DNA from: Chloroflexota bacterium
GTDB taxonomy: Bacteria; Chloroflexota; Anaerolineae; Promineifilales; Promineifilaceae
NCBI GenBank assembly: GCA_018004935.1
Contig: JAGNBF010000017.1
Coordinates: 1-64,000, forward strand
Length of the DNA stretch: 64,000 nucleotides
Reading direction: 5' to 3'
The position numbers were made by a program, and so were the translations under genes. Below the pieces are notes generated by a model that saw nothing but the letters and a program-made list of their open reading frames with translations, was not told the DNA's origin and did not search any database. How positions within the stretch are numbered: position 1 is the stretch's first letter; the number at the start of each line of letters is the position of its first letter. Shown here in pieces: positions 1 to 64,000 of this stretch.

Positions 1-159
1 CATGTGACACCCTTATCTGGGCTACAAGAGAAGCTTCTTGCTTTGTTAGAATTGCCTCCCGACATTTACACCAGACTTGTTACCGTATCAACAAACTCGA
101 CCTAAAAATGACCGAACCATAAGTATATTGTTACCCACATTGTTGTTGAAGAAGGACTT

Positions 160-597
160 TTGTTCAAACGAGCCAGAGCCTTTCCTATTTCTGTTGTGAA
201 ACGAACAGCCGTACAGGATATCTACCTGTCTATCTCGGCGGAACAGATGAGTAATTTCCCCGAATATCATGAGGATATTGTCGAGAGACCCGATCCCGTG
301 CGCGGTGGTGAAACGCTTTTGGATGCTGGCCCTTACATGACTGTCTCCTCTACCCCCATAATTCGCCAGAAAGTACGGCAGGGGATACCGGCTGATAGTA
401 CCGTCATTGAACGCGGAACCGTGGTACAAAATCCACAAGGTGCAGACGGCAAATTAGACAGCGTTGTCATCGAACCAGAGAGTGGTCAGATTACGCAACT
501 CGTTATGCATCAGGGCATTATCTTCACCGAGCAGAAACTCATCCCTGTGGCTAATGTGCGCCATATCGGTGAACGGTCTATTGACCTTACTACCTGA
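160..597 (+). CDS. PRC-barrel domain protein, possibly 5'-truncated
   Basis: The 145-residue product carries a PRC-barrel-like segment in its second half: residues about 82-145 read ERGTVVQNPQGADGKLDSVV, then a strand-turn pattern ending VANVRHIGERSIDL. PRC barrels occur in reaction-centre H subunits, RimM and stress proteins and usually bind other proteins. The open frame extends upstream to codon 112 and that stretch (HKYIVTHIVVEEG) also looks like PRC-barrel strands, but no start codon lies there and a TGA at 109 closes the frame. Translation could begin at TTG 160, which has GAAGAAGGA just before it. Otherwise the gene is the remnant of a two-domain protein that has lost its first strands. 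The role is unknown. Confidence 0.55.
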   Translation: MFKRARAFPISVVKRTAVQDIYLSISAEQMSNFPEYHEDIVERPDPVRGGETLLDAGPYMTVSSTPIIRQKVRQGIPADSTVIERGTVVQNPQGADGKLDSVVIEPESGQITQLVMHQGIIFTEQKLIPVANVRHIGERSIDLTT

Positions 598-1029
598 TAG
601 GGAGGAAAGAAACAGAAAAGAATTGTCTCCATTTTTGCCCGGAGATCGTAACGACTAATCCCCCCCGAGGGCTGAGCTTGTCGAAGCCCGGTTGCCTTCG
701 ACAAGCTCAGACGTTGCCGTACCACCCACTTTTGTTTGCCAATGTGAGCACAAGGTTAATTCGTACCCCATTGGGGGGACTGATAAGGCCCTATCTCTCA
801 GGAGAGAAAACCGGGAAATACGGCCTAATTTGCCTTGTAGGTAGGGTTTTTGCCCATATGATGCCCTTTTGCGGACATCTATATTTACCACGCGTTGACA
901 GTATATGTTGAGCTGGTGTTGCGAACTGCTCAGCCCGTCATGATCCCCTTGAGCCATGCATCAGACCTGACAAAGGGTACATGAAGTTCACCCACTTATA
1001 CCGACAAGCACAACAAAGGAGTGTGTAAG
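598..1029. other. Intergenic region with one dispersed hairpin
   Basis: It holds one copy of the dispersed inverted repeat TGAGCTTGTCGAAG/CTTCGACAAGCTCA (about 670-714). The rest, about 720-1010, shows no convincing gene or RNA. A TTGACA at 894-899 has no good -10 partner. AAAGGA at 1015-1020 is the ribosome binding site of the next gene. Confidence 0.5.
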
Positions 1030-1959
1030 ATGAAAAAGACGCTAAGTGTCTTGGCTATACTTTTGCTTTTCCTGGTCCTAACGACTGGGGTAAATGCTGT
1101 TCAGGCACAGCAGGAAGAAACGCTGGAAACCGTTTACGATGTCATTAAGGCCGATGACCGATTGGTGTCGTTTGGGATGTTAGTAGACGCGGCCGCATTA
1201 GCCGATAATCTCGCTCAAGATGGCCCCTTTACCGTTTTTGCTCCTACCGAAGCCGCCTGGGCCACTTTTGAAACGATGAAGAATAACACTGATGCCACCT
1301 TAACGGAAATCCTGCTTTATCACGTTATCAACGGGAATTACACCGCCCCCAATGTAGCGAATCTGGCCACCCTGCCCACCTTACTCGGCGAACATATCGC
1401 CTTCAGCGTACAGAATGGCACCATCGTGCTCAATGATTCTATCAAAGTAACTGTAACTGATATGCCAGCCAGCAACGGCGTTGTTCACATTATTGACACC
1501 GTCTTGCTCCCCCCCATCAACTCCTTAATTACCTCGCCCCTTGGCTCCTCCGACATGTCTATCACCGAAGTCCTGGCCAACCAAGGTAATTTCACAACCT
1601 TTCTTGATCTGGTTGATCAAGCGGGTCTAATGTCTATGTTAGCGGACACAAACACGGTCTATACCGTCTTTGCCCCAACTGATGAAGCTTTTGCCAGCAC
1701 CTCATCCGCTATGTTAACTCAGTGGATGGCCAACCCCGATGAGTTAAAGACCATTCTTCTTTATCATATTGTTGGCGACAAATTGAGCATCAACCAGTTA
1801 GCCAATGATGACTTTATACCTACTCTGGAAGGGCGACCGCTCATATTGAGTATTGATGAAAACATTCAAGTGTTTATCAATGGCTACCCCATTGAACAAT
1901 TCAATATTCAGGCTCAAAATGGCGTTATCCATTCCCTGAACCAGGTATTGACCCCATAA
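1030..1959 (+). CDS. Secreted protein with two fasciclin (FAS1) domains
   Basis: The product has a signal peptide (MKKTLSVLAILLLFLVLTTG, cleavage likely near residue 29, VQAQQ) followed by two fasciclin domains, roughly residues 34-162 and 177-309. Both show the FAS1 hallmarks: DGPFTVFAPTEAAW and TVYTVFAPTDEAF near the start, LLYHVINGNY and LLYHIVGDKL in the middle, and NGVVHIIDTVLLPP and NGVIHSLNQVL at the end. FAS1 domains mediate adhesion and extracellular matrix contacts; the protein is exported and may be cell-surface attached. The ATG at 1030 is preferred over the in-frame GTG at 1021 because it starts the signal peptide and sits 9 nt after AAAGGA. It appears monocistronic. Confidence 0.88.
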   Translation: MKKTLSVLAILLLFLVLTTGVNAVQAQQEETLETVYDVIKADDRLVSFGMLVDAAALADNLAQDGPFTVFAPTEAAWATFETMKNNTDATLTEILLYHVINGNYTAPNVANLATLPTLLGEHIAFSVQNGTIVLNDSIKVTVTDMPASNGVVHIIDTVLLPPINSLITSPLGSSDMSITEVLANQGNFTTFLDLVDQAGLMSMLADTNTVYTVFAPTDEAFASTSSAMLTQWMANPDELKTILLYHIVGDKLSINQLANDDFIPTLEGRPLILSIDENIQVFINGYPIEQFNIQAQNGVIHSLNQVLTP

Positions 1960-2084
1960 ACCAGAACATCCGTTGCCGGAACCTCTGGCCTAGCCCCACC
2001 CCCCTTCCTTCTGGGAAGGGGGGTGGGGGGCTATCTGTTCAAATCAAGCCCACCTTTCCCCAAAAAATTGCTGACTGACTTTCA

Positions 2085-2261
2085 CTATCGAGTTGTTCCT
2101 TCTGAGATGCTCTCCAAATAAGAAGCAACGGCCTCCCAGATCTCCGGTAACTCTTCATCGAGCGAGTCATTTATATGTGCCACTTCTAAAATAGGGACAT
2201 AGACATAATAGTTTTCCTCTTCTTGAACAACGGCAACTGAAATGGCGGGTTGGTGTGTCAT
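2085..2261 (-). CDS. HicB-like small protein, unpaired
   Basis: A 58-residue protein resembling the partial RNase H fold of HicB antitoxins: ISVAVVQEEENYYVYVPILE followed by an acidic helix (DEELPEIWEAVASYLESI). HicB proteins normally neutralise a HicA RNase encoded next to them; no HicA gene is seen here, and the C-terminal DNA-binding domain of longer HicB proteins is absent. The start at 2261 follows GGAG with good spacing; the longer frame to 2330 runs into repeat DNA. It may be an orphan antitoxin or a housekeeping UPF0150-type protein. Confidence 0.55.
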   Translation of the reverse strand: MTHQPAISVAVVQEEENYYVYVPILEVAHINDSLDEELPEIWEAVASYLESISEGTTR

Positions 2262-2419
2262 GGTATTATCTCCATAGGTGTATAGGCCTCGCGGCCGCAG
2301 TGACATAGAAGCGAATCTCGTTCTCCACAAAAAACCCCAACAACTGCATCAAACCAGGTGGATTAATCATAGTTATGCCCTTTTGACGGCGAAATCTTAC
2401 GGGTTTCGGTTCAACACCT

Positions 2420-2530
2420 TAAACTCGCGAGTCTATCCACGTTTTGTGGGAGACCTGACAGGTTTTAGAAACCTGTCAGGTCTGTGTCCCACAATTTATG
2501 GGTATACTCTAAACTTGCCGGTAAACTTGA
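2420..2530. repeat. Inverted-repeat element with CCTGACAGGTTT core
   Basis: A near-perfect palindrome AGACCTGACAGGTTTTAG / AAACCTGTCAGGTCT (about 2451-2484) lies inside TATCCACG...CCCACA flanks. A second copy with the same flanks in reverse order is at about 57310-57425. The same core occurs inside the larger palindromic elements at 34721 and 41887. Confidence 0.75.
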
Positions 2531-2547
2531 CAACCCAGGCGATTATC

Positions 2548-3055
2548 TAATTACCGTGGTGCGGATATCAACTACATCGCTTTTTATCTCAAATTTGAGC
2601 ATCGGGGCATAGATTTGTACCCCGGTTGCAGGTGGTGGCGGAACAGGGAACCCATGGGCGGCGGTATCGCCAACTGGCGGATAAAGGGCGTTATGAGATT
2701 TTCCGGCGCACCGGTTATTTTGTGACCGAATCTAGCAGACTGTCGGAGAAAGAAATTCGGGGTCTTGGGGATTTCAGGGGGTTGACCCCATCTGTAGGGG
2801 CAACCCGTGTGGTTGCCCTCGACGGGGCAGGCACAAGGCCAGCCTCTACATGTAGCCACACCCCGCGAATTCCGAATGAACCGAAATTCGTACACGGATT
2901 TTTGCGGATAAACACGGTTTTAGGAACCTGGCGAAGCTAAAAATCTGTATAACCCGTGTACCTAAAAAGGGAATACAGGACTTTTTCGACAAACTGCTAT
3001 GGTGGATGAACTCATCATCGCGCATGGGGCCATGCTCCCGGCCTATACCAACTAG
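2548..3055 (+). pseudogene. Remnant of a GH4 alpha-galactosidase/glucosidase, split by nested small elements
   Basis: Three pieces of a glycoside hydrolase family 4 protein are recognisable. From about 2558 the frame reads GADINYIAFYLKFEHRGIDL, matching the GH4 stretch around the metal-binding Asn-His region. At about 2621 one base is lost in the YP(R) codons, and the frame resumes as LQVVAEQGTHGRRYRQLADK up to TGYFVTESS at 2735. From 2999 to 3055 the sequence reads MVDELIIAHGAMLPAYTN then stop, typical of the GH4 C-terminus. Between them a 266 bp insertion replaces most of the C-terminal half. The 5' half of the gene is missing as well. The stop lies 7 bp before the GH36 start, so the two were probably one galactoside operon. 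GH4 enzymes use NAD and Mn; this copy cannot work. Confidence 0.75.
2734..2998. mobile_element. Small inverted-repeat element with a second element nested in it
   Basis: The outer ends form an imperfect terminal inverted repeat: AGCAGACTGTCGGAGAAAG on the left and CTTTTTCGACAAACTGCT on the right (about 15 of 18 match). Inside lies a complete 123 bp element at 2760-2882 flanked by the direct repeat GAAATTCG (2752-2759 and 2883-2890). No transposase is encoded, so both are non-autonomous, MITE-like. The insertion interrupts the GH4 remnant. Confidence 0.7.
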
Positions 3056-3062
3056 CCCAATT

Positions 3063-5285
3063 ATGATTCATTTTAACCCCCAGACACGTACTTTCAATCT
3101 ACTCCTGCAAACCAGCTACTACGCCTTCCAGATAGATGCCCAGGGGCAACCGGTTCATCTTGGTTGGGGGGTGCGTCCGCCCGCGGCCGCGACTGATGCT
3201 CTCATCACTGGTCAGACCGCTCACGAACAGCACGAACTGTTGTGGAGCTTTGTCACCCAGTTCCGCCCCGACGAAGTTCTCGCCTATGGGGATGTCACAA
3301 CCTACGGTGTCACCCTCAAAGCCAGTTTTCCCACCTTGCCTGTCCCATTGGCAAAAGGCGAAACCTTACACCTGCCCATCCGCGATTTGCGTCTACGCTA
3401 TGTGGGACACGACATCGTGACGGACGCCCAGCCCGGTCTGGCTCCGGCACATGGCCTGCCTACCCAAGTCACATCTCTTCGGGAAACTTTGCGCGTTATT
3501 TTGCGCGACCCGGTGCAACCGTTCCAGGTGATCGCCTGTTACCGCCTGACGCCGGAGCATGACATCATCGAGCGGTGGCTGGAGCTGGAGAACCTGGGGG
3601 CGGAGACGGTAACGCTGGATGTGTGCCACTTTGCCTCGCTCCACCTGCCTAATGGCACCACCGAACTCACCCGCGTCTCTGGCACGTGGGCGCGGGAGTT
3701 CACCCCCGAACGGCAACGGCTGGGGATTGGCACACAGGTGATCGAGAGTCGGAGTTTACAAACCAGCCATAACACCAACCCGTTTTTCCTGCTCAACCAG
3801 CCGGGGCAGGCGTGGGAAGAGGTGGGAACGGTCTATTTTGGGGCGTTAGCTTATAGCGGAAGCTGGCAAATCAGCTTTGAGCAATTACCGACCTGGGATA
3901 TTCGTGTGCATGGCGGTTACAACCCGTTTGATTTTTCTTTGTCACTCACCTCTGGGGAACGGCATGTCACACCCGCTTTTGTGACCGGAGTCTGCCACGA
4001 AGGGTGGGGGGGAGCCAGTCGCCGTCTCCATGCGTTGACACAGGAGCGGTTATTGCCCCACGCGGCCGCGGCCTGGCGACCGGTCTTGTATAACAGTTGG
4101 GAAGCCACCTACTTCAATCTGAGCTATGAAAACCAGGCGGAACTGGCCCGGAAAGCGGCCGCAATCGGGGTTGAGCTTTTCTGTGTAGATGATGGTTGGT
4201 TTGGCGGGCGGCGGCATGATCGGGCCGGGCTGGGGGATTGGCTCGTCAGCCCGGATGTGTTCCCAAACGGCCTGGAGCAACTGGTAGAAGAAGTACATCG
4301 CCTGGGGATGAAGTTTGGCCTGTGGGTGGAGCCGGAAATGGTCAACCCGGACTCAGACCTGTACCGGGCGCATCCTGAATGGGTGTTACATTTCCCGTCG
4401 CGGCCGCGGACCGAATCCCGTAACCAGCTCATCCTCGACTTTGGCCGGGCTGAGGTGGTTGAACACATCTTCGCCCTGCTGGACGATCTGGTAACACGTT
4501 ATGCCGTCTCCTTCTTTAAGTGGGACATGAACCGGCTGGCAACCGAGCCAGGTTCCGTGGCCGGGCAGGCCATCTGGCGGCAACATGTGGCCGGAGTGTA
4601 CAACATCATGGATCGCCTGCGCCGCAAACATCCGGGGCTAGACATTCAGAGTTGTTCGGGGGGAGGCGGCCGCATTGATTTAGGCATTTTGGGCCGCACC
4701 GATCAGGTATGGGTCAGCGACAACACCGACGCCTTTGACCGCATCCGCATTCAGGAAGGGTTCAGCCTGGCCTACCCGGCGCGGGCGATGGAAGCCTGGG
4801 TCACGCACGAACACAACCACATCACCCAACGCGTCACCCCGTTGAGTCTACGCTTTGATGTCGCCATGCGCGGTGTTCTGGGCATCGGCTCTAGCCTGAA
4901 CGAGTTGAGCCAGGCCGAACTACACCAATACGCCAGCTACATCACCTTCTATAAACAAATTCGCCCCATTGTTCAGGGGGGACACCTGTACCGTCTGCAA
5001 CGGATTGAGGAATATGGGGCTTCAGTTATCGAATATGTGTTGCCCGATGGGCGTGAAGCAGTCTATTCAATCGTCTTGTCTCAGCATCAGGTGGGCAGTT
5101 TTCGGCCTTTCCCTCCCTTAAAAGGGTTGCGTGTTGCGGCCACTTACGTCATAGTTGATCGACAAAATAACGAACTGTATCGCGCTACCGGTTACGAATT
5201 AATGACGTTGGGTTTACCCCGGCGAGGCCTTGAGCACGTGGGTTACAGCCAGACATTACTGATAAAACAAGTTGATCCTGTTTGA
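3063..5285 (+). CDS. Alpha-galactosidase, GH36 family
   Basis: A 740-residue cytoplasmic enzyme that releases galactose from alpha-galactosides such as melibiose and raffinose. Layout follows family GH36: N-terminal beta-supersandwich (about 1-320), a TIM barrel starting near PVLYNSWEATYFNL and carrying CVDDGWFGGRR, DWLVSPDVFPNGL and GLWVEPEMVNP, then a C-terminal beta domain. The catalytic nucleophile should be the Asp in FFKWDMNR and the acid/base the first Asp of VSDNTDAFDR; the substrate-binding SCSGGGGRID is present. No signal peptide. ATG 3063 is chosen over the frame opening at 3006, whose first codons come from the GH4 remnant. galK follows 500 bp downstream, so galactose can be phosphorylated directly. 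Confidence 0.93.
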   Translation: MIHFNPQTRTFNLLLQTSYYAFQIDAQGQPVHLGWGVRPPAAATDALITGQTAHEQHELLWSFVTQFRPDEVLAYGDVTTYGVTLKASFPTLPVPLAKGETLHLPIRDLRLRYVGHDIVTDAQPGLAPAHGLPTQVTSLRETLRVILRDPVQPFQVIACYRLTPEHDIIERWLELENLGAETVTLDVCHFASLHLPNGTTELTRVSGTWAREFTPERQRLGIGTQVIESRSLQTSHNTNPFFLLNQPGQAWEEVGTVYFGALAYSGSWQISFEQLPTWDIRVHGGYNPFDFSLSLTSGERHVTPAFVTGVCHEGWGGASRRLHALTQERLLPHAAAAWRPVLYNSWEATYFNLSYENQAELARKAAAIGVELFCVDDGWFGGRRHDRAGLGDWLVSPDVFPNGLEQLVEEVHRLGMKFGLWVEPEMVNPDSDLYRAHPEWVLHFPSRPRTESRNQLILDFGRAEVVEHIFALLDDLVTRYAVSFFKWDMNRLATEPGSVAGQAIWRQHVAGVYNIMDRLRRKHPGLDIQSCSGGGGRIDLGILGRTDQVWVSDNTDAFDRIRIQEGFSLAYPARAMEAWVTHEHNHITQRVTPLSLRFDVAMRGVLGIGSSLNELSQAELHQYASYITFYKQIRPIVQGGHLYRLQRIEEYGASVIEYVLPDGREAVYSIVLSQHQVGSFRPFPPLKGLRVAATYVIVDRQNNELYRATGYELMTLGLPRRGLEHVGYSQTLLIKQVDPV

Positions 5286-5410
5286 ACCTACCGCACAAGC
5301 GCAACTGGCACATAACCAGTTGGTAACGGTACCAGGTCAGGTTATCAGGGTGATGTGCCTGCCATTTAAAAGGGAATGTTCTAAGGCTCAAGGATATGAC
5401 TGGACGTTTA

Positions 5411-5520
5411 CCCATCCCCCTCACGATTCCCGGGGGGAAGGGGGAACCCTGGTGGCGCGGTTTGGGGGCAGACGCCCCAAACCGCGCCGAGAAAAGTTCC
5501 GCGCCCCCGGGGCTAGGGGG
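5411..5520. repeat. Hairpin cassette A
   Basis: The first of about ten related intergenic cassettes. It shows a CCCATCCCCCTC arm with a short CCCGGGGGG hairpin, a perfect long stem (GGCGCGGTTTGGGGC / GCCCCAAACCGCGCC), then GAAAAGTTCCGC with a CCCCCGGGG hairpin. Flank order is the reverse of cassettes B, C, D and F. Next to it, 5528-5571 is a copy of a TCTAGCTCTCGCTC low-complexity repeat also seen at 17759 and 45129, and at 5598 a copy of the TCAGGAGACCGACCA repeat. Confidence 0.7.
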
Positions 5521-5645
5521 AATTACTCTGGAAAACCCTCTAGCTCTCGCTCTGAACTCTAAACTCAAATCCTAAGTCAGCCTCTAAAAATAAGTTGGGT
5601 GGTGTTGTCAGGAGACCGACCATAGCAAAAGGGAAATTATTCTGA

Positions 5646-5753
5646 GTCTTTGGGCATTCAGGGGTTGACACCAGATGGACGGGCTGGCCTTATACCTGCC
5701 CCGTGTGGGGCAACCACAAGGGTTGCCCGTACCCCGCGAAATCCCCAAAAACT
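5646..5753. mobile_element. MITE-like element directly upstream of galK
   Basis: Related to the 121-123 bp elements at 2760, 37245 and 49768, with the inner part (GGGCTGGCCTTATACCTGCC, then TTGCCCGTACCCCGCG) inverted relative to them. It is flanked by the near-identical direct repeat ATTATTCTGAG / ATTATTCTAAG. It ends 35 bp before the galK start, so it must supply or displace part of the galK leader. Confidence 0.65.
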
Positions 5754-5788
5754 ATTATTCTAAGACGGTTATTAAGGTGAGGATTGGC

Positions 5789-6967
5789 ATGATGGTAAAA
5801 ATACAGGAGCAGGTTGTTACGCAGTTTGTGGCGCAGTTTGGGACGCGGCCGCATTTCGTCGTGCGGGGGCCAGGGCGAGTGAATCTGATTGGGGAGCACA
5901 CCGATTATAACGATGGGTTTGTGATGCCGATGGCTATTAACCGGGCTGTATGGATAGCCCTGCGGCCGCGACCAGATCATCTGGTTACTCTTTTCTCCCT
6001 GGACATGGGAGAAAGTGCCACCTTTGCGCTCCACGAAATTCAGCACAATCAACAGACCTGGATTGAATATGTCAAAGGCGTTGCCTGGGCGTTGCAGGGG
6101 AAAGGGTACACCCTCACCGGTTGGGAAGGGGTGATGGCCGGAGATGTGCCCATTGGGGCGGGTCTATCCTCTTCGGCGGCAGTGGAGATGGCGGCGGCAC
6201 GGGCTTTTGTGGCCGTAGCCGGACACACCTGGCAACCGGCGACGATGGCCCGGCTGGGACAACAAGCGGAAAATCAGTGGATGGGTGTCAATTCTGGAAT
6301 CATGGATCAGATGATTTCAGCGGCAGGGCAGGCGGGGCATGCCTTGCTTATTGATTGCCGTAACCTGGCGACAGAAGCCGTACCTTTGCCCCCCCAGACG
6401 GCGGTGGTCATACTGGATACGAGCACACGGCGAGGATTGGTAGATTCAGCATACAATGAACGACGAGTACAATGCGACGCGGCCGCGGCCTTTTTTGGCG
6501 TGACGGCATTGCGTGATATAGACATGACCTTGTTCCAGGCACGCGCCGGAGAATTAGATGAGGTGATCCGCCGCCGGGCGCATCATGTCATTAGCGAAAA
6601 TGAACGGGTGCTGGCCGCCCAAAAAGCGATGAGAGCCGGGGATGCTGTCCGGCTGGGTCAGTTAATGAACGAGAGTCACACCAGTTTGCGCGACGATTTT
6701 GCCGTGTCCAGCTCCGCGTTGAATATCTTAGTGGCCCTGGCTCAGGGCCAGCCCAGTTGTTATGGGGCACGTATGACGGGGGCTGGTTTTGGCGGGTGTG
6801 CCGTGGCGTTGGTAAGAGGGGATGCGGCCGCGGCTTTTGCCGCCACTGTCACCACAGCTTACCAGCAAGCCACCGGGCTGACACCCAACCTCTACATTTG
6901 CCAGGCCACCGCTGGTGCCGAACTGTTCGTTGAACCAACCTCACTGGAACAAACGAGCGTTGATTAA
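5789..6967 (+). CDS. galK: Galactokinase
   Basis: Phosphorylates galactose to galactose-1-phosphate with ATP, first step of the Leloir pathway. The 392-residue product is of normal length and carries the GHMP kinase motifs in order: galactokinase signature GRVNLIGEHTDYNDGFVMP (about 26-44), ATP-binding GAGLSSSAAVEMA (about 120-132), the catalytic Asp region VNSGIMDQMIS, and C-terminal MTGAGFGGCAVAL. The start is set at ATG 5789 (a second ATG follows at 5792) because AAGGTGAGG stands just upstream; the frame opens earlier only because it runs into a repeat element. It acts with the upstream alpha-galactosidase. galT and galE are not in the window. Confidence 0.95.
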   Translation: MMVKIQEQVVTQFVAQFGTRPHFVVRGPGRVNLIGEHTDYNDGFVMPMAINRAVWIALRPRPDHLVTLFSLDMGESATFALHEIQHNQQTWIEYVKGVAWALQGKGYTLTGWEGVMAGDVPIGAGLSSSAAVEMAAARAFVAVAGHTWQPATMARLGQQAENQWMGVNSGIMDQMISAAGQAGHALLIDCRNLATEAVPLPPQTAVVILDTSTRRGLVDSAYNERRVQCDAAAAFFGVTALRDIDMTLFQARAGELDEVIRRRAHHVISENERVLAAQKAMRAGDAVRLGQLMNESHTSLRDDFAVSSSALNILVALAQGQPSCYGARMTGAGFGGCAVALVRGDAAAAFAATVTTAYQQATGLTPNLYICQATAGAELFVEPTSLEQTSVD

Positions 6968-7645
6968 CCCCGTAAAACATCTGGGGTCTTCGGGGTTTCA
7001 TGGGGTACGGGCAACCCTTGTGGTTGCCCACACGGGCAGGCACAAGGCCAGCCCGTACACCCCACCCCCAGGGGCAGGAATTTTTTAGGGGCCGTTTTTC
7101 GCGGGCGAATGCCCGCGAAAAACGGCCCCAATTGTTTTTTCCCTTCTGGTCGGGAATTGTCAGGGATTTGGGTGAGTATGCAATCGCCCTGCCGTTCCTA
7201 AGCGGATATCTGTCTCTGATAAACACTCATGTTATAATGCTGTACCACTGAAAGGGGATTGTTTGCCAGTTTCCTTTCCTATAAGCGTAACTTCGTAACT
7301 ACTAAGCCGTTGCCTGAGCTTGTTGAAGGCAACACAAGGCTTCGGCAAGCTCCGCCCTCGAGGGCCTTAGTCGTTAGGCGCGGTTCAAAAGTCAAAAGTC
7401 GGCAAACGGTGCTTAACAGTTTGTAAGGCCATTTGGTAAAGGGTGTGTTTCAAATGAGTTGAATAATTAATTGTTGAACTGTTGAATTGTTGAACTGTTA
7501 ATGAAGCGGTAGACGTTTCTTCTCGTTAATCATTCACCAATTCACCAATTCACCGATTCATTATTTTCTTTCTCTCAACCGAAATGAAACACACCCTTTG
7601 GTAAATCGCCCACGATTTACCAAATCGTCCTACAAATTTGTAAAG
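6968..7645. repeat. Repeat-filled intergenic region with hairpin cassette B
   Basis: Starts with a partial MITE copy (GGGCAGGCACAAGGCCAGCC at about 7033-7052), runs into hairpin cassette B (7058-7155; stem GGGGCCGTTTTTCGCGGGC paired with GCCCGCGAAAAACGGCCCC), then GAGTATGCAATCGCCCT (7173-7190), which also ends cassette D. A TGAGCTTGTTGAAGG-type hairpin is at 7313-7371. From 7430 to 7610 a GGGTGTGTTTCA / TGAAACACACCC inverted pair encloses AT-rich GTTGAACTGTTGAA and CACCAATT direct repeats. No gene is seen. Confidence 0.6.
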
Positions 7646-7674
7646 TTGACCTGAACCATGCCAAACTTTATAAA
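7646..7674 (+). promoter_or_regulatory. Candidate promoter of glgC
   Basis: TTGACC (7646-7651) and TATAAA (7669-7674) are separated by 17 bp. This would give a leader of about 110 nt before glgC. It is the best sigma-70-like site in the region; no operator was recognised. Confidence 0.5.
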
Positions 7675-7791
7675 CTACCTGGGCAAGAGTTTAGAGCAAG
7701 AGCCAGATGTAAGATAACCATTCGTTCCCTTGTTCTAGATGCCCGGCATAACCAATAAACAGTTGTTTTAAAGAATAAATGGGGGTTTCTC

Positions 7792-9054
7792 ATGGCACGA
7801 GTACGTATGAAAGATGTCATAGGGTTAATTTTGGGTGGGGGGGTAGGAACGCGTCTCTATCCGCTAACCCGTGAACGGTCTAAGCCAGCGGTGCCCCTGG
7901 CTGGCAAATATCGGCTGATTGATATCCCAATAAGTAATTGTTTGAATTCTGGCATTGAAAAAATTGCCATTCTTACCCAGTTTAATTCTGCCTCTTTGCA
8001 TCGGCATATTTCTCGGACCTATACGCGTGATGTTTTTTCTAGTGGGTCCGTTCAAGTACTGGCCGCAGAGCAGACACCGCGTAGTGGGGATTGGTATCAA
8101 GGGACAGCAGACGCGGTACGTAAACAAATGCTTGAGATCAACGAAGCGGGGGGTAAGTATGTGTTAATCCTCGCGGGAGATCATTTGTATCGGATGGATT
8201 ACCGGGATTTTGCTCAGCATCATTCTGATCATGAAGCTGATGTGACGATTGCGGTGAAACCGGTGAGTCGGGCCGATGCCTCATCGTTGGGTATTCTCAA
8301 AATGGATGAAACCGGGCGTATTGTTGAGTTTCGGGAGAAGCCGAAGGGGGATGCGCTTAACGGGTTGGAAAGTAGTGATGATCCGGATCGCCCTTTTATG
8401 GCTTCGATGGGTATTTATTTTTTCAACAAGCAGATGCTTAAAGAATCCCTCAAAATGAAAGGGGATGATTTTGGCAAAGAAATAATTCCCGCTTTGATTG
8501 AGTCGCAACGGGTTGTTGGTTATCGTTTTGATGGGTATTGGGAAGATATTGGGACAATGCGCCGTTTTTATGAAGTTAATCTGGATATGGCGGCACCTCT
8601 CCCCCACTTTAATCTGTACAGTGCTGATCATCCTATTTATACGCGGCCGCGGTTTCTCCCCGGTTCCAAAGTGCAAGGTGGCCACATGACCAATGTTCTC
8701 CTTGCCGATGGTTGTCGTGTCCAAGAAGCCACTATTCGTTCCTCTGTTATTGGCCTTAGAAGCATCATTGCTGAAGGGGTCACTATTCAGCGATCCATTA
8801 TCATGGGGGCCGACTATTACGAAACGGAGCAAGATCGGCAGGAAAATCGCCTCTTAGGACGGCCAGATATTGGCATTGGTCATAGTTCTGTTATTGAAGA
8901 AGCCATTGTGGACAAAAACGCCCGCATTGGTCGTCGTGTTATTATCCGTTCCGTGCCCAATCGTCCCGATGTCGAAACCGAAACCTGGGTCAGCCGTGAA
9001 GGCATCGTCATTATTCCCAAGGGATCTATCATTCCTGATGGAACGGTGATTTAA
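7792..9054 (+). CDS. glgC: Glucose-1-phosphate adenylyltransferase (ADP-glucose pyrophosphorylase)
   Basis: Makes ADP-glucose from glucose-1-phosphate and ATP, the committed step of bacterial glycogen synthesis. The 420-residue length is normal. The nucleotidyltransferase core begins LILGGGVGTRLYPLTRERSK (residues about 12-31), followed by PAVPLAGKYRLIDIPISNC; further family stretches are YQGTADAVR, ILAGDHLYRMDY, FREKPKG and GYWEDIGT. The C-terminal third (about 290-420) is a left-handed beta-helix with hexapeptide repeats that carries allosteric and subunit contacts. A GGGGG stands 6 nt before the ATG. No other glycogen genes are in the window; the gene is isolated between repeats and the rpoC promoter. 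Confidence 0.95.
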   Translation: MARVRMKDVIGLILGGGVGTRLYPLTRERSKPAVPLAGKYRLIDIPISNCLNSGIEKIAILTQFNSASLHRHISRTYTRDVFSSGSVQVLAAEQTPRSGDWYQGTADAVRKQMLEINEAGGKYVLILAGDHLYRMDYRDFAQHHSDHEADVTIAVKPVSRADASSLGILKMDETGRIVEFREKPKGDALNGLESSDDPDRPFMASMGIYFFNKQMLKESLKMKGDDFGKEIIPALIESQRVVGYRFDGYWEDIGTMRRFYEVNLDMAAPLPHFNLYSADHPIYTRPRFLPGSKVQGGHMTNVLLADGCRVQEATIRSSVIGLRSIIAEGVTIQRSIIMGADYYETEQDRQENRLLGRPDIGIGHSSVIEEAIVDKNARIGRRVIIRSVPNRPDVETETWVSREGIVIIPKGSIIPDGTVI

Positions 9055-9066
9055 TGTGTAAAATCG

Positions 9067-9094
9067 TTGACATATAGAAGATCACCGATATAAT
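9067..9094 (+). promoter_or_regulatory. Consensus sigma-70 promoter ahead of rpoC
   Basis: TTGACA (9067-9072) and TATAAT (9089-9094), both perfect, are spaced by 16 bp. The start point should be near 9101. The promoter begins 12 bp after the glgC stop and lies upstream of the terminator at 9134, so its transcripts must pass that terminator to reach rpoC. Confidence 0.8.
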
Positions 9095-9133
9095 TTAATC
9101 ATTAAGAAACAAAGGAAATCACCCGAACTCTTT

Positions 9134-9167
9134 AAGAGCGTTTGGCTAAACAGCAAACGCTCTTTTT
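9134..9167 (+). terminator. Intrinsic terminator in the rpoC leader
   Basis: The stem AGAGCGTTTG / CAAACGCTCT (9135-9163, 8-9 nt loop) is followed by TTTTT. It sits about 35 nt after the predicted start point of the promoter at 9067. It either ends glgC transcription, yields a small RNA of about 65 nt, or acts as an attenuator for rpoC. Confidence 0.8.
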
Positions 9168-9294
9168 GCGCGTTTAGGGTGGTGTCCCCCCGTTGCAAAG
9201 CGAGTCAACAGTAAACAAGAATCAGCCTCAGCATTATATTTCTTGATGACAGTTTACTGTCCACTATTTACTGACAAAAGAGGGAGGTCAATAG

Positions 9295-12200
9295 GTGGAA
9301 GCAACAGATTTCCGTACGTTACGCATCAGCCTGGCCTCGCCAGATCAGATCCGTTCCTGGTCTTATGGCGAAGTCACCAAACCGGAAACCATTAACTACC
9401 GCCGTCTGCGGCCGGAAAAAGACGGTCTCTTCTGTGAAGCGATCTTCGGTCCCACCCGCGACTGGCAATGTTATTGTGGCAAATATAAGAACGTTCGTTA
9501 CAAAGGGATAGTTTGTGACAAATGCGGTGTTGAAATCACCCGTTCTTCCGTGCGACGTGAGCGTTTGGGCCATATTGAATTGGCCGCTCCCGTTGCGCAC
9601 GTCTGGTATACACGGCGCGTCCCCAGTTATTTGGGCTTATTGCTCAATATTTCCCGGCGGAACCTGGATCGTGTTTTATATTTTGCCCAATACGTTGTCA
9701 CCCATGTAGATGAGGAAGCTCGTCAGCGAGCGCTCAAACGGCTAGATGATGAACTGGCCGAGGCAGAAGCCCGTTTGCATGAAGAGACACAAGGCCATGT
9801 GTCTTCTGCTACCACAGATGTGCGGGATCGCCTGGCCGCGTTGGAATTGGAACTAGAAAACCTTAACACCACCTATGATGAGCGTCTTTCTGCTCTGACC
9901 GATGAGATCATGCAGGAAGCTAAATCGGTGGAGCAACGGTTGGAAAATTGGAAGGGTGGTAAGGCCAAAGAAACTGTTCTCCTGGGTGATCGCATCATCA
10001 TAGACGAGGGAGAAAAAGTAGGCCGTGAACACCTGGTCATGGTGCAAGATTTCACCAAAGATGATTTGACCCAGGGCCAAAAAGATAACGAAGAAGAGCG
10101 TCAGACTCGCTTTGCTGAATTAAGCCGTGAAGTGAGTGAACTCAAAGGCGAAACATCGAATATCTCGGCCGAAATGCAGGATAGCCTGACGGTAAAAGTT
10201 ACCCGTTTGCGCCAGCAACATCATGCCAGTAAAGAACAGTTGGAAAACCTGGCAGAAGGGATGTTCCTCAACGAAAACGATTACCGCGAGATAAAGAGCA
10301 AATTCGGTAACGCTTTCCGGGCCAACATGGGAGCAGAAGCTTTCTATGAAATCCTGAAGAACATGGACCTGGATAAATTGGCCAAGGAATTGTGGCGTGA
10401 AGTTCGTACCACGCGTTCTAAACAAGCGGCCAAACGTGCAACTAAACGTTTGCAAGTGGTGGAAGCGTTACGACAAAGTGGCAATCGTCCTGAATGGATG
10501 ATTCTGACTGTTCTGCCGGTTATTCCCCCAGAATTGCGCCCCATGGTGCAATTGGATGGTGGCCGTTTTGCTACCTCTGACCTGAATGACTTGTATCGTC
10601 GGGTGATTAATCGTAATAACCGCCTCAAGCGCTTGTTGGAACTGGGCGCGCCAGATGTGATTGTTCGTAACGAAAAACGTATGTTGCAGGAGGCGGTAGA
10701 TAGCCTTATTGATAACAGTCACCGGGGCAAGGCGTTGAGTCGCCGCGGCCGCAGAGAGCTTAAATCTCTCTCCGATATGCTCAAAGGGAAGAAGGGCCGC
10801 TTCCGTCGTAATCTGCTCGGTAAACGGGTGGACTACTCTGGCCGTTCCGTCATTGTCGTTGGCCCACAACTCAAAATGGGAGAATGTGGTTTGCCCAAGA
10901 CAATGGCCCTGGAGCTGTTCCGCCCCTTCGTTATCAGTAAACTGATCAAATATGGTCATGCCAGCAACGTCAAAGGTGCCCGTCGTGTCATTGAACGGCA
11001 ACCCCCAGAAGTGTGGGAAGTTCTCGAAGAAGTGATCGAAGGGCGTCCGATTATGTTGAACCGTGCCCCTACACTCCATCGCCTGGGTATTCAAGCGTTT
11101 ATGCCCAAACTGGTGGAAGGTAAAGCAATTCAACTGCATCCGTTGGTCTGTGCCGCTTTTAACGCCGACTTCGACGGGGACCAGATGGCCGTCCATGTGC
11201 CGCTTTCTGACAAAGCTGTGGAAGAAGCCATTGGTTTAATGCTCTCCACCCATAACCTGCTCAAACCTTCCGATGGTCAGCCTATTGTGGGGCCGTCTAA
11301 GGACATGGTTCTGGGAGTGTATTACCTGACGGCAATGTTTAGCGGCCGCAAAGGGGAAGGTAAAATTTTCAGCACCCTTGACGAAGTGGAATATGCCTAT
11401 CATATGGGCATCATTGACATCCACGCCAAAATCAAGGTGATGACAGACACCTACTATAAAGAAGATGGTGGTCGTTATGCTGATAATAAACCGCGCAAAC
11501 GCCTCATCGAAACCTCACCCGGTCGCGTCATCTTTAATAAAGAACTGCCGCCGGAAATGCACTTCATCAATCAAGTGTTGGACAAAGGTGAAGTGAACCG
11601 TGTCGTAGACCGTGTTTATCGCCGCCTGGGAGCCAATGCCACCATTGATGTGGTAGACCGTATTAAATCTATCGGCTTTAAATATGCGACACGCTCCGGG
11701 GTAACGATTGCCGTGGCTGACCTGACCATTCCCGAAGAACGGCAAGGTATCCTGGACGAAGCCCGTAGACGTGTGGACGAAATTGACCGTCAATATCGCC
11801 GTGGTTTGCTCACAGAAGAAGAGCAATATCAGCGCACCATCGAGCAGTGGTTGGGGGCGAAGGACGCCGTGGAAAAGGCTGTACGTAAAGCCATTGATCC
11901 GGCAGGCCCCATCGCCATGATGGCTATCTCCGGCTCAACTAAGGGTGGGTTCGGTCCTATTACTGACCTGGCTGGGATGCGCGGTCTGGCGGCTGACCCG
12001 CAAGGGCGCATTATTAAAGTACCGATCCAGTCTAATTTCCGCCATGGCCTGACGACGATGGAATATTTCATCTCTACACATGGTTCCCGAAAGGGTTTGG
12101 CGGACACGGCTCTGCGTACGGCTGACGCCGGTTATCTGACGCGCCGTCTGGTGGACGTGGCCCAGGATATTATTATCACCGAGTATGATTGCGGTACAGA

Positions 12201-13689
12201 CAAAGGTATTTTGGTGCGCCGGGTTGATAACTTTGGGCGCCAAACTGTATCAGAACGACTGCATGGTCGGTATGCGGCTTCTCAGGTGATTGATCCGAAA
12301 ACCGGTGAGGTTATTATCAGTGCGGGTGAGTTGTATAGCGAAGAAACGGCAGATCAGGTAGATGCAACAGGCATTGCTGAAGTCGTTGTCTTCTCGGCAA
12401 TGACTTGCGAAATGGAACGCGGTATCTGTGCCAAATGTTATGGGGTAGATATGGCGACAGGTGAACCGGTGGCGATGGGTGTGGCTGTGGGTATTATGGC
12501 CGCTCAATCTATTGGTGAACCGGGTACACAGTTGACTCTGCGTACCTTCCATACGGGTGGTATGGCTCGTTCTGGTGGTGGTGACATTACTCAGGGTTTG
12601 CCCCGTGTGGAAGAGTTGTTTGAAGCCCGGCAACGGCCTAAAGGTGAAGCGGTGATGACTGAAATCGGTGGCGTGGTAGAAATTCGCGTCATTGATGGGG
12701 TACGCCATGTCTTTGTGACCGATAGCCATCTCCGAGAAGATGCTTATGAAACCCCACAAGGTTGGACGGTTAAGGTATCTGACAATAACCGGGTGGAAGT
12801 GGGTGATGTGATTCTGGAGCGGGAAAATGAAGTGGTGACGGCACAACATGCCGGGCGGGTCACTCATGACAAAAAAGGCTTGCGGGTTGTCTGGGAAAGC
12901 CGGGATGAACGAGATTACGAAATTCCTGCTGGTACACGCCTGTTAGTGAATGAAGGACAGCGGGTTGAAGGGGCGGATCAACTTACTGAAGGAGCGAAGA
13001 ACCCTCACCGTATTCTGGATATTCAAGGCCGTGATGCTGTTACCCAATATCTGCTCCGTGAAGTGCAGAAAGTGTACCGACCCCAGGGTCAGAATATTAA
13101 TGACAAACATTTTGAGGTTATTATCCGCAAAATGTTGAGTAAAGTATCAGTGACTGCTTCTGGTGACACAGAAATGTTGCCGGGTGATCTGGTGGAGTCT
13201 GGTACCTTTCAGCGTATTAACCGGGAAATTGTGGACGAAGGTGGTCAACCAGCCCAGGCGCAATCGGTCTTGCTGGGCATCACGAAGGCTTCACTGAACA
13301 CAGACAGCTTCCTTTCGGCCAGTTCTTTCCAACATACAATAAAGGTGTTGGCGGGAGCGGCGATTGCTGGTAAAGAAGATGGGTTGATGGGCCTGAAGGA
13401 AAATGTGATTATCGGTAAACTTATTCCTGCCGGAACTGGCTTCAGAACGGGTAAGGAAGTGGCTGTGGATGCCAAGGAAATGGTGGTTAGCTCATCTTCA
13501 ATGTTGATTGATGATAATACGGATGAGGATATTTTGGCGGCGATAGCCGCGGCCGCGGCCAGTGCCAAAAGCCGTCAGATTTTGCCCGAACCCGAACCGG
13601 AACCTGAAGGAGACGATCTTTATGACGATTACAACCGTTATGGGGATCAGTACGATGGGGAGATAGAAGACGAAGGTTTGGATGAATAA
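9295..13689 (+). CDS. rpoC: DNA-directed RNA polymerase subunit beta'
   Basis: Catalytic subunit of RNA polymerase, 1464 residues. Zinc-binding cysteines are C59, C61, C74 and C77; the catalytic Mg site [12 protein letters not shown] has Asp 625, 627 and 629; the second zinc site uses C966, C1038, C1045 and C1048. The bridge and trigger regions ([30 protein letters not shown]) are intact. Residues about 140-350 form a long coiled-coil-rich insertion in the clamp with a small beta segment, and the C-terminus ends in a 35-residue Glu/Asp/Tyr tail. The start is GTG 9295 after GGGAGG. rpoB is not adjacent; glgC lies upstream and a terminator downstream, so the gene is transcribed alone. It contains three GCGGCCGC sites. 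Confidence 0.98.
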
Positions 13690-13739
13690 CGCCTGGTGTA
13701 ATGTGTGATGTTGTATTTTCTCAATAAAGCAGGGTGACG

Positions 13740-13788
13740 TTGGTTGAGCTTGTCGAAACAAATGACCTTCGACAGGCTCAGGCCACGG
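13740..13788. repeat. TGAGCTTGTCGAA dispersed hairpin
   Basis: GGTTGAGCTTGTCGAAA and CCTTCGACAGGCTCAGGCC form an inverted repeat just after rpoC. Other copies are at about 670, 7313, 42189, 53027, 53214 and 58126. It is a common dispersed repeat in bacterial intergenic DNA. Confidence 0.75.
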
Positions 13789-13825
13789 TTTTTCCAAAAT
13801 ATTGAGAAAATGTGTGATGTTTAAT

Positions 13826-13863
13826 AAAAAGGCGGTCTGGTTTTCCAGACCGCCTTTTTTTTT
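13826..13863. terminator. Bidirectional terminator between rpoC and polyprenyl synthase
   Basis: A ten-base-pair stem GGCGGTCTGG / CCAGACCGCC (13831-13854) with a TTTT loop has AAAAA on its left and nine T on its right. It can stop rpoC on the plus strand and the convergent isoprenoid genes on the minus strand. Confidence 0.92.
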
Positions 13864-13889
13864 CGAGCGAGGTTTTGTGGGTGTCAGGC

Positions 13890-14912
13890 TCAGGCCTGGC
13901 GGTTGAGTAATTTGAGGGCCATGTCGTGCAAGGCGGAGTAACCTTCGGGTAGGGGATTGGCTGATTCAAGGTGGTGGAGGGCGTTGTGGGAGTACGCGGC
14001 CGCTTCCTTTTCCGCATATTCGCGGGCACCCGTTTCATCTAGTAACTGAATGACCTGTTTCACGAAACCGTTGTGGTTTTCTGGTTGTTGGTATAGGGTG
14101 CGCAGATCATCATGGCGGGCCAGCCCATAGAGCACAGGAATGGTTTTCTTGCGGGTGATAATGTCGGTGGCCGCCGATTTACCGATGACGGTTTCATCTC
14201 CCCAAATGCCAAGAATGTCATCTATCACCTGGAACGCCAGCCCCAGATTCAGGCCAAAACCGGCAAAATGGTGAATGCTTTCTTCATCTTTTCCGGCGAT
14301 CAAAGCCCCTAATTCGGCGCAGAGTTCTACTAATACCGAGGTTTTTCGCTCGATCATGGGCATGTACTCGTCCAGGGTGACATCATCCCGGGTTTCAAAG
14401 CTCATGTCGGCATGTTGCCCTTTGGTGAGTTCGATGCAGGTTTCGTCCAGACGGCGTAGGGCACGGACAACCAGGGCGGGATCAACACCACGCTCAAACA
14501 GGCGGCTCATTGCTATGTGAGCATAAGCCAGCATGGCATCACCACTATTGATGGCCTGCGCCGCCCCCCAGATTTTCCAAACGGTGGCTTTGCCTCGGCG
14601 GGTGGGGCTTTGGTCTTGGATGTCGTCGTGGATGAGGCTGAAGCTATGGAGAAGTTCGACGGCCGCGGCCGCGGGTACAGCTTGTTGCCAGTCACCACCA
14701 GCGGCCATACAGGTCAACAAACAAAGCAAAGGACGAATCCGTTTGCCACTCTGTCCATTGGTACTGGGGGTGTTGTCGCTGTTCACCCAACCCATGTGGT
14801 ATTGCAACATGGCAAAAAAAGTAGGAGAAATGGTCGGTTCACTGGCAAGCACGGCTTGCATTTCTGTCTCAATTGCGTCTAACATTGATTGCATGACTGT
14901 TTCTGGCTTCAT
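13890..14912 (-). CDS. Polyprenyl diphosphate synthase (trans-isoprenyl type)
   Basis: Chain-elongating prenyltransferase condensing isopentenyl diphosphate with allylic diphosphates. The 340-residue product has the first Asp-rich motif in LIHDDIQDQSPTRRGKAT (about 93-110; DDIQD, followed by the Arg pair), the second in AFQVIDDILGIWGDE, and GKRIRPLLCLL near the N-terminus. The short DDxxD spacing fits FPP/GGPP synthases; product length cannot be fixed from sequence alone. The upstream minus-strand neighbour is isopentenyl diphosphate isomerase (124 bp gap), so the two form an isoprenoid unit. Three GCGGCCGC sites overlap or border it. Confidence 0.9.
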   Translation of the reverse strand: MKPETVMQSMLDAIETEMQAVLASEPTISPTFFAMLQYHMGWVNSDNTPSTNGQSGKRIRPLLCLLTCMAAGGDWQQAVPAAAAVELLHSFSLIHDDIQDQSPTRRGKATVWKIWGAAQAINSGDAMLAYAHIAMSRLFERGVDPALVVRALRRLDETCIELTKGQHADMSFETRDDVTLDEYMPMIERKTSVLVELCAELGALIAGKDEESIHHFAGFGLNLGLAFQVIDDILGIWGDETVIGKSAATDIITRKKTIPVLYGLARHDDLRTLYQQPENHNGFVKQVIQLLDETGAREYAEKEAAAYSHNALHHLESANPLPEGYSALHDMALKLLNRQA

Positions 14913-15036
14913 GATGAGTATAAGTGTAGATAAAAAGGGGATTGGCCCGCAGTTCTTGGGGAATTTGCAGGGTGTGGGTATATGATGGGCTGACCTTGAG
15001 GCTGTCCTGTTTGATGATGTAACTTTGGGGCGGCGA

Positions 15037-16107
15037 CTAAATGGTTGTGTACAAAGGTGTGTGGCCCAGGGCGGTCAGGTCCTTTGCTCCCACACACAAC
15101 ATTGCTATTTTGAGTTCGGTGGTGATGGTATCGGCCAGTTCGATGACGGCAGAGGTACCTTTGACGGCCGCACGCAAAAATTCACCAGCCAGTCCCCCCA
15201 GGTTTGCACCCAGGGCAATGCACTTGGCGATGTCTATGCCGTTTTTGAGGCCCCCGCTGGCGAAAACAGGCAGATCGGGGCTGGCCTGGCGGCAGAACTG
15301 GATGGAACTGGCGGTAGGAATACCCCAATCACGGAACGCGGCCGCGATGCGGGCGTGTTTGGCTGTGGGGGCACGGTGCATTTCTACCTGACTCCAGGAC
15401 GTACCACCCGCCCCCGCCACATCAATGGCTGAAATACCCGCCTCTATAAGTTGTCGTGCCGCTTGCGCGGAAAAGCCCCACCCCACTTCTTTCGCAATGA
15501 CCGGAATAGATAGCTGTTGGCACACCTGGGCAATTTTAGGAAGCAGGTTGGCAAAATTACTATCACCCTCCGGTTGTACCGCTTCTTGAAGCACATTAAA
15601 ATGCAAAATTAAGGCATCAGCCTGGCACATCTCTACAGCTCGCTGACACTCAGCCAGACCATAGCCATAGTTAAATTGCACCGCCCCCAGATTGGCAAAC
15701 AACAGAATATCCGGAGCGACATCACGTACATGGTATGTGTAAGCAAGACTGGCATCGGCCACGGCGGCTCGTTGTGAACCCAGTCCCATAGCCATACCTA
15801 CCTGCTGAGCGGCTTCAGCTAAGGTACGATTAATTTTTTGTGCTTCGGCTGTACCCCCGGTCATGCTAGATATGAGCAATGGGGTGTTGAGTGGTTTGCC
15901 AAAAACAGTGGTCTGTGTCTTAATCTCGGCCAGGTTTAATTCGGGTAGAGCCTGGTGCATAAAGTGAACTTTTTCCAGACCCGTCGTAAGCTGAAACGAG
16001 ACATCCTCTTCTAAATTGATGCGGATGTGGTCGGCTTTACGTCGTTCGAGAACCTCCGGGGATTCGTTGCTATCCCGGTGGCGGTTCTCTGCTGTAAGAG
16101 AAGCCAT
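15037..16107 (-). CDS. fni: Isopentenyl-diphosphate delta-isomerase, type II (FMN)
   Basis: Interconverts IPP and DMAPP using reduced FMN and NADPH. The 356-residue product shows the type II landmarks: RRKADHIRI near the N-terminus, [74 protein letters not shown] and [22 protein letters not shown] 16107 is chosen because GGAG stands about 8 nt upstream and the family normally starts just before the Arg-Lys-x-Asp-His motif; the frame could open earlier (16146, 16308), but that part overlaps a perfect inverted repeat. It pairs with the polyprenyl synthase downstream. Confidence 0.93.
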
Positions 16108-16142
16108 AAGTGAACTCCAGTAAAATGTGGCGTGGGTTTCAG

Positions 16143-16171
16143 ACATCTGACGTTGTAAGAACGTCAGATGT
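16143..16171. promoter_or_regulatory. Perfect 12-bp inverted repeat in the fni leader
   Basis: ACATCTGACGTT (16143-16154) and AACGTCAGATGT (16160-16171) are exact reverse complements with a 5 nt loop. It lies about 36 bp upstream of the fni start, between the gene and a candidate minus-strand promoter (TCGCCA, 17 bp, TATACT with its -10 at 16188-16193). It could be an operator or an mRNA hairpin. Confidence 0.55.
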
Positions 16172-16494
16172 TTGTCTGTATGGGGCGAGTATACTATGCT
16201 CCCTGGTGATTGGCGAATCCCACGTTTGTGGGGATGGTGCGTCAAATCTGTGGATGACCCGAGAATCGTTGTGGCCGGTCTCCTGACCATACCACTTTGT
16301 AGCCACAAAAGTGATGCGCACCCATTTATGTGAATAGGCTATCGCCCTGCTTATGTGGAAAGTCTTGTTGGTACAGTTATACTCAAGACACAAGAAGTTA
16401 TACTTAGGATTGACGATTAAATAACTTGGACATTTGCTGTGGCCGGTCTCTTGACCGCGCCACTCCCAACGAACAAATTATTTAGTTCTCATTT

Positions 16495-16720
16495 CTTAGG
16501 GTTTGTAAAAATATAACTTCCCGGTTTAGACCGGACAGATTTCTGAAAACCTCAACTGGATGCCAAATGCACACCCGAAAAATAGCCCAAGCCGTAGAAC
16601 AGCCTTTCAGACTGTTCACCCTCTCGAGAAAACGGCAAACGCCAGGAGCAAACCCAATTGAGAATGGCCTGTGAAAACCTGTCCGGTCTTGACGGAACTT
16701 AATCTTTTATAGACCCTTAG
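16495..16720. mobile_element. Palindromic element interrupted by another repeat
   Basis: The ends CTTAGGGTTTGTAAAA and TCTTTTATAGACCCTTAG are inverted, and inside them TTTAGACCGGACAG pairs with CTGTCCGGTCTTGA. The same element is uninterrupted at 34721-34817. Here about 105 bp (16561-16664) is inserted in the centre; the reverse complement of that insert recurs at 47707-47817. Two copies of a GTGGCCGGTCTC repeat lie upstream (about 16270 and 16440). The rest of 16172-16758 shows no gene. Confidence 0.65.
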
Positions 16721-16758
16721 ATGTTGTTCACTTACCATGAGATAAAGAAAGGTGCAAT

Positions 16759-17715
16759 GTGAAAAAAGATAATCTCCGCGTTTTGATTACCGGTGCCGCC
16801 GGTTTTCTGGGGTCACATCTGAGTGACCGTTTTCTGGCTGAAGGGCATACCGTTATTGGGATGGATAATTTCCTGACCGGTAGCCCGGATAATATCGCTC
16901 ACCTGATTGGCCACGAGCGATTTAGTTTTATTAAGCATAATGTGTCTACTTATATTTATGTGGATGGTCCTGTAGATGCCGTTCTGCATTTTGCTTCTCC
17001 GGCCAGTCCCAATGATTATCTGGAACATCCCATTCCTACATTGAAAGTTGGCTCTTTGGGGACGTTGAACACATTGGGGTTGGCGAAAGCTAAGGGTGCA
17101 CGGTATGTTTTGGCTTCTACCTCAGAAGTGTATGGTGACCCGGATGTGAATCCTCAACCAGAGACCTATTGGGGACATGTGAATCCGATTGGGCCGCGTG
17201 GGGTGTATGATGAAGCCAAACGGTTTGCTGAAGCGATGACGATGGCTTATCACCGGTATCATGGGGTGGAGACGCGCATTGTGCGTATTTTTAATACCTA
17301 TGGGCCACGGATGCGTTTAAATGATGGGCGAGTCGTGCCTAATTTTATTGCTCAGGCATTACGGGGTGAACCACTGACGGTTTATATGGGTGGTAAACAA
17401 ACCCGTTCGTTTCAGTATGTAAGTGATTTGGTGGAAGGGATTTATCGCCTGTTGTTTTCCATGGAATCTTTGCCGGTCAATATTGGCAATCCTCGGGAGA
17501 TGACGATTGTGGAATTTGCGGAAGCCGTGGTGGAACTGACGCAGAGTGGTTCGGAGATTCAGTTTGTGACGCCTACAGATGAACGTATCAAGGATGATCC
17601 GAAACAGCGTCGGCCTGATATTACTAAGGCGCAGACCATTTTGGGTTGGCAACCACAGGTGGATCTGACGCAAGGATTGATGAAGACGATTGAATATTTC
17701 CGCGGCCGCGTTTGA
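16759..17715 (+). CDS. NAD-dependent sugar epimerase/decarboxylase, UDP-xylose synthase-like
   Basis: An extended short-chain dehydrogenase acting on nucleotide sugars, 318 residues. The NAD-binding motif is [10 protein letters not shown] (about 12-21); [10 protein letters not shown] and [13 protein letters not shown] hold the catalytic Ser/Thr-Tyr-Lys set; [10 protein letters not shown] and [13 protein letters not shown] are typical of UDP-glucuronate decarboxylase (UXS) rather than GalE. It would supply UDP-xylose or a related precursor for the glycan genes that follow. The start is GTG 16759, 4 nt after AAAGAAAGGTG; the ATG two bases earlier is out of frame. The ligase, GtrA and glycosyltransferase genes follow on the same strand. 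Confidence 0.88.
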
Positions 17716-17758
17716 TTTGAGGTAAGCATTCAGTTGAGTTACTTCGACGGATTAAGAA

Positions 17759-17850
17759 TTTGAGTTTAGAGCGAGAGCTAGAGCGAGAGCGAGAGGGTTT
17801 TCCAGAGTAATCCCCTCTAGCTCTATCCTCTAGCTCTATCCTCTAGCCTT
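17759..17850. repeat. GAGCGAGAG / CTCTAGCTC low-complexity inverted repeat
   Basis: GAGTTTAGAGCGAGAGCTAG with GAGAGGGTTTTCCAGAGTAA is followed by CCCTCTAGCTCTATCC repeats. Similar blocks are at 5528-5571 and 45129-45205. They lie between genes and encode nothing recognisable. Confidence 0.7.
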
Positions 17851-17866
17851 TTGCCTTTATTCGCTT

Positions 17867-19414
17867 ATGGGTGAACGGGTGATGCAGGCCCAAAAATGGG
17901 GGGAGTGGCTGGGGCCAGGGGTGGCCGCGGCCGCTATTGGCCTTCTCATTGCTTTTTTACCCTTAGCAACTGCGGCCGCGTTGCTGTTGGTGCCCGCCGT
18001 CCTCATTCTCATTTATCTGTTTCCCCTGTTTGGCCTGGGTTTGGCCTTGTTGGCCGGACCGTTTGGGGCGCTAGAGAGTGTACTCCTGGGGCCATCCCCC
18101 CTGGACAGCGGACAACTGTTGCTTCTCGTGACATTGGTTATCTGGTTATTGAAGGGATTAGGCCGCGGCCGCGTGGTCATTCCGGCTACGTCACTTAATG
18201 GGCCGTTGCTTCTCTTTCTGACAGTTGCCACACTCTCCGCCCTCGGTGCTCCTTCGCTTGAAATTGCTTTACGTGAGTTGCTCAAATGGGTAGAGATTTT
18301 GTTTATCATTTGGTTGGTGGCGGATTTACGATTGACGAGGGACGATTTACCCTTGTGGCCCCGGTTTAAGCGCCAACAGGGGTTACATTTCACCTCTTAC
18401 CTTTTCCCTCTGCTGGTGCTACTTCCGGCACTGCTCCAGGCCGCTATTGGTATCTGGCAATTTGGGTTACGAGATGATGGCCCGGTGCATTTTCTCATTT
18501 TGGGGCGGTTTTATCGAGCGTATGGCACTTTTGAACAGCCAAACCCGTTTGGTGGGTATATGGCGTTGAATGCCAGTCTGGCGCTGGGGATGTTGGTAGG
18601 CCTCTTGGTTTATTATGATGTATGGGGCGGGGTGTCGGCCGCGTGGCGGAACCGACGTTTCATATTTCAGACCCTACGCCCTATTCCAAACGTTTTATGG
18701 CTGGGTTTTGTGGGGCTGACCGCGGCCGCGACCAGTCTGGCTCTGGTAATGAGTTGGAGCCGAGGGGCCTGGTTAGGGTTCGCGGCCGCGGGGGGGGCTT
18801 TGATCCTATTCTTGCCGCGTAAACGGTGGCAGGGCATAGTGCTGGCAGGATTAGCCCTGGCCACATTGTGGGTGGGGTTACAATTTAACCTGCTTCCCGC
18901 CTCCCTGGCAGAGCGGCTTACCAGTTGGCAGGACGATTTTCAGTTTGGGGATGTACGAGGGGTTGATATCAACGACGCCAATTACGCGGTGTTAGAGCGG
19001 TTGGCTCATTGGCAGGCCGCCCTGGATATGGCCCGCGATCATCTCTGGCTGGGCGTTGGGTTTGGTAACTACGAATCTGCCTATCGTGACTACGCCCTCA
19101 TCAATTGGCCCTACCCTTTAGGCCATGCCCATAACTATTATCTGAATTTGCTGGCCGAGGTGGGCGTGATTGGTACCGTGGCGTATCTGCTTTTGTGGGG
19201 TACTATTTTCGGGCAAACTATCAGTTTGCTAAAATTGACTGATTGGCGGTTCCGTGGCCTGGTTTTAGGATTACTCGCCGCCTGGACAGCATTAACGATT
19301 CATCATTTGTTGGATAAACTATACGTCAATAACCTGTATGTGCATTTAGGCGCAATGACAGGTTTGTTGGTTATGCTTAAAGCTGAAGCTAAAGAACTAC
19401 AGTCACCAGACTGA
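17867..19414 (+). CDS. O-antigen ligase/polymerase-like membrane protein (Wzy/WaaL family)
   Basis: A 515-residue polytopic membrane protein with about ten hydrophobic segments from residue 15 to 505, a long periplasmic-side loop (about 345-420) and the family signature HAHNYYLNLLAEVGVIG near residue 420. Such proteins polymerise or ligate polysaccharide repeat units on the outer face of the membrane. It follows the nucleotide-sugar enzyme and precedes GtrA and a glycosyltransferase, so a role in surface or exopolysaccharide assembly is likely. Six GCGGCCGC sites lie inside, several coding Ala-Ala-Ala within membrane segments. Starts at 17867 and 17882 are both possible. Confidence 0.82.
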   Translation: MGERVMQAQKWGEWLGPGVAAAAIGLLIAFLPLATAAALLLVPAVLILIYLFPLFGLGLALLAGPFGALESVLLGPSPLDSGQLLLLVTLVIWLLKGLGRGRVVIPATSLNGPLLLFLTVATLSALGAPSLEIALRELLKWVEILFIIWLVADLRLTRDDLPLWPRFKRQQGLHFTSYLFPLLVLLPALLQAAIGIWQFGLRDDGPVHFLILGRFYRAYGTFEQPNPFGGYMALNASLALGMLVGLLVYYDVWGGVSAAWRNRRFIFQTLRPIPNVLWLGFVGLTAAATSLALVMSWSRGAWLGFAAAGGALILFLPRKRWQGIVLAGLALATLWVGLQFNLLPASLAERLTSWQDDFQFGDVRGVDINDANYAVLERLAHWQAALDMARDHLWLGVGFGNYESAYRDYALINWPYPLGHAHNYYLNLLAEVGVIGTVAYLLLWGTIFGQTISLLKLTDWRFRGLVLGLLAAWTALTIHHLLDKLYVNNLYVHLGAMTGLLVMLKAEAKELQSPD

Positions 19415-19450
19415 GGCTGAGGCAAAACATCGAACATAAGGGGTTTTTGT

Positions 19451-19924
19451 ATGATTACATTTTTTGCCGCCCAGGCCGAAATGCGCCTGGGGGCTAATGC
19501 GAAAGAAGTGGAGCGGTTTCTGAAGTTTGCTGTTGTCGGCACAATTGGTTTTATCATTGATTTTGGTTTATTGACACTCTTTAAAGAAGTTTTTGGTCTG
19601 CATACAGCCGTGGCCAATACCCTTTCTTTTTGCGCCGCTGTTGTGAGTAACTTTACCCTAAACCGGTACTGGACTTATCCCGACTCCCGTTCCAAAAAAT
19701 TAAGTTCTCAACTGACGCAATTTCTCCTGGTTAGTATTATTGGTTTGCTGATCAATGACGCAATTGTGATTCTGATGGAGCACCCTTTCCAGGCTTTGCT
19801 GGATACGAGCTTAAACTTCTTGCCCCTGAGTGGTTATATACCGGCCAAGGTTGTCGCGACTATTGTCGTATTGTTTTGGAATTATTTTGTGAACCGCCGT
19901 TGGACGTACAATGATGTGAAATGA
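19451..19924 (+). CDS. GtrA-family membrane protein
   Basis: A 157-residue protein with four predicted membrane segments. The N-terminal FLKFAVVGTIGFIIDFGLLT and later SFCAAVVSNFTLNRYWTYPD are classic GtrA features, and the C-terminus repeats the pattern (WNYFVNRRWTY). GtrA proteins are thought to flip lipid-linked sugars across the membrane. It is preceded by AAGG, 36 bp after the ligase gene and 68 bp before a glycosyltransferase gene, consistent with one glycan operon. Confidence 0.88.
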   Translation: MITFFAAQAEMRLGANAKEVERFLKFAVVGTIGFIIDFGLLTLFKEVFGLHTAVANTLSFCAAVVSNFTLNRYWTYPDSRSKKLSSQLTQFLLVSIIGLLINDAIVILMEHPFQALLDTSLNFLPLSGYIPAKVVATIVVLFWNYFVNRRWTYNDVK

Positions 19925-19992
19925 GGGCGTCATGTTGCGTGGTGCATGTTTCGTCCTCAGCTTACGCAACCTGCGCCATGTAACACGAGGCT

Positions 19993-21174
19993 ATGACTCA
20001 TTCTGAAAAGTACCCTTTGCGTATCGGCATTGACGTTACTTCCGCTCTGACGCAGGGAGGGGGCATTGGTCGCTATACCCGTGAGCTGGTACAGGCTCTG
20101 GCTCTGGTAGATAAACAGACGAATTACCACCTTTTCTCCGCTCGCCCCCCCGAACAATTACCTGTTCCTGATCCTCTGCCTGTGGGGGCAAATTTTGCTC
20201 ATCACGCCGCCCCTTTTACTGACAAATGGCTTTACCGTCTTTGGTATCGTCTACATGTACCACTACCAGTGCAATGGTTTACCGGCCCCCTGGATCTGTT
20301 TCACTCACCTGATTTTGTCTTGCCACCCGTGGCGGGCAAGATTCCCACTTTGCTCACGGTGCATGATCTCTCTTTTCACCATTACCCGGAATATTTCACT
20401 CCGGCTCTGGTGAATTACCTAAATCGGGTGGTGCCCAATTCGGTGGCCCGTGCCAGTCATATTTTGGCCGATTCGCAGGCCACGAAAGACGACTTAACTT
20501 CGCTGTGGCAAGTCGCGGCCGCGAAGGTGACTGTGTTGTACAGCGGCGTGAACCCGGTATTCCGGCCAGTAGAAAAACAGGGCGAGCTAAAGGGCGTGCG
20601 GCAAAAATATGGCCTGGGAGAATGGCCTTACCTCTTTTCCGTCAGCACCATCCAGCCGCGTAAAAATTACCAGATGCTCATCCGCGCTTTTAAGCCGTTG
20701 AGCCGTTCCTGGCCCCATCATCTGGTCATTGCTGGGGGCAAAGGGTGGCTCTATGAAGAGACTTTGGCCGAAGTGGAGCGGCAGGGATTGCAAGATCGGG
20801 TGCATTTTCTTGGTTTTGTGGCGGATGCCGATTTGCCAGCTCTGTACACGCAGGCCATGCTGGTGTTGTTTCCTAGTTTCTATGAAGGGTTTGGGTTACC
20901 ACTGTTAGAAGCAATGGCCTGTGGAGTGCCAGTGGTGTCTTCCGATGCGTCTTGTTTGCCCGAGGTGGTGGGGCAGGCTGGACGCCTGTTAAGCCCCAAA
21001 GATGAGTCGGGCTGGACGGATACGGTACATAAGTTGTTGCTAGATGGGAAAGAACGCGGCCGCATGGTTGCCGAAGGGTTCCGTCAGTCCCGCCAGTTTA
21101 CCTGGAAAAAAGCGGCCCGACAGTTAACCGAAATTTATCAGGGGCTGTTAAAGGAGCGTAATGTACCCCTTTAG
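19993..21174 (+). CDS. Glycosyltransferase, GT4 family
   Basis: A 393-residue GT-B glycosyltransferase. The N-terminal domain has IGIDVTSALTQGGGIGRYTR (residues about 11-30) and a HSPDFVLPP region; the C-terminal domain has VSTIQPRKNYQMLIRAF, ALYTQAMLVLFPSFYEGFGL and PLLEAMACGVPVVSSDASCL with the EGFGLPLLEA nucleotide-sugar site. It probably transfers mannose or a similar sugar to a lipid-linked glycan inside the cell. Last gene of the polysaccharide run. Confidence 0.9.
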   Translation: MTHSEKYPLRIGIDVTSALTQGGGIGRYTRELVQALALVDKQTNYHLFSARPPEQLPVPDPLPVGANFAHHAAPFTDKWLYRLWYRLHVPLPVQWFTGPLDLFHSPDFVLPPVAGKIPTLLTVHDLSFHHYPEYFTPALVNYLNRVVPNSVARASHILADSQATKDDLTSLWQVAAAKVTVLYSGVNPVFRPVEKQGELKGVRQKYGLGEWPYLFSVSTIQPRKNYQMLIRAFKPLSRSWPHHLVIAGGKGWLYEETLAEVERQGLQDRVHFLGFVADADLPALYTQAMLVLFPSFYEGFGLPLLEAMACGVPVVSSDASCLPEVVGQAGRLLSPKDESGWTDTVHKLLLDGKERGRMVAEGFRQSRQFTWKKAARQLTEIYQGLLKERNVPL

Positions 21175-21249
21175 CCTGCCTGGTTTGTTGGGGCCGCGAA
21201 CTGGCTGGCTGACATGATACAATGGCCGTAAAGGACAGATGGAACGTGA

Positions 21250-22413
21250 ATGGGCAAATTTGATTGGCAAACTGATGAAGAAGAATGGCCAGAACCACCG
21301 GCGCTAGAATCGCGGCCTCTACCGCTCTGGCAACGCCTCGGCATGGTCTTTCTGGTTATACTTTTGGTTAGTAGCAGTGCCATTGGCTTGTTGCGTCAGA
21401 TGAATCTCCGCTCCCAAGAAACTGTGGATCAGGCCACCGCTGATGTCCAGGACGCGCATGAATTATGGCGTCATGCTGTGCTAGAGCAGGACACGCAACT
21501 ACTGGCGGGTTTACTTTATGATACACGCTACCCATTATGGGCAGAAGCACAGGTGCAACACGTTGGGTCTGGTGTCTCCCTGGTAGACCGAACGGCGTAT
21601 GGTCTGTTTTTGCCTCTCGGAGAACCGGGAGCTGATTTCGCGGCCGCGCCCAACATCACCCTTGCCACCACCCTCAGCCATGCCGAATTAACCTTCACCC
21701 AAACGTACCAGGTTATTGCCCCGGCCCACCTCACCCAAACGATCACTCTGGAACACACCCTCACCTACCATTACCGGGAAGGGCGATGGCTGGCTGGTCC
21801 TCTGGCCGATACCGCCTGGGGAGCCAGCCTGAACCACCGTCTGCCTCATCTAACAGTGACTTACCCGGAGCGTGATCGCCCGGTTGTGCAACGCCTGCTG
21901 AGTGATTGGAGCCGTCTTATTCAACAGTTATGTGCGGATGCCCTGCCGTTTCGTTGCGACCGTGACTATGGCTTGCAGGTCGAATTGAGCAGTGCCCCTA
22001 ATGCCATGTACCCGGCTTTGGCCGGTATCGAATTGACAACCATCCCCGGACAGCGACTCTATGCTTGGCCCACTCCCACATACCTGGGTTTGCCCGTTGA
22101 TGAAGCGGGTTATGAGGCCGTCTGCCGGGCGTATAGCCAGCCACTGGCCCGACAAATCTTGTTAGATATTCAGGCTAATAGTGATTTGCCCGAAGTCATG
22201 GTTTATGCCTGGGTGGAATCCCGGCTGTTTGAGTTGGGTCTCCTGGCTTCGCCAGAGGTGCTCCAGGTTTTCCCCGGTAATACCCGCCCCATGCCGGGAG
22301 ATCGCCTTTACCCGGTCTGTGTGCCTTATGCCGGACGGATTGCGCTGGGGGCAGTGGGGAGTAGTGAACAGTGGGTAGTGGGCAGTGGGAAGTGGGCAGT
22401 TACCTGGGAGTAG
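21250..22413 (+). CDS. Membrane-anchored protein of unknown function
   Basis: A 387-residue protein not recognised. One membrane segment (about residues 30-47, LGMVFLVILLVSSSAIGLL) follows an acidic N-terminus; the remaining 340 residues would lie outside. That part has an NTF2/Tim44-like feel, with two segments of paired strands (TLSHAELTFTQTYQVIAPAH and TYHYREGRWLAGPLAD) and later PVVQRLLSDWSRLIQQLC. The last 18 codons derive from the intergenic repeat GTGGGCAGTGGGAAGTGGGC, so the true C-terminus may have been extended by repeat invasion. It starts 75 bp after the glycosyltransferase. Confidence 0.6.
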   Translation: MGKFDWQTDEEEWPEPPALESRPLPLWQRLGMVFLVILLVSSSAIGLLRQMNLRSQETVDQATADVQDAHELWRHAVLEQDTQLLAGLLYDTRYPLWAEAQVQHVGSGVSLVDRTAYGLFLPLGEPGADFAAAPNITLATTLSHAELTFTQTYQVIAPAHLTQTITLEHTLTYHYREGRWLAGPLADTAWGASLNHRLPHLTVTYPERDRPVVQRLLSDWSRLIQQLCADALPFRCDRDYGLQVELSSAPNAMYPALAGIELTTIPGQRLYAWPTPTYLGLPVDEAGYEAVCRAYSQPLARQILLDIQANSDLPEVMVYAWVESRLFELGLLASPEVLQVFPGNTRPMPGDRLYPVCVPYAGRIALGAVGSSEQWVVGSGKWAVTWE

Positions 22414-22470
22414 GGAGCAGTTACAAGTCTCTCAGTCTCTCAATCCCCCCATTTCCGCTATAATCTCTCT

Positions 22471-23247
22471 ATGAATACCGAAAAAGAAAAAGTCCAACAA
22501 CAATTTGGTCGGAACGCGGCCGCATATGCTACCAGCACCGTCCACGCCAAAGGCGCCAGCCTGGGCCGCATGGTCGAACTGGCTCGCCCCCAACCCGATT
22601 GGCAGGCCCTCGACATTGCCACCGCCGCCGGGCACACCGCCTTCGCCTTCGCGCCCCATGTAGCTCATGTCATCGCCAGCGACCTCACCCCGGAGATGCT
22701 GGTCGTAGCGGAAAAGCTGGCGGCAGAGAAGGGCATCCACAACATCAGCTTCCGCCAGGCCGACGCCGAAAATTTACCCTTTGCCGATGGGCAGTTTGAC
22801 CTGGTGACGTGCCGCATTGCCCCGCACCATTTCCCCGATATTGACCGCTTTTTGCAGGAGAGTGCGCGGGTATTGCGGCCGCAGGGCCTCATCGCCCTCG
22901 TGGATAACATCAGCCCCGACGACAAAATCGGGGCCGACCATTACAACGCCTTCGAGAAACTGCGCGACCCCAGTCATGGCCGCTGTCTTTCCCTGGAAGA
23001 ATGGGAACAGGCTTTCTTTGCCGCCGGGTTTGATCTGCTCCACCAGGAAACGGATAACAAAAAGATTGATTTCGACGATTGGGCCAATAGGATGCAGGTC
23101 ACACCCGATAACAAAACCCGTCTGCGTGTCATGCTCGTGCAGGCTCCCACCCCGGCCCTGGCCTTCTTGACACCCCACTTTGCGGGCGATAGAATCAATT
23201 TTTCACTTAGCGAAGCCCTGTTCATTGGTCAACTCAGGGAAAGGTAG
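22471..23247 (+). CDS. Class I SAM-dependent methyltransferase
   Basis: A 258-residue UbiE/Coq5-like methyltransferase. Motif I is ALDIATAAGHTAFAFA (about 46-61), followed by VIASDLTPEMLVVAEK (motif post-I) and DAENLPFADGQFDLVTCRIA (motifs II-III). The DxATAAGHTA form departs from the usual GxGxG. The substrate cannot be told from sequence. It is 9 bp from the next gene, suggesting co-transcription. Confidence 0.85.
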   Translation: MNTEKEKVQQQFGRNAAAYATSTVHAKGASLGRMVELARPQPDWQALDIATAAGHTAFAFAPHVAHVIASDLTPEMLVVAEKLAAEKGIHNISFRQADAENLPFADGQFDLVTCRIAPHHFPDIDRFLQESARVLRPQGLIALVDNISPDDKIGADHYNAFEKLRDPSHGRCLSLEEWEQAFFAAGFDLLHQETDNKKIDFDDWANRMQVTPDNKTRLRVMLVQAPTPALAFLTPHFAGDRINFSLSEALFIGQLRER

Positions 23248-23255
23248 GTGTTAAG

Positions 23256-23984
23256 ATGTCAATACGAGAAATTGAAGAACGTGTATTCACATTAGAAGAT
23301 GCCATTTATGCTTTAACCCAAACCGTTCAAAGTCTAGGCCGTCATGTGGACGATTATGTTTTGGAAGGCCAGCAATTCCGCCGGGAAATGCGCGAATTCA
23401 AAACTGAAATGCGCGAGTTCAAAGATGAAATGCGCGAGTTCAAAGATGAAATGCGTGCGTTCAAAGATGAAATGCGCGAGTTCAAAGAATACACATTGGC
23501 GACAAATGCCCGTGTCGAGCAGGAGTTGAAAGCGGCGCGGCAGAGAGATGCGGAGTTATCCGATAAGATGGGGACTTTGGCTGAGGACATGGTTGCCCCA
23601 AGCATACCCCGAATTTTGGCCGAGGTGGTGAGTTGCACGGAAACGCCCCGCATGGCAGGGGTGTGGATGCGAAAAAAGACGGCGGATGGTCGTTCTAAAG
23701 AGTATGATGTGGTGGCCGTCTGCGCTGACTTCATTCTGGTAAATGAGACAAAAAGCCGCCTGCGCCCAGCTGACATTAGCGAATTTGCCGACCATCTGAC
23801 GCAAGAAGCCCATGATTTCTGGCCTGAATATGCAGGCAAAACGATCATTGGTTCTCTGGCCGCTTTGTATGTTGATCCCAGTTTAATCACTTTTGGTGAA
23901 AAACATGGCCTTATTGTTTTGGGCGTTCAAGATGGCTTGATGACCATTCTTAACCAGTCCGGCTTCATCCCCAAACGGTATTGA
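23256..23984 (+). CDS. Coiled-coil protein with PD-(D/E)XK-like C-terminal domain (DUF3782-type)
   Basis: A 242-residue protein. Residues about 1-105 are coiled coil and include five heptads of the form EMREFKD, encoded by five near-identical 21 bp tandem repeats (23385-23489). Residues 110-242 carry a restriction-endonuclease-like core: RSKEYDVVAVCADFILVNETKS has the spaced Asp and Glu-x-Lys of the PD-(D/E)XK fold. Proteins of this kind are abundant in cyanobacteria and Chloroflexota; their role is unproven. The repeat number is likely to vary between strains and change coil length in whole heptads. Confidence 0.65.
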   Translation: MSIREIEERVFTLEDAIYALTQTVQSLGRHVDDYVLEGQQFRREMREFKTEMREFKDEMREFKDEMRAFKDEMREFKEYTLATNARVEQELKAARQRDAELSDKMGTLAEDMVAPSIPRILAEVVSCTETPRMAGVWMRKKTADGRSKEYDVVAVCADFILVNETKSRLRPADISEFADHLTQEAHDFWPEYAGKTIIGSLAALYVDPSLITFGEKHGLIVLGVQDGLMTILNQSGFIPKRY

Positions 23985-24016
23985 AGCAACGGTGAACGGG
24001 CAGAAAAAGGAATTGC

Positions 24017-25402
24017 ATGACCAAACGTTATCACTTTTGGATTTCCGGTTGCCAGATGAATTATGCCGACGCCCGGCGGGTGGCAACCGAATTAGAAAAA
24101 TTGGGCTATCAATCCACCCTGAGCGCGGAAGAGGCGGATGTGGTGGTTCTGCAAACCTGCACCGTGCGCCAGCAGTCAGAGGATAAGGCGTATGGGCGGT
24201 TACATCAACTGCGGCCGCTAAAAGAGCAAAACCCCGACAAAACCATCGCCGTGATGGGCTGTGTCGTTGGGGTGCGGGGCAATCAACCCCTGGAAAAAGC
24301 ATTCCCCTTCGTGGATGTGTTCATGGAGCCATCCACCGATGGTTCCCCCCTGGTATCCCACCTGCGGCGCGGCGAAGACCAAGAAATTGAGGAGGCCGAA
24401 ACGGAACAACGGCATCAATGGCAAGACGAAATTGCTGTTTTGCCCGTCAATCAACCCGGCGAACAGGTTTCCGCGCCCGTTGCTATTGTGTACGGCTGTT
24501 CCCACGCCTGCACCTTCTGCATCATTCCCCAAAAACGAGGCATCGAGCGCAGTCGCCCGGTGGGGGCTATTGCTTCAGAAGTGCGCTCTCTGGTGGCCCA
24601 GGGGGTTAAAGAAGTGGTTCTGTTGGGCCAAATCGTAGACCGCTACGGCTACGATGTGCCCGATGGCCCCGACCTGGCCGACTTGCTCCACGTGATTAAC
24701 GACATTGACGGGCTGGAGCGTATTCGCTTCCTCACCAGCCATCCCAGCTATATGGATGAACGCATCTTACATGCAGTCGCCAACCTGCCTAAAGTGATGC
24801 CCCAGGTGGAGATTCCCGTACAGGCGGGCAACAATGACGTTCTGCAAGCGATGAAGCGGGGGTACACTCGCGAGCAGTACCGTGATCTGGTGCATAAGGT
24901 GCGGGAGATCGTGCCCGATGTAGCCATTCATGGTGACATCATTGTCGGGTTCCCCGGCGAGACAGAAACGCAGTTCATGGACACCTACAACCTGCTGGCG
25001 GAACTAAAGTTAGACAAGATTCACCTGGCCCGTTACAGCCCGCGTCCGGGGACGGTGAGTGCCCGCCGTCTGGAAGATGACGTGCCGGATGAGGAAAAGC
25101 GGCGGCGTTTTCATCTGATCGAGACGTTGCAGAAGGAAATCGCCACGGAAAAGATGCGCCCATACCGGGGGCAGGTGGTTGAAGTGTTGGTGGAAGACCG
25201 GCATAAGGGGCGCTGGCGCGGCCGCAATCCCCAAAATAAACTCGTCTTCTTTGATGATCCCCGTGAACTTAAAGGGCAAATTGCCAAAGTTAAAGTCACC
25301 TGGGCTGGCCCCTGGAGCCTCTCCGGCGAACTGGTTGACCCCGCCCCCCTGCCCAAAGTGGCCCTGCCCCAGCCAGAATTCATTCCTCTGACCGTGATGT
25401 AG
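24017..25402 (+). CDS. miaB: tRNA methylthiotransferase (MiaB family)
   Basis: Radical-SAM enzyme adding a methylthio group, most likely to i6A37 of tRNAs. The 461-residue product has the N-terminal UPF0004 domain with cluster cysteines in SGCQMNYAD (C12), QTCTVR (C48) and MGCVVG (C82), then radical SAM CxxxCxxC in GCSHACTFCIIP, IPVQAGNNDVLQAMKRGYTR and GDIIVGFPGETE, and a C-terminal TRAM domain (about 375-440). The usual VNSYG segment reads GQIVDRYGYD, so assignment to MiaB over another MTTase is likely but not certain. It starts 32 bp after the DUF3782-type gene. Confidence 0.88.
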   Translation: MTKRYHFWISGCQMNYADARRVATELEKLGYQSTLSAEEADVVVLQTCTVRQQSEDKAYGRLHQLRPLKEQNPDKTIAVMGCVVGVRGNQPLEKAFPFVDVFMEPSTDGSPLVSHLRRGEDQEIEEAETEQRHQWQDEIAVLPVNQPGEQVSAPVAIVYGCSHACTFCIIPQKRGIERSRPVGAIASEVRSLVAQGVKEVVLLGQIVDRYGYDVPDGPDLADLLHVINDIDGLERIRFLTSHPSYMDERILHAVANLPKVMPQVEIPVQAGNNDVLQAMKRGYTREQYRDLVHKVREIVPDVAIHGDIIVGFPGETETQFMDTYNLLAELKLDKIHLARYSPRPGTVSARRLEDDVPDEEKRRRFHLIETLQKEIATEKMRPYRGQVVEVLVEDRHKGRWRGRNPQNKLVFFDDPRELKGQIAKVKVTWAGPWSLSGELVDPAPLPKVALPQPEFIPLTVM

Positions 25403-25442
25403 GCATCAGACAACCAACAAACCCTACTTCTGGTAATTGATG

Positions 25443-25570
25443 TGCCCCCACCCCTAACCCCGCCCCAAGGGCGGGGAACTTTTCTAAAAGGCATTTTTCG
25501 GGGCGAATGCCCCGAAAAATGCCCTGAATGGATTGCCCCCTTCCCGTGGGAAGGGGGTTGGGGGATGGGG
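25443..25570. repeat. Hairpin cassette C
   Basis: Layout: CCCCCACCCCTAACCCCGCC with the short CCGCCC...GGGCGG hairpin, GGAACTTTTC, the long stem AGGCATTTTTCGGGGC / GCCCCGAAAAATGCCCT, then TTCCCGTGGGAAGGGGGTTG ending GGGGATGGGG. The stem has no mismatch. Confidence 0.75.
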
Positions 25571-25655
25571 TCTTCCTGGGTAGCTACTTTGAAACAGTGC
25601 TGTTTTGACTATCAAGTCCGTTTCCCTCATCTAAACTTCCCTTCTTAACCATGTG

Positions 25656-25691
25656 AAATCCGCAAAGTCTTCTGATTCTTGCGGATTTTTT
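25656..25691 (+). terminator. Intrinsic terminator
   Basis: AAATCCGCAA (25656-25665) pairs with TTGCGGATTT (25679-25688) and is followed by a T run. It separates the miaB unit from the acyl-CoA synthetase gene. Confidence 0.75.
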
Positions 25692-25738
25692 GTTACAATG
25701 AACGGCACTCAGCACTCACTCCTATGAAGGAATTTTCT

Positions 25739-27268
25739 ATGAATATTGCCACCCTGCTGTCTCGCCATGCTCGTTACCGTCCCGACCATCTGGCGGTCAT
25801 TTATGAAGATCAACGATTGACGTATCGGGCTTTTAATCAGCGGGTTAACCGGCTGGCTAATGCACTTCTGGGGTTAGGGTTACAAAAGGGGGATAAGGTA
25901 GCCACCTTTCTGGGGAATTGCCTGGAATTGTTGGAGTTGTACTGGGCGGTTGCCAAGACGGGTATGGTAATCGTGCCGATGAGTCCCTTATTACAGGGGC
26001 AGGGATTGTTGACGCTGTTAAATGATTCGGACGCGGCCGCGGTCGTAACGAATACAGCCTTTATCACTACACTGGAACCACTCCGCTCCCAGTTACCCGC
26101 TCTCCGCCATCTCATTTTGACCGATGGCCCGCGTGAAGGGTGTATCTTTTACACAGATCTAACAGCTCCAGCCTCACCGTTGGAGCCACCCGCTGTCGAG
26201 ATAAACGACGATGATCCCTACAATATTATTTACAGCAGTGGCACAACCGGCTTACCGAAGGGGATTGTCCTGACGCATGGCATACGGGCGGGGTATGGGA
26301 CTTTGTTCGCGGCCGCGTACCGTCTCAAACCCGAAAGCATCATCCTGCATGTCGGCTCCCTCATCTTCAACGGGGCCTTCCTCACCCTCATGCCCGCCTT
26401 CTTCCTGGGGGCCACCTACATTTTCCACCGCCAGTTTGACCCCGTTTCTACTATTGGCACCATCGCCCGCGAAAAAGTGACACACATCAAGATGGTCCCC
26501 TCGCAAATTGTGAGCCTGCTGAATGCACCCAACTTCTCTACCTCAGCGTTGCGTTCCCTGGAGATGATCGGCTCAGTGGGTGCGCCGCTCTTGCGCCAAC
26601 ACAAAGAGCTAATCCACAAACACCTACCCAACCGCTTCTACGAACTGTACGGCGTCACCGAAGGGTTTATGACCATCCTCGACCGGAACGATTTCCCGCG
26701 CAAGATGGATTCAGTAGGTACGCCGCCCCCATTCATGGCGATTCGGGTGGTGGATGAACATGGCGCGGATGTGCTGACCGGACAGGTGGGGGAAATCATC
26801 GGGCGCGGGCCATTGATGATGCCCGGTTATTACAAACGCCCCGACCTGACCGCCAACGCCATTCGGGATGGCTGGCTCTACTCCGGCGACCTGGGCTACC
26901 TGGATGAGGAAGGTTTCCTCTATCTGGTAGACCGCAAAAAGGACATGATCATCTCCGGGGGGGTGAATGTGTATCCCAAAGACATCGAAGAGGTGGTGGT
27001 CAAACATCCGGCGGTGAAAGAAGTCGCCGTTTTTGGCATTCCCAGCGACAAATGGGGGGAAACGCCGGTCGCGGCGGTCATTCTGAAAGAAAATGAGGCG
27101 GTCACGGCGGACGAATTAAAAACCTGGGTTAATGAGCGCGTGGGAGCCAAATTCCAGCGGCTCCACGAAGTGATGTTATTGACTGATTTCCCCCGTAGTG
27201 CCGCCGGGAAGACGTTGAAGCGGGTGATGCGCGAGTCGTTTTGGGCGCATCAGGAGAGGAAGATTTAA
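25739..27268 (+). CDS. AMP-forming acyl-CoA synthetase/ligase
   Basis: A 509-residue member of the ANL superfamily that activates a carboxylic acid as acyl-AMP and passes it to CoA. Core motifs: [18 protein letters not shown] (A3), YELYGVTEG (A5), [20 protein letters not shown] (A7-A8) followed by [18 protein letters not shown], and C-terminal [15 protein letters not shown] holding the catalytic Lys. The sequence is closest to medium/long-chain fatty acyl-CoA ligases, but the acid substrate is not determined. ATG 25739 follows GAAGGAA; the frame opens earlier inside the terminator. Confidence 0.9.
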
Positions 27269-27679
27269 CCAGGCCGCACATTCACTCTTTCTGGTGAGGT
27301 AACTATAGGTGTTCAGAAGATCATTGGGGGTTTTGGTTGGTAGTAACGGCTTTAGCCGTCCAGCGTGGGACCGCTAAAGCGGTTACTACGAACCCAAAAT
27401 CTTTTTCTTGAAAGCTATATATAGGGACTCTGACTGTGGCGATCACCGGAATAGCTTACCCTCACCCCCGGCCCCTCTCCCAAAACGGGAGAGGGGGGCT
27501 GGTTCCCTCTCCTCGGGGGAGAGGATTAGGGTGAGGGGTTGTATCGTTACCTGATGAGAACACCAGCCAAAGGGTTCGGCATTAAGGAATCGCCCAAAAA
27601 TAACCTGGGTGGCACGGTCAGGAGACCGACCACAGCAAATCGCACGTTAGTTGCACACGATTACGAAAGGATCAACCCC
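27269..27679. repeat. Intergenic repeats
   Basis: Contains a GGCTTTAGCCG / CGCTAAAGCGG hairpin (about 27346-27385), a CCTCACCC...GGGTGAGG hairpin with CCCTCTCC arms (27459-27538), and one TGGCACGGTCAGGAGACCGACCACAGC repeat (27610-27637). No gene apart from the start of the next one. Confidence 0.6.
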
Positions 27680-28000
27680 ATGCAAGCACACATGCTCACA
27701 CCGGAAATGTTAACCCTCTTAGCCGCCGCCGGGATTCTCCAGGTTGTCGAGGTGCGTGAACTGAAGGCTAAGGACGTGGATCATCTGCTGAAAGCGGCAG
27801 GAGTGCGGTGCATCGTCACCCATTGTTTTGGTGACGGAGTTGCGTGGTTAGCCCCAACGGAGCAAGATAGGCTTTGGCAAGAAGAGATTAAACCACGTCT
27901 GGTCAACCGTCCCTGGGATGGCTGGTTTGACGCCTGGGAATGGCGCACCGATCAGCAGGAGCCTATCATTCTGTTCAGGCAATGTTATGCGCCGATTTGA
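27680..28000 (+). CDS. Small protein of unknown function
   Basis: A 106-residue soluble protein, not recognised. It has a Val-rich N-terminal helix/strand pattern (MLTLLAAAGILQVVEVRELK), three Cys, and a Trp-rich stretch (WDGWFDAWEWRT). ATG 27680 is chosen because GAAAGGA precedes it by 9 nt; the upstream extension is repeat DNA. It is followed within 20 bp by a lipoprotein gene. Confidence 0.5.
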   Translation: MQAHMLTPEMLTLLAAAGILQVVEVRELKAKDVDHLLKAAGVRCIVTHCFGDGVAWLAPTEQDRLWQEEIKPRLVNRPWDGWFDAWEWRTDQQEPIILFRQCYAPI

Positions 28001-28016
28001 GCGTTGTGACTTCTAA

Positions 28017-28514
28017 ATGATCACCCAGCCCTGCATGGTTACGACCCAGCTACGTCTCTCTCGCTGGGAGTGGATGTTCTTCACCTTGTTGCCTAAATTT
28101 GTCCCTGTCGTTATTTTATGGCTGATGGCAGGTTGTGCCGCTGAAAATCTGCCTGTTACGACAACGGTGGCGATGGCGACGCCCACTCTCTTGTCCCCAA
28201 CTCCCCCCGCGCCAATTCTCACCATAACGTCAGAACCCTGCTCCAACCTTGATCCCCTCTTGCGCGAACTCAGCCAGAGCGACGATCCCTACAGTCTGAT
28301 CGGTGTCAACAACCTCATCCTCACCCCCGATGGCCTGCTCGTCCGTCTCACCCTCACCCACCCCGACGCCGACCTCTCCGCCTACACCCTCACCATCCAG
28401 GGGCAACAAGACACCCTTTGGGACACCTACGTGCCGCTGGCCCAACTCTGCCCCCTGGCAGATGAGCCGGTGGTGGTGAGTGTTGAGGCGATTCGGGGGG
28501 ATGCACAGCCTTAG
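28017..28514 (+). CDS. Putative lipoprotein of unknown function
   Basis: A 165-residue protein with a hydrophobic segment ending in a lipobox-like LMAGC at about residue 40, then a Pro/Thr-rich linker (TPTLLSPTPPAPILT) and a compact domain with one pair of Cys (EPCSNLD and AQLCPLAD). The start could equally be the ATG at 28035 or 28074, which shorten the n-region. It is likely anchored on the outer face of the membrane. Function unknown. Confidence 0.5.
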   Translation: MITQPCMVTTQLRLSRWEWMFFTLLPKFVPVVILWLMAGCAAENLPVTTTVAMATPTLLSPTPPAPILTITSEPCSNLDPLLRELSQSDDPYSLIGVNNLILTPDGLLVRLTLTHPDADLSAYTLTIQGQQDTLWDTYVPLAQLCPLADEPVVVSVEAIRGDAQP

Positions 28515-28531
28515 ATTCAGGATTGGACGTT

Positions 28532-28798
28532 ATGGATTACGAGTTGATAGGTTTATTGGGCATGACACTCGGTGGTGCGTTGTGGTCAGGGTACTATGGC
28601 TATCTGGCCTGGGTGCGCCCAGAGAAATTTAGGGCGATGGCAGAAAAAAGCCTGCCCTTTTACGGAAATTCATCTGTCATGAAAGAGTGGATTTCCTCAA
28701 GTTTTTACGCCTGGATTGCCAGATTGGGGATGCTTTTTGTGTTTGTGTTGTGTACAGGTGTGTTCTTCCTTTCGTTGTGGCGATTGCTCGTAAACTAA
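28532..28798 (+). CDS. Small membrane protein, two predicted membrane helices
   Basis: An 88-residue protein with a hydrophobic helix near each end (LIGLLGMTLGGALWSGYYGY and LGMLFVFVLCTGVFFLSLW). Not recognised. ATG 28532 begins MDYELIGLL; a TTG at 28523 is also in frame. The stop overlaps the ATG of the next short frame (TAATG). Confidence 0.5.
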   Translation: MDYELIGLLGMTLGGALWSGYYGYLAWVRPEKFRAMAEKSLPFYGNSSVMKEWISSSFYAWIARLGMLFVFVLCTGVFFLSLWRLLVN

Positions 28799-28947
28799 TG
28801 AAAGATGGGATTTTTTTGCTGCGGATGTTCGCGGCCGCGAAAGCTAATCAGCGCATCGTTGCATACATAGACAGCCGAAATTACACATCTGGTAAAAGAC
28901 TACTCGAAAAATTTGTGGTACAAAATCAAACTGCTGTGCTACACTGA
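28798..28947 (+). CDS. Possible 49-residue protein, coupled to the upstream gene
   Basis: This short frame begins at the ATG overlapping the previous stop (TAATG) and reads MKDGIFLLRMFAAAKANQRI onward, with a basic C-terminal half. It contains a GCGGCCGC site read as Ala-Ala-Ala, as in most genes here. No homologue is recognised; it may be a chance frame. Confidence 0.3.
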   Translation: MKDGIFLLRMFAAAKANQRIVAYIDSRNYTSGKRLLEKFVVQNQTAVLH

Positions 28948-28981
28948 AATTTGACTCGGAGATGTTTATTGCATATAGCAT

Positions 28982-29230
28982 ATGAACAAGAAAAAGTTGC
29001 TAGAAAAGGTTCTCTCTGGCTCAAAAAACGTCCGCTTCAGCGAATTTGTGGCCCTCGTTGAAGCCTTTGGGTTCAAGTTGGCACGAATCCGCGGGAGTCA
29101 TCACATTTTCGAGCATCCCGACATTCCCGAAATCTTGAACTTGCAAAACAGCAAAGGGCAGGTCAAACCTTATCAAGTGCGCCAGTTTTTACAACTCGTT
29201 GAGCAGTACAGCCTGGAAATTGAGGAGTAA
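28982..29230 (+). CDS. hicA: HicA-type toxin (mRNA interferase)
   Basis: An 82-residue HicA-family protein with the double-stranded RNA-binding fold. VRFSEFVALVEAFGFKLARI is followed by RGSHHIFEHP, in which the His of GSHHIF is the catalytic residue of the family. HicA cleaves mRNA and is held in check by HicB, encoded 4 bp downstream. The order toxin then antitoxin is the usual one. Confidence 0.88.
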   Translation: MNKKKLLEKVLSGSKNVRFSEFVALVEAFGFKLARIRGSHHIFEHPDIPEILNLQNSKGQVKPYQVRQFLQLVEQYSLEIEE

Positions 29231-29234
29231 TGAT

Positions 29235-29477
29235 ATGCAAGACTACTTCATTAGTATCTTTTACTCAGAAGAAGACGGGGGATACATCGCTGACATTCCT
29301 GATTTGCGTTTCTGTTCTGCTTTCGGAGAGACGCCAGAAGAAGCTCTTCGAGAAGTCCAACTGGCAAAAGAAGCCTGGTTAGAAACGGCACGGCGTAGCG
29401 GCAGACCCATTCCAACACCCAAGTATCGCCCAGCCATTTACCACTTAACGGCACCTTCTGCGTTTTCCGCAACTTGA
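29235..29477 (+). CDS. hicB: HicB-type antitoxin
   Basis: An 80-residue partial RNase H-fold protein: ISIFYSEEDGGYIADIPDLR, then FGETPEEALREVQLAKEAWL, the standard HicB antitoxin core. The C-terminus (GRPIPTPKYRPAIYHLTAPS) lacks an added DNA-binding domain, so autoregulation may need another factor. The start at 29235 follows GAGGAG in the hicA stop region. Confidence 0.88.
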   Translation: MQDYFISIFYSEEDGGYIADIPDLRFCSAFGETPEEALREVQLAKEAWLETARRSGRPIPTPKYRPAIYHLTAPSAFSAT

Positions 29478-29546
29478 ACCAAGATTACCCTATATTGAAC
29501 ACTAACTTGAGTGAAGGCACGCGGCCGCACCCCCCACGAGGAATTC

Positions 29547-30005
29547 ATGACCATCGAACACATCTTTACCTGTCCCCCTGGCAACACTTCCCAGGTTGAA
29601 CATCAATCCGTGCGCGTGGTTGCCGGGGCCGGAATCGAGGGCGACCGGTATTATGGTGCTCAGGACGAGCCGGGCCAGAACATCACCTTTGTCGAAGCGG
29701 AAGAGATAGAGGGGTTCGCGGCCGCGCATAGACACCCCCTTGACCTGTCCATGACCCGGCGCAACGTGATCACCAGAGGCGTCCGCCTCAACACGCTGGT
29801 GGGCCAGGAGTTCACCGTCGGCACGATCCGCTTTCGCGGCGTAGAGCTATGTGAACCCTGCATGGGGCTGGGTGAAGCGTTGTCCTCGGCCACCTTGTCA
29901 CCGGCACAGGTCATTAAACATTGGTTGCATCGTGCCGGGTTACGCGCCAACGTGCTTTCCACTGGTGAACTTTCTGTTGGGGACGGGTTTCATGATACCA
30001 TCTGA
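29547..30005 (+). CDS. MOSC domain protein
   Basis: A 152-residue single MOSC domain (molybdenum cofactor sulfurase C-terminal fold). Signatures: VVAGAGIEGDRYYG near residue 27, LSMTRRNVITRGV, FRGVELCEPCMGL with the conserved Cys, and GLRANVLSTGELSVGD at the end. MOSC domains carry sulfur or handle metal-sulfur cofactors. ATG 29547 has GAGGAA 4 nt upstream. A GCGGCCGC at 29521 lies just ahead of the gene. Confidence 0.85.
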   Translation: MTIEHIFTCPPGNTSQVEHQSVRVVAGAGIEGDRYYGAQDEPGQNITFVEAEEIEGFAAAHRHPLDLSMTRRNVITRGVRLNTLVGQEFTVGTIRFRGVELCEPCMGLGEALSSATLSPAQVIKHWLHRAGLRANVLSTGELSVGDGFHDTI

Positions 30006-30039
30006 CGGTTTCACCAGGTAGCTATACCCGACGCGGTGA

Positions 30040-30212
30040 CAGGGCAGGGCGATTGCATATTCGGATTTCCCCCACCCCCAGGAGTTTTTTAAGGCGGGTA
30101 AAATCGGGGCTTCGCCCCGATTTTACCCGCCGAGTGGGTTCCCCCTTCCCGATTTCGGGAAGGGGGGTAGGGGGATGGGTTCATTCTGGTGAGTATGCAA
30201 TCGCCCTAGGTG
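30040..30212. repeat. Hairpin cassette D bounded by an inverted repeat
   Basis: The ends AGGGCGATTGCATAT (about 30046-30060) and AGTATGCAATCGCCCT (about 30195-30210) are inverted. Inside is a cassette with a perfect stem GGCGGGTAAAATCGGGGC / GCCCCGATTTTACCCGCC (about 30093-30131) and TTCCCGATTTCGGGAAGGGG. The right end motif also follows cassette B at 7173. Confidence 0.7.
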
Positions 30213-30270
30213 ACAGGGTGAAAAAATGCTAGATGATGCCTGTTGGTCGTATAATCAAAGGTTCTGCCCC

Positions 30271-30495
30271 ATGGATTCAACTGTAACGATAACCATTTCA
30301 GTGCGGCAGGCTGTTTGGGAGTAGGCTAAAAAGCTGGCGCGGCCGCAAAACATCGCCCCCGCTCATTTAGATGATGTGTTGAATCGCGGCCTCGTCCCGA
30401 TGGTGCCGACGACGAGCAGAGTCAATCCCCATCACTTTCTCACTACCCTAAAGAAAAAACTCAAGCGAATAAAGCACCACCTGGCTTCTTCGTGA
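30271..30495 (+). pseudogene. Decayed ribbon-helix-helix antitoxin gene
   Basis: Reads MDSTVTITISVRQAVWE, then an in-frame TAG at 30322, then AKKLARPQNIAPAHLDDVLN and a short basic tail to TGA 30493. It matches the N-terminal 45 residues of the intact fusion protein at 31928 (MDSTIKTTVSIPRLLWEQAE onward), including a GCGGCCGC at the same place. The toxin part is absent. It looks like an old duplicate that lost its function. Confidence 0.65.
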
Positions 30496-30537
30496 AAAGC
30501 GTGAAATACGCTTCAAATTTTTATACGGAGGTGTCAC

Positions 30538-31671
30538 ATGCGTTCCTGGCAAAAGGTTGGCTATCTTTCTCTGTGGTTATGCCTTATTCTGCCCATCTGG
30601 GGCGTCAGGTCGGCTCTAGCCCAGGCCACAGGGGAAGCCACGCCTGCGCCACTAACGACCGAACTTCTCTACCCCAACCTCACCGGTGCTTTCATCGAGC
30701 TAACGGTAGAACCGATGCGCCCCGACTTGTGGACGCGCCTCCAATGGCAAGATGCCTCAGGTAATTGGCACGATATCGAGGGCTGGCAGGGTAGTTTCAA
30801 CCCAGACCAGCGGGTTTTATGGTATGTCGGTGCCGGGCAGTTGGGCGATGGCCCTTTCCGCTGGCTGGTAGATGAGAGCCAGGGCGGTGAACGGTTGGGC
30901 CTGAGCCAGCCCTTTAACCTGCCATCTGATGGTGGCGAGGTTTTGCGCGTGATGGTAGCCCTCACACCGGAAAAAATGGAAGAGACTGTGGTCAGCCCGC
31001 CCTCTGCGACCCCGACACCAGACGAGGCGGCTTTGCCGGAGGGGAGCACTGTGTACGACAATTTCGACAACCCGGTCTATGATGGAGCCTACAATTCTAC
31101 GCTCTGGCCCCGAGCCTATGGTTGTGAAGACGCGGCGCAAAACGATGGGGTGATAGCATTTCAGAGCAGTTGCGACCTTTTAGTCGGCCCAGCCTCGGTC
31201 CCGGTGGAGCAATTAGGTCTATTTCAGGCACGCGTTAAGGTGGCCAGTGATTTTCAGGGGGTAGCGGCTACCCAGGAAATCATTTTTAGTACAGAATTAT
31301 CTACCGGGTCCTGGTGGGCCTTTTGCGGCATTATCGCTGATGCTGACGGGGTCAAAAGATTTTTTAATGTCGTCAATGTGGGGCTGGACGAATTTGACCT
31401 GCACCAAACAATGCCAGCAGAATATGACCGCTGGTATACCATTCGCCTCGAGGTTGACAGTAGCACCATGACCTTCAGCTGTTATGTTGATGAGCAACTG
31501 CTTGGTTCCGTTGTGCCCAAAGATGCAGAGCAGTTGCGAGAGGTTCACTTTGAACGTATTTTGGAAGCGGCCCGTCAACCCGTCTCATTCGCCACCACTT
31601 ATGCCGACGACGTTTTGCTTTCTTTGCCTGACAGCCCATCTGACGCAGGCACAACGGCTGAGGGACAATAG
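30538..31671 (+). CDS. Secreted protein of unknown function, lectin-like C-terminal domain
   Basis: A 377-residue exported protein. The signal peptide (WLCLILPIWGVRSALAQ) is cleaved near residue 30. Residues 40-150 form a beta-rich domain with WTRLQWQDASGNWHDIEGWQ; a Pro/Thr linker (VSPPSATPTPDEAALPEG) leads to a C-terminal domain (about 175-355) with DNFDNPVYDGAYNSTLW and TWYTIRLEVDSS-type strands (DRWYTIRLEVDSSTMTF), resembling the concanavalin-like jelly roll of DUF1080/LamG proteins. The start has an excellent ACGGAGGTG. Ligand unknown. Confidence 0.65.
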   Translation: MRSWQKVGYLSLWLCLILPIWGVRSALAQATGEATPAPLTTELLYPNLTGAFIELTVEPMRPDLWTRLQWQDASGNWHDIEGWQGSFNPDQRVLWYVGAGQLGDGPFRWLVDESQGGERLGLSQPFNLPSDGGEVLRVMVALTPEKMEETVVSPPSATPTPDEAALPEGSTVYDNFDNPVYDGAYNSTLWPRAYGCEDAAQNDGVIAFQSSCDLLVGPASVPVEQLGLFQARVKVASDFQGVAATQEIIFSTELSTGSWWAFCGIIADADGVKRFFNVVNVGLDEFDLHQTMPAEYDRWYTIRLEVDSSTMTFSCYVDEQLLGSVVPKDAEQLREVHFERILEAARQPVSFATTYADDVLLSLPDSPSDAGTTAEGQ

Positions 31672-31679
31672 CCCTAAAG

Positions 31680-31931
31680 ATGGGTTCAACTATAATCAGT
31701 CGTTTGTGGGTCGCGGCCGCGTCCTTCACCAACGATCTCCTCCTGCTGGCCCTGGCAGGGGTGGTTTTCATGGCTGTTGAAGCCCGTCGCCTGCACATGC
31801 GTTTTGTTTGGGTCTACATATTGTTGTCTGGCCCAATTGCCATCAGTGTCATGTTTCCCCTTTTCCTCATCGCCCGGCAAATCACCCTGGTGCAACACCG
31901 GCTTCAACAATTCGTCCCAGAGAGCCGATGA
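31680..31931 (+). CDS. Small membrane protein, DUF2834-like
   Basis: An 83-residue protein with two membrane segments (LLLLALAGVVFMAVEARRLH and WVYILLSGPIAISVMFPLFL). The phrase RFVWVYILLS...FPLFLIARQ resembles DUF2834 proteins; function unknown. Its stop overlaps the start of the next gene (ATGA), the first of three such overlaps in a row. Confidence 0.6.
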   Translation: MGSTIISRLWVAAASFTNDLLLLALAGVVFMAVEARRLHMRFVWVYILLSGPIAISVMFPLFLIARQITLVQHRLQQFVPESR

Positions 31932-32476
31932 AGATGGATTCAACGATAAAAACAACCGTTTCTATACCCAGGCTACTTTGGGAGCAGGCTGAGAGCTTGT
32001 CGCGGCCGCTAAACACCACCCCCGCTCAGTTACTCGAACTGGCCCTGGCGGATTTCATCCAGCGTCATCAAGCACACCCATTACCCGGTGATAAGCAACA
32101 AACTGCCATTCATCAAGGGGATATTTACTGGATTCAGGCCGCAGAATTGGGAGAGCATCCCCACCCTTACGTGGTTATTCAGGATGATGTGTTGAATCAT
32201 AGCCGTATCCCTACGGTCGTCGTGTGTGCCCTGACAACCAACCGCAAGCAGTTCAACGCACCGGGCAACGTGCTTTTGGAAGCAGGAGAAGCCAATTTAC
32301 CCCAACAAAGTGCTGTCGTCGTTTCTAAACTGTCTACGGTAAACAAAACCCAGTTAGGCGAATACATCGGCACACTATCCCCGGAACGGATCAATCAGAT
32401 ATGGGCGGGGATGCGGTTTTTGCAGTTGACCTTTTTTAACGCGTTCAATCGGAATGCAGAGAGCACAGAGAGATGA
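31928..32476 (+). CDS. MazE-like antitoxin fused to MazF/PemK-like toxin
   Basis: A 182-residue protein combining two parts that are normally separate. Residues 1-50 (STIKTTVSIPRLLWEQAESL and TPAQLLELALADFIQRH) form a ribbon-helix-helix DNA-binding antitoxin. Residues about 62-170 are a MazF/PemK endoribonuclease: IHQGDIYWIQ at the start, PYVVIQDDVLNHSRIPTVVV, and QQSAVVVSKLSTVNKTQLGE, where the Ser/Thr-Asp core of the family is partly kept. The fusion could be self-inhibited until the N-terminal part is cut, or act as a DNA-binding RNase. ATG 31928 overlaps the previous stop; a GCGGCCGC lies near residue 26. Confidence 0.78.
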   Translation: MKMDSTIKTTVSIPRLLWEQAESLSRPLNTTPAQLLELALADFIQRHQAHPLPGDKQQTAIHQGDIYWIQAAELGEHPHPYVVIQDDVLNHSRIPTVVVCALTTNRKQFNAPGNVLLEAGEANLPQQSAVVVSKLSTVNKTQLGEYIGTLSPERINQIWAGMRFLQLTFFNAFNRNAESTER

Positions 32477-33441
32477 AAACAAAACAACCCTTAAGCGAGA
32501 CAGAACTCATTGACTGGTTGCTGGACGGAGATGTAGCAATTCAATATCAGGTGGAACGGGATTTGTTGGGCCACGAACGAACAGATTTACGCGGCCGCAT
32601 CGCCACCGAAGGGTGGGGCGCACAATTCTTGCAACGCCGCCAACCGGAAGGCCATTGGGCGAGGGGATTCTACAGCCCCAAATGGACATCCAGCCATTAC
32701 ACCCTGCTTGATCTGAAGCATCTAAACATCACCCCAGAGCATCCCCTCATCCGGGAGAGTGTGGCCCGAATTTGGCGGGAACGGAAAGCAGAAGATGGGG
32801 GCATTAACCCGGCCCAGTCCATCAAAAACAGTGATGTGTGCATCAACGGGATGTTCCTGAACTATGCGACGTACTTTGGGGCGGACGCGGCCGCGCTTGA
32901 ATCCATCGTAGACTTCCTGATCACCATGCAAATGCCCGATGGTGGTTTTAACTGCCAATCGAACCGCCAGGGGGCTGTCCATAGTTCACTCCATACCACC
33001 CTTTCCGTTTTAGAAGGGATTCATGAATACAAGGTCAACGGTTACACCTATCGCCTGGCCGAACTACAAACCATCGCTCACCAATCCCGTGAATTTATTC
33101 TGCAACATCGGCTTTTCCGCTCCGATCACACCGGAGCCATCATCAAACCCCAATTTCTGGTTTTATCCTTCCCCTCACGCTGGTATTACGACATCCTACG
33201 CGCTCTGGAATACTTTGGTGAAGCCAATACCGGCTACGACCCCCGCCTGCAAGATGCTGTAGATGTTTTGTTTAATAAACGCCGCCCCGATGGCACGTGG
33301 CCGCTCCAATCACCGCACCCCGGCGAGGTTCATTTCGTCATGGAAAAAGCAGGGCAACCCAGCCGCTGGAATACCTTACGGGCCTTACGGACATTAAAAC
33401 GACTCCATCTCTCCGCAACGCCAGGGACTGACCATGAGTGA
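32473..33441 (+). CDS. Alpha/alpha-toroid protein, squalene-cyclase-like
   Basis: A 322-residue protein with repeated alpha-hairpins of the terpenoid cyclase/prenyltransferase toroid: FYSPKWTSSHYTLLDLKHLN, FLITMQMPDGGFNCQSNRQG, SSLHTTLSVLEGI and DVLFNKRRPDGTWPLQSPHP contain the QW-like PDGGFN and PDGTWPL turns. The DxDD motif of squalene-hopene cyclase is not present, so cyclase activity is unlikely. It overlaps the toxin fusion upstream (ATGA) and the GIY-YIG gene downstream. Function unknown. Confidence 0.65.
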   Translation: MKTKQPLSETELIDWLLDGDVAIQYQVERDLLGHERTDLRGRIATEGWGAQFLQRRQPEGHWARGFYSPKWTSSHYTLLDLKHLNITPEHPLIRESVARIWRERKAEDGGINPAQSIKNSDVCINGMFLNYATYFGADAAALESIVDFLITMQMPDGGFNCQSNRQGAVHSSLHTTLSVLEGIHEYKVNGYTYRLAELQTIAHQSREFILQHRLFRSDHTGAIIKPQFLVLSFPSRWYYDILRALEYFGEANTGYDPRLQDAVDVLFNKRRPDGTWPLQSPHPGEVHFVMEKAGQPSRWNTLRALRTLKRLHLSATPGTDHE

Positions 33442-33934
33442 TGATTTGGTGGTGACGCTTCCCGTTAAACAATTCATGCTGATGGAGCATTGCCCGCCGG
33501 AATGGCGCAGGCTGGATTTATATCTGTTTCGGGATGACGCCCTGGCCTTTTACGTGGGGCAATCTTATGTGGCCTTTGACCGGGTGTGGGAACATATACG
33601 GAATGGGTTCCGCGGCCGCAGTGTCATCGGTCGCTTCATCCTCAGCAACTGGCCCAAATCCCTCAACTACCAGATTGACCTGCTCAGTTCCCAGGCCAGC
33701 CAGTTCGCCTCGCTCCAGCACAACCTCAACGCCGCCGAAGCCGACCTGATTCAACGCTGGTCGCCTTGCTTCAACCAGGCGTTAAACCACCAACCCACCC
33801 CCCTGCCCGACCGGTACATCTCCCCCAGTGCGCCGCTTCGTTGCGCCCACAATCTCCACAAACTCAGGCGCGAAGCGGAACGAGCCGTGAAAGCGGAAGA
33901 ACGTCGCCGCTGGTTGACCGTCATAGAGCATTAA
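33434..33934 (+). CDS. GIY-YIG-like protein
   Basis: A 166-residue protein. LDLYLFRDDALAFYVGQSYV followed by RVWEHIRNGFRGRSVIGRF matches the GIY-YIG nuclease layout (paired LYLF/FYVGQS strands, then the Arg helix). A Glu in AAEADLIQRWSPCFNQALN stands where the metal-binding Glu of the family sits, with the typical N(x)ALN ending. The C-terminus is a basic helix. The gene overlaps the preceding one by 8 bp. It could act in DNA processing or be a degenerate member. Confidence 0.65.
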   Translation: MSDDLVVTLPVKQFMLMEHCPPEWRRLDLYLFRDDALAFYVGQSYVAFDRVWEHIRNGFRGRSVIGRFILSNWPKSLNYQIDLLSSQASQFASLQHNLNAAEADLIQRWSPCFNQALNHQPTPLPDRYISPSAPLRCAHNLHKLRREAERAVKAEERRRWLTVIEH

Positions 33935-33972
33935 CCACATCCAGCAACTAAATACTGGTAGCCCCAACAATT

Positions 33973-34650
33973 ATGCCCAATAACAATCACGACCCCGATC
34001 TACAGATACGCTATCAAATTTATCAGTTTTTTGCTGATCAATGCCGACCACCCACCACAAATGAGATAGCTGAACGGCTCGATATGTCGCCAGAAAACGT
34101 AGATGCCGCGTTCCATCGCCTGCACGACCGGCACATGATCTTTCTCGACGCCACAACCGGCCAGATTCGTATGGCTAATCCTTTTTCGGCTATACCTACA
34201 AGCTATCGGGTCAGGGCTGGCGAGAAGGTGTGGTGGGCTAACTGTGCCTGGGATACGTTGGGCATCGCGGCCGCGCTCAATCTCGACGTAGATATTGAGG
34301 CCAACCTTCCCACGGATGGGCAACCCGTTACCCTCAAAGTTACCAACGGCGCGGTGACTGAGCCGGATTGGCTGATTTACTTTCCCTTACCGTGCCGGCA
34401 ATGGTACGACGACCTGGTTTACACCTGAGCCAACATCTTGCTCTTTCGGTCGAAAGAGGAAGCAAATGGGTGGTGACAGGCCCATGATAGGTTAGAGGGT
34501 GAGGTTCTGACAGTAGGTCAGGTGTGGGAACTCTCCAGGTTATGGTACAGAGACCGGATGGCGGAGCATTTTGCCGGACGCACCGTAGAGGAAGCCCACC
34601 AAATTTTTGCACAACTGGGTTTGACCACCCCTTTTTGGCGTTTTGGGTGA
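33973..34650 (+). CDS. MerB-like (organomercurial lyase family) protein with in-frame UGA codons; candidate selenoprotein
   Basis: Read to the first stop, the frame gives 151 residues; read through two TGA codons (34426 and 34474) it gives 225 residues ending at TGA 34648. Residues 1-60 are a winged-helix domain, and the rest is MerB-like: RMANPFSAIPTSYRV, WWANCAWDTLGIAAAL with Cys91 and Asp94 at the spacing of MerB Cys96/Asp99, and DGQPVTLKV. The first UGA (codon 152) falls in VYT-UGA-ANILLFRS, aligning with Cys159 of MerB (FC-C-HVHFFAS). The second (codon 168) follows ANGW. After it LEGEVLTVGQVWELSRLWYR matches the family C-terminus with no frameshift. A SECIS-like hairpin follows the first UGA. 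A pseudogene with two nonsense changes is the alternative. Confidence 0.7.
34438..34465 (+). promoter_or_regulatory. SECIS-like hairpin after the first UGA of the MerB-like gene
   Basis: CTCTTTC (34441-34447) pairs with GAAAGAG (34452-34458), loop GGTC; TTG and CAA extend the stem past a small bulge. The loop GG is 20-21 nt after the UGA. In E. coli fdhF, as remembered, the GGUC loop bases stand at nearly the same distance. A weaker hairpin, CTGAC-AGTAG-GTCAG (34507-34521), follows the second UGA. Confidence 0.55.
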
Positions 34651-34720
34651 TGAGGGGGAATTTCTGTCGCCTGAGGGAAAACGGGGATGTCGTTGATAGC
34701 CAGCGGCATACTCAGGCAAG

Positions 34721-34817
34721 CTAAGGGTTCGTAAAAATATAACTTCCCGGTTTAGACCTGACAGGTTTTCAGAAACCTGTCAGGTCTTGACGGAACTTAA
34801 TCTTTTACAGGCCCTAA
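34721..34817. mobile_element. Palindromic MITE-like element, 97 bp
   Basis: The ends CTAAGGGTTCGTAAAA and CTTTTACAGGCCCTAAG are inverted, AACTTCC and GGAACTT likewise, and the centre is GACCTGACAGG/CCTGTCAGGTC. It is the simplest copy of the element at 16495 (interrupted) and 41887. No coding content. Confidence 0.75.
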
Positions 34818-34898
34818 GGCCAAAAACGCAAGCAGAAAGGCGGGCAATAACAAGCGGTAAAGGGGTGTGCTGGTTTCATGCCCGCTTTGCGGAACAAC

Positions 34899-36338
34899 TC
34901 AGGCATTGTTGCGGGCCAGAAAAGGCAACTCAATCGTGAAGGTACTCCCCACACCCACCTGGCTCACCAGCGTCAGTTCTCCCCCATGAATGGTGACAAT
35001 CTCCCGGCAAATCGCCAGCCCTAACCCTGTGCCTGCTTCTTTTTGCTCGCGGCCGCGATAAAACCGTTCAAACACCCGCCCCTGATCCGTTGCCGGAATA
35101 CCCGGCCCATTGTCCTGCACCTGTATCCGCACCCTCGCCTCGTTTTGCTCCAGGCGCACCTGAATATGGCCCTGGTTGCCGCTAAACTTAATGGCATTGC
35201 TGATAAGGTTAGCCAGAGCACGTTGCAACGCGGCCGCGTCATGTTTTAACAAAACCGGTTCCACAGGCAGATCCAATGACAACGTATGTTGCCGCGCCTC
35301 AGCCAGCGGCCGCAACGCCCACACCGCCATCTCTATCGCCGGGCACACATTCGCCAACTCAAAGTTTGTGCCACTCAGCCGGGCTTCCAGGCGGCTCAAA
35401 TCGAGCAAATTGGTGGTGAGGTGATCCAGATGGACCAGTTGCCGGGCACTTTCACGGATAAAAGTGGCTGAGGGTTCAATCGCGGCCGCGCCATCCTGTT
35501 GCAACAACTCATTAAACGTCTTCAGGGCCGTCAGCGGGGTACGTAGCTCATGGCTGGCATCAGCAATGAGGCGGCGCAAAACCACCCGATCCGCTTCCAG
35601 GGCCGCAACCGTCTGCTCCAACCGTCCGGCCATGCTATTGAACTGCCCCGCTAACTGCTGAAACTCACGCAGAGAACTATCCGGGGCACGGGACGACAAA
35701 TCACCCTGCGCCATCCGGTCTGCGGCCGCGCCCAACTCCGCCAACGGGTTTGTTACCTGCCGCGCCGACCACAACCCCACAAATCCGGCTAACAACAGAG
35801 CCGCCACACTACTCGCCAGTAACAGGTAGCGCGTATCCCGTAAAACGGGTTCCCCTACCGCTGGCCCTTCGGACAACTCCAGCCAGCCAATAACCTCGTT
35901 TTGCTGATACAGCGGGAAACGCATCACCTCGTCCGATATGGGGGGAATGAATGGGGTATTAACCGTTGAACCAGGGAGAGCGGCATTGGGGGGGAGTGGT
36001 TGCGCGGCCGCGCCCCCTTGCACCAGCGGTAGACGCTCCGAATCAAAACGCCCCGAATCTACCAGCAGATTGTTATTTTCATCAAACAACCTGGCCCGGA
36101 GCCGGGCCATGAAAGCCCGATCCCGAATGATGTTCTCCACAGCCCGCAAATCTCCCCGTATCAGAGTATCTGTCAACGGGTTCAACATCTGATTAGCCTG
36201 GGTCTGCAAATATTGTTGCTCTCCCCGCACAAAGTAACGCCAAAACAAGCCATACGTTACCAGCCCCGCGGCCGCAATCGCCACCAGACTCACCAACAAA
36301 CTGTTCAAGAGCAGACGACGCCGGACAGAGTAAAACAT
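34899..36338 (-). CDS. Membrane sensor histidine kinase
   Basis: A 479-residue two-component kinase: N-terminal membrane helix (LLLNSLLVSLVAIAAAGLVT, residues 9-28), extracytoplasmic sensor region to about 170, second helix (YLLLASSVAALLLAGFVGLW), HAMP (about 190-245), HisKA with the phospho-acceptor in DASHELRTPLTALKTF, and HATPase with NLISNAIKFSG, DNGPGIP and GTGLGLAIC. It is the last gene of a minus-strand set: response regulator, PDZ protein, kinase. Seven GCGGCCGC sites lie in it. The input signal is unknown. Confidence 0.92.
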   Translation of the reverse strand: MFYSVRRRLLLNSLLVSLVAIAAAGLVTYGLFWRYFVRGEQQYLQTQANQMLNPLTDTLIRGDLRAVENIIRDRAFMARLRARLFDENNNLLVDSGRFDSERLPLVQGGAAAQPLPPNAALPGSTVNTPFIPPISDEVMRFPLYQQNEVIGWLELSEGPAVGEPVLRDTRYLLLASSVAALLLAGFVGLWSARQVTNPLAELGAAADRMAQGDLSSRAPDSSLREFQQLAGQFNSMAGRLEQTVAALEADRVVLRRLIADASHELRTPLTALKTFNELLQQDGAAAIEPSATFIRESARQLVHLDHLTTNLLDLSRLEARLSGTNFELANVCPAIEMAVWALRPLAEARQHTLSLDLPVEPVLLKHDAAALQRALANLISNAIKFSGNQGHIQVRLEQNEARVRIQVQDNGPGIPATDQGRVFERFYRGREQKEAGTGLGLAICREIVTIHGGELTLVSQVGVGSTFTIELPFLARNNA

Positions 36339-36371
36339 AGGTGCACCCTACTCACACTGACTGTTCACCCC

Positions 36372-37157
36372 TTACTGTTCCACGGGTGGCAACTGAATCC
36401 CCAAAAATGCCCTCACCGACCCATCCGGGTGGGGGGCGAGGGTCACGGGAATTTCTACGGTAATTCCCTGTCGTTGTACGGTAAACTTGAGGGTATCACC
36501 CGATTGTTTCACCGACATATACAAAACGACATCTTGAACAGAGCGCACAACTTGATCATCTACAGCAGTGATCAGGTCGCCCGGTTGCAGGCGGGCTAAT
36601 TCAGCAGGACTGCCGGGCACAACGTGGATAATTCGGGGTAAAGGCGCAGAAGGTAAGGATGGATTGGCCGGTGCGTTGGGGAATGGTGTGGACTCTGCCC
36701 CCGGTTGTCCTGGGGGAAGCTGGTTATTGGTGGGGGGTATTTCTCCCACACCCACACCATCTACTCCCAGATAAGGAGGGTCTACAGCCAGCGTAACGGT
36801 AACGTTGCGGAGTTCGTCGCCGTGAAGAACGGTCACAATGACCTGGCTTCCTGGTTCTTGCAGAATTACCTGATCCCGCAAAGCATCACGCTGGTTAACC
36901 GGATTCCCGGCGATAGAGAGGATGATGTCACCTCGTTGCAGGCCAGCCTGTGCGGCCGCGCCTCTAGGCTGGATGAAGGTAATAACCACCCCTTCCTGGC
37001 TCAAATCGGAGCGAATGCCCGTAACTTCTACCTGGTTGGTGGGCTGGGTGAGGGTACGAAAAAGGAGAACGGCGGTGACTGCGGCCGCGATGAGAACACC
37101 ACTCACCACCAGCACCGCCAACAGGTTCATCAGGGGATGTCGTTGATTCCGGTTCAT
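36372..37157 (-). CDS. Membrane-anchored protein with two PDZ domains
   Basis: A 261-residue protein with one N-terminal membrane helix (LAVLVVSGVLIAAAVTAVLL), a PDZ domain at about 45-120 (ITFIQPRGAAAQAGLQRGDI, ILSIAGNPV), a Pro-rich linker, and a second PDZ at about 165-245 (HVVPGSPAELARLQPGDLIT, AVDDQVV). There is no protease domain, so it resembles HtrA without its catalytic part. Lying 33 bp from a histidine kinase and after its regulator, it may bind C-termini of exported or misfolded proteins and act on the kinase. Confidence 0.85.
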   Translation of the reverse strand: MNRNQRHPLMNLLAVLVVSGVLIAAAVTAVLLFRTLTQPTNQVEVTGIRSDLSQEGVVITFIQPRGAAAQAGLQRGDIILSIAGNPVNQRDALRDQVILQEPGSQVIVTVLHGDELRNVTVTLAVDPPYLGVDGVGVGEIPPTNNQLPPGQPGAESTPFPNAPANPSLPSAPLPRIIHVVPGSPAELARLQPGDLITAVDDQVVRSVQDVVLYMSVKQSGDTLKFTVQRQGITVEIPVTLAPHPDGSVRAFLGIQLPPVEQ

Positions 37158-37244
37158 AGGGCCAAGTGTAACATGAAAATAGGTGAATAAAATGAAGAGG
37201 TCTTAACCACCCTTCATCCCACCCCCAGGGGCAGAAAACTTTTT

Positions 37245-37367
37245 GGGTCTTTGAGATTTCAGGGGGTTAACACCATTTGTAAGGGCAACCCTTGTGGTTG
37301 CCCTCGACAGGGCAGGCACAAGGCCATCTCCTACATTTAGCCACACCCCACGGATTCCGAAAGAACC
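37245..37367. mobile_element. MITE-like element, 123 bp, with target duplication
   Basis: Element of the 121-123 bp family, flanked by AACTTTTT on both sides (37237-37244 and 37368-37375). Its ends GGTCTTTGAGATTTCAGGGG and (reversed) GGTTCTTTCGGAATCCGTGG are imperfect inverted repeats. Inside are GGGCAACC...GGTTGCCC and GCAGGCACAAGGCC. It sits between the response regulator and PDZ genes. Confidence 0.8.
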
Positions 37368-37391
37368 AACTTTTTGGGGTGCGGTTTCTCG

Positions 37392-38093
37392 CTATGGGTT
37401 CTGACTTAGTTTGTAACCAGCCCCACGCACGGTAATGATATACCGCGGCCGCGAGGGGTCTGGTTCTATTTTTTGGCGTAAATTACGAATATGAACATCC
37501 ACCGTGCGAGCATCGCCCACAAACTCATCATAGCCCCACACCTGCTCAATCAGTTGCTCCCGATTAAAGGGCTGTTCCAGGTGGCGGGCTAAAAAGGTCA
37601 ACAGGCGGAACTCAGTCGCCGTCAGATAAAGCTCATTCTGACCACGGGTGGTTCGTTGCAGGGTTAAATCCAGGCTCAAATCGCCAATATTGATTCGGCT
37701 ACTACTACCTTCAGCCAGATGCCCATAAGCCCGTCGCAACGCGGCGCGTATGCGGGCGATCAATTCCCGTAACTCAAAGGGCTTGGTAATGTAATCATCC
37801 GCGCCCAATTCCAGCCCCAGAATCTTATCAATCATCTCATCGGCGGCGGTGAGCATGAGGATGGGCTGACGATGTCCGGCCAACCGCCACTCCCGGCACA
37901 GGTCGAACCCATTGCCATCGGGTAGGCGGATGTCCAGAATAAACAAGGCTGGTTGGTGTTGGCCCAGCAACCGCCGGGCTTCTGCTACGGAGGCGGCTCG
38001 CACCAGCCGGTACCCTTCTTTTTCCAGGCCATAACGCAAACCCAGGGCGACGGCGTCATTGTCTTCAACGAGGAAAATTATTTCACCAGACAT
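37392..38093 (-). CDS. Response regulator, OmpR/PhoB type
   Basis: A 233-residue regulator. Receiver domain: acidic pair in FLVEDNDAV, phosphorylated Asp in LFILDIRLPDGNG (about residue 54), Thr in LMLTAAD, Lys in YITKPFELRE. The C-terminal winged helix has the OmpR pattern TATEFRLLTFLARHLEQPF, REQLIEQVWGYD and RTVDVHIRNLRQKIE. It is the first gene of the set with the PDZ protein and kinase, though a mobile element now lies after it. Confidence 0.93.
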   Translation of the reverse strand: MSGEIIFLVEDNDAVALGLRYGLEKEGYRLVRAASVAEARRLLGQHQPALFILDIRLPDGNGFDLCREWRLAGHRQPILMLTAADEMIDKILGLELGADDYITKPFELRELIARIRAALRRAYGHLAEGSSSRINIGDLSLDLTLQRTTRGQNELYLTATEFRLLTFLARHLEQPFNREQLIEQVWGYDEFVGDARTVDVHIRNLRQKIEPDPSRPRYIITVRGAGYKLSQNP

Positions 38094-38153
38094 AAGGGGT
38101 AACAGGGTATAGGCTATCCGCCTACAACCGCTTTCGTGGGTGATCTCGGATGT

Positions 38154-41100
38154 TTACGGCTTTAGCCGTTGGTTAAATTGAGAATTGTTGCCGTTGCCAG
38201 GAGTGGATAAGAGCCGGTTGTCTGTCAGGCGGCTAAAGAGAACGGGAACGCCCCAATCGGCCTGATCGTGGATGAGGGCGCGGGCTTCGTTGGTGGCCAG
38301 GTCTACCAGCCCATGGGTCAGGAGACGGCGGTAGAAATGGCGGGTAAACTGGCGGGCGGTATCTACCTGGATGCGGCCATTCATGGCGAGGACGGCCTGG
38401 GCGCCTCCTTCGGCAATGAGGCGGGGGGCCAGCGGGAGAAAACCGTCGGTGCGCCCCAATTCGCAGGAGGTGAGGTTAATGAGCAGGGGAGGGGCCGCGG
38501 CCGCACGTACTGCCCCCAATAATCGTTCCGCTTTTACCCGGTCTGTCTGGCCATTCTCATCTTCCAGGTAAAGCGTCATGCCCAATTTGCCTATGGCCCC
38601 ATGACAGAGAAAATGGATGATGTGGCACCCCTGGATAATCGCTTCCCGAATGGCGTTCATCGTTGGGGGGTGCTCTGTGCCACTTTCCAATACGGTTAGC
38701 GCCAGGCCATCTATTTCTTGCCACAAATTTTTATACACCTGACGTTCGGCGGGGGGGATGGGGGTCAGGTTAAAGTATTCTATATCCTCGGGTGAGGCCC
38801 GGACGGCTAACACCCGTACCGGGTATTCTGCCAGGGGACGCGGCCGCGTAAAACTTTGGGCCACCACAAAACGAGAAAACGGCGTGCGGGCATTACTGCC
38901 CAACCGATCCCAGGTCGTTTGCCACGGATGGTATAGCCGTTCCCAATTGATGTCTTGTAAGGCTGGTTCATCCAGCCACAGGCGGACATGCAGGCGCGTT
39001 TGTTCGGCTTCCAGCACCGAAACCGCCTGACGATAATCTCGTTCCAGTTCGCCGGTAAAGAGCATTTTGCCCAATGATTGGCCGTATTGGTGAGCATTGA
39101 TCTGATGTTTAAGCAACTCAGACCGGTTCAGGTATAACCAGCTTTCCCGGTATACACTCCGGTCAAGCAGGCGCATTTCCACGGGGAAGGCTGATGCGCC
39201 TTCCGTCTGGAGTACCCGAATTTCTACGGCGGAGTCTATGGGTTGGCTGGTGACGGTGAATTCTACTTTCGCGCCCGCTTGCTCTGATTGCGTTTCCGCT
39301 ATGGTATTAACATAAGCATCTCCCAACCAATCTTCTTCCTGAAAGACGGAAACGGCGATGCGGATGGGGCCGGTTTGGGTGGGGAGGAGCTGAAAGCGGT
39401 AAACATTGGAATCTTGCCCAGCAAAGTAGCGAATGGTGCGTGATTCGGGGCCATGAAGTTGGCAACCGGTGCTGGTGACTTGTAAACGCAGGCGGATATG
39501 CTGGCCTTCTTGCGGCCGCGAGACAATCAATTCCCCCGTGTGCACCTGTGTCAACTCTGTTTCGTTGGGGCGGGGGGAATCGGGTAGGCGTAGGGCCACT
39601 GCCAGCAGAAAAGGCTGATTGAGCCATACCATAGTAGGAGCCGAGGCATCAATACGCAGGGCCAACGGTTCTTCCCGGGCTGGGACTGGTGCCATCAGCG
39701 GTAGGGGCGTAATAATTTTTTCCTCAGGGGCAGGGGCTGGCAGGCCATAATATTGGAATACTTCTTCTGAGGTGGACATGGGACTGGCGGGTGGTGGTAA
39801 GAGCAGGGGGGATTGTTCCGCCAAATCCCCTTTGGTGTCATGCAACAATACCCCGGTGGTCGAAGCCTGGTTTTCATGTTGGTTGAGGTGAAAAGTCGGG
39901 CCGATTTCTTCTGATTCGGCCTCAGCAATGGTCACATAAATCGTTTCCCGGTAAACGTGAATTTGCTGGTTTTCGTCCTGATACTCTACCGTGAAACGGA
40001 GTGGCACCGCATCGCCACTTTGCACCGGGTGCACAAATATCGTCTCCTGAACTTCGTCGTAGTCGCGCAAATATTTAAACTGGCGCGTAGACATGAGCTT
40101 GCTATTGGCAAAATGGTCGCCGCTGGCCCGCACCGTGGGGAAGTTGGCCCGGCTGTATCCTTCGTTGCGGATGTATAAGACGAGGGCTGTGCGTTGCCCT
40201 TTTACCAGGGGACGTTCGGGCACGACGGCTACTTTGAGGATGGGCAGGTGACGGTAGCGGGCAACCTGTCGCCAGCAATCGGCTGTGCGCTCTTTCTGGC
40301 CGGTTTGTTCCAGGGCAAGGGCGGCTTTTTCCCAGTGCAGAGCCATTTCTTCGTCACCCAGCATATGGCTAGAGGCACTTTGGGCCAGGTTGAAGAGGGC
40401 TTCGGCGTAGGGTTCGGTTTTCTCAAGCATGTGCCAGAGCGCGGCCGCGTATTCCCACGCCCCGGCGACTTCATACAAGATGGCGGCCCGTTCCCATTCG
40501 CCCAGTTTTTCCCAGGCGTAGGCGGCGGGTAGGGGCTGGTCATATACTTCCCGCACTTCGGCAATGCGCCGGGTTTCACCTTCGGCGGAGAGTTGGTTGA
40601 TGGCCTCGTGCCATAACCCTCGGCGTAGGAGTTCGTCAGGGGTGAGGGGGGGGGGACGGAGGGCGCTTAATTCACCGCGCCGATTAATGGCCAGAATGAA
40701 TCGTTTGTCGAGGGCGAGAGATTCTTCCAGGCGGGCCAGCAAATCATCAGATTGCCAGAGTAATTTCCCGGTCGCGGCCGCGACGATATGAATGCGATGA
40801 TCATGACTGGCCAGGTAAACATGACCGCTTTCCACTTGCGGCCGCGCTATAATGCCCCGTTCGGTGGCATAATGCCACACTATCTGACCGGTACGCACGT
40901 CCAGGGCATAAAGACCCGCCCGCGTGCCCACAAAAACCCGTTGACCATCAGTTGCCGGTCGGCTTATTTCTTTGCCGACCGGACCGACGGCGGTTTGCCA
41001 CCGTTCCAGGCCGGTATTCGTTTCCAGGCAGACGACCAGAGAACGGCTGAAGGAGGCGATAAGATCATCCCCGATCCGCACCGGTGTGCGATCCAACCAA

Positions 41101-41699
41101 TGGGCTGTGCTGGCCGAAGCATTGTAAAGCCAACGCCCGGTTCCGTTTTTGTCTAAGGCAAGCAGGCGCGGCCCTTTACAGGGGACGATGACCATGCCGG
41201 AGATGACCAGAGGGGCGGCCCAGGATGCGTTGATGTTGAGTGGGTAACGGCGGATCTCCTGGTCGTTGGTGGTGTTCATATACCAAAGGTTGGCTGAATC
41301 AGCGGTGAACCAGAGTTGTTCTTTGTATAGACTGATCCGGGAGAAAAGCTGGGCGACGGTGGGGGCTTGCCATTGCCATAGTTCCTGGCCGGTTTTGTCC
41401 CAGGCTTTGAGGGTGGCCTGGTCGCGCAGGAAGTCACTGCTGTTGAGGGTGGTGTAAAGAATGGGTGTGGTGTCCCGGAATGCGGCCGCGAGGTGATGGA
41501 CATAATGGTAGGCCAGAGGCTTTTGCCAGGCAATTTGTCCATCTGCCAGAGAGAGGGCAATGAGGCGGGCCGGTTGTTGTCCTTGGGGATGAACGCCCAA
41601 CATGACTAGATCATCCCAAATGAAAAGGGGGCAGGAGGTGGACGCGGCCGCGGCATAGCGCCAGGATAATTCGGGATCAGACTGAGGGCTTACCGTCAT
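38154..41699 (-). CDS. PQQ-like propeller / CHAT caspase-like protease
   Basis: A 1181-residue protein without a signal peptide. Residues 1-350 form a PQQ-type beta-propeller (WLDRTPVRIGDDLIA, ALDVRTGQIVWHYAT, and similar Trp-ended blades). Residues about 365-490 are helical, TPR-like (AAILYEVAGAWEYAAALWHM). Residues 500-900 hold several beta-sandwich segments. The C-terminal 250 residues are a CHAT domain: the catalytic His lies in IIHFLCHGAIG (about 1033) and the Cys in LINLTSCELGRTDGF (about 1079). CHAT proteases include separase relatives and CRISPR-linked Craspase. Next to a kinase-FGE protein, this suggests a signalling or defence device activated by binding to the propeller. Confidence 0.85.
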   Translation of the reverse strand: MTVSPQSDPELSWRYAAAASTSCPLFIWDDLVMLGVHPQGQQPARLIALSLADGQIAWQKPLAYHYVHHLAAAFRDTTPILYTTLNSSDFLRDQATLKAWDKTGQELWQWQAPTVAQLFSRISLYKEQLWFTADSANLWYMNTTNDQEIRRYPLNINASWAAPLVISGMVIVPCKGPRLLALDKNGTGRWLYNASASTAHWLDRTPVRIGDDLIASFSRSLVVCLETNTGLERWQTAVGPVGKEISRPATDGQRVFVGTRAGLYALDVRTGQIVWHYATERGIIARPQVESGHVYLASHDHRIHIVAAATGKLLWQSDDLLARLEESLALDKRFILAINRRGELSALRPPPLTPDELLRRGLWHEAINQLSAEGETRRIAEVREVYDQPLPAAYAWEKLGEWERAAILYEVAGAWEYAAALWHMLEKTEPYAEALFNLAQSASSHMLGDEEMALHWEKAALALEQTGQKERTADCWRQVARYRHLPILKVAVVPERPLVKGQRTALVLYIRNEGYSRANFPTVRASGDHFANSKLMSTRQFKYLRDYDEVQETIFVHPVQSGDAVPLRFTVEYQDENQQIHVYRETIYVTIAEAESEEIGPTFHLNQHENQASTTGVLLHDTKGDLAEQSPLLLPPPASPMSTSEEVFQYYGLPAPAPEEKIITPLPLMAPVPAREEPLALRIDASAPTMVWLNQPFLLAVALRLPDSPRPNETELTQVHTGELIVSRPQEGQHIRLRLQVTSTGCQLHGPESRTIRYFAGQDSNVYRFQLLPTQTGPIRIAVSVFQEEDWLGDAYVNTIAETQSEQAGAKVEFTVTSQPIDSAVEIRVLQTEGASAFPVEMRLLDRSVYRESWLYLNRSELLKHQINAHQYGQSLGKMLFTGELERDYRQAVSVLEAEQTRLHVRLWLDEPALQDINWERLYHPWQTTWDRLGSNARTPFSRFVVAQSFTRPRPLAEYPVRVLAVRASPEDIEYFNLTPIPPAERQVYKNLWQEIDGLALTVLESGTEHPPTMNAIREAIIQGCHIIHFLCHGAIGKLGMTLYLEDENGQTDRVKAERLLGAVRAAAAPPLLINLTSCELGRTDGFLPLAPRLIAEGGAQAVLAMNGRIQVDTARQFTRHFYRRLLTHGLVDLATNEARALIHDQADWGVPVLFSRLTDNRLLSTPGNGNNSQFNQRLKP

Positions 41700-41835
41700 G
41701 TGTCACTCTCTGTTTTGGGTTGTACATTTGCCTGCTGATGTCACTCCTGGATTTCCCCAAGAGCCATTAGTTATCGTTTATTTTGGCATGGTTTAGGCCC
41801 GTTTTACAAATTTGTAAGACGATTTCGTAAATCGT

Positions 41836-42240
41836 CAGTGGAGGGCAGGCACAAGGCCAGCCCCTACTCAAAATCATTATCTTAAGGTCTATACTAAGTG
41901 AACATCTAAAAATAACTTCCCGGTTTAGATCTGACAGGTTTTCGGAAACCTGTCAGATCTGCGCGGAACTTATTCTTGGACGATTACTAAGGGTTCGCTC
42001 GCAAATAACTTTTGACTCTACTGAAAAAAGGTCAAAACAGTTAAAAGCCCGGTTTCTTTCTCTCTGGAAGCGACGGTTAAATTAGTTAGAAACCGGGCTT
42101 TTTGCAGTAGACTCACTTTTGAGTTTGCTGTGGCTGGTCTCCTGACCGCGCCACCTATCTTATTTCCGAACGATTACTAAGGTTCTCGAGGGCTGAACTT
42201 ATCGAAGTCTCGTGTTGCCTTCGACAGGCTCAGCCCTCGT
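41836..42240. repeat. Repeat cluster between CHAT and kinase genes
   Basis: Contains a MITE fragment (GGGCAGGCACAAGGCCAGCC, 41845-41864), a copy of the palindromic element (41887-41992) whose centre reads GATCTGACAGG/CCTGTCAGATC, a strong hairpin AAAAGCCCGGTTTCT / AGAAACCGGGCTTTT (42043-42102) followed by T, a GTGGCTGGTCTCCTGACC copy (42130) and a GAGGGCTGAAC...GCTCAGCCCTC hairpin (42189-42237). The 42043 hairpin may also stop transcription. Confidence 0.65.
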
Positions 42241-42261
42241 TATTCCCGAAATATTGAGAAA

Positions 42262-44562
42262 TTACTCATTCGTTTCCTGAAGGCACACCACACAACGAAA
42301 ACCCACATCATCATAACGAATGTCAGGGGCGTAGCTGAGGGTGGAACTGAAGCGGGCCGTTGCACTGACCTGTTGGGCGTTGCGTTGGTAGCTACCGCCT
42401 CGTAACGTTCGCCCAATACGGCTGGTTTCACTGATGACCCACTCGGCGACATTGCCACTCATATCTACACACCCATAAGGGCTGTTACCTTTGGGGGAAT
42501 ATTGACCCACAGGGGTAGGGCCATTTTCATGGTTGTCAAAGTTGCAATACTCCGATGTGGGCGCAAAATTGCCCCAGGGATAAGACCAACCATCAGGCCC
42601 ACGCGCCGCTTTTTCCCATTGTTCTTCAGTGGGTAACTGTTTGCCCGCCCATTCGGCATAGGCGGTGGCATCATGCCAGCTAAGCAGTACCACTGGATAT
42701 TGTTCCATGCCTACCGGATACGTTCGTTTTTCCCGATCCCAACTGTAACTGGCGGCCGCCGGGAGATCACTGTAAGGAATAGGGTGGGAAGGATTGGCAT
42801 CAATGAACCGTTTAAATTCAGCGTTGGTGACTGGCGTTTTGTCAATCCAATATTCTGACAGAGTGATAGTCTTGTTGCTGGGGGTGTAGAAAAAACGACC
42901 AGCGGGCACCCGCACCATTTCTTTGTTATCCTGAGTCCATTGTAACCGGTTTTCGCCGCTGAGCCGGTAAGGTTCACGAACTTTTTGCGTCTGTGTCAGC
43001 CAGAGCTGAGGGTAATTGAGTTCTGGAGCCAGTTTCATTAACTTTTCGCCAATTGCGGCCGCTTTAAAATAATCTTCTTTGGCAATTGTTGTTACGAGTT
43101 GTTCGTATAGTAATAGAGCCTCTTGCGTTTGTTCATAGCGAGATACTTTTGCCAGAGCACGGTTCAGGTCTTGATGCTGGCGGCGGAAAATAGTTAGCAG
43201 TTCATCATAGCGGTGAAGTAGCTGGGTGACGGCTTCCAGGAAATAACGCAGAGCTTCACCGCCCCTATAATCATGGCGTTGGTGTAACACGCCCAGCCAG
43301 ATACGAATGGCCTGATCCCATTGTTTTTCACTGTGGCAGATGAGCGCATTTTTGTATTGTTGCTCCAGGTGATATTCTAGTTCTGCCAGGTAGAGCCGAT
43401 TGCGTACCCCTTCATGGTGGGGGGCCTGTTCGCGTAGATCACGCAAGAGGGTGATGGCTTTTTCCCAATCTTGTTTTTCCCAAACGGTCAGAGCGGCCTC
43501 ATATTGTTGTTGTATGTACCGTTCCCGCGTGACACGTTCGGTTTGGCGCCCCCATTGTTCATATGCTTGATTGAGGAGATGTTGCGTCTCTTCCCGCTCG
43601 GGATAAACGCGCAAAATGAGGGTGCATTTTTCGATGGCCTCAATCCATTCTTTGGCGACGATGTGGATGGAGATTTCGTCATCGAGTTCAGTGAGGTTTT
43701 TGCCCTGGCCAGACATGGGGCGGTATTTTTCGGCTACGGTTTGCAGGGTATTGACAAAATCGCGGGCGCGGGGGAAGCGTTCGCTACGCCGTTTGGCCAG
43801 ACCCCGAATCAGCACTTCGGCCAGGTCAGCGCCCAGGTGAGCATCTATGGTAAGTGGTGAGGGGGGCAGATGGTTGGCATGGGCGTTGATGATTTCCAGG
43901 AAGGAGCCGTTGTAGGGAACGCGGCCGCAGATCATCTCATAGGTCAGCACACCCAGGGCATAAAGGTCGGTGAGGGGGGATACTTTGCCCCATTGTTGGG
44001 AGTCAATTTGTTCTGGGGCCAGGTAATAGGGTGTGCCCATGATGGCCCCACTGGGGGTGACATCCGCACTGATGTTACCATCATAAACCAGGCCAAAATC
44101 GGTAAGGGTGACATGAAGCCCCTGGCCGGAACCTTCAAGCATGATATTTCCCGGCTTCACATCACGGTGGGTGAGGTTTTGTTCGGCCAGATGGTCTAAA
44201 ACTTCGGCCAGTTGCCAGAGGATGGGTAGGGCGTCGTCCAGGGGGAGTTGGCCTTTTTCATCGAGATGTTGGCGTAGGGTGCGGCCGCGAATGAGGCGCA
44301 TGACCAGAAATAAACTGCCGGGGGCTTCGCCATAATCATAAACGGTAGCAATGCGAGGGTGATTAAGAGAGGCGGCAATACTGGCTTCCTGGCGGAATCG
44401 TTGGACAAAGGCCTCATCTTCAGCGACGCGGCCGCTAAGCACTTTTAAAGCTACTTCACGATCAATGCGGTTATCACGTGCCCGGTAAACAGTGCCGAAA
44501 CCCCCTCGGCCCAACTCTTCAATAACCACATAATGACCTATTTGTAGTGGTTTCATTGTCAA
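42262..44562 (-). CDS. Ser/Thr protein kinase fused to a formylglycine-generating-enzyme-like domain
   Basis: A 766-residue protein. The kinase (about 8-275) has GRGGFGTVYRARD, VALKVL with the Lys, HRDVKPGNIML and LTDFGLVYDG, so it should be active. Residues 300-535 are helical repeats rich in Trp and Gln. Residues about 545-766 are an FGE/SUMF1 (C-type-lectin-like) domain: VRVPAGRFFY, YWIDKTPVTNAEFKRFID, PVVLLSWHDATAYAEWAGKQ, LPTEEQWEKAARGPDGWSYP, GCVDMSGNVAEWV and DVGFRCVV. Such domains often bind ligands rather than oxidise sulfatases. No membrane helix is seen. TTG 44562 fits the GAGGAA spacing; ATG 44556 is the alternative. Confidence 0.88.
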   Translation of the reverse strand: MTMKPLQIGHYVVIEELGRGGFGTVYRARDNRIDREVALKVLSGRVAEDEAFVQRFRQEASIAASLNHPRIATVYDYGEAPGSLFLVMRLIRGRTLRQHLDEKGQLPLDDALPILWQLAEVLDHLAEQNLTHRDVKPGNIMLEGSGQGLHVTLTDFGLVYDGNISADVTPSGAIMGTPYYLAPEQIDSQQWGKVSPLTDLYALGVLTYEMICGRVPYNGSFLEIINAHANHLPPSPLTIDAHLGADLAEVLIRGLAKRRSERFPRARDFVNTLQTVAEKYRPMSGQGKNLTELDDEISIHIVAKEWIEAIEKCTLILRVYPEREETQHLLNQAYEQWGRQTERVTRERYIQQQYEAALTVWEKQDWEKAITLLRDLREQAPHHEGVRNRLYLAELEYHLEQQYKNALICHSEKQWDQAIRIWLGVLHQRHDYRGGEALRYFLEAVTQLLHRYDELLTIFRRQHQDLNRALAKVSRYEQTQEALLLYEQLVTTIAKEDYFKAAAIGEKLMKLAPELNYPQLWLTQTQKVREPYRLSGENRLQWTQDNKEMVRVPAGRFFYTPSNKTITLSEYWIDKTPVTNAEFKRFIDANPSHPIPYSDLPAAASYSWDREKRTYPVGMEQYPVVLLSWHDATAYAEWAGKQLPTEEQWEKAARGPDGWSYPWGNFAPTSEYCNFDNHENGPTPVGQYSPKGNSPYGCVDMSGNVAEWVISETSRIGRTLRGGSYQRNAQQVSATARFSSTLSYAPDIRYDDVGFRCVVCLQETNE

Positions 44563-45263
44563 GGTTTATTTCCTCTTCCCATTAGTCGTACTTCACTCCC
44601 ATCTGGTAGTGCCAGGAAACGAAAAAAGACCAGTTTTCTGGCAAAAGGCAAGATGAATTTGGGGAACTACTAGTGATGTACACTGGGAGTTTAACATAAT
44701 GAATAAAGGGTGACGAGAGGACTCTGGTAAGGACAGCAATTCTCAATTTGGCCTGAGCCTCAACAAATATAGAGGCCGCCTGGCCGTAAAACGGGACGGG
44801 CTATACTTATGAAGGCCGTTGGCCTGGGGTCTTAGCCCGTAGGGTTTGGTACTGATAGCCCGGCGGTTTTTGTTCATTAAATTTTTAATCCGGTAACGCC
44901 TTCATTGACCCCATCCCCCCTGCCGATTCCCGAGGGAAGGGGGGAATTCCAATGGGGCATTTTTCGGGGCATTCGCCCCGAAAAATGCCCCATAGAAAAG
45001 TTCCCCACCCCTGGAGGCGGGGTTAGCGGTGGGGGGATTCTATTACCTGATTAATTTTTTAAACGCCCCCCCTGCCTGCCGATGGTGTAAACCTTATGAA
45101 ATTTTGAATACTCGGTATAATAACTGGAGTTTAGAGCGAGAGGAGAGAGCTAGAGAGAACTACTCTGGAAAACCCTCTAGCGCTGAACTCTAAACTCCAG
45201 TAATGAGTGCGGATAAAAAATTGACGTAAACCCGTTATTGCCCATACACACATACCCATTTGC
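44563..45263. repeat. Intergenic region with hairpin cassette E
   Basis: From 44907 to 45043 lies cassette E in the orientation of cassette A: CCATCCCCCC arm, GATTCCCGAGGGAAGGGG, perfect stem GGGGCATTTTTCGGGGC / GCCCCGAAAAATGCCCC, GAAAAGTTCCCC, CCCCTGGAGGCGGGG. A TAGAGCGAGAGGAGAG / CTCTAGCGC block is at 45129-45205. The rest, 44563-44900, shows no gene. Confidence 0.65.
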
Positions 45264-45857
45264 ATGGAACTCACACCAGATATTCTCATTAGCGCCTATT
45301 GCCAGGGTATCTTCCCGATGGGGTTCGAGGATAGAACGCACCCCTCAGGGACGATTTTTTGGTATGACCCAGATCCTCGGGCCATCATCCCCCTGGATAC
45401 CTTTCATGTGCCGCGCTCATTACAGCGCACCCTCAAAAAAGGGATTTATGAGGTGCGTTTTGATACAGTCTTTGCTCAAGTGATCAGAGCTTGTGCTGAT
45501 GTCCATCGTGGAGAAGGGGTTTGGATTACACCGACAATTGTGCGGGGTTATACCTGGTTGCACCGGCGAGGTTTTGCCCATAGTGTCGAGACCTGGCGGG
45601 AGGGGACATTGGTGGGGGGATTGTATGGGGTGGCCGTGCGCGGATTATTTGCGGGGGAGAGTATGTTTAGCCTGGAACCGGATGCCAGTAAAGTAGCGTT
45701 GGTGCATTTGGTGGAGCATTTACGACAAAAAGAATTTACCTTGTTGGACACTCAATTTATGACAGAACATTTACGCCGCTTTGGTACGGTGGAGATTGCC
45801 CGCAGTGAATATAAGGAGCGACTCGCGGCCGCGCTCCAGGTAGATACGCAGTTCTAA
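45264..45857 (+). CDS. aat: Leucyl/phenylalanyl-tRNA--protein transferase
   Basis: Adds Leu or Phe from tRNA to N-terminal Lys/Arg of proteins, marking them for ClpS/ClpAP under the N-end rule. The 197-residue product matches the family core: ILISAYCQGIFPMGFED, FWYDPDPRAIIPLD, GVWITPTIVRGY, GFAHSVETWREGTLVGGLYG, VAVRGLFAGESMFSLEPDAS and LLDTQFMTEHLRRFG. Slightly shorter than E. coli Aat (234) at the N-terminus. It stands alone. Confidence 0.95.
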   Translation: MELTPDILISAYCQGIFPMGFEDRTHPSGTIFWYDPDPRAIIPLDTFHVPRSLQRTLKKGIYEVRFDTVFAQVIRACADVHRGEGVWITPTIVRGYTWLHRRGFAHSVETWREGTLVGGLYGVAVRGLFAGESMFSLEPDASKVALVHLVEHLRQKEFTLLDTQFMTEHLRRFGTVEIARSEYKERLAAALQVDTQF

Positions 45858-45951
45858 AATATGACCGTTACTTCTGCCCTGCAATAGCGACTTTTAAGGG
45901 AGAATGGGCATGTGCCCTTCCTCAATTTACCCTAAAGGGAGCAAATTATTT

Positions 45952-47082
45952 ATGGCTGGGCAACATTTCTTACAAACAACAATGAATCCATTTAGTGAAA
46001 CAACTACCTCAAGTTGGCGGCCGCAACTGACTGTGACTCGCCTTTTAATTGGTATTACCCTTTTGTTAGGGCTGATAGCGGCGGTCGCTTTTTTACTGCT
46101 GGGGCGTACTGCCGCTGAACCCCGGACTGCTGTGCTGACCCAGATGAATGGGACGGTAGAACTACGTGTGGCCGGGGATGATTTATGGCAGGCAACCAGC
46201 CCCGGACAGGTATTGACCGTAGGCGATGAGGTGCGCACAACCGCGGCCGCAACCGCCACTATCACCTACTTTGATGGCAGTATCACTCGTCTCAGCCCTG
46301 AAACCCATTTGCAACTCACTGACCTGGCCGAACGTCGGGATGGTCGTTGGTATCACATTGCGTTTACCCAACTTTCGGGCCAGACCGACCAACTGGTTTT
46401 GCCCTTGCCCGCGCCAGACTCTTATTTTGTGGTGACGACCGCGGCCGCACGTTTAGAGGCCAACGGCACCACCTATCACATCACAGTTACACCAGAGCAC
46501 AACACCGAGATAACCGTTACCGATGGACAGGTTGTTGTTTATGAGCAAACAACCAACACCATGCAAACCCTCTTGGCCGGAGATTCCCTGCTTATTGCGG
46601 TTCTCCCCAGCACCCCCGCCACTTTGGTGCCGGAACAACCATCTTTATCCACGGAATTAACCTCTTCGCCCACAGCTACTCCCTCCGTGCCCACGCCAGC
46701 GGCTTCCATCACGTCCATTCCTACCCTGGCTACCACCGCAACGCCTCTGGCTACTACGGCAACACCCCTGGCTACTACCGCAACCCCCCTGGCTACCCGC
46801 ACTGTACGCGCACAGACCACGGTAAACGCCACTACCCAAACAGTGATTGCCACCCCTTCAGCTACGTCCCCCGGGCAGAGTAACCCCACTGCCGTTAGCC
46901 CCACGCACCCCCCCCTCATTCTCCCGACCCTTCAGCCCACTTTGCCCCCGGCTACCCTGGCCCCCACCTTCCCCCCGGCTCCTACTGCCACCCCCTGGGA
47001 CGATGACGATGATGACAATGATAATGGCAACAATAATGACGATAATGGTGGTGGGGATAACGACGATAACAACAACGACTGA
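45952..47082 (+). CDS. FecR-domain membrane protein with Thr/Pro-rich stalk and Asp/Asn tail
   Basis: One membrane helix (LLIGITLLLGLIAAVAFLLL) follows a short cytoplasmic N-terminus; the outside part begins with a FecR domain (TAVLTQMNGTVELRVAGDDL, VLTVGDEVRTTAAATATITY, DGSITRLSPETHL). Then comes a low-complexity stalk of Thr, Pro and Ala including 21 bp tandem repeats coding TPLATTA (46726-46799), and a last 27-residue run of Asp, Asn and Gly. The tail may bind Ca or simply be flexible. ATG 45952 is favoured (AAAGGGAGC about 11 nt upstream); 45904, 45910 and 45982 are alternatives. Cells likely display the FecR domain on the surface. Confidence 0.75.
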   Translation: MAGQHFLQTTMNPFSETTTSSWRPQLTVTRLLIGITLLLGLIAAVAFLLLGRTAAEPRTAVLTQMNGTVELRVAGDDLWQATSPGQVLTVGDEVRTTAAATATITYFDGSITRLSPETHLQLTDLAERRDGRWYHIAFTQLSGQTDQLVLPLPAPDSYFVVTTAAARLEANGTTYHITVTPEHNTEITVTDGQVVVYEQTTNTMQTLLAGDSLLIAVLPSTPATLVPEQPSLSTELTSSPTATPSVPTPAASITSIPTLATTATPLATTATPLATTATPLATRTVRAQTTVNATTQTVIATPSATSPGQSNPTAVSPTHPPLILPTLQPTLPPATLAPTFPPAPTATPWDDDDDDNDNGNNNDDNGGGDNDDNNND

Positions 47083-47166
47083 GTAATCGTTCGTATGTAA
47101 CGGAGCGATTTGCTGTGGCCGGTCTCCTGACCGAGCCACCTATCTTGTTTCCGAACGATTACTTAG

Positions 47167-47690
47167 TTCGTCCGTGGAACCCCCCACCCCTAACCCCGCC
47201 CCCAGGGGCGGGGAACTTTTTTGGGCGTGGTTTTTCGGGGCGAAGGCCCCGAAAAACCACGCCGTGGGCGATTCCCTTTCCCTTTGGGATCGTAGGGGGA
47301 TGGCCTTCAGCCCAAACCTGCTAAAGATTTGTGTGTAAAGCGGGGCTAAGTTCGTCCGTGGAACCCCCCACCCCTAACCCCGCCCCCGGGGGCGGGGAAC
47401 TTTTTTGGGCGTGGTTTTTCGGGGCCTTCGCCCCGAAAAACCACGCCGTGGGCGATTCCCTTTCCCTTTGGGATCGTAGGGGGATGGCCTTCAGCCCAAA
47501 CCTGCTAAAGATTTGTGTGTAAAGCGGGGCTAAGTTCGTTCGTGGACCCCCCCACCCCTAACCCCGCCCCCAGGGGCGGGGAACTTTTTTGGGCGTGGTT
47601 TTTCGGGGCCTTCGCCCCGAAAAACCATGCCGTGGGCGATTCCCTTTCCCTTTGGGATCGTAGGGGGATGGCCTTCAGCCCAAACCTATC
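47167..47690. repeat. Three tandem 184-bp units, each a hairpin cassette (F1-F3)
   Basis: Units start at TTCGTCCGTGG 47167, 47351 and TTCGTTCGTGG 47535, a period of exactly 184 bp. Each has the CCCCGCCCC...GGGCGGGGAACTTTTTT arm, a long perfect stem GGGCGTGGTTTTTCGGGGC / GCCCCGAAAAACCACGCC, and GGATCGTAGGGGGATGGCC. The stem tip reads GGGGCGAAGGCCCC in unit 1 but GGGGCCTTCGCCCC in units 2 and 3, an exact inversion. Reading frames running through these units are not genes. Confidence 0.9.
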
Positions 47691-47706
47691 CCCCGTTGTC
47701 GCCAGC

Positions 47707-47817
47707 AATTCTTAATTTGGTTTGCTCCTGGCGTTTGCCGTTTTTTCGAGAGGGTGAACAGCCTGAAAGGCTGTTCTACGGCTTGGGCCATTTTTCGGGT
47801 GTGCTTGTGGCGGCCAA
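47707..47817. repeat. Repeat shared with the insert at 16561
   Basis: The reverse complement of this stretch (GTTTGCTCCTGGCGTTTGCC, GAACAGCCTGAAAGGCTGTT, CACACCCGAAAAAT when reversed) matches 16561-16664. It contains a small AACAGCCTGAAAGGCTGTT hairpin. Confidence 0.75.
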
Positions 47818-47862
47818 CGATTTTTACGTTTTGCCGTAGCGGGCAAGGGAAAACCCCATTCG

Positions 47863-47945
47863 CGTCATTTTTCGCGGGCGTCTGCCCGCGAAAAATGACA
47901 CAAGAAAAAATTCCCCGCCCCTGGGGGCGGGGTTAGGGGTGGGGG
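47863..47945. repeat. Hairpin cassette G, partial
   Basis: Stem GTCATTTTTCGCGGGC / GCCCGCGAAAAATGAC, then GAAAAAATTCCCC, CCCCTGGGGGCGGGG and TTAGGGGTGGGGG. It has the orientation of cassettes A, E and H but lacks the outer left arm. From 47946 to 48178 no other element or gene is clear. Confidence 0.7.
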
Positions 47946-48178
47946 AAACCCTATACCGGTATTCATTTGTTAAATCTCAATAACCGTTGGTTAAATTGAG
48001 ACTTACTGGTTACCGCCAAACAAAATGTCACTTTATGACCATGGCAAATATAATTCCGAGCCAGTAGTAAGAGGTACGCGTGGAACGAATCGTCGTTCTT
48101 TCTCCTGTTCCACATAAATTGCGTTATACTTAGGCCATGTTCAACCTGTTGTCCACATTTTTGTTGAGGAGAAAGAAA

Positions 48179-49741
48179 ATGGCCCGCCGCGAACGCATGT
48201 CCAGTGTAGATACTGCCTGGCTCCGTATGGAAGATCCCACTAATTTGATGATGATCACGGGTATTATTCAATTTGATGAGCCATTATCTTATGATCGTCT
48301 GATCTCCGTTTTGGAACAACGTTTTCTCATTCATGATCGCTTTAAACAGCGGGTCGTCTTGCCCACTTCTTCAATGGGCATTGCCTATTGGGAAGAAGAT
48401 CCTTATTTTGATATTCGGGCGCATGTTTTGCGGATGGCTTTGCCAGCGCCGGGTGATCAGACAGCCCTGCAAGAGGTCGTCAGTAACTTGATGAGTATGC
48501 CGCTGGATTTCAGTAAACCCCTGTGGCAATTCCAACTTGTGGAAAACTATCTGGGCGGTTCGGTGCTGATTTCCCGGTTACACCATTGTATTGCCGATGG
48601 GATTGCCCTGGTGCGGGTGATGCTCTCTATGACGGACGAAACGCGCGAGGGCACGGAACTGACCTTAGCGGAACCCACTCCCCGCAACGACAGAGGGGTG
48701 CTGGCTTCATTATTTGCGCCGGTATTCGCTGCCGCACGTTCAACCCAAAAATTTACCGAGGCCCTTGTCCAGGAAAGTTTTGGGGCCATTCGTGACCCCA
48801 ACCGGTTGGTAGATATTGCCAAAGTCGGGATGAGCGGTGTTACCGCCCTGGGTAAATTAACCCTACGCCTACCCGATCCGCCCACCCCGTTCAAAGGGGA
48901 CTTGGGCGTTATCAAACGGGCCGCCTGGTCCAAACCCATTCCCCTCGCCGATGTGAAAGCCATTGGCAAAGTAACAGAAGGAACAGTCAACGACGTATTA
49001 ATTACAGCGGTCGCCGGGGCGTTGCGCCGTTACATGCGTAAACGTGGCGAGCGGGTCAAAGGGGTTAATTTTCGGGCCACTATACCGGTCAATTTGCGGC
49101 CGCTAGAAGGCCCCATCGAATTTGGCAACAAGTTTGGCCTGGTTTTCCTTTCTCTGCCCATTGGTATTGCTGACCCGTTAGACCGCCTGCGCGAACTCAA
49201 ACGGCGTATGGATGAACTCAAAGAATCAGCCGAGCCGGTTGTGGCCTTTGGTCTGCTCAACGCCATTGGTATGGTTCCCAACGAAGTGGAACAGTTCGCC
49301 CTCTCCCTATTTGGAGCCAAAGCCACAGCGGTAATGACCAATGTGCCAGGACCCAGGCAGACCATCTACCTGGGAGGCGCTCCCCTCAAACATATCATGT
49401 TCTGGGTTCCCCAAAGCGGTCATTTGGGGTTAGGCGTGAGCATTATCAGCTATGCCGGTGAAGTAATGGTAGGCGTCGCCACCGATGCCGGATTAGTGCC
49501 AGATCCGGAGCAAATTATTAAAGGGTTTACGCGTGAATTTGAAGCGCTTATGCAATTGGTGCGGCAAGTACAAGAAAATGAGGCCAAAGTGGCTTCATCT
49601 GCGGCTAAAGCCGTAGCTTCTCCTGAATCCAGACCTACTTGCCAGGGGATGACGAAAGCCGGTAACCCGTGCCGCAATAAGCCGGTGACAGATTCTCTCT
49701 ATTGTCACCTTCATCAGCCTGCCCTTGAGCTGGTTGCTTGA
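48179..49741 (+). CDS. Wax ester synthase/diacylglycerol acyltransferase (WS/DGAT) with C-terminal Cys-His motif
   Basis: Transfers acyl groups from acyl-CoA to fatty alcohols or diacylglycerol to make storage lipid. The 520-residue product has the active-site motif HHCIADG (about 135-141), the N-terminal SSVDTAWLRMEDPTN, PVNLRPLEGPIEFGNKFGLV and the C-terminal TNVPGPRQTIYLGGAPLKHI. Unusually, the last 40 residues carry CQGMTKAGNPCRNKP followed by YCHLH, a compact Cys/His pattern that could bind zinc. ATG 48179 is chosen over 48137 because GAGGAG lies 7 nt upstream and the family starts at this point. Confidence 0.92.
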   Translation: MARRERMSSVDTAWLRMEDPTNLMMITGIIQFDEPLSYDRLISVLEQRFLIHDRFKQRVVLPTSSMGIAYWEEDPYFDIRAHVLRMALPAPGDQTALQEVVSNLMSMPLDFSKPLWQFQLVENYLGGSVLISRLHHCIADGIALVRVMLSMTDETREGTELTLAEPTPRNDRGVLASLFAPVFAAARSTQKFTEALVQESFGAIRDPNRLVDIAKVGMSGVTALGKLTLRLPDPPTPFKGDLGVIKRAAWSKPIPLADVKAIGKVTEGTVNDVLITAVAGALRRYMRKRGERVKGVNFRATIPVNLRPLEGPIEFGNKFGLVFLSLPIGIADPLDRLRELKRRMDELKESAEPVVAFGLLNAIGMVPNEVEQFALSLFGAKATAVMTNVPGPRQTIYLGGAPLKHIMFWVPQSGHLGLGVSIISYAGEVMVGVATDAGLVPDPEQIIKGFTREFEALMQLVRQVQENEAKVASSAAKAVASPESRPTCQGMTKAGNPCRNKPVTDSLYCHLHQPALELVA

Positions 49742-49767
49742 CCAGGCATTACCTGTTCCAGATTCGT

Positions 49768-49888
49768 GGGTCTTCAGGATTTCAGGGGATTGACACCATC
49801 TAGAGGGGCAATCCTGGTGTTTGCCCTGAACGGGGCAGGCACAAGGCCAGCCCCTGGCTATAGCCACACCCCGCAAATTCCCATAGAA
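49768..49888. mobile_element. MITE-like element, 121 bp, with target duplication
   Basis: Flanked by the perfect 10-bp direct repeat CCAGATTCGT (49758-49767 and 49889-49898). It begins GGGTCTTCAGGATTTCAGGG and ends CACACCCCGCAAATTCCC...AGAA, as the copies at 2760 and 37245. It lies 26 bp after the WS/DGAT stop. A GCGGCCGC at 49926 is one of few outside genes. Confidence 0.85.
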
Positions 49889-49996
49889 CCAGATTCGTTA
49901 CCTGACAGTGGCCATTTTTTGACACGCGGCCGCAGAACCCAGCAAATATTTACGGGTGCTTCTGCGGCTTTGTTGTGTTAAAAGCGGGAGCAAGAG

Positions 49997-52900
49997 ATGG
50001 ATTTCCCCCCCCTACCTGCCATTTTAGATACCTTGATGAGTGGAGTTGTATTGACAACGGCCCCCCCCCATAACCATATCATCTACGTCAATAAAGCCTT
50101 TGAACGCATGACCGGCTACGCGGCCGCGGAGATGCTTGGCCGTACCCCACGTTTTCTTCAAGGGGAAGATAGACAGCAACCAGCCCTGACCGCCCTCTCC
50201 GATTCCTTGCGTCAGGGCCAGGAAATCCGCACCGTAGTTCGTAACTATCGCAAAGATGGCACTCTTTTTTGGAACGAACTTTTCCTTTCCCCCATCCGCG
50301 ACACCACCGGTACGATCACCCACTATATCGGCATCCAAAACGATGTGACGGAAAGAGTTATTTCCCGGCAAGAACTGTTTTTTGCCCAACTCTCAGTCGA
50401 GAATGTTCCTGAAGCTATCTTTGTCGTAAATGCCCAGGCACAAATAATCCAGGCCAATCAGATTGCCTGTGAACGGCTGGGATATTCCCTGGATGAATTG
50501 TTATCACGACGAATCTATGATCTCAATCCTCACTATATATCTGAAAACTGGGACCATCATTGGCAAAAAATACGCCAGAACAAACGCCTCGTACTGGAAT
50601 CGGTACAGGAAAGTAAAAGCGGACAACTCCTGCCCGTAGAGCTATCCCTTAACCACTTTATTTTTGATGACCAGGAATATTGCTGTTACTTTGTGCGCGA
50701 TCTAACCCGGCGCAAACAAGCAGAAACAGCTCTACGGGCCAGTCAAGCCTTACTTCAGGCAATTATTGAGAATTTACCCTTTGATTTGTGGGTAAAAGAT
50801 AGGGATCATCGTTACATTCTCCAAAATAAACCTTCTATTGAGCGGTGGGGAGATTTGCTGGGGCAGGTAGCCCAAGATAGTCATCTGGACCCGGCCATAT
50901 TAGCCGTCTGGCAAGAAGAAGACCGGCGGGCCTTAAGTGGTGAAGTCGTTCGTGCGGAAGTGACTTATCAGCAAGCGAATGAGCCACATTATTACCAGAA
51001 AATTGTGGCCCCCCTACATATAGACAACAAAATAATTGGCATCGTGGGGGTCAATGTGGAGATCACTGAGCAAGTATTAGCCCAAAAAGCACTACAGGCC
51101 AGCGAGGAGCGCCTGAATGCACTGGTGAATAATATGCCGGTGATGGTAGATGCCTATGATGCCGAAGGGCATGTGGTTCTATGGAATAAAGAATGTGAAC
51201 GGGTGACGGGTTACAGTCAGTCCGAAATCCTTGCTAACCCTCATGCTATGTATCTTCTTTACCCTGATGATGCTTACCGAAAATCTATGATGACAGCCTG
51301 GCAGAAGATAGGCAATGATTACCGCAATTGGGAATGGGACATTGCCTGCAAGGATGGTCAGCATAAAACCATCTCCTGGTCTAACATTTCCCAACATGTA
51401 GCTATTCCCGGCTATGCGACCTGGGGGATTGGGGTAGATGTCACGCAACGGCAACAGGCCGAGCAGGCGCTACGGGCGAGCGAAGAGCGTTACCGGGTTA
51501 TTTCGGAACTGATATCAGATTTTGCCTATTCTTATCGCTATGAAGAGACAAACGTAACGGTTCTGGAATGGATAACCGATGCGTTTACCCGTGTGACCGG
51601 CTATCATGCTAATGAGGTGAGAAATTGTAAGGATTGGCGTCGTCTGGTGCATCCTGATGACCGGAATAAGTTGATTGAGGCGCAGAGGGCACTGGCGGCC
51701 GGAGAAAGTGGGATGTGGGAGCATCGTTTTCTGGCCCAGGATGGACGGTTGATCTGGTTGCGTTTTTATGGGCATGCTATTTGGGATGAACAATTGGGCC
51801 GGGTGAGCCGGATTTATGGGGCGGCCCAGGATATTACCCCGGTGAAACTATTACAGGAGCGATTACTTCAGGCACAAAAAATGGAAGCGATTGGCCGCCT
51901 GGCAGGGGGGGTGGCCCATGATTTTAATAATTTGTTGACGGTTATTCTGAGTTATGGGGATCTTTTGATGCGGCGCAGTCTTCAGGATAAGGTGGATTGG
52001 AGCGCCGTGGGGCGCTGGGGGCAACAGATCAAACAGTCGGCAGAACGCGCGGCCGCGCTGACGCACCAACTTCTCGCCTTTAGTCGCCAACAAATTCTGG
52101 AACCACGGATTATCAACCTCAACCAGATTATCAGCCAGATGAACGACATCTTGCCCCCCCTCATCGGTGAAATCGTCCAGGTACACACCTTTCTAGACTC
52201 TGGCCTGGGCCAGGTGCGGGCAGATCCTAACCAGGTAGAACAGGTCGTGTTAAACCTTATCGTTAACGCACGGGATGCCATGCCCCAGGGAGGAACCTTG
52301 ACCCTGGAGACCAAAAATGTGATTTTGGATGCCGCCTATAGCCAACGCCATGTAGACGTTACGCCTGGCCATTACATTCTTTTAGCCATCAGTGACACCG
52401 GCATTGGCATAGATACCCAGACATTAGATCGCATCTTTGAACCATTTTTTACCACCAAGGCCAAAGGCAAGGGCACCGGGTTAGGTCTGGCGACGGTGCA
52501 TGGAATTGTAAATCAAAGCGGGGGGCATATCTGGGTGCACAGTAAACCAGGAAGAGGAACAATCTTTAAAGTGTACCTGCCCCGAGTTGATGTAGATGAA
52601 GAACTGCCTGCCGAGGTGACGGTGGCGGAGTTTTCTTCTCCTGGGTACGAGACCATCTTGCTGGTGGAAGATGAACCGATGGTGCGGATGTTGGCTCTGG
52701 ATGTGTTAAATTTGTATGGGTATCATGTGATTGAGGCCACAGATGAAACGGCTGAACAGCGGTTTGCTGAATATGGGGGGGCGATTGATTTGTTGTTGAC
52801 AGATGTGGTGATGCCGGTATATAGCGGCCGCGAACTGGCCGAAAAACTGCTTTTATTGCGGCCGCAACTCAAAGTTCTCTACATGTCCGGCTACACCGAT

Positions 52901-53020
52901 AACATCATTGCCCACCACGGCGTTCTGAAACCCGGTACCGCCTTTCTGCAAAAACCGTTTACCCCAGATGGCCTGGTGCAAAAAGTTCGGGCCGTTTTAG
53001 ATGCCGGGGGTAATTACTAA
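49997..53020 (+). CDS. Hybrid sensor histidine kinase with several PAS domains and a receiver
   Basis: A 1007-residue soluble sensor. About five PAS domains in series fill residues 1-620; the first ([20 protein letters not shown], then [11 protein letters not shown] and [10 protein letters not shown]) is LOV-like, but the flavin-binding Cys (NCRFLQ) is replaced: the sequence reads TPRFLQG, so blue-light adduct formation is not expected. Then HisKA with [20 protein letters not shown], HATPase ([33 protein letters not shown]), and a C-terminal receiver ([29 protein letters not shown]). No membrane segment. The output of the receiver is unknown; no regulator gene is adjacent. Confidence 0.92.
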
Positions 53021-53308
53021 CGCTCCCGAGGGCTGAGCCTGTCCAAGCCCCGGGTGGCCTTCGGCAAGTTCAGGCAACAGGTTTAGTCACCGTTCGGAAA
53101 TAAGATGGGTGCCGGTTCCTGGACCGTGTCCCCTACCTGATTTTGAGCGAACGCTTCGCAATTACTGTGTCTATATCGTGATCAAACGTAACTATATAGG
53201 TGTTGTTCGGCTCTGCCTGAGCTTATCGAAGGCGGAGCCGGGTTTCGACAAGCTCAGCCTTCGAGAACGTGTGTAGTTACGATCAAACTCAAACCAATAG
53301 AGGTTTTT
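53021..53308. repeat. Dispersed hairpins between kinase and methyltransferase genes
   Basis: Two copies of the TGAGC(C/T)TGTC...GAAGGC-type inverted repeat (53027-53085 and 53214-53268) surround a degenerate copy of the TGGCCGGTCTCCTGACC repeat (about 53108-53135). Confidence 0.65.
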
Positions 53309-54274
53309 ATGGATTTTTACACGTTTCTTTCGCAACGAGACTATTTACTTTTGGATGGGGCCATGGGCACGATGCTTTTTGCCGCTGGCCTGATGAATGG
53401 GGCTTCCCCCGAACTCTGGAATGTGGAACAACCTGAACGGGTTGCCGCCGTGCATCAGGCGTATGTAGACGCCGGTTCCGATATTATCCTGACCAACTCC
53501 TTTGGCGGTACAGCTTACCGGCTCAAACTCCATGAATTGCAGGATAGAGTGGTGGAATTGAACTGCGCGGCCGCGCACGTAGCCCGCACCGTCGCGGACA
53601 AAGCCGGTCGCCCCGTGTTGGTAGCCGGTTCTATGGGGCCAACCGGTGAACTCCTGGAACCAATGGGTAATATGAGTTTTGCTCAATGCCAGACGGCCTT
53701 TGCGGATCAGGCACGCGGTCTGGCCGACGGGGGGGCTGACATTCTCTGGATTGAAACGATGAGCGATCTCAATGAAGTTAAAGCGGCTTTTCAGGGTGCC
53801 CGTTCCGTTTCGGCTTTGCCAATTGTAGCAACCTTGAGTTTTGATACACGCGGCCGCACCATGATGGGTATCACCGGAACACAGGCGGCAGAGACCATGC
53901 GCTCCTGGGGTGTAGCCGCCATTGGGGCCAATTGCGGCCACAACCTACCCGATACGCTGGCGGCCATTGCCCAGATGCACGCGGCTGACCCATCCCTCAT
54001 TCTTATTGCCAAAGCCAATGCTGGTATCCCTGAATGGGTGGAAGGTGGCTTGCTTTACAGTGGTACTCCGGAAGTCATGGGTAGTTATGCGGTAGAAGTG
54101 CGGCGACGTGGGGCCAGGTTGATTGGTGCCTGCTGTGGTAGCTCCCCCGCCCATATTCAGAAGATGGCAGAGGCCCTGACGAAGGGGACAGAAGATAGCG
54201 CTTTATGGCAGACCAATGGTGTGAGTGAGGTAGAAGCGGTAAGCGGCCGCGGCCGCCGTCGTCTGCGCTCATGA
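53309..54274 (+). CDS. Homocysteine S-methyltransferase domain protein
   Basis: A 321-residue barrel equivalent to the N-terminal module of methionine synthase MetH. LLDGAMGTMLFAAG starts the barrel, TNSFGGTAYRLKLHEL and AGSMGPTGELLEP follow, and zinc-binding cysteines are in IGANCGHNL and IGACCGSSPAHI. It methylates homocysteine (or a related thiol) from a donor not defined by sequence; the cobalamin and folate domains of MetH are not in this gene. It precedes folD and fhs, placing it in one-carbon metabolism. The last 15 residues (SGRGRRRLRS) come from two overlapping GCGGCCGC-like sites. Confidence 0.88.
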   Translation: MDFYTFLSQRDYLLLDGAMGTMLFAAGLMNGASPELWNVEQPERVAAVHQAYVDAGSDIILTNSFGGTAYRLKLHELQDRVVELNCAAAHVARTVADKAGRPVLVAGSMGPTGELLEPMGNMSFAQCQTAFADQARGLADGGADILWIETMSDLNEVKAAFQGARSVSALPIVATLSFDTRGRTMMGITGTQAAETMRSWGVAAIGANCGHNLPDTLAAIAQMHAADPSLILIAKANAGIPEWVEGGLLYSGTPEVMGSYAVEVRRRGARLIGACCGSSPAHIQKMAEALTKGTEDSALWQTNGVSEVEAVSGRGRRRLRS

Positions 54275-54544
54275 CCTACACCAGGTAATATCGTGGTACG
54301 GGGTGAATTGACCGTTTATTGTTCAAAATGAGAATCGCGACCATTTCTACCCCCGTTTTACCACTTTCCCCTTTCGTGATAAAAATAACCATCCACCTAT
54401 GCCATTCGTAACTACCCCATTTGCTCTAACCACGTCATCATTACCAGGGCAACCTGAAATATCTGGAGTTCCCAGTTCCAGGTTTCAAGTTATTACGAGT
54501 TCTTATGAATTCCACCTACATTCCCCCAACCGGAGAAAAATCCT

Positions 54545-55432
54545 ATGACCGCCAAAATTATTGACGGCAACGAAGTTGCCAACCGCATCCGCGAAAACGT
54601 CCGCCTCGACGTGGCGAAAATGAAAGCCGAACACGATTACGTGCCCGGCCTGGCCACCGTCCTCGTCGGCGATAGCACCGCCTCCGCCACCTACGTGCGC
54701 ATGAAACGCAAAGCCTGCGAAGAAGCGGGCATCAACTCCATCCACCACGAACTGCCCGGCGACATCCCCCAGGCCGACCTGGAAGCCCTCGTCCGCCAGC
54801 TCAACGCCGACCCCGCCGTGAACGGCATCCTGGTGCAACTCCCCTTGCCTGATCCCCTCGACGAAGAAGCTGTCCTTAACGCCATTGACCTGCGTAAAGA
54901 CGTAGACGGTTTCCACCCCGTCAACATCGGCCGCTTGGCCATGAAAGGGCGCGACCCTCTCTTCATCCCCTGCACCCCCTACGGCTGTATGGTTCTGCTC
55001 GAAGAAGCCGGGGCTAAACTCAAGGGGGCCAACGCCGTTGTTTTAGGCCGCTCCAATATCGTCGGCCTGCCCATGGCCATGCTCCTGCAAAAAGCTGATG
55101 CTACCGTGACCATCTGCCACAGCCGCACCCGTGACCTGGCTGGTTTCCTGCGCCAGGCCGATGTCATCATCGCCGCCGTCGGTCGCGCCGAAATGGTCAC
55201 GGGCGACATGATCAAACCGGGAGCCGTCGTCATTGATGTGGGCATCAACCGCAAAGACGACCCCACCGCCAAACGGGGCTACCGCCTCGTCGGCGATGTG
55301 GATTTTGAGTCCGCCAAAGAAGTCGCCGGAGCCATCACCCCCGTCCCCGGCGGCGTCGGCCCCATGACCATCGCCATGCTGATGCAGAATACACTCAAAG
55401 CGGCACAACTTGTTGTTAATAGTAAGAAGTGA
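54545..55432 (+). CDS. folD: Methylenetetrahydrofolate dehydrogenase / methenyltetrahydrofolate cyclohydrolase
   Basis: Bifunctional enzyme linking 5,10-methylene-THF and 10-formyl-THF. The 295-residue product shows the active-site Lys in [62 protein letters not shown], the NADP loop [17 protein letters not shown], and the C-terminal [18 protein letters not shown]. The gene is unusually GC-rich in third positions compared with its neighbours and has no GCGGCCGC. fhs follows after an 87 bp hairpin spacer. Confidence 0.96.
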
Positions 55433-55500
55433 ACAGTCAACAGTAAACAGTGAACAGTAGGCCATGACTGTTCACTGACCACTGTTCACTGTTTACTATT
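55428..55500. repeat. AACAGTGAACAGT inverted repeat between folD and fhs
   Basis: Repeated units of GTGAACAGT / CAACAGTAAACAGTG pair with ACTGTTCACTG / CACTGTTTACTATT across GGCCATG. A similar block lies before rpoC (9206-9275), and a GTGGGCAGTGGG variant ends the gene at 21250. It spans the space before the fhs ribosome binding site (CAGGAG). Confidence 0.7.
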
Positions 55501-55519
55501 CCATCCCCAGGAGAATCCC

Positions 55520-57298
55520 ATGAGTCGTTTCAACCGTTTGACCCCCGTTCCCTCTGACCTGGACATTGCCCAGGCCGCTACCCCCATATCTATCATCGAA
55601 ATCGCCGCCCAAATCGGCCTCAGCCCCGACGATTTGATCATGTATGGCCCCACCAAAGCCAAAGTCCATCTGGATGTGCTAAAAAAATTGCCCGAAAAAC
55701 CCATCGCCAAATATGTAGATGTGACGGCCATCACCCCCACCCCCCTCGGCGAAGGCAAAACCACGACTACTGTTGGCCTGACACAAGGGCTGGGTGCGTT
55801 GGGTTACAAAGCCATCGCCTGTATTCGCCAGCCCAGTATGGGGCCGACGTTTGGCATCAAGGGTGGGGCGGCTGGGGGCGGTTACAGCCAGGTCATTCCG
55901 ATGGAAGATTTTAACCTGCACCTGACGGGTGATATTCATGCCATCACGGCGGCGCATAATCTGGTCGCGGCCGCGATTGATGCCCGCATCTTCCACGAAG
56001 ACCGCATGACCGATGAGCAATTGGCGAAAGTCGGCCTCACCCGGCTAGACATTGACCCCTACGCCCTCACCTGGAACCGGGTGATGGACGTGAATGACCG
56101 CAGTCTGCGCAACGTCATCGTCGGCCTCGGCCCCAACGAAGACGGGCGGCCGCGTCAGACCGGCTTCGACATCACCGTCGCCAGCGAAATCATGGCGATT
56201 TTGGCCCTGGTCAACGGCACGGATTACCGCTCGGCGTTGAAAGATTTGCGTGAGCGTTGCGGCCGCATTGTCATCGGCAACAGCAAGAGCAAAAAACCGA
56301 TCACCCTGGAGCAGTTGGGCGTGGCTGGGGCCGTCACCGTACTCATGAAGGATGCCCTGCACCCCAACCTGATGCAAACGCTCGAAGGGCAACCGGCCTT
56401 CGTCCATGCGGGTCCCTTCGCCAACATCGCCCACGGCAACTCCTCGATTCTGGCCGATCAGATCGCCATGCGCCTGGGCGATTTCGTCATCACCGAATCC
56501 GGCTTTGGCGCGGACATCGGCATGGAGAAATTTTTCAATGTGAAGTGCCGTTACTCCGGTCTCATTCCTAATTGCGTCGTCTTGGTCGCCACCATTCGCG
56601 CCCTGAAGATGCACGGGGGTGGGCCGCGTGTTGTACCGGGGAAACCGCTCGCGGCCGCGTACACCGAAGAAAATGTGGATCTGCTCAACGCGGGCATGGC
56701 CAATCTGGCGGCCCACATCCGCAACGCCAAACGGTTCGGCATTCCTGTGGTCGTGGCTATCAACAAATTCCACACCGACACCCCCGCCGAAGTGGAAGCG
56801 GTACGTCAGGGAGCCATTGCCGCTGGGGCGGAAACGGCGGTGATGAGTGATCATTGGGCCTTGGGTGGTGATGGGGCGATGGAACTGGCGGAAGCGGTCG
56901 CGGCCGCGTGCCAACAACCATCTAACTTCAGCTTCCTCTACCCGCTGGAGCAATCCATCAAGGCCAAGATTGAGACGATTGCCAAGGAGATGTACGGCGC
57001 GGCCGCGGTGGTGTACGAACCCCTGGCCGAGCAACAGATCAAATCCTACGAGGCTAACGGCTTCGGCAACCTGCCCATCTGCATGGCCAAGACCCATCTC
57101 AGCCTCAGCCACGACCCCAGCCTGAAAAACGCACCTACCGGCTTTACCGTCCCCGTGCGCGAAGTACGGGCATCCGTTGGCGCGGGCTTCATCTACCCCC
57201 TGCTGGGCGAAATGCGTACCATGCCCGGTCTGGGGAGCAAACCCGCCTACATGAACGTGGATATTGATGAGGATGGACGGGTGATGGGGCTGTTCTAA
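55520..57298 (+). CDS. fhs: Formate--tetrahydrofolate ligase
   Basis: Makes 10-formyl-THF from formate, THF and ATP. The 592-residue product is somewhat longer than usual (about 557). The ATP loop is [20 protein letters not shown] (about 71-90), followed by [73 protein letters not shown] and the C-terminal [19 protein letters not shown]. With folD it allows one-carbon units to enter from formate, as in the methyl branch of the acetyl-CoA pathway or in purine supply. Six GCGGCCGC sites lie inside. Confidence 0.96.
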
Positions 57299-57309
57299 AC
57301 CGTCAAAAC

Positions 57310-57500
57310 GTGGATATACTCACAAACAAAGAGTATAACCACAAATCGTGGGGCACAGACCTGACAGGTTTCTAAAACCTGTCAGGTCTCCCACAAAACG
57401 TGGATATACTCGCAAACAAAGGGTGCGCGTCACTTTTGTGGAAACAGAGTGGCACGGTCGGGAGACCGGCCACAGCAATTCTCTGGTCATCCACAGATTT
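57310..57500. repeat. CCTGACAGGTTT palindrome element and GGAGACCGGCC repeat
   Basis: AGACCTGACAGGTTTCTA / AAACCTGTCAGGTCT (about 57357-57390) lies in ACGTGGATATACTC flanks that occur twice around it; TGGCACGGTCGGGAGACCGGCCACAGC follows at 57451. The same palindrome and flanks are at 2420-2530. Confidence 0.7.
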
Positions 57501-57527
57501 GACGCACACCCGCAAACAAAATAGGAA

Positions 57528-57557
57528 TTGACAACCTGGTGTCAACGGGTTTATAGT
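57528..57557 (+). promoter_or_regulatory. Promoter of the structured small RNA
   Basis: TTGACA (57528-57533) and TATAGT (57552-57557) with 18 bp between. The start point is expected near 57564, just before the structured transcript. Confidence 0.75.
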
Positions 57558-57563
57558 GTGCAT

Positions 57564-57773
57564 ATCAATAAAGTCTCAGATGAACAGGCAGTTGTCAGGA
57601 AAGTGAGCGGTATTTGAGTTCCCTATAGTGCGCCGGAAAGCCTCGACCAAACCTGGATCAGTCCCGGGGTCAGAGCCAACATCTGTGTCATAGGCCACCA
57701 TGGAATTCCGCAGACATAAACCCGCTAAACTCCTGATCGGTGGTGCTACCTGATCTCATCTGAGGCTTTTTTT
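57564..57773 (+). ncRNA. Structured small RNA, about 205 nt; 6S-like candidate
   Basis: No protein is encoded, yet a near-consensus promoter precedes it and it ends in a terminator. The 5' and 3' ends pair: GTCTCAGATGA (57573-57583) with TCATCTGAGGC (57756-57766), 11 pairs, then seven T. Inside, CAGGCAG pairs with CTACCTG (6 of 7), TCAGGA (57595) with TCCTGA (57731), and AGCGG (57606) with CCGCT (57722). The middle has a CCTAT/ATAGG pair and further hairpins. A long rod closed by a terminal stem and about 200 nt recall 6S RNA, which lies beside a folate gene in E. coli; here fhs is next door. The family is not proven. Confidence 0.65.
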
Positions 57774-57895
57774 GTGTAAAGGCGTAGTGAGGGCAGAGAG
57801 GGGCGGGGACAATCGTGGTTTGTAGCTATACGTACCACGGTCATAAAGTGACATTTTATTAGCGGCAACAGATTGGTAGGTTTGAACTAAAGACC

Positions 57896-58015
57896 CATCC
57901 CCCTTCGATCCCAGAGGAAAGGGGGAAACCCAACGGCGCGGTGTGGCGAGCGTCCGCTCGCCACACCGCGCCGAAAATAGTTCCCCGCCCCTGGGGGCGG
58001 GGTTAGGGGTGGGGT
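57896..58015. repeat. Hairpin cassette H
   Basis: ATCCCCCTTCG arm, stem GGCGCGGTGTGGCGAGC / GCTCGCCACACCGCGCC, GAAAATAGTTCCCC, CCCCTGGGGGCGGGG and TTAGGGGTGGGG. Orientation as A, E and G. From 58016 to 58178 only a TTCGACAAACTCAGCC fragment (58126-58143) is recognisable. Confidence 0.75.
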
Positions 58016-58178
58016 GGCCTTGGATAAACCCAACACGACGATAAAGTGAGACGGCGACAGGGCGAAAAAATGTCAGATTATGCCCTTTGCCAATATATAC
58101 AGGTGGTGGTGTACGACAAGGGCTTCGACAAACTCAGCCCTCGCCGTATATTACCTGTATAACTACCGTGTGCTTTTG

Positions 58179-59192
58179 TTAGGGGAGCCAGGCTTGCCAC
58201 ACATCTTCGTGGGCATCTACCCAACCTTGAGCGGCTTCTGCTACAGTTTTACCTTCTTCTAACTGACCCAACATTTGAATCTGATCATCGTTGGTGTAGT
58301 TGAAGTTATGTAAGAAGGTGTAGACATCTTGAGCTTTGCCCTGGAGTTCGGTGGAGAATATTTTCATCAAAACATCATCCGGGTAAGCACAATCCACCCC
58401 ACCGGCTTCAATTTTGGCGTAACATTCAGCACTATAGGCGGGTAATTCCACTTGTGTGAGGTCAAACTGGCTAAAAACAGCGTGAGGGGAATAGAAGTAG
58501 AAGAGAACCGGGTCCTGACGTTCATACGCGGCCGCGACCGCCGCCAGCAGTGCCTCTTCTGACCCTGTGGTGATAACCTGGAAGGGCAAACCCAGATTGG
58601 TGATGATCTGGTCGTCATATTGAGTCCAGCCGGGTGATCCTGCCAGGAAAGTGCCTAATTCCCCCGTTTCGGCGGTGGCAAATAAGGCGGCATTGGCCGG
58701 GTCTTGGAACCCTTCCCAGGTAGCCAATTCGGGATGTTCTTCTAGCATGTAGGTAGGGATAAACCAGCCAATTTTGCCTACCGGTCCCAGTGGGCCACCA
58801 TCTTCTACTACTTTTTGGTCTACAATATATTGTTGAATGTTGGCCCCATGCCCAGATGGCCAGATTTCCAGGCTGGCATCAGCGTCGCCAGCGGCCAGGG
58901 TTGTCCATTGAACTCCTTCATCAAGGGTTACAATTTCCACAGGGTAGCCGAGTTCTTGCTCAATAAGAATTTTGGCGACATTGATATTGAGTTCAGAGGC
59001 AGGCCAGGTATTTTGGATGAGGGTAATGGTAGGTTTGTCGGCAGAGGCGGTGTCGTCGGTGTTTGCGGCCGCGTTACCTTCATTGCCTTCAGCCCCATTA
59101 TTGGTGGTGTCATTAGTGCCCCCACAGGCCACCAGCACCAGGGCAAACAGGCTCATGAACAACGTCCAGAACAACCAATTTCGTTTTTTCAT
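58179..59192 (-). CDS. Glycine betaine/proline ABC transporter substrate-binding lipoprotein
   Basis: A 337-residue OpuAC/ProX-type binding protein. The signal peptide ends in lipobox LVLVACGG (Cys about 23); a Gly/Asn/Thr linker follows. The domain has TITLIQNTWPASELNINVAK, VQWTTLAAGDADASLEIWPS, GKIGWFIPTYMLEEHPELAT and FYFYSPHAVFSQFDLTQVEL, typical of betaine-type solute receptors. Trp residues for the aromatic cage are present (WPSGHG, GWFIP). The start follows AGGAGGAGAC. Permease and ATPase genes are not in the window, so the transporter is split or uses partners elsewhere. Confidence 0.87.
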   Translation of the reverse strand: MKKRNWLFWTLFMSLFALVLVACGGTNDTTNNGAEGNEGNAAANTDDTASADKPTITLIQNTWPASELNINVAKILIEQELGYPVEIVTLDEGVQWTTLAAGDADASLEIWPSGHGANIQQYIVDQKVVEDGGPLGPVGKIGWFIPTYMLEEHPELATWEGFQDPANAALFATAETGELGTFLAGSPGWTQYDDQIITNLGLPFQVITTGSEEALLAAVAAAYERQDPVLFYFYSPHAVFSQFDLTQVELPAYSAECYAKIEAGGVDCAYPDDVLMKIFSTELQGKAQDVYTFLHNFNYTNDDQIQMLGQLEEGKTVAEAAQGWVDAHEDVWQAWLP

Positions 59193-59571
59193 TTTGTCTC
59201 CTCCTAGAGCATCATGTTAATGACTTTCTCCGAATGGGCGAAATTGGGCTAAGAGGGTGAAGAATCCCCACATTTTGTGGGAGTGTTGAGAGGTTTAATC
59301 TCGCAACACAGTCCCGCACAATTCAGGGGTATTTCAAAAGGATGTGTCGTTCGTCAGCCCTAATTGTTATATGATTACGGGTCGCGTATTACACCCTACC
59401 CTGTGCCTTTCAGCCTACAAACCCCACACATTCTTTAAAAGCCATGTTGATTGTTGGAGAGGTATCCTATCTTCGACCAAGCGAAAAGAGAATATCTCTC
59501 CTTGTGGGTAAAAGCTAAAGGCGAGTATAACATGGGGTTGTCAGATCGGGTAGCTGGGGTACTTGCTACCT
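59193..59571. other. Intergenic region between divergent genes
   Basis: About 380 bp separating the binding-protein gene (minus) and the sensor kinase gene (plus). It must hold both promoters, but no clear -35/-10 pair was found, and no repeat family seen elsewhere in the window is recognisable here. Confidence 0.4.
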
Positions 59572-61767
59572 ATGACTAGCGATTCTCTTGCTCAAACAGA
59601 CGAAGGAGACTATAACGTAAGGAGAATAGTTTCCACTCCTTATGGTGGTCCCAAAATGGTAATGGCTATGCTTTCTCTTATGACTTCACCGACCCCTACC
59701 CAGATTTCCCTTTACCCCTTGTGGCAACGACTAAATGAAGAACTGAGCAGTACCTTTGATGCGCATGGTGTATGCGCGGCAATCGCTACTGAGGTGGCTC
59801 AATTTTCTGGCACGACAACGGTTGTGGGCATCAGCAACCCGTTAATGACCTACTTTGACGTGTGGATTGCCCGGCCCAATGGTCGTCTGGAGCAAATACG
59901 CTGGGAGAACAAAAAATCATCGTTTCCGGGTATGTTGGCTTACAACGCGGCCGCGAGCCTTACCAAACTCTCTCAGCCTGCCAGTGAAGTCATTCAGAGT
60001 GAACTGTGGCGACTGGCCCATGATTCCATTCTTTTTCTCCCGTTGCCCCTGGATCATCATGCCTATACCGCACCTACCTTGTTATGTCTGGTAGACGCCA
60101 CCCCCCTCTGTCCCATTACCCTGGAAAATATTCAAGACCTGGGTCGTCATGTCACCGTTTATCTAGACCGTGCCGCCCTGCGACACCGCTCCGACCGCCA
60201 GGAAATCGAATTTGCCACCATTTACGATATTACTTACTCACTCACCTCCACGCTTGATCTAAACTCCATCATTGCCCAACTGGCAGATCCGGTACGCCGT
60301 TCTTTGGATGTCGAATCGTTGTCCATTGGCATGATTGAACCAGCCAGTGGTGATATTTTGTTTGTGAGCCAGTTAATGGGGCCATTATTCCAAAGCCTGC
60401 CCCCCATTCGCCTGAAACCGGGACAAGGAATTGGGGGTTGGGTAGCACAAAACGCCGAGCCGGTTATCGTCAACAATGTTTATACGGACACTCGCTTTTT
60501 TTCTCAATCGGACCGAGATTCTGGCTTTCATACCCATTCTATTCTTTGTGTGCCCCTGGTGGTCGAAACCCGGGTAATTGGTATTGTTGAGGCGATTAAC
60601 AAACTCCATGGCAATTTCACTGACCATGATTTGCGTTTACTACGGATGGTTAGCGCCCCCCTGGCTGTGGCCATCGAAAATGCCCGTTTGCATGCCAATG
60701 TGTTAGCCGAAGAGCGGCGGGTTAAGGCGATTTTTGAAAGCATGGCTGAAGGCATGTTGACTGTCAACGCCGATGGCCGGATAACTGCCGCCAATGATTC
60801 TCTGCTCACACTCCTACACAAAGAGATGAATCAGATAGTGGGTAAACAGGCAGATCAGGTGATTCATGTGGACAATCGCCAGGGTTTTGCCACCCTGATG
60901 GAGCAGGTTCTCCAGGCGGAAGATGATTACCCGCAACTGGTTTGCAATGTGACACTTAGTGGTAATGGTCGCTCCCAGGTTCCCGTACTCATTAGTGGTG
61001 CTCCTATTTTGAATGATGATGACAAAGTGTATGAGATGATTTTTGTCTTCAGCGATCTGAGCCAGATCCGGGAAGTGGAGCGAATGCGCGACGACTTTTT
61101 TCATGGGGTTGTTCATGAATTGCGTACGCCTCTGGCCACGATTCTAATGTATGCCCGGCTTTTACGTGAAGGGCGTGCGAAAGATGATCAGGCAAAAGCG
61201 GATCGTTTTCTGGGGGTGATTGAGCGGGAGAGTGACCGCCTGCAAATGATGGTGCGCCAGATGTTGCAATTGGCCAAACTGGAAGCCAGCCAGATTCAAC
61301 GTAGTGCTGAACCGGTTAATCTAAACCGCCTTTTTGATCAGCTCCTGCCGCCAATGGCTGATCAGGCCACGGAAAAAGGGTTGACCTTTATTCAGCGTGT
61401 CCAGGCCGATTTGCCTCCTATTCATGGGGTTGAAGAGACGCTCTACCTCATTTTTAAGAATCTGGTTGAAAATGCGATCAAGTTTACGCTGAATGGTACG
61501 GTCAGAATAGAAGGACAGGTGGATGGGCAAATGATTCAGGTGCGGGTGAAGGATGCCGGTATTGGTATTCCTAAAGAAGCTGTCCCTAACCTGTTTCGGC
61601 GTTTTTACCGGGCGCAAAGTGCCGTGGAGCGGGGGATTGCTGGTACTGGCCTGGGACTACATATGGTCAAAGAAGGTGTGGAAAAACACGGCGGCACAAT
61701 TGAGGTGCAAAGCGCAGAAGGGGAAGGCACTACCTTTACTGTGCGCCTGCCGATAGCCGTGCGTTAG
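59572..61767 (+). CDS. GAF/PAS sensor histidine kinase
   Basis: A 731-residue cytoplasmic kinase. Residues about 30-200 resemble a degenerate GAF; 215-375 are a clear GAF (TYSLTSTLDLNSIIAQ-like start, GQGIGGWVAQNAEPVIVNNV, SILCVPLVVETRVIGIVEAI); 390-500 are PAS (FESMAEGMLTVNADGRITAA). HisKA has FFHGVVHELRTPLATILMYA, and the HATPase has NLVENAIKFT, DAGIGIPKE and GTGLGLHMVKEG. No membrane helix. ATG 59572 is used; TTG 59563 and ATG 59656 are other choices. It converges with a Ser/Thr kinase gene. Confidence 0.9.
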   Translation: MTSDSLAQTDEGDYNVRRIVSTPYGGPKMVMAMLSLMTSPTPTQISLYPLWQRLNEELSSTFDAHGVCAAIATEVAQFSGTTTVVGISNPLMTYFDVWIARPNGRLEQIRWENKKSSFPGMLAYNAAASLTKLSQPASEVIQSELWRLAHDSILFLPLPLDHHAYTAPTLLCLVDATPLCPITLENIQDLGRHVTVYLDRAALRHRSDRQEIEFATIYDITYSLTSTLDLNSIIAQLADPVRRSLDVESLSIGMIEPASGDILFVSQLMGPLFQSLPPIRLKPGQGIGGWVAQNAEPVIVNNVYTDTRFFSQSDRDSGFHTHSILCVPLVVETRVIGIVEAINKLHGNFTDHDLRLLRMVSAPLAVAIENARLHANVLAEERRVKAIFESMAEGMLTVNADGRITAANDSLLTLLHKEMNQIVGKQADQVIHVDNRQGFATLMEQVLQAEDDYPQLVCNVTLSGNGRSQVPVLISGAPILNDDDKVYEMIFVFSDLSQIREVERMRDDFFHGVVHELRTPLATILMYARLLREGRAKDDQAKADRFLGVIERESDRLQMMVRQMLQLAKLEASQIQRSAEPVNLNRLFDQLLPPMADQATEKGLTFIQRVQADLPPIHGVEETLYLIFKNLVENAIKFTLNGTVRIEGQVDGQMIQVRVKDAGIGIPKEAVPNLFRRFYRAQSAVERGIAGTGLGLHMVKEGVEKHGGTIEVQSAEGEGTTFTVRLPIAVR

Positions 61768-61797
61768 GCGGCTTGTATTAATGGTACGCTTTCACGT

Positions 61798-62955
61798 TTA
61801 GCCCCGCCAGGCCTGCAAGGCCAGATACCAGATAGGAATAAGGCCTAACAAGGCAAGAATGGCAAAAATGCTCAGGGTGATAAGCCGACCATCTGTTTGT
61901 TGGTCAGGAGTTGGTGTGCCCGCGGCCGCGGGGCGACGGTCAGGCACTGTGGTAGGGGGGGGCGTAGGCTGTTCCGAAATGGGGAGATATTCTGTGGGCC
62001 GCTCGGCCACGGGAACCAGGGATTGTGGTACAGGCATGATCTGGTTGATGATGGGTTGGGGGATCGGTTTAAAAACGGGTTGACTGCCTGTTTCCTGAAA
62101 ACTACTTTCGCGATAACTGGAGAGAATACGGCCCAATTGATCAGCGGTGCGGTAGCGACCGCTGGGTTCTTTGCCCAAAACTTTGCGTACAATCTGGCTA
62201 AGGGCGTTGGGAATGGCCGGGTTGAAGGCGGTTACTTCCGGGGGTGGCTCTTGTACGTGTTTGAGAGCCAGAGTGGTATAGGCATCAGCGGTGAAGGGGA
62301 GATGCCCTGTCAATAGTTCAAAAAGAATGATGCCAATAGAGTACACATCGGAAGCGGGGGTAGCCGCTTCTCCTTTGGCCTGTTCGGGGGAAAAATATTG
62401 GGGTGTGCCAAGTACCAGGTCTTCACCGGGCAGGTAATGGGTTTGACTCATAGCCAGGGCTATGCCAAAGTCCGTTACCTTAACCCGATCATCATCGGTG
62501 ACGAGGATGTTTTGGGGTTTTACATCACAATGGATGAGACCGGCCCGATGGGCATAACCTACACCCTGGCATATCTGGATGGTGAGGTGTAGAGCACGGT
62601 CTATCGCCATGGGGAAGCCGGTTTCATTCTGTTGACGAATGATCTGTTTGAGTGTTTGACCTGGCACGTATTCCATAACAATGTAATAACGGCTGGCCGA
62701 GAGACCTACATCGTGGATGGTGACGATATTGGGATGGGCCAGGTTCGCGGCCGCGTGTGCTTCTTGTTGAAAGCGGCGCACAAAGCTGGTATCGCCAGAG
62801 AGGCTATCTTGCATGACTTTGACGGCCACCAGCCGTCCCAGGTTCATGTCTTGCGCTTTAAAGACCAGGGCCATGCCCCCACTGCCAATACGTTCTAGCA
62901 GTTGGTAACGGTTATTGAGAATCATTTGGTTCTGCTCGGTACTCATGAGCGTCAT
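61798..62955 (-). CDS. Ser/Thr protein kinase with C-terminal membrane anchor
   Basis: A 385-residue PknB-type kinase. IGSGGMALVFKAQD (glycine loop), VAVKVM (Lys), IHCDVKPQNILV (catalytic loop with Cys in place of the usual Arg before Asp), VTDFGIAL, and GTPQYFSPEQAKGE (activation segment) lie in residues 15-280. A Pro-rich linker leads to a single membrane helix at the very end (FAILALLGLIPIWYLALQAW) with only a few residues outside, so there is no PASTA sensor. The HCD instead of HRD suggests weaker dependence on activation-loop phosphorylation. Start 62955 or 62946. Confidence 0.9.
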   Translation of the reverse strand: MTLMSTEQNQMILNNRYQLLERIGSGGMALVFKAQDMNLGRLVAVKVMQDSLSGDTSFVRRFQQEAHAAANLAHPNIVTIHDVGLSASRYYIVMEYVPGQTLKQIIRQQNETGFPMAIDRALHLTIQICQGVGYAHRAGLIHCDVKPQNILVTDDDRVKVTDFGIALAMSQTHYLPGEDLVLGTPQYFSPEQAKGEAATPASDVYSIGIILFELLTGHLPFTADAYTTLALKHVQEPPPEVTAFNPAIPNALSQIVRKVLGKEPSGRYRTADQLGRILSSYRESSFQETGSQPVFKPIPQPIINQIMPVPQSLVPVAERPTEYLPISEQPTPPPTTVPDRRPAAAGTPTPDQQTDGRLITLSIFAILALLGLIPIWYLALQAWRG

Positions 62956-62999
62956 TGTAACATTACCCGCGCAGAGCGGCGAGAGAAGAAGCGAGATCG

Positions 63000-64000
63000 T
63001 TATTCACGGTTTACTGTGACCAGCAACTCTACCAACCGCCGGGCCTGGGCCTGGCGGGAATAATGTTGGCTGACGAAGTCGCGGCCGCGTGCCCCCATTT
63101 CCTTTCTCTTTTCCGGTTGTGCGGACAGGGCCAGAATCGCCTGGGCCAATTCGCCAGGGTTTTCCGGGGTGACAAACTGGCCTGCTCCCGCTTGTTCCAC
63201 CAGCTTTTGGGCCTCGCCGCGAATGGAGGTGAGGGTGGGGCAGGCGCAGGCCCAGGCGTCGAACAGTTTGGACGGTAAAGCTCCGGCAAAGACGGGCACA
63301 TCACGCAGAGGCACAACGGCAGCATCGGCCAGGGTGAGGGTGGCGGGCATAGCCTCGCGGGGTTGCTGGCCGAGGAAGCGCACGTTGGTCAGCCCTAAAT
63401 TATGCGCGTAGTCACGAAGGGCTTGTTCGCGTGGCCCGGTGCCCACAAAAAGGAACTGGATGTGGGGGTGCGTGTGCAGGATCGCGGCCGCGTCCAAAAC
63501 CGTTTCCAGCCCCTGAGCTAACCCCAAAATACCGGCGTAGAGCACCACAAAACGATTTTCCAGGTTAAGTTGTTGGCGTAGGATCGCGGCCGCGTCCGGT
63601 TGGGGCTGGAATAGCTCGGTGTTCGCTCCATTGGGGATGAGGGTGATCTTCTCTGCCGGGATGCCTTTCTGGAGCAGACTGTTACGGATGCCCTCGGTGA
63701 CGACGACCAGGTGGCGGCTGTGGCGGTAACATTGGTCAGCCAGCCAGGCTGAAAGCTGGATGGCCCGGCGGTTGTTCAGTTCGCCCATCTCTACTGCCGA
63801 CTCAGGCCAGAGGTCACGAATTTCAAAAAAAAGAGGGGTGCGGCGCAAGAAGTGCAGGGCGAGGGCGGCTCCCCCGGCAAAGAGAGGAGGAGAGGTGCAG
63901 TAGATGGCGTCGTAGCGGCCGCGGGCCAGCACCAATCCCATCATCGTGGCCCCGGCCATGTAACTCAGATAAAAAGCCATCCGGTTGACGAAGTTTTTGT
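63000..64000 (-). CDS. Glycosyltransferase, GT4 (WbuB-like), 5' end outside the window
   Basis: The frame runs without a start to the edge of the window (it reads KNFVNRMAFYLSYM before the first internal Met), so the N-terminus is missing; relatives have about 400 residues. Visible parts: YDAIYCTSPPLFAGGAALAL, PLFFEIRDLWPESAVEMGEL, the nucleotide-sugar domain (RFVVLYAGILGLAQGLETVL, FVGTGPREQALRDYA) and ADAAVVPLRDVPVFAGALPS with KLFDAWACACPTL. Probably builds a surface glycan, adding sugar to a lipid carrier. Four GCGGCCGC sites lie in this kilobase. Confidence 0.88.
   Translation of the reverse strand, partial: KNFVNRMAFYLSYMAGATMMGLVLARGRYDAIYCTSPPLFAGGAALALHFLRRTPLFFEIRDLWPESAVEMGELNNRRAIQLSAWLADQCYRHSRHLVVVTEGIRNSLLQKGIPAEKITLIPNGANTELFQPQPDAAAILRQQLNLENRFVVLYAGILGLAQGLETVLDAAAILHTHPHIQFLFVGTGPREQALRDYAHNLGLTNVRFLGQQPREAMPATLTLADAAVVPLRDVPVFAGALPSKLFDAWACACPTLTSIRGEAQKLVEQAGAGQFVTPENPGELAQAILALSAQPEKRKEMGARGRDFVSQHYSRQAQARRLVELLVTVNRE

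Follow-up and report, generated by a model that had tools for sequence, protein, structure and literature searches.

In MerB, Cys96 and Cys159 bind the metal and Asp99 protonates the leaving carbon. The sole MerB-like selenoprotein in the literature searched is SaoL (NF040728), which carries a Cys-Sec motif and is listed in reviews (PMC9312934, PMC13188914); it is annotated as an organometallic lyase only, in connection with the SAO operon (PMC13188914, citing Haft and Gwadz 2023). Bacterial SECIS elements of the Escherichia coli fdhF type are stem-loops located just downstream of the UGA codon. A selenocysteine-containing MerB from Chloroflexota, or a MerB with two selenocysteines (Sec), was not described in the literature searched, and mention in Haft and Gwadz 2023 or Haft and Tolstoy 2025 is not excluded.

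The locus described here lies in a 64,000-nucleotide stretch of Chloroflexota DNA (the window), taken from a draft assembly of 8.0 Mb in 229 contigs, estimated to be 97% complete. An ATG-initiated frame contains in-frame TGA triplets at codons 152 and 168 before its terminating TGA (Table 1). Read through, it matches the Pfam MerB profile (PF03243, gathering cut-off 27 bits) at 101.5 bits over 125 of the 126 profile positions, compared with 61 bits for the segment upstream of the first UGA, and it is the only match to this profile in the source genome. Alignment with plasmid MerB places Cys91 at Cys96, Asp94 at Asp99 and the first UGA at Cys159. The AlphaFold2 model, calculated with cysteine placed at both UGA codons, has a mean pLDDT of 96.6, and a Foldseek search of solved structures returned MerB2 (5c17, E = 6.4e-12) as the top match, with MerB also among the best. 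The frame thus very likely encodes a full-length MerB-type protein and is not a broken gene, a reading that rests on comparative evidence, without protein or 75Se data.

Table 1. Coordinates of the MerB-like selenoprotein gene and its proposed recoding elements in the window.
Feature	Position	Strand	Remarks
MerB-like selenoprotein CDS (predicted)	33973..34650	+	starts at ATG 33973; 225 residues if read through; stop UGA 34648-34650
Cys91 codon, equivalent of MerB Cys96	34243..34245	+	by alignment; column Cys or Sec only, 224 sequences
Asp94 codon, equivalent of MerB Asp99	34252..34254	+	by alignment
UGA codon 152, very likely selenocysteine at the MerB Cys159 position	34426..34428	+	column holds UGA in 136 distinct sequences and otherwise Cys
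Hairpin 1, very likely SECIS, CUCUUUC-GGUC-GAAAGAG	34441..34458	+	loop 34448-34451; covariation; z = -2.71
UGA codon 168, probable second selenocysteine	34474..34476	+	Cys column in most relatives; UGA here only
Hairpin 2, candidate SECIS, GUUAGAG-GGUGAGG-UUCUGAC	34491..34511	+	loop 34498-34504, 21 nt past the second UGA

Relatives were collected with the Pfam MerB profile at three taxonomic levels (family, 52 genomes; class, 396; phylum, 400), together with a scan of the genome_contigs collection, giving an alignment of 224 MerB-domain frames, 192 of them distinct once duplicates were dropped. Among the distinct sequences the Cys159 column holds UGA in 136 and cysteine in 56, with no other residue, and the Cys96 column is likewise restricted to Cys or Sec. 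Across the Cys96-Asp99-Cys159 columns, the Sec-159 forms comprise Cys-Asp-Sec (109), Sec-Asp-Sec (18), Sec-Glu-Sec (7), Cys-Glu-Sec (1) and a single fragment that has Sec in the 159 column; the Cys-159 forms are Cys-Asp-Cys (54), Cys-Cys-Cys (1) and Cys-Gly-Cys (1). The Sec forms come mostly from Chloroflexota, with records also labelled Gemmatimonadota, Acidobacteria, Calditrichota and a Deltaproteobacterium; no relative was found in viral contigs. The tree places the window protein together with L073 and L159 (support 99), within an extensive clade of Cys-Sec forms.

The 7-bp hairpin that follows codon 152 has its loop 19 nt past the UGA and is more stable than dinucleotide shuffles of the same sequence (z score in Table 1). 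An Rfam scan of the window gave no match. In 85 aligned sequences the six-pair stem is paired in 97.8% of cells, and both sides of a pair change together in four of the six pairs (22 cells), a count reached by none of 500 shuffles (mean 2.1) and not by slid versions of the stem (at most 13). Pair 22–27 occurs as C-G in 72 sequences, U-A in 12 and A-U in 1, and pair 18–31 as C-G, U-A, A-U or G-C. The commonest stem-loop of the Sec forms is UUCC-GGUC-GGAA; one double-Sec clade has UUCU-GGUC-AGAA, L043 has UUCA-GGUC-UGAA, and the window shares a compensated change, UUUC-GGUC-GAAA, with its three nearest relatives. A 4-bp stem is present in 125 of 130 Sec forms, as against 5 of 56 Cys forms. Synonymous choice in the hairpin region is frozen, with arginine encoded by CGG in 90 of 98 cases (background 18%) and serine by TCG or TCA in 127 of 129 (background 35%). 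Because more than 100 homologues share this UGA and hairpin, with compensatory pair changes, the hairpin is far more than a chance structure, and on this comparative evidence it is very likely a conserved SECIS maintained within the coding region despite coding constraint. L236 and six other Sec forms carry a variant hairpin, UUCC-GUGA-GGAG, in place of the GGUC-loop form, and have also lost the Arg-Ser motif.

The source genome encodes the selenocysteine machinery: profile searches identified selA (461 bits), selB (364 bits) and selD (376 bits), and Rfam (63 bits) and ARAGORN each detected a tRNA-Sec with anticodon UCA. The selD gene (L018) itself has one in-frame UGA within the region matching SelD, with a strong hairpin after it. 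Of the 49 genomes of the class in which MerB carries the UGA, 47 have SelA (p = 0.02); since Sec use is common in this class, where 334 of the 396 genomes match SelA, presence of the machinery alone discriminates weakly. A natural control for the Sec reading is provided by L038, a Cys form placed among the Sec forms in the tree and derived from a 98% complete genome (G308) without a SelA match. It lacks a hairpin of the Sec-form type; its tree position is weakly supported, and it has Asp99 replaced by Cys.

Taken together, the presence of the machinery, the sharing of the UGA by relatives free of frameshifts and unrelated stops, and the covariation of the hairpin give good support for selenocysteine at codon 152, which we consider nearly certain, though without protein or 75Se data. 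Two alternatives bear on both UGA codons. In the first, both act as true stop codons and the gene is a merB pseudogene that has decayed, as the two in-frame stops and the lack of a nearby mer operon might suggest. Against this, the same first UGA occurs in more than 100 homologues from several phyla, in a column otherwise occupied by cysteine only, and the hairpin covaries, the frame has no frameshift, the MerB fold is predicted at high confidence and the Sec machinery is present; a pseudogene is all but excluded. A frameshift was ruled out by the homologues. In the second alternative, a changed genetic code, UGA would be read as another amino acid. No evidence supporting it was found, and it too can be set aside almost entirely: the non-UGA forms all have cysteine in the column, never Trp or Gly, the gene itself terminates at UGA where close relatives use TAG or TAA, and tRNA-Sec(UCA) accompanies SelA, SelB and SelD.

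These results agree with most of an original prediction made from sequence alone, which had claimed that the frame continues past both TGA codons as MerB family sequence without a frameshift, that the first UGA, Cys91 and Asp94 correspond to Cys159, Cys96 and Asp99, and that a GGUC-loop hairpin starts within 20 nt of the first UGA; all three claims held. Its inference that Sec replaces the key cysteine is supported for codon 152 by the comparative evidence. It had named a genome without Sec machinery as the main ground for refutation, a ground removed by the finding of selA, selB, selD and tRNA-Sec; it had also held that unrelated stops or frameshifts in close relatives would mark a pseudogene, and the relatives show the same UGA and neither defect. 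The two comparisons it had proposed, alignment of homologues at codons 152 and 168 and covariation of the hairpin, gave Cys or UGA only at codon 152, a different pattern at codon 168 (below), and a passed covariation test. Its alignment of the second UGA with an alanine of plasmid MerB was correct as well. It had left undecided whether that codon is Sec or a stop; the evidence now leans towards a second Sec, without settling the matter.

The codon 168 column holds cysteine in 70 of 110 sequences of the window's type and UGA in the window sequence only. In the nearest relative, L073, 37 different single-base changes past the Sec codon could create a stop, and only one of them turns Cys into UGA. 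The UGA is followed by a hairpin of 7 bp, including two G-U pairs, which was found in the window alone among 109 aligned sequences and stands at nearly the same distance from its UGA as hairpin 1 does from its own. Judged by a criterion that was set with the sequence already in view, such a hairpin occurs at 1.8% of window positions (0.4% if the criterion is tightened). Another hairpin, CUGAC-AGUAG-GUCAG, 35 nt past the second UGA, was dropped in favour of this better-placed one.

In an alternative reading, codon 152 is Sec and UGA 168 is a true stop: either a recent nonsense mutation has removed 58 residues from the protein, or the assembly has a wrong base here. In its favour, the UGA is absent from about 110 relatives, a generous, generic rule finds a SECIS-like hairpin after 9% of random positions, and the assembly is a draft of 229 contigs, so the codon may be erroneous or peculiar to one strain. 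Against it, the UGA sits exactly on a Cys column and has its own hairpin, missing in relatives, at nearly the distance seen for hairpin 1 (21 against 19 nt). Substitutions past codon 168 resemble those of other sequence pairs and show no relaxed constraint, which says little here, as a recent stop would leave no trace. The stop reading remains a serious competitor, if the weaker of the two; a second Sec at codon 168 is likely, on the evidence of a single genome, and is not proven.

A number of relatives have UGA at both catalytic columns, Cys96 and Cys159 (L030, L029, L031, L033, L034, L077-L079, L081-L091 and L132-L137). The tree resolves these double-Sec forms into two groups, both well supported, and leaves L030 on its own. 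Right after the first UGA, one clade has the near-frozen codons CCC TTC GTG CAA GGG, which form the stem CCCUU-CGUGC-AAGGG, and the other has CUGGC-CGUGC-GCUGG. A bolder reading, towards which the balance tips only slightly, is that these sequences represent a large unnamed Chloroflexota family of MerB-type lyases with Sec for Cys159, that sister subfamilies have Sec for both Cys96 and Cys159, and that the window protein has also gained a private second Sec, served by a separate SECIS, at a Cys column close by, so that a switch from Cys to Sec would be visible here in just one lineage.

The explanation that best accounts for the whole, and that we regard as very likely, is a MerB-type lyase with Sec inserted at codon 152 and, most probably, a second Sec at codon 168; it is without protein data, and the lyase activity is inferred. 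In the proposed mechanism, SelB, tRNA-Sec and hairpin 1 would let the ribosome insert selenocysteine at codon 152. By homology with MerB, Cys91 and Sec152 would bind the metal atom in an organomercurial or similar organometal, and Asp94 would donate the proton that cleaves the carbon–metal bond. Sec152 is inferred to favour attack on the metal, because a selenol binds Hg(II) more tightly than a thiol and is ionised at neutral pH. UGA 168 would most likely be read, via hairpin 2, as a second Sec in place of Cys, perhaps providing an extra metal ligand.

Activity as an organomercurial lyase is itself inferred by homology, without activity data. No mer genes were seen near the relatives' genes when the neighbours of 54 loci were clustered and cluster representatives read; by the same reading the neighbours are lineage-specific housekeeping genes, with no conserved partner genes. 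MerA gave no match above cut-off in the source genome. The substrate is uncertain because of these two absences. They also favour a reading in which organomercurials are not the substrate of this Sec-containing MerB homologue, whose role would be to cleave a different organometal or to use its Cys/Sec pair for sensing or sequestering a metal; the restricted annotation of SaoL points the same way. Against such a role, the Cys-Asp-Cys/Sec active-site layout of MerB is retained and the nearest solved structures are mercury-bound MerB2 and MerB. We judge the non-organomercurial role to be rather the less probable, by a modest margin, and retain a MerB-type lyase as the preferred reading.

Standard annotation stops the gene at codon 151, with loss of the catalytic residue, so Sec-MerB enzymes are invisible or seemingly broken in well over 100 genomes. 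If it is true that a selenol active site cleaves methylmercury, the family would represent a novel type of organomercury detoxification enzyme. Because Cys/Cys, Cys/Sec and Sec/Sec versions of a single fold coexist, it would also offer a clean system for establishing what Sec gains over Cys in carbon–metal bond cleavage. Elsewhere in the window, on the same strand, are adjacent genes for a HicA toxin (PF07927, 44 bits) and a HicB-like/UPF0150 antitoxin (28982-29477), a MOSC-domain protein (PF03473, 42 bits; 29511-30005) and a 222-residue frame ending in a MazF/PemK-type toxin domain (PF02452, 70 bits; 31808-32476).

Compared with known systems, the window protein shares with MerB (PF03243; NF009710, NF033555; PDB 3f0o, 3f2f; MerB2 5c17) the fold, the Cys96/Asp99/Cys159 layout and the N-terminal helical domain. 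It differs in having Sec where MerB has Cys159, in lacking a mer operon, in a conserved FRSEE/FRSKE motif of its own that overlaps the hairpin, and in scoring below both MerB equivalog cut-offs (47.6 bits against 193 for NF009710; 40.3 against 200 for NF033555). The hairpin resembles the E. coli fdhF SECIS in being a stem-loop just 3' of the UGA with a GGUC loop about 19 nt away, but it overlaps a conserved coding motif and its loop varies across the family between GGUC, AGUC and GUGA. SaoL and the window protein are both MerB homologues for which Sec is predicted. The neighbouring genes include no recognisable SAO operon; the window protein scores 48.4 bits against the SaoL cut-off of 140, in a profile match that ends at residue 130, and carries Thr-Sec, in contrast to the Cys-Sec motif listed for SaoL (PMC13188914). 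Because it falls far below the curated cut-offs for both SaoL and MerB, and lacks the SaoL Cys-Sec motif, the window protein represents a new form of MerB-like selenoprotein.
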